Source: Thermoplasmata archaeon (GTDB lineage: Archaea; Thermoplasmatota; Thermoplasmata; UBA10834). Taken from it: a DNA stretch of 8,728 nt. The stretch covers positions 1-8,728 of the forward strand of contig JALOTO010000053.1 in assembly GCA_025457845.1 (NCBI GenBank), in the 5' to 3' direction. The position numbers and the translations under genes were made by a program. Within the stretch, counting starts at the first letter, position 1. The number at the start of each line of letters is the position of its first letter. The notes beneath the pieces were generated by a model that was given only the letters and a program-made list of their open reading frames with translations, searched no databases and was not told where the DNA came from. Shown here one piece after another: positions 1 through 8,728 of the stretch.

Positions 1-1
1 G

Positions 2-1324
2 GCGGCCTTCGGCAGCGAGGGCCAGCTGGGGGTCGTCACATCGGTCACTCTCCAGGTCGACGCGAGGCCTGCGGTCGCAAGGCCCCACCTCGTGCTCTTC
101 GACGACACCAGGGAGGCGCTGGCCTTCGCCAAGGTGCTCACCGCGAGCAAGGTCGCCCCCGCACACATCCTCTTCGAGAGCGCGAACAGGCTCGTCATCG
201 CAAACCAGCTCATGGGCCAGCAGCACCTCAGGCCGGCCAACGCGGTGCTCGTGAGCGTTGAGGGCGAGGAGTCCGAGAAGGCCTTCGCCGATTTCATGAA
301 GGGGACCGGCCTCTCCGAGGAGAAGGAGTACCTCGCGCGGCTCCTCTGGAACGAGCGCTTCTTCCCCATGAAGGTGAGGCGGCTCGGCCCGGGCATGATG
401 GGGACCGAGATCGTCATGCCGAGCGGACAGCTGATGGACTCGATCGCCGCCGTAAGGAAGCTCTGCTCCAAGCTCGCTATAGACCCGATGTTCGAGGTCC
501 ACTTCCTGGCGGACGGGCGGTCCCTCCTCCTGTGCTTCTTCACGGTCGACCAGGGCAACACGATGGGCTACACCCTCGCGTCGTTCGAGTCGCTCCTGCT
601 CAGCAGGCTGCTGATCGACATGGGCGGGAAGCCCTACTCGATGGGCATCTGGAACATGCCGTTCTCCGATGCCGAGGACCGCTCGCACATGAAGCTGGTG
701 CGGGACGCGAAGACCAGGCTCGACCCGAAGGGCGTGATGAACTCAGGGAAGTTCTTCTACCTTTCCGGGAGGTTCGGACCTCTCGGCTCCGCCGTCCTCC
801 ACCCGAGGATCATGCGCCCGCTCCTCAGGACCGTCATCGCGTTCTCCCCGCTCTCGACCAAGCTGATCAGGTTCGTCGGCGAGTTCGCGAGGAGGCGGCT
901 CAGACCGGAGAGCAGGACGGACATACTCAGGACCGCGGACGAGTGCGCCATGTGCGGCGCCTGCGTTCCGGTGTGCCCGGCGTACCTCATGCTCGGCGAC
1001 GAGAGGGTGACCGCGAGGGGCAAGCTCCAGACCGCGAAGGCCATCTCTGGCGGGATGCCGCTGTCCAAGGAACATGCCCACAGGACCTTCCTCTGCATGA
1101 GGTGCAAGGCCTGCGAGCAGGTCTGCCAGTCCAAGCTCGACCTCATCCCGATCTACGAGAAGCTCGAGGCGCAGCTCGAACGCGCCCACGGGAGGGACGC
1201 GAAGGAGATCGAGGCGTTCGTGAGGGCGGCAGAGGCCTCCCCGGAGTACGACGAGCTGGTCTGCCGCGGCCTGGTGCTCGGGGCTCCAAGGCACGGGACG
1301 GGGGGTGTGAAGCCGGATGTATGA
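2..1324 (+). CDS. FAD-linked oxidase (GlcD-like) fused to a two-cluster ferredoxin domain, 5' partial
   Basis: This is a flavin dehydrogenase of the FAD-linked oxidase family (GlcD / D-lactate dehydrogenase type), likely cytoplasmic, passing electrons from an unknown 2-hydroxyacid-like substrate to iron-sulfur clusters. The frame is open to the window edge. The first codons (nt 11-58) read GSEGQLGVVTSVTLQV, the family signature at the end of the FAD-binding domain, so the gene begins upstream and the in-frame GTG at 92 is not the start. The FAD oxidase C-terminal domain follows, ending with LDPKGVMNSGKFF near nt 720-760. Two C-x2-C-x2-C-x3-C motifs (Cys codons from nt 944 and from nt 1094) indicate two [4Fe-4S] clusters. 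The cysteine-rich CCG domains usual in GlcF are absent. The family's SGEHGIG motif appears to be replaced by YSMGIWN, so the substrate is uncertain. The stop overlaps the next gene by 8 bases, which suggests translational coupling. Confidence 0.85.
   Translation, partial: AAFGSEGQLGVVTSVTLQVDARPAVARPHLVLFDDTREALAFAKVLTASKVAPAHILFESANRLVIANQLMGQQHLRPANAVLVSVEGEESEKAFADFMKGTGLSEEKEYLARLLWNERFFPMKVRRLGPGMMGTEIVMPSGQLMDSIAAVRKLCSKLAIDPMFEVHFLADGRSLLLCFFTVDQGNTMGYTLASFESLLLSRLLIDMGGKPYSMGIWNMPFSDAEDRSHMKLVRDAKTRLDPKGVMNSGKFFYLSGRFGPLGSAVLHPRIMRPLLRTVIAFSPLSTKLIRFVGEFARRRLRPESRTDILRTADECAMCGACVPVCPAYLMLGDERVTARGKLQTAKAISGGMPLSKEHAHRTFLCMRCKACEQVCQSKLDLIPIYEKLEAQLERAHGRDAKEIEAFVRAAEASPEYDELVCRGLVLGAPRHGTGGVKPDV
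1301..1307 (+). promoter_or_regulatory. Ribosome binding site for the gene at 1317
   Basis: GGGGGTG differs by one base from the archaeal consensus GGAGGTG and lies 9 bases before the ATG at 1317, inside the end of the upstream gene. It supports the ATG at 1317 over the next in-frame ATG at 1341. Confidence 0.55.
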
Positions 1325-2702
1325 GCGGTACCACATCTCGATGAAGCCGGTCCCGAGCAGGGCCAACCCAGTCCCCAAGTTCGTCATCACGAGGGCGTCC
1401 AACTGCGTCAACTGCGGGAAGTGCGAGAAGGCCTGCATCTTCGGTGTGCACGAACGCAGCAAGAAGGACCCGCGCGAGATGGCCGACCCCCTCAGCCACC
1501 TCTGCAAGAACTGCTTCAGGTGCATAGCGGACTGCCCGCAGAGGGCCCTCACCATGTCCGTAGGCCCGGAGTTCCGCGCCCTCGGCAGGGGCCTGTGGAC
1601 CTCCCAGAGGATCGCGACGGTCTGGGGCGAGGCCGAGACCGGCAAGATCCCGGTCCTGGGCGCGGGCTACAGGGGGCCTTTCGCGGGACCCAACTTCGAC
1701 GGCATGTGGACGGACATGTCCGAGATAGTGAGGCCGACAAGGGACGGCATCCACGGCAGGGAGTCCATCTCGACGGGCGTGGACGTCGGCGCGAAGCCCC
1801 TCTCTCTCGAGTTCGACGGCGAGGGCGGGCTCGTCACGCGCACCCCAGATGTGATCGAGCTGCCGGTCCCGGCCGTGCTTGACATCTCCAGGATGAGGAC
1901 GACGACGGAGAACACGGTCACGGGCTTCGCCCTGGCGGCCAAGGAGCTCGGCACCCTCATGTTCATCCCGTACGGGATCATCTCGTTCAACATACTCGAG
2001 GCAGGCAGGGGGCACATAGTCCCCGTCTACCCTGACACGGTCAAGCCCGACGGGATCAAGCTCCCCGAGGGGACGAGGATGGCCGAGGTCCACATGGGCC
2101 CCGGCTGGAGGGAGACCGCCAGGGACTTCGCCTCTCAGCATCCGGACGTGGTCCTCTCCATCAGGGTCCGCGCCGGGCAGGGGATCGAGAGGAAGGTCGT
2201 GGAGCTGGCCCAGGACGGCATCGCGGTCGTCCACCTGGACTACGACCGTCAGGGGATGGAGGAGGGCTCGGACGCCAGGCACGCCATGAACTCGCTCCGT
2301 TCCATCCACAAGGCGCTGGTCTCCGAGGGGATCAGGGACAGGGTCACCATCATCTCCGGGGGCGGCGTGGCCGCGGCCGAGCACGTCCCGAAGACCATCA
2401 TCTGCGGGGCCGACGTGGTCGCGGTGGAGCGCGCGCTGATCATCGCGCTGGAGTGCCGGAACTGCATCACGTGCTCGCGGGGCTCGTGCCCGATCAACCT
2501 CCAGGCGGCGGAGCCCGAGTGGGTCCAGGGGAGGGTCTGCAACCTGATAGGCGCATGGCGCGACCAGATGCTCGAGATGATGGGCGCGATGGGCATACGC
2601 GAGGTGCGCAGGCTCAGGGGCGAGGTGGGCCGCGCGATATTCTTCGACGACCTCGAGAGGGACATGATGGCAGCGCTCAAGGGGGGCGAGAAGCATGGCT
2701 AG
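1317..2702 (+). CDS. Divergent glutamate synthase FMN-domain-like iron-sulfur protein
   Basis: A 461-residue paralog of the next gene. The N-terminus has two ferredoxin-type motifs (Cys30/33/36/40 and Cys63/66/69/73). A shared block around WTSQRIATVWGEAETGKIP matches WSAETIMATWKMAETGRPIP in the neighbour, followed by a TIM-barrel-like region. The C-terminus keeps a GltS-type cluster motif, C380-x5-C386-x4-C391, with an extra Cys383, which is the classical [3Fe-4S] spacing. It keeps ISGGGVAAAEHV, the equivalent of the phosphate-binding GG loop. It lacks the counterparts of GGMSFG, GEGG, QGAKPG and GGTGAAP that the neighbour has. I infer a non-catalytic or altered electron-transfer or scaffold partner of the 503-residue paralog; a distinct enzyme activity remains possible. 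It overlaps genes on both sides by 8 bases. Family membership is firm; function is uncertain. Confidence 0.82.
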   Translation: MYERYHISMKPVPSRANPVPKFVITRASNCVNCGKCEKACIFGVHERSKKDPREMADPLSHLCKNCFRCIADCPQRALTMSVGPEFRALGRGLWTSQRIATVWGEAETGKIPVLGAGYRGPFAGPNFDGMWTDMSEIVRPTRDGIHGRESISTGVDVGAKPLSLEFDGEGGLVTRTPDVIELPVPAVLDISRMRTTTENTVTGFALAAKELGTLMFIPYGIISFNILEAGRGHIVPVYPDTVKPDGIKLPEGTRMAEVHMGPGWRETARDFASQHPDVVLSIRVRAGQGIERKVVELAQDGIAVVHLDYDRQGMEEGSDARHAMNSLRSIHKALVSEGIRDRVTIISGGGVAAAEHVPKTIICGADVVAVERALIIALECRNCITCSRGSCPINLQAAEPEWVQGRVCNLIGAWRDQMLEMMGAMGIREVRRLRGEVGRAIFFDDLERDMMAALKGGEKHG

Positions 2703-4206
2703 GAAGGCCGACGCGTACTCCGACCAGTTCCCCGAGACAGCCCTGGCCCCCGCGGACAGGCTCACGTTCATGAACAGGTTCTCGGTCACGAGGGCGGAGA
2801 CCTGCATCTCCTGCGGCATGTGCGAGGCGCTCTGCCCGTACGGCGTCCACAGGAGGATCGAGGGGCACGCCAAGATCCTCCCGCCGGACGACAGGAAGTG
2901 CATCGGCCCGTCGTGCGAGGTCAACTACTTCTTCTGCGTCGCCAACTGCCCGACGACCTCCCTCTCGGTGAAGGCCAGCGACAACTTCGCGAGCATGGGA
3001 GACCCGCGCTGGAGCGCGGAGACCATCATGGCCACATGGAAGATGGCCGAGACGGGGAGGCCCATCCCGCTGGACCACCCAGGGAACGTGGGCGCCTCGG
3101 GCGGAGGCTTCGACAAGCTCCACTTCAGGCTGCCGGGGAAGGCGGCGAAGGGCGACCCGTCGCGCATCTCGACCGCGATCGACCTCAACAGGCGGGGCGC
3201 AGGCACGCGGATCAGGATCCCCATCCCGGTCTACGGCGGCGGCATGTCGTTCGGCTCCGTCAGCGTGTACACGATGATGGCGAGGGCGAAGGCCGCGAAG
3301 GCCCTGGGGACGTTCATATGCACGGGCGAGGGCGGGTACCCCGAGCAGCTCGTGCCCTTCAAGGACCATGTCATAACCCAGATCGCGACGGGACTGTTCG
3401 GCGTGCGCGAGGAGACCCTCCAGCGCGCCCCGATCCTCGAGTTCAAGTACGCCCAGGGGGCCAAGCCTGGCCTCGGCGGGCACCTGCTCGCGGACAAGAA
3501 CACGCCCGACGTCGCGAGGATGAGGGAGGCGGTGCCGTACACCAGCCTCTTCTCCCCGTTCCCGTTCCACAGCGTCTACTCCGTCGAGGACCACAAGAAG
3601 CACCTCGACTGGGCGGCCGCGATCAACCCGAGGGCACTCCTGTCGGTGAAGGTCTCGACCCCGAACGACGTCGAGATGGTCAGTGTGGGGAGCTACTACG
3701 CCGGGGCGCACATAGTCCACCTGGACGGTGGCTACGGCGGCACAGGGGCCGCCCCCGAGATCGCCAAGAAGAACATCGCGATGCCAATTGAGTACGCCAT
3801 CCCGAAGGTCCACAGGTTCCTCGAGGCCGAGGGCATCAGGGACCAGGTCACGCTCGTCGCGAGCGGCGGCCTCAGGACCGCGATGGATGTCGCGAAGTCC
3901 ATCGCGCTCGGGGCCGACGGCGCGGTCATAGGGACGTCCGACCTCGTCGCGGTCGGCTGCGTGCGCTGCGGCAACTGCGAGAGCGGCCGCGGCTGCCCGA
4001 GGGGCATAGCGACGACAGACCCCGAGCTCCAGAAGATCACGGACTCGGACTGGGGCGCACAGAGGATAGTCAACATGTACACCGCGTGGAGGCTCCAGTG
4101 GTGCGAGCTCCTCGACTCGTTCGGAATGAACGACATCCAGCAGCTCCGTGGCAGGACCGACCTCCTCAGGCACGAGGACCACCCAGACAAGGAGGTCGTG
4201 AGATGA
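2695..4206 (+). CDS. gltB: Archaeal glutamate synthase, FMN-binding subunit with ferredoxin domain
   Basis: Likely catalyses the synthase half-reaction: 2-oxoglutarate plus ammonia plus two electrons gives glutamate, on FMN. The 503 residues begin with a ferredoxin region: Cys37/40/43/47, then an unusual C69-x4-C74-x6-C81-x3-C85-P. The GltS barrel follows with PVYGGGMSFGS (FMN loop), CTGEGG, AQGAKPGLGGHL (the lysine of the 2-oxoglutarate site), SPFPFHSVYSVED, LDGGYGGTGAAP and VASGGLRTAMDV (FMN phosphate). The cluster motif is C422-x2-C425-x2-C428-x5-C434-P, so a fourth cysteine is present beside the usual three, and the last gap is x5 instead of x4. The standalone domain with fused ferredoxin is the archaeal form; bacterial GltB carries glutaminase and GXGXG on the same chain, and here those lie in the next gene. 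It overlaps the upstream gene by 8 bases and the downstream gene by 4 (ATGA). Confidence 0.9.
   Translation: MARKADAYSDQFPETALAPADRLTFMNRFSVTRAETCISCGMCEALCPYGVHRRIEGHAKILPPDDRKCIGPSCEVNYFFCVANCPTTSLSVKASDNFASMGDPRWSAETIMATWKMAETGRPIPLDHPGNVGASGGGFDKLHFRLPGKAAKGDPSRISTAIDLNRRGAGTRIRIPIPVYGGGMSFGSVSVYTMMARAKAAKALGTFICTGEGGYPEQLVPFKDHVITQIATGLFGVREETLQRAPILEFKYAQGAKPGLGGHLLADKNTPDVARMREAVPYTSLFSPFPFHSVYSVEDHKKHLDWAAAINPRALLSVKVSTPNDVEMVSVGSYYAGAHIVHLDGGYGGTGAAPEIAKKNIAMPIEYAIPKVHRFLEAEGIRDQVTLVASGGLRTAMDVAKSIALGADGAVIGTSDLVAVGCVRCGNCESGRGCPRGIATTDPELQKITDSDWGAQRIVNMYTAWRLQWCELLDSFGMNDIQQLRGRTDLLRHEDHPDKEVVR
4191..4196 (+). promoter_or_regulatory. Ribosome binding site fixing the start of the glutaminase gene
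   Basis: GGAGGT is a strong SD six bases before the ATG at 4203, within the end of the preceding gene. It decides for 4203 against an in-frame extension starting at 4086 and against the later ATG at 4278. Confidence 0.75.
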
Positions 4207-6839
4207 ACAACGATGCCAGGACGCTCACGGAGGCGAGGGCGTGGATGCAGGCCCACTCGCGCTCGACCGGCACACACATGCAGGAGGCCGAGGGGGGTTG
4301 CGGCGTCGTCGGCATCGTCAGCACAGCCCCCGTCGCGGGCAGGCACATATTCGAGCCGCTCATCCAGATGCACAACCGCGGGAACGGGAAGGGCGGCGGC
4401 ATAGCGGCGGTCGGCCTCGACGCCGACCAGCTCGGAGTCACCCAGCGCATCCTCGAGCAGGACTACCTCCTCCAGGTGGCCTACCTCAAGCCCGAGGTCA
4501 GGGACCAGCTCGAGGACGAGTTCATCAAGCCCAACTACCGCGTCGAGCGCAAGTACAAGGTCGAGACCAGCACGGACCCGGCCCTGCTGAAGTCCCTGGA
4601 AGTCACCCCTCCAGAGGTCTGGCGGTACTTCTGCAGGGCGAAGAAGGACGCCCTCGAGGCCTTCGTCGCCAAGAGGAAGCTCGGGACGATGGACCCGAGG
4701 AAGGCAGAGGACGAGTTCGTCTACCAGACCAGCTTCGCGATCAACGTCAAGTACTACGCATCGTCCGGGATGTCCGCGTTCGTGATGTCCCACGGGCGCA
4801 ACATGCTCGTGATGAAGATCGTCGGGTACGCGGAGGACGTCATAAGGTACTACAAGCTCGACGAGATGCGCGCCCACATATGGATTGGGCACCAGCGCTA
4901 CCCGACCAAGGGCCGCGTGTGGCACCCCGGAGGGGCCCACCCGTTCGTCGGGCTCGACGAGGCGCTCGTCCACAACGGCGACTTCGCGAACTACCACACC
5001 GTCTCGGAGTACCTCGGTCAGAGGAACATCGTCCCGCTCTTCCTGACGGACACGGAGGTCTCGGTCCTGCTCTTCGACCTGCTCAACAGGACCTATGGGT
5101 ACCCGCTGGAGTACATAATCGAGTCGCTCGCCCCGACGACGGAGAGGGACTTCCACCTCCTGCCGGAGGCGAAGCGGAGGATCTACCGTGCGATCCAGGC
5201 CACTCACATCCATGGCTCGCCTGACGGCCCCTGGCTCTTCATCATAGGAAGGAACTGCTTCTACGACAACAAGCTCCAGCTCATGGGGATCACGGACACC
5301 TCGATGCTCAGGCCGCAGGTGTTCGCCCTCGTCGACGGGGATGTCCAGATAGGGCTCATCGCCTCGGAGAAGCAGGCGATCGACTCAGTGCTCTCGAGCA
5401 TCTCGCGGGAGATGCCGACCGTCCCGAAGTACGCTGACAGGTACTGGAACGCGAGGGGAGGGAGCCACACGGACGGGGGCGCGTTCATATTGAGCCTCTA
5501 CCCGGAGGCGGGCGCCCCGGGGAAGAAGAGGCTCATCTGCACGAACAAGTTCGGCACCTCGGTCACGGTCCCGCAGACGGACTGGAGCCGGGACGACGAC
5601 ATCGCCCTCGGCAAGCCGTTCCCGAAGGCCCCCAGGAAGTCGGCCCTCGGAGAGGAGCTCGCGGCCAGGAAGGACCCGGAGGCTTCCTTCAACCTCCTGG
5701 TGAAGCAGCTGGGGGAGGTCTCGGGCGAGGAACTCAACTCAGTGTTCTCGTACCTCGTGAAGCTCGCGGGCAAGAGCGACGTGGGGATGGATGAGTCCGT
5801 CGCATTGCTCACTCTGATGCTGGACAGGCGCTATCCGACGGGGAAGTACAGGCGTAGCAGGCTCGTTCAGAAGGCGAACGAGTGCCTTGACGAGATCCTA
5901 CGCTCTGCGCCGCGGGTCGACAAGGCCGACAAGTCGCTCTACTCGCTGGTGGACCTGAAGTCAAGGGAGAAGCTCAAGGGACCGTCCTCACCGTACTCGA
6001 AGCTCGCCATCGACTGCGCAGGCTTCCCGATGGAAGGGGAGGAGGGCGTTTCGTTCGTGATCAAGAGGGCCAGGGAGCTCGGCTGGACCAGGGTCCTCGC
6101 TTTCGCGGCCCACGGCCAGAGGTTCTTCGGTTGCAGCCTTGGGCCGAAGTCGAAGGGCTTCAGGATCGATGCGTACGGCAGTCCTGGCGACTATCTCGCC
6201 TCCGGCCTCGACGGCGCAGAGGTACATGTGCACACGAACGGCCAGGACCAGCTCGGCCAGATACTCGCGAACGGCAAGTTCGTGGTCTACGGCGACGTCG
6301 GCCAGACGTTCCTGTACGGGGCGAAGGGCGGCGAGACCTACGTCATGGGAAACGCCGCCGGCAGGCCCCTCATCAACGCGGTCGGCAAGCCCAAGGTCGT
6401 CATCAACGGGACGTGCCTGGACTATCTTGCGGAATCGTTCATGGCGGGCAACCCGCTCTACGGCGGGGGGTTCGTCGTCCTCAACGGCATCGCGTTCGAC
6501 CACACCGGCTCCCCGTACGAGCTCCCGGAACCGTATCCCGGAGGGAACCTGTTCTCCCTCGCCTCCGGCGGCGCGATATACGTCCGCGACCCGAGGAGGC
6601 TCATAGGGGAGGACCAGCTCAACGGGGGCAGGATAACCAAGCTCACCGAGGCGGACTGGAACCTGATACTGCCGTACCTCAAGGAGAACGAGAGGCTCTT
6701 CGGCTTCTCGGTAGATGACTTCCTCCTGAAGGTCGACGGAGTCAGGAAGGCCCCCGACGCAGTATACAGGAAGATCGAGCCCGCCCCGAGGGTCACGCTG
6801 GCGGGCAAGGTGCAGGAACAGGACGTCGGCGGGGACTAG
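4203..6839 (+). CDS. Glutamate synthase glutaminase domain fused to GXGXG domain
   Basis: 878 residues. The N-terminal part (about 33-420) is a class II glutamine amidotransferase that releases ammonia from glutamine. Cys33 in EGGCGVVGIVS is the expected nucleophile, exposed after removal of a 32-residue propeptide. Other expected active-site positions are GHQRYPT (Arg232), HNGDFANY (Asn258, Gly259) and TDTEV (Asp283). A helical, lysine-rich linker (about 510-600) leads to a C-terminal GXGXG beta-helix domain (about 640-810). This is recognised by repeated glycine motifs such as GSPGDYLASGLDGAEV, GDVGQTFLYGAKGGETYVMGNAAG and a final GGG. In bacterial GltB the FMN barrel lies between these domains; here it is absent and encoded just upstream, so the two proteins presumably assemble. 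The start at 4203 overlaps the previous stop as ATGA, with SD GGAGGT. No T-rich terminator is evident after the stop. Confidence 0.88.
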   Translation: MNNDARTLTEARAWMQAHSRSTGTHMQEAEGGCGVVGIVSTAPVAGRHIFEPLIQMHNRGNGKGGGIAAVGLDADQLGVTQRILEQDYLLQVAYLKPEVRDQLEDEFIKPNYRVERKYKVETSTDPALLKSLEVTPPEVWRYFCRAKKDALEAFVAKRKLGTMDPRKAEDEFVYQTSFAINVKYYASSGMSAFVMSHGRNMLVMKIVGYAEDVIRYYKLDEMRAHIWIGHQRYPTKGRVWHPGGAHPFVGLDEALVHNGDFANYHTVSEYLGQRNIVPLFLTDTEVSVLLFDLLNRTYGYPLEYIIESLAPTTERDFHLLPEAKRRIYRAIQATHIHGSPDGPWLFIIGRNCFYDNKLQLMGITDTSMLRPQVFALVDGDVQIGLIASEKQAIDSVLSSISREMPTVPKYADRYWNARGGSHTDGGAFILSLYPEAGAPGKKRLICTNKFGTSVTVPQTDWSRDDDIALGKPFPKAPRKSALGEELAARKDPEASFNLLVKQLGEVSGEELNSVFSYLVKLAGKSDVGMDESVALLTLMLDRRYPTGKYRRSRLVQKANECLDEILRSAPRVDKADKSLYSLVDLKSREKLKGPSSPYSKLAIDCAGFPMEGEEGVSFVIKRARELGWTRVLAFAAHGQRFFGCSLGPKSKGFRIDAYGSPGDYLASGLDGAEVHVHTNGQDQLGQILANGKFVVYGDVGQTFLYGAKGGETYVMGNAAGRPLINAVGKPKVVINGTCLDYLAESFMAGNPLYGGGFVVLNGIAFDHTGSPYELPEPYPGGNLFSLASGGAIYVRDPRRLIGEDQLNGGRITKLTEADWNLILPYLKENERLFGFSVDDFLLKVDGVRKAPDAVYRKIEPAPRVTLAGKVQEQDVGGD

Positions 6840-6904
6840 GCCGGGCGGGTGGCGTTTCAGTCATCCGCACGCGGTCTTGGACAATATTCGGACTGCGCTG
6901 TCGA

Positions 6905-6931
6905 GAACCGCCGGGTATTCGAACCAGAACC
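6905..6931. repeat. Three GAACC direct repeats upstream of the promoter
   Basis: GAACC occurs at 6905-6909, 6921-6925 and 6927-6931. The middle copy is part of the near-palindrome GGTATTCGAACC (6914-6925), which has TTCGAA at its centre. The group is framed by TCGAG (6901-6905) and CTCGA (6931-6935), an inverted pair. Its place just before the TATA-like boxes fits an activator or BRE-adjacent regulator site, but the repeats are short and could be chance. Confidence 0.3.
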
Positions 6932-6935
6932 TCGA

Positions 6936-6966
6936 TTTAATACGATGTCAGTAGTCTTAAATACGA
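6936..6966 (+). promoter_or_regulatory. Tandem archaeal TATA-like promoter elements for the nfn genes
   Basis: TTTAATACGA (6936-6945) and TTAAATACGA (6957-6966) stand out as A/T islands in very GC-rich DNA, and each resembles an archaeal TATA box. They differ at one base and start 21 bases apart. With the usual distance of about 25 bases from box to start, the downstream box would start transcription near 6985 and the upstream one near 6964. This gives the nfn pair its own promoter, separate from the upstream glutamate synthase genes. Confidence 0.6.
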
Positions 6967-6989
6967 ACTTACGAATGCAGCGCCCAGAG

Positions 6990-7014
6990 GCATCGCGGGC
7001 GCGGCCCGGGATGC
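6990..7014 (+). other. Leader hairpin 1 (10 bp with one G-G mismatch)
   Basis: GCATC (6990-6994) pairs with GATGC (7010-7014) and CGGGC (6996-7000) pairs with GCCCG (7004-7008). The two stems are separated by a single G6995-G7009 mismatch, and the loop is GCG (7001-7003). The hairpin begins about where the downstream TATA-like box would place the 5' end of the mRNA. The pairing is read directly; a regulatory role is inference. Confidence 0.5.
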
Positions 7015-7043
7015 ACCGCGGCCGCACCTTCTGCGGCGGCGGT
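7015..7043 (+). other. Leader hairpin 2 (11 bp with one G-G mismatch)
   Basis: ACCGC (7015-7019) pairs with GCGGT (7039-7043) and GCCGCA (7021-7026) pairs with TGCGGC (7032-7037). A single G7020-G7038 mismatch separates them and the loop is CCTTC. It starts at the base right after hairpin 1 and ends 8 bases before the SD core, so the two could stack end to end and leave the ribosome site free. A role in translation control is inference. Confidence 0.5.
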
Positions 7044-7050
7044 CGGCAAA

Positions 7051-7055
7051 GGGTG
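7051..7055 (+). promoter_or_regulatory. Ribosome binding site for the NfnA-like gene
   Basis: GGGTG lies five bases before the ATG at 7061, the only good start for the conserved reading frame. It is complementary, through GGTGC, to GCACC at 7013-7017 and at 7024-7028 in the leader hairpins. Confidence 0.5.
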
Positions 7056-7060
7056 CTCAC

Positions 7061-7888
7061 ATGTACGAGATAGTGAAGGCGGAGAAGCTCAACCCCGACG
7101 TCACAAGGCTCGAGATCAAGGCCCCGCACATAGCGAAGAGGGCCAAGGCCGGGCAGTTCGTGATGATAACGGTGGACGAGCACGGCGAGAGGGTCCCGCT
7201 CACCATGGCGGACATCTCTCCTGAGAAGGGGACTGTGACTATCGTTGCCCAGGAGGTCGGCAAGACCACCAGGCACATGGGCAAGCTGAAGGCCGGAGAC
7301 AAGGTGTTCAGCCTCGTGGGCCCGCTGGGCCTCCCGACCGAGCTGCACAAGTTCGGCACCATCGTCTGCATCGGCGGCGGCATCGGCCTCGCGCTGATGT
7401 ACCCGGTCGTCAAGGCGCTGAAGGAAGCTGGCAACACGACCGTCAACATCATAGGCGCCAGGAACGAGAAGCTCCTGATCTACGAGGACGAGATCAAGTC
7501 AGTGAGCGACGAGTTCTACCTGTGCACCGACGACGGCTCGAAGGGCCACAAGGGCTTCGTCAGCGACATACTGAAGAAGCTCATCGCGGACGGCAGGAAG
7601 ATCGACATGGTCTACGCCGTCGGCCCGATAATCATGATGAAGGTCATCGCGAACATAACGAAGCCGTACGGGATCAAGACGATTGTCAGCCTGAACCCGA
7701 TCATGGTCGACGGGACCGGCATGTGCGGCTCGTGCAGGGTCATCGTCAAGGGCGAGACCAAGTTCGGCTGCGTCGACGGGCCCGAGTTCGACGGCCACGA
7801 TGTGGACTTCGAGAACCTCACGGCCAGGAACAAGAGGTACCTCGCGGAGGAGCAGATCTCCCTGAGGCGTTTCATGGGGGGTAAGTAG
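7061..7888 (+). CDS. nfnA: NfnA/SudB-like ferredoxin-NAD(P) oxidoreductase small subunit
   Basis: 275 residues, the usual family length. It is a cytoplasmic flavoprotein of the ferredoxin-NADP reductase fold that pairs with the NfnB/SudA subunit. In known Nfn enzymes the pair couples NADH, NADPH and ferredoxin by electron bifurcation. The FAD site is RVPLTMAD (44-51). The nucleotide site is CIGGGIGLALMYPVVKALK, with Gly105-107; many relatives have GGGVGVAP here. The [2Fe-2S] motif is MVDGTGMCGSC...FGCVDGPEFDGH with Cys222, Cys225 and Cys237; an aspartate in this region is the unusual fourth ligand in studied Nfn proteins, and Asp217 is the candidate. It has its own promoter region upstream and is followed with no gap by the large subunit. 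Sulfide dehydrogenase, the original name in Pyrococcus, or a dihydroorotate dehydrogenase-type electron transfer subunit are alternatives; the neighbour favours Nfn. Confidence 0.88.
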   Translation: MYEIVKAEKLNPDVTRLEIKAPHIAKRAKAGQFVMITVDEHGERVPLTMADISPEKGTVTIVAQEVGKTTRHMGKLKAGDKVFSLVGPLGLPTELHKFGTIVCIGGGIGLALMYPVVKALKEAGNTTVNIIGARNEKLLIYEDEIKSVSDEFYLCTDDGSKGHKGFVSDILKKLIADGRKIDMVYAVGPIIMMKVIANITKPYGIKTIVSLNPIMVDGTGMCGSCRVIVKGETKFGCVDGPEFDGHDVDFENLTARNKRYLAEEQISLRRFMGGK

Positions 7889-8728
7889 ATGGCAGAGGAA
7901 GCTGGCAAGAAGGAGCCGAGGAAGCTCGTCCCGAAGAAGTACCCGATGCCCGAGCAGCCTCCGCAGGAGCGCGTGCACAACTTCAAGGAGGTCCCGCTCG
8001 GACAGGACGCCCAGACCATCATACTCGAGGCCAAGCGCTGCCTGCAGTGCAAGCAGACGCCAGGCAGGGAGATTTGCATGAACGGGTGCCCGGTCGAGAT
8101 CGAGATACCGAGGTTCATCAAGGCTGTCCAGGACGGCGACTTCGCCCAGGCGATCAAGATCCTGAGGGAGAAGCAGAACCTCCCGGCGGTCTGCGGCCGC
8201 GTCTGCCCCTACGAGGTGCAGTGCGAGGGCAAGTGCATCGTCGGGAAGAAGAACGAGCCCGTCGGCATAGGCCGCATCGAGCGGTTCCTGGCCGACTGGG
8301 AGAGGAACGAGCAGAGGCACGGGCACGTGGAGGCCGTCGCCCCGACCGGCAAGAAGGTGGCCGTCGTCGGCGCTGGCCCCGCGGGCCTGACCGTCGCGGG
8401 CGACATGGCCAAGCTCGGCCACAAGGTCTCGATGTTCGAGGCCCTGCACTCACCCGGCGGCGTGCTCGTCTACGGCATCCCTGAGTTCAGGCTGCCCAAG
8501 GTCATAGTCCAGGCCGAGGTCGACTACATCAAGAAGATGGGCGTCGACCTGAAGACCGACTACGTGGTGGGCAAGCTCGACACCGTCGACGACCTCCTGA
8601 AGGAGTACGACGCGGTGTTCGTCGCCACCGGAGCGGGCCTTCCCAACTGGACCAACCTCCCGGGCGAGAACCTGAACGGCATAATGTCCGCGAACGAGTT
8701 CCTGACCAGGACCAACCTGATGAAGTCC
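7889..8728 (+). CDS. nfnB: NfnB/SudA (GltA, glutamate synthase beta-like) large subunit, 3' partial
   Basis: The ATG follows the previous stop directly, with GGGGGT at about 7876-7882 as SD. The first 280 codons are seen and no stop occurs before the window end; the family is about 470 residues. The N-terminal Fe-S domain has C51-x2-C54-x8-C63-x3-C67-P and C102-x3-C106-x5-C112-x3-C116, for two [4Fe-4S] clusters. IGRIERFLADW leads into the FAD-binding GAGPAG at 161-166, then PGGVLVYGIPEFRLPK, and the visible part ends in a conserved PGENLNGIMSANEFLTR block. The family takes electrons from NAD(P)H and passes them to ferredoxin via the partner or, as the beta subunit of bacterial glutamate synthase, to the FMN subunit. 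Both roles fit this neighbourhood. The loop between the second and third cysteine (8 residues) is longer than in many relatives. Confidence 0.9.
   Translation, partial: MAEEAGKKEPRKLVPKKYPMPEQPPQERVHNFKEVPLGQDAQTIILEAKRCLQCKQTPGREICMNGCPVEIEIPRFIKAVQDGDFAQAIKILREKQNLPAVCGRVCPYEVQCEGKCIVGKKNEPVGIGRIERFLADWERNEQRHGHVEAVAPTGKKVAVVGAGPAGLTVAGDMAKLGHKVSMFEALHSPGGVLVYGIPEFRLPKVIVQAEVDYIKKMGVDLKTDYVVGKLDTVDDLLKEYDAVFVATGAGLPNWTNLPGENLNGIMSANEFLTRTNLMKS

Follow-up and report, generated by a model that had tools for sequence, protein, structure and literature searches.

The window analyzed here, a stretch of 8,728 nucleotides from a Thermoplasmata archaeon, contains by ORF analysis six same-strand genes of interest, g1 to g6. 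The first four overlap end to end, as the earlier note had described, by 8 nt (g1/g2), 8 nt (g2/g3) and 4 nt (g3/g4) as computed, and a gap of 221 nt lies between g4 and g5. The features are:

2..1324, + strand: g1, FAD-linked oxidase, D-lactate dehydrogenase/LctD/AGPS-like, with a C-terminal 2x[4Fe-4S] domain; its 5′ end lies beyond the window edge
632..655, + strand: P-Y-S-M-G-I-W-N of g1, the conserved P-Y-x2-G-x-W in place of the relatives’ E-H-G
944..976, + strand: [4Fe-4S] motif I of g1, CxxCxxCxxxC
1094..1126, + strand: [4Fe-4S] motif II of g1, CxxCxxCxxxC
1317..2702 (ATG 1317), + strand: g2, degenerate GltS barrel with an N-terminal 2x[4Fe-4S] ferredoxin domain
1404..1436, + strand: ferredoxin Cys C30/33/36/40 of g2
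1503..1535, + strand: ferredoxin Cys C63/66/69/73 of g2
1719..1763, + strand: SEIVRPTRDGIHGRE motif of g2, putative interface
2454..2489, + strand: C380/383/386/391 of g2, C-terminal GltS-type Cys motif
2695..4206 (ATG 2695), + strand: g3, glutamate synthase FMN synthase subunit with an N-terminal ferredoxin domain
2803..2949, + strand: ferredoxin Cys C37/40/43/47 and C69/74/81/85 of g3
3241..3258, + strand: GMSFGS motif of g3
3958..3996, + strand: C422/425/428/434 of g3, GltS-type cluster Cys
4203..6839 (ATG 4203), + strand: g4, putative class-II glutaminase interrupted by a large insertion and joined to a GXGXG domain
4299..4301, + strand: Cys33 of GGCGVVGI in g4, presumed catalytic; motif read by eye
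6153..6602, + strand: GXGXG domain of g4 (Pfam)
7061..7888, + strand: g5, NfnA/SudB-like FAD/NAD-binding subunit; a neighbor, probably a separate unit
7889..8728, + strand: g6, NfnB/SudA/GltD-like subunit, truncated where the window stops; a neighbor

The Cys motifs on g1–g3 are consistent with the up to eight Fe-S clusters envisaged in that note, and its two flavins would be an FAD on g1 and an FMN on g3. At 6840-7060, two TTTAATACG/CTTAAATACG-like stretches recognized by eye ahead of g5 form a possible archaeal promoter; hence, g5 and g6 may belong to a separate transcript.

Judged from their sequences, g3 and g4 are parts of a glutamate synthase. g3 combines a ferredoxin dicluster domain with a Glu_synthase domain (PF01645; profile positions 63-369, 297 bits), and its barrel aligns with that of solved GltS. 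The motifs GMS.GS, GEGG, QGAKPG, SPFP and GGTGA, which we take to be the functional motifs of the GltS FMN synthase domain (GMSFGS presumably being the FMN/2-oxoglutarate site), occupy columns conserved to 97% or more among 62 stand-alone g3 proteins; the set is present in g3 and absent from g2. Residues C422/425/428/434 of g3 align with the GltS cluster of solved GltS, with one Cys and one residue extra, and its ferredoxin part yields a single, sub-cut-off match to FpoI. The earlier description of g4 as a glutaminase-GXGXG protein is upheld for the GXGXG domain (PF01493), which scores 40.5 bits against a cut-off of 32.5. Its presumed glutaminase part is weakly supported by Pfam, with a GATase_6 match just under the cut-off (26 against 27 bits; 27.1 bits in the fused protein L177). 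g4 also matches PurF/GlmS-type glutaminases, with a weak piece of alignment (about 1 bit) at Cys33, the presumed catalytic nucleophile after loss of a 32-aa leader.

The same note had taken g2 and g3 for two GltS-family iron-sulfur proteins, a view that holds for the Fe-S motifs on both but fails for g2 as a second GltS catalytic unit. The Pfam matches of g2 comprise a ferredoxin dicluster domain and the C-terminal part only of Glu_synthase (profile positions 259-368 of 369, 55 bits). A comparison of 74 g2 proteins of 430-560 aa with 62 g3 proteins of 470-600 aa rules out two like GltS units, with g2 retaining few positions of the g3 barrel and having lost 121 of its 140 conserved ones. We predict that this pseudo-barrel does not bind FMN and acts as a conduit or scaffold. 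All twelve Cys of g2 are kept in 72 of 89 rows; among the other 17, eleven (L086-L096) are without the same cluster and the C-terminal Cys, three g1-type rows (L034, L036, L041) have lost the C-terminal Cys, L017 and L042 each have one Cys changed, and L085 has lost most of them. We assume here the two-cluster ferredoxin pattern, in which C30, C33 and C36 together with C73 would bind one cluster, and C40 with C63, C66 and C69 the other. The SEIVRPTRDGIHGRE motif, seen in 142/143 stand-alone g2 rows and in none of 118 fused proteins, overlaps a low-confidence stretch of the g2 structure model; we infer that the loop carrying it is an interface. Perhaps g2 is a counterpart of the GltS central domain: the Glu_syn_central model gives 18.1 bits with the window g2, below its cut-off of 22.8, reaches E<=1 in 18/27 g2 rows and gives 36.1 bits with the g2 part of L100. 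However, this likeness is not decisive, because g3 too matches the same model, in a shorter segment, with 15.3 bits for the window protein and 25.8 bits for that of L055.

In g1, the Pfam domains are FAD-oxidase_C and a Fer4 dicluster, and its full-length homologues are mostly about 610-690 aa long. The full-length homologue in L001, 57% identical to the part in the window, has the FAD-binding fold of the D-2-hydroxyacid dehydrogenases (LctD/LDHD/D2HGDH). Once near-duplicates are removed (52 of 73 sequences remaining), the eight Fe-S Cys are kept in 52/52 g1 rows, as are the P, Y, G and W of P-Y-x2-G-x-W in all 51 rows with a residue at those positions; in the alignment to LctD, a Y occupies the position of the EHG His. 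The GDGNxH and EHG motifs themselves, which we take to be, respectively, the metal motif and the site of the catalytic His of D-2-hydroxyacid dehydrogenases, were found in 0/52 stand-alone g1 and in 0/120 listed fused-type proteins. The proposal that g1 oxidizes a hydroxyacid-like substrate agrees with the fold, but is not supported as it stands, these motifs being absent throughout. A GltD-type reductase does not occur within the unit: g1 is FAD-oxidase_C/LctD-like and the GltD-like g6 is a separate neighbor. L183 (genome G412; 6977-10050) encodes a distantly related g1-like FAD/Fe-S protein and, after it, a Cys-containing protein of 398 aa. Glutamate synthase parts were not found in this stretch, and the g1-like protein would be a relative with a different role.

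The four-gene order that the earlier note had proposed to look for in archaeal genomes recurs across phyla, and the oxidase gene, rather than being unlinked in relatives, tracks g2 genome by genome in archaea. In the window’s order, 19/21 genomes have g2, and precisely these 19 also have a g1 orthologue (E<1e-200); the other two genomes, without g2, have distant g1 paralogues only. We also surveyed three phyla by scoring the best 6 or 8 first-look candidates per genome, which leaves the absences in the following counts not firm. In the phylum of G011, g2 occurs in 11/196 genomes and g1 in the same 11 (in two of them in pieces), and G412 has one distant g1-like gene and no g2. The phylum of G001 has a g2-like gene in 16/194 genomes, with an adjacent g1 (E<1e-260) in four and no g1 orthologue found in 12; that of G010 has g2 in 55/198, with a separate g1 orthologue in three of these 55. 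Because the two genes share the same 19 and the same 11 genomes, their grouping is not due to chance. Across the window and 80 loci, the best of at least 545 g2 relatives, a g1-family gene is found in 38, an MvhD-like gene in 31, MetV in 32 and MetF in 35 (family names Pfam-checked on L055, L058 and a few others, the rest assigned by purpose-built HMMs and by eye).

In some bacteria, the oxidase and the glutamate synthase are joined in one polypeptide. In the phylum of G010, g1 is fused to the following parts in six genomes outside the 55: in five of them the frame is 2528-2544 aa long and runs g1-g2-g3-g4, and in the sixth it has 1924 aa and comprises g1-g2-g3. A protein search with one fusion returned 240 relatives; 118 of the 120 listed contain the full set of domains, arranged g1-g2-g3-g4, are about 2,530 aa long and, in the few cases with a source organism, come from Syntrophaceae and Thermodesulfobacteriota. 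In them, the g1 Fe-S domain precedes the g2 ferredoxin domain. By pattern, the 118 fusions retain the g1 Fe-S motifs (115 and 118), PY..G.W (114), the R with FxPM (104), the g2 ferredoxin motifs (101 and 115) and the g3 GltS cluster (118). The g3 ferredoxin Cys are largely lost: from the end of g2 to the GMS motif there are 1-5 Cys, compared with eight or more ahead of this motif in stand-alone g3. The C-terminal Cys motif of g2 is missing in the aligned fused sequences. In the four-domain fusions the glutaminase Cys is internal (L177-L182: ..PSDCGVAAIVS..), which suggests either (self-)cleavage of the chain there or an unusual glutaminase site. Fusions of g2 with g3 also exist (L048, L162-L168). 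The genome-level co-occurrence and these natural four-part fusions together give joint function good support; thus, g1–g4 very probably work together.

The genomic context fits a role in the GS-GOGAT pathway. The ANME-1 locus L058 encodes, in this sequence, an ammonium transporter, P-II, the product of a gene on the reverse strand, GlnA, g1, g2, g3, g4, CarB and CarA; the fused loci adjoin GlnA in 5/6 cases and CarAB in 4/6, both being absent beside the fusion of L182. In the phylum of G010, GlnA is seen in 8 of the 45 loci covered, most flanks being short. A second full-length GltS was not found in the window’s order, where the extra PF01645 matches are weak or lie in short frames (G599, G600, G606, G611). 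Since a glutamate dehydrogenase-family match (E<=1e-38) occurs in 16/21 genomes of that order, the g1–g4 enzyme need not be the sole source of glutamate. In seven of its genomes (G598, G603, G610, G599, G004, G605 and G003) a gene of this family lies about 10-17 kb from g2.

The oxidase is not, however, a fixed partner of the core, given that one bacterial clade has MvhD-like and/or MetV-MetF proteins and 12 Thermoplasmatota rows are without g1; hence, GOGAT chemistry in itself does not require g1. In a g2 tree of 143 of 160 rows (near-duplicates removed, rows under 330 aa or 250 bits excluded; quick IQ-TREE with a midpoint root and SH-aLRT only), one clade (support 99) unites the 70 rows that have MvhD-like and/or MetV/MetF genes upstream with L077, which has neither these nor g1 upstream. 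The clade is placed inside the g1-type rows with branch supports of 83-90; a single inlet exchange would be the simplest reading of the tree, its direction not being settled by such supports and a midpoint root. No locus among the 143 rows has both g1 and MvhD/MetVF, many flanks being only about 1.5 kb, and in the phylum of G010 the genes upstream of g2, covered in 45 of the 55 genomes (30 + 15 loci), are MvhD/MetVF in 42 and g1 in three.

In the bacterial loci L103-L176, MvhD-like, MetV-like and MetF genes lie directly upstream of the glutamate synthase core, and one-carbon metabolism may be connected with glutamate synthesis in this clade. MetVF is ruled out as a constant component in these bacteria, the MvhD-like gene standing alone upstream in 17/70 MvhD-type rows; in 18/70 it was not found, though the flank or contig may end first. 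In L169 and L170, an MvhD-MetV-MetF set is followed by a second MvhD-like gene immediately upstream of g2. The MvhD-like protein is Pfam FlpD; across 59 sequences, three of its Cys are invariant and a fourth is present in at least 90%. The FlpD/MvhD family relays electrons between proteins. The C36-C40 loop of g2 has 4-5 residues in 70/70 MvhD-type rows and three in 58/59 g1-type rows, the exception being L020, which has g1 and the longer MvhD-type loop. That loop length tracks the inlet partner is suggestive only: both differ along one tree branch and so are not independent evidence. The g1-less Thermoplasmatota rows are of two kinds. Eleven Thermoplasmatota rows (L086-L096), which as a guess may be Marine Group II, have a g2 without C30, C33, C36 and C73 that keeps C40, C63, C66 and C69, which under the ligand pattern assumed above amounts to one whole cluster lost and the other kept; their g3 has no CxxCxxC and at most two Cys before the GMS motif (11/11). 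The twelfth, G054 (L085/L100; L100 1128-8313), has a g2-g3 fusion without ferredoxin domain matches; behind it lie g4 and a pair of ETF genes, the second of which carries a ferredoxin domain at its N-terminus. The ETF genes are perhaps another type of inlet.

Taken together, g1–g4 probably constitute a single complex, a glutamate synthase (GOGAT) that assimilates ammonium. The gene order, the co-occurrence across genomes, the natural fusions and the conservation of Cys and site residues are observations; the assembly, the electron path and its direction are what we infer. In the proposed scheme, g4 would split glutamine and contribute its GXGXG domain, and g3, with FMN and the GltS cluster, would reduce 2-iminoglutarate to glutamate. 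The g2 pseudo-barrel, having no usable FMN site, would conduct electrons through its ferredoxin domain and dock to a partner by its conserved loop; it may correspond to the central domain found in ordinary GltS. In g1, FAD and two [4Fe-4S] clusters would form the electron inlet in place of GltD, giving the path reductant -> FAD(g1) -> 2[4Fe-4S](g1) -> 2[4Fe-4S](g2) -> g3 clusters -> FMN -> 2-iminoglutarate.

What g1 oxidizes is a question on which we lean without conviction. Our tentative first choice, in line with the idea of the earlier note, is a carboxylate resembling a 2-hydroxyacid, whose oxidation would drive glutamate formation directly; 2-hydroxyglutarate, as one example, would yield 2-oxoglutarate as well. 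We give somewhat less credence to g1 as a relay flavoprotein that has repurposed an old substrate site and receives electrons from a soluble carrier, be it ferredoxin, F420H2 or some other protein, as suggested by the loss of the hydroxyacid dehydrogenase motifs and by the FlpD/MvhD-like gene that takes the place of g1 in one bacterial clade. Against such a relay, the invariant residues outside the FAD domain suggest a real small-molecule site. An ETF as the donor to g1 is unsupported in the window’s order, ETF_alpha (PF00766) being found in 0/21 genomes with a control positive in 10/14. Broader still, and in our estimate rather doubtful as a whole, is the conception of a g2+g3+g4 core with an exchangeable inlet, namely small-carboxylate oxidation on g1, in place of NAD(P)H, ferredoxin or F420H2, in archaea and some bacteria, and an MvhD-like relay or MetVF in another bacterial clade. 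Both types of donor would be weak reductants near -200 mV. If this conception is true, they would still suffice for glutamate formation and would spare low-potential electrons in energy-starved anaerobes.

Two further explanations would deprive g1 of this role. It is unlikely that g5-g6 are the real donor of an NADPH-linked glutamate synthase with g1 as an accessory, even though the Nfn/SudBA-like pair starts 221 nt after g4 and follows the core in 7/7 close-clade loci with enough sequence (L001-L003, L005, L008, L010 and L012, at about 2.5 kb in L002), and even though gltA/GltD-like models match g6. Indeed, g5 scores above the cut-off of PRK06222 (sulfide/dihydroorotate dehydrogenase-like), so that the pair resembles Nfn/Sud; the pair was not found beside the core in ANME-1, Methanocellaceae, Methanomassiliicoccales-type or bacterial loci, although L016 and five bacterial loci have a g6-family gene further downstream; and the partner found in fusions is g1. 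NAD(P)H-linked routes may nevertheless exist, given the GltD-like g6 downstream in the window and its close clade, and the longer HdrA/GltD-like proteins encoded a few genes downstream in bacterial L022, L059, L061, L069 and L075 and near the core in L170, L171 and L174. That of L059 has Fer4_20 and pyridine nucleotide reductase domains (Pfam), and in those bacterial loci these proteins are possible donors to the MvhD-like protein. As operons can persist without physical coupling, g1–g4 might also be independent enzymes, g1 sharing merely their regulation; this is highly improbable in view of the 118 listed four-domain polypeptides with a single order and the g1 Fe-S domain set before the g2 ferredoxin domain.

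When little ammonium is available, glutamate synthase provides a key pathway for incorporating it into amino acids. If the enzyme of ANME-1, Thermoplasmata, Methanomassiliicoccales-type archaea and relatives of sulfate reducers has a different inlet, this would alter the picture of how uncultured anaerobes connect nitrogen assimilation with energy metabolism, and the 2,530-aa single-chain version makes the inlet question testable from one gene.

Among known systems, LctD of the lactate dehydrogenase/Etf complex (7qh2) is a relative of g1 that differs in having EHG and GDGNxH, both missing from g1, and in lacking the fused 2x[4Fe-4S] domain that g1 carries; moreover, the ETF alpha of that complex has no match in the 21 genomes of the window’s order. 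The MetVF/MvhD methylenetetrahydrofolate reductase systems share the FlpD/MvhD-like, MetV-like and MetF proteins with the loci of the bacterial clade, in which, however, these genes adjoin a glutamate synthase core and the MvhD-like gene may stand there alone (17/70). A further parallel is FGltS, the putative F420-dependent glutamate synthases of methanogens and ANME, proposed from gene context in the excerpts of PMC3448663, PMC3087415 and PMC9012536 to have a swapped input subunit. These, too, are archaeal glutamate synthases with an exchanged electron input, which in FGltS is an FrhB/FdhB-like F420 protein and here an FAD oxidase, with no FrhB/FdhB-like family among the listed matches of g1–g6. 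A swapped inlet has thus already been proposed for F420, and the established reductants of glutamate synthase in the excerpts of PMC8097209 are NAD(P)H and ferredoxin. Neither an oxidase-type inlet nor the four-domain fusion came up in the texts returned by our literature searches, an absence that does not amount to proof.

Another known system is GltB/GltD, bacterial and NADPH-dependent or eukaryotic, fused and NADH-dependent, with which the present system shares the (here putative) glutaminase, the FMN synthase with its GltS cluster and the GXGXG domain, as well as, by the proposed path, an FAD protein with two [4Fe-4S] clusters feeding a wire to FMN. It departs from them in its LctD-type FAD oxidase inlet, its split synthase and a g2 with its own ferredoxin domain. 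According to PMC8097209, GltB has as its central domain a truncated barrel, possibly descended from the FMN barrel, and the canonical NADPH-GltS path runs FAD - 2[4Fe-4S] - [3Fe-4S] - FMN. The fused form, with FAD and two clusters on g1, two clusters on g2, the GltS cluster and FMN, would follow the logic of NADPH-GltS from a different inlet.
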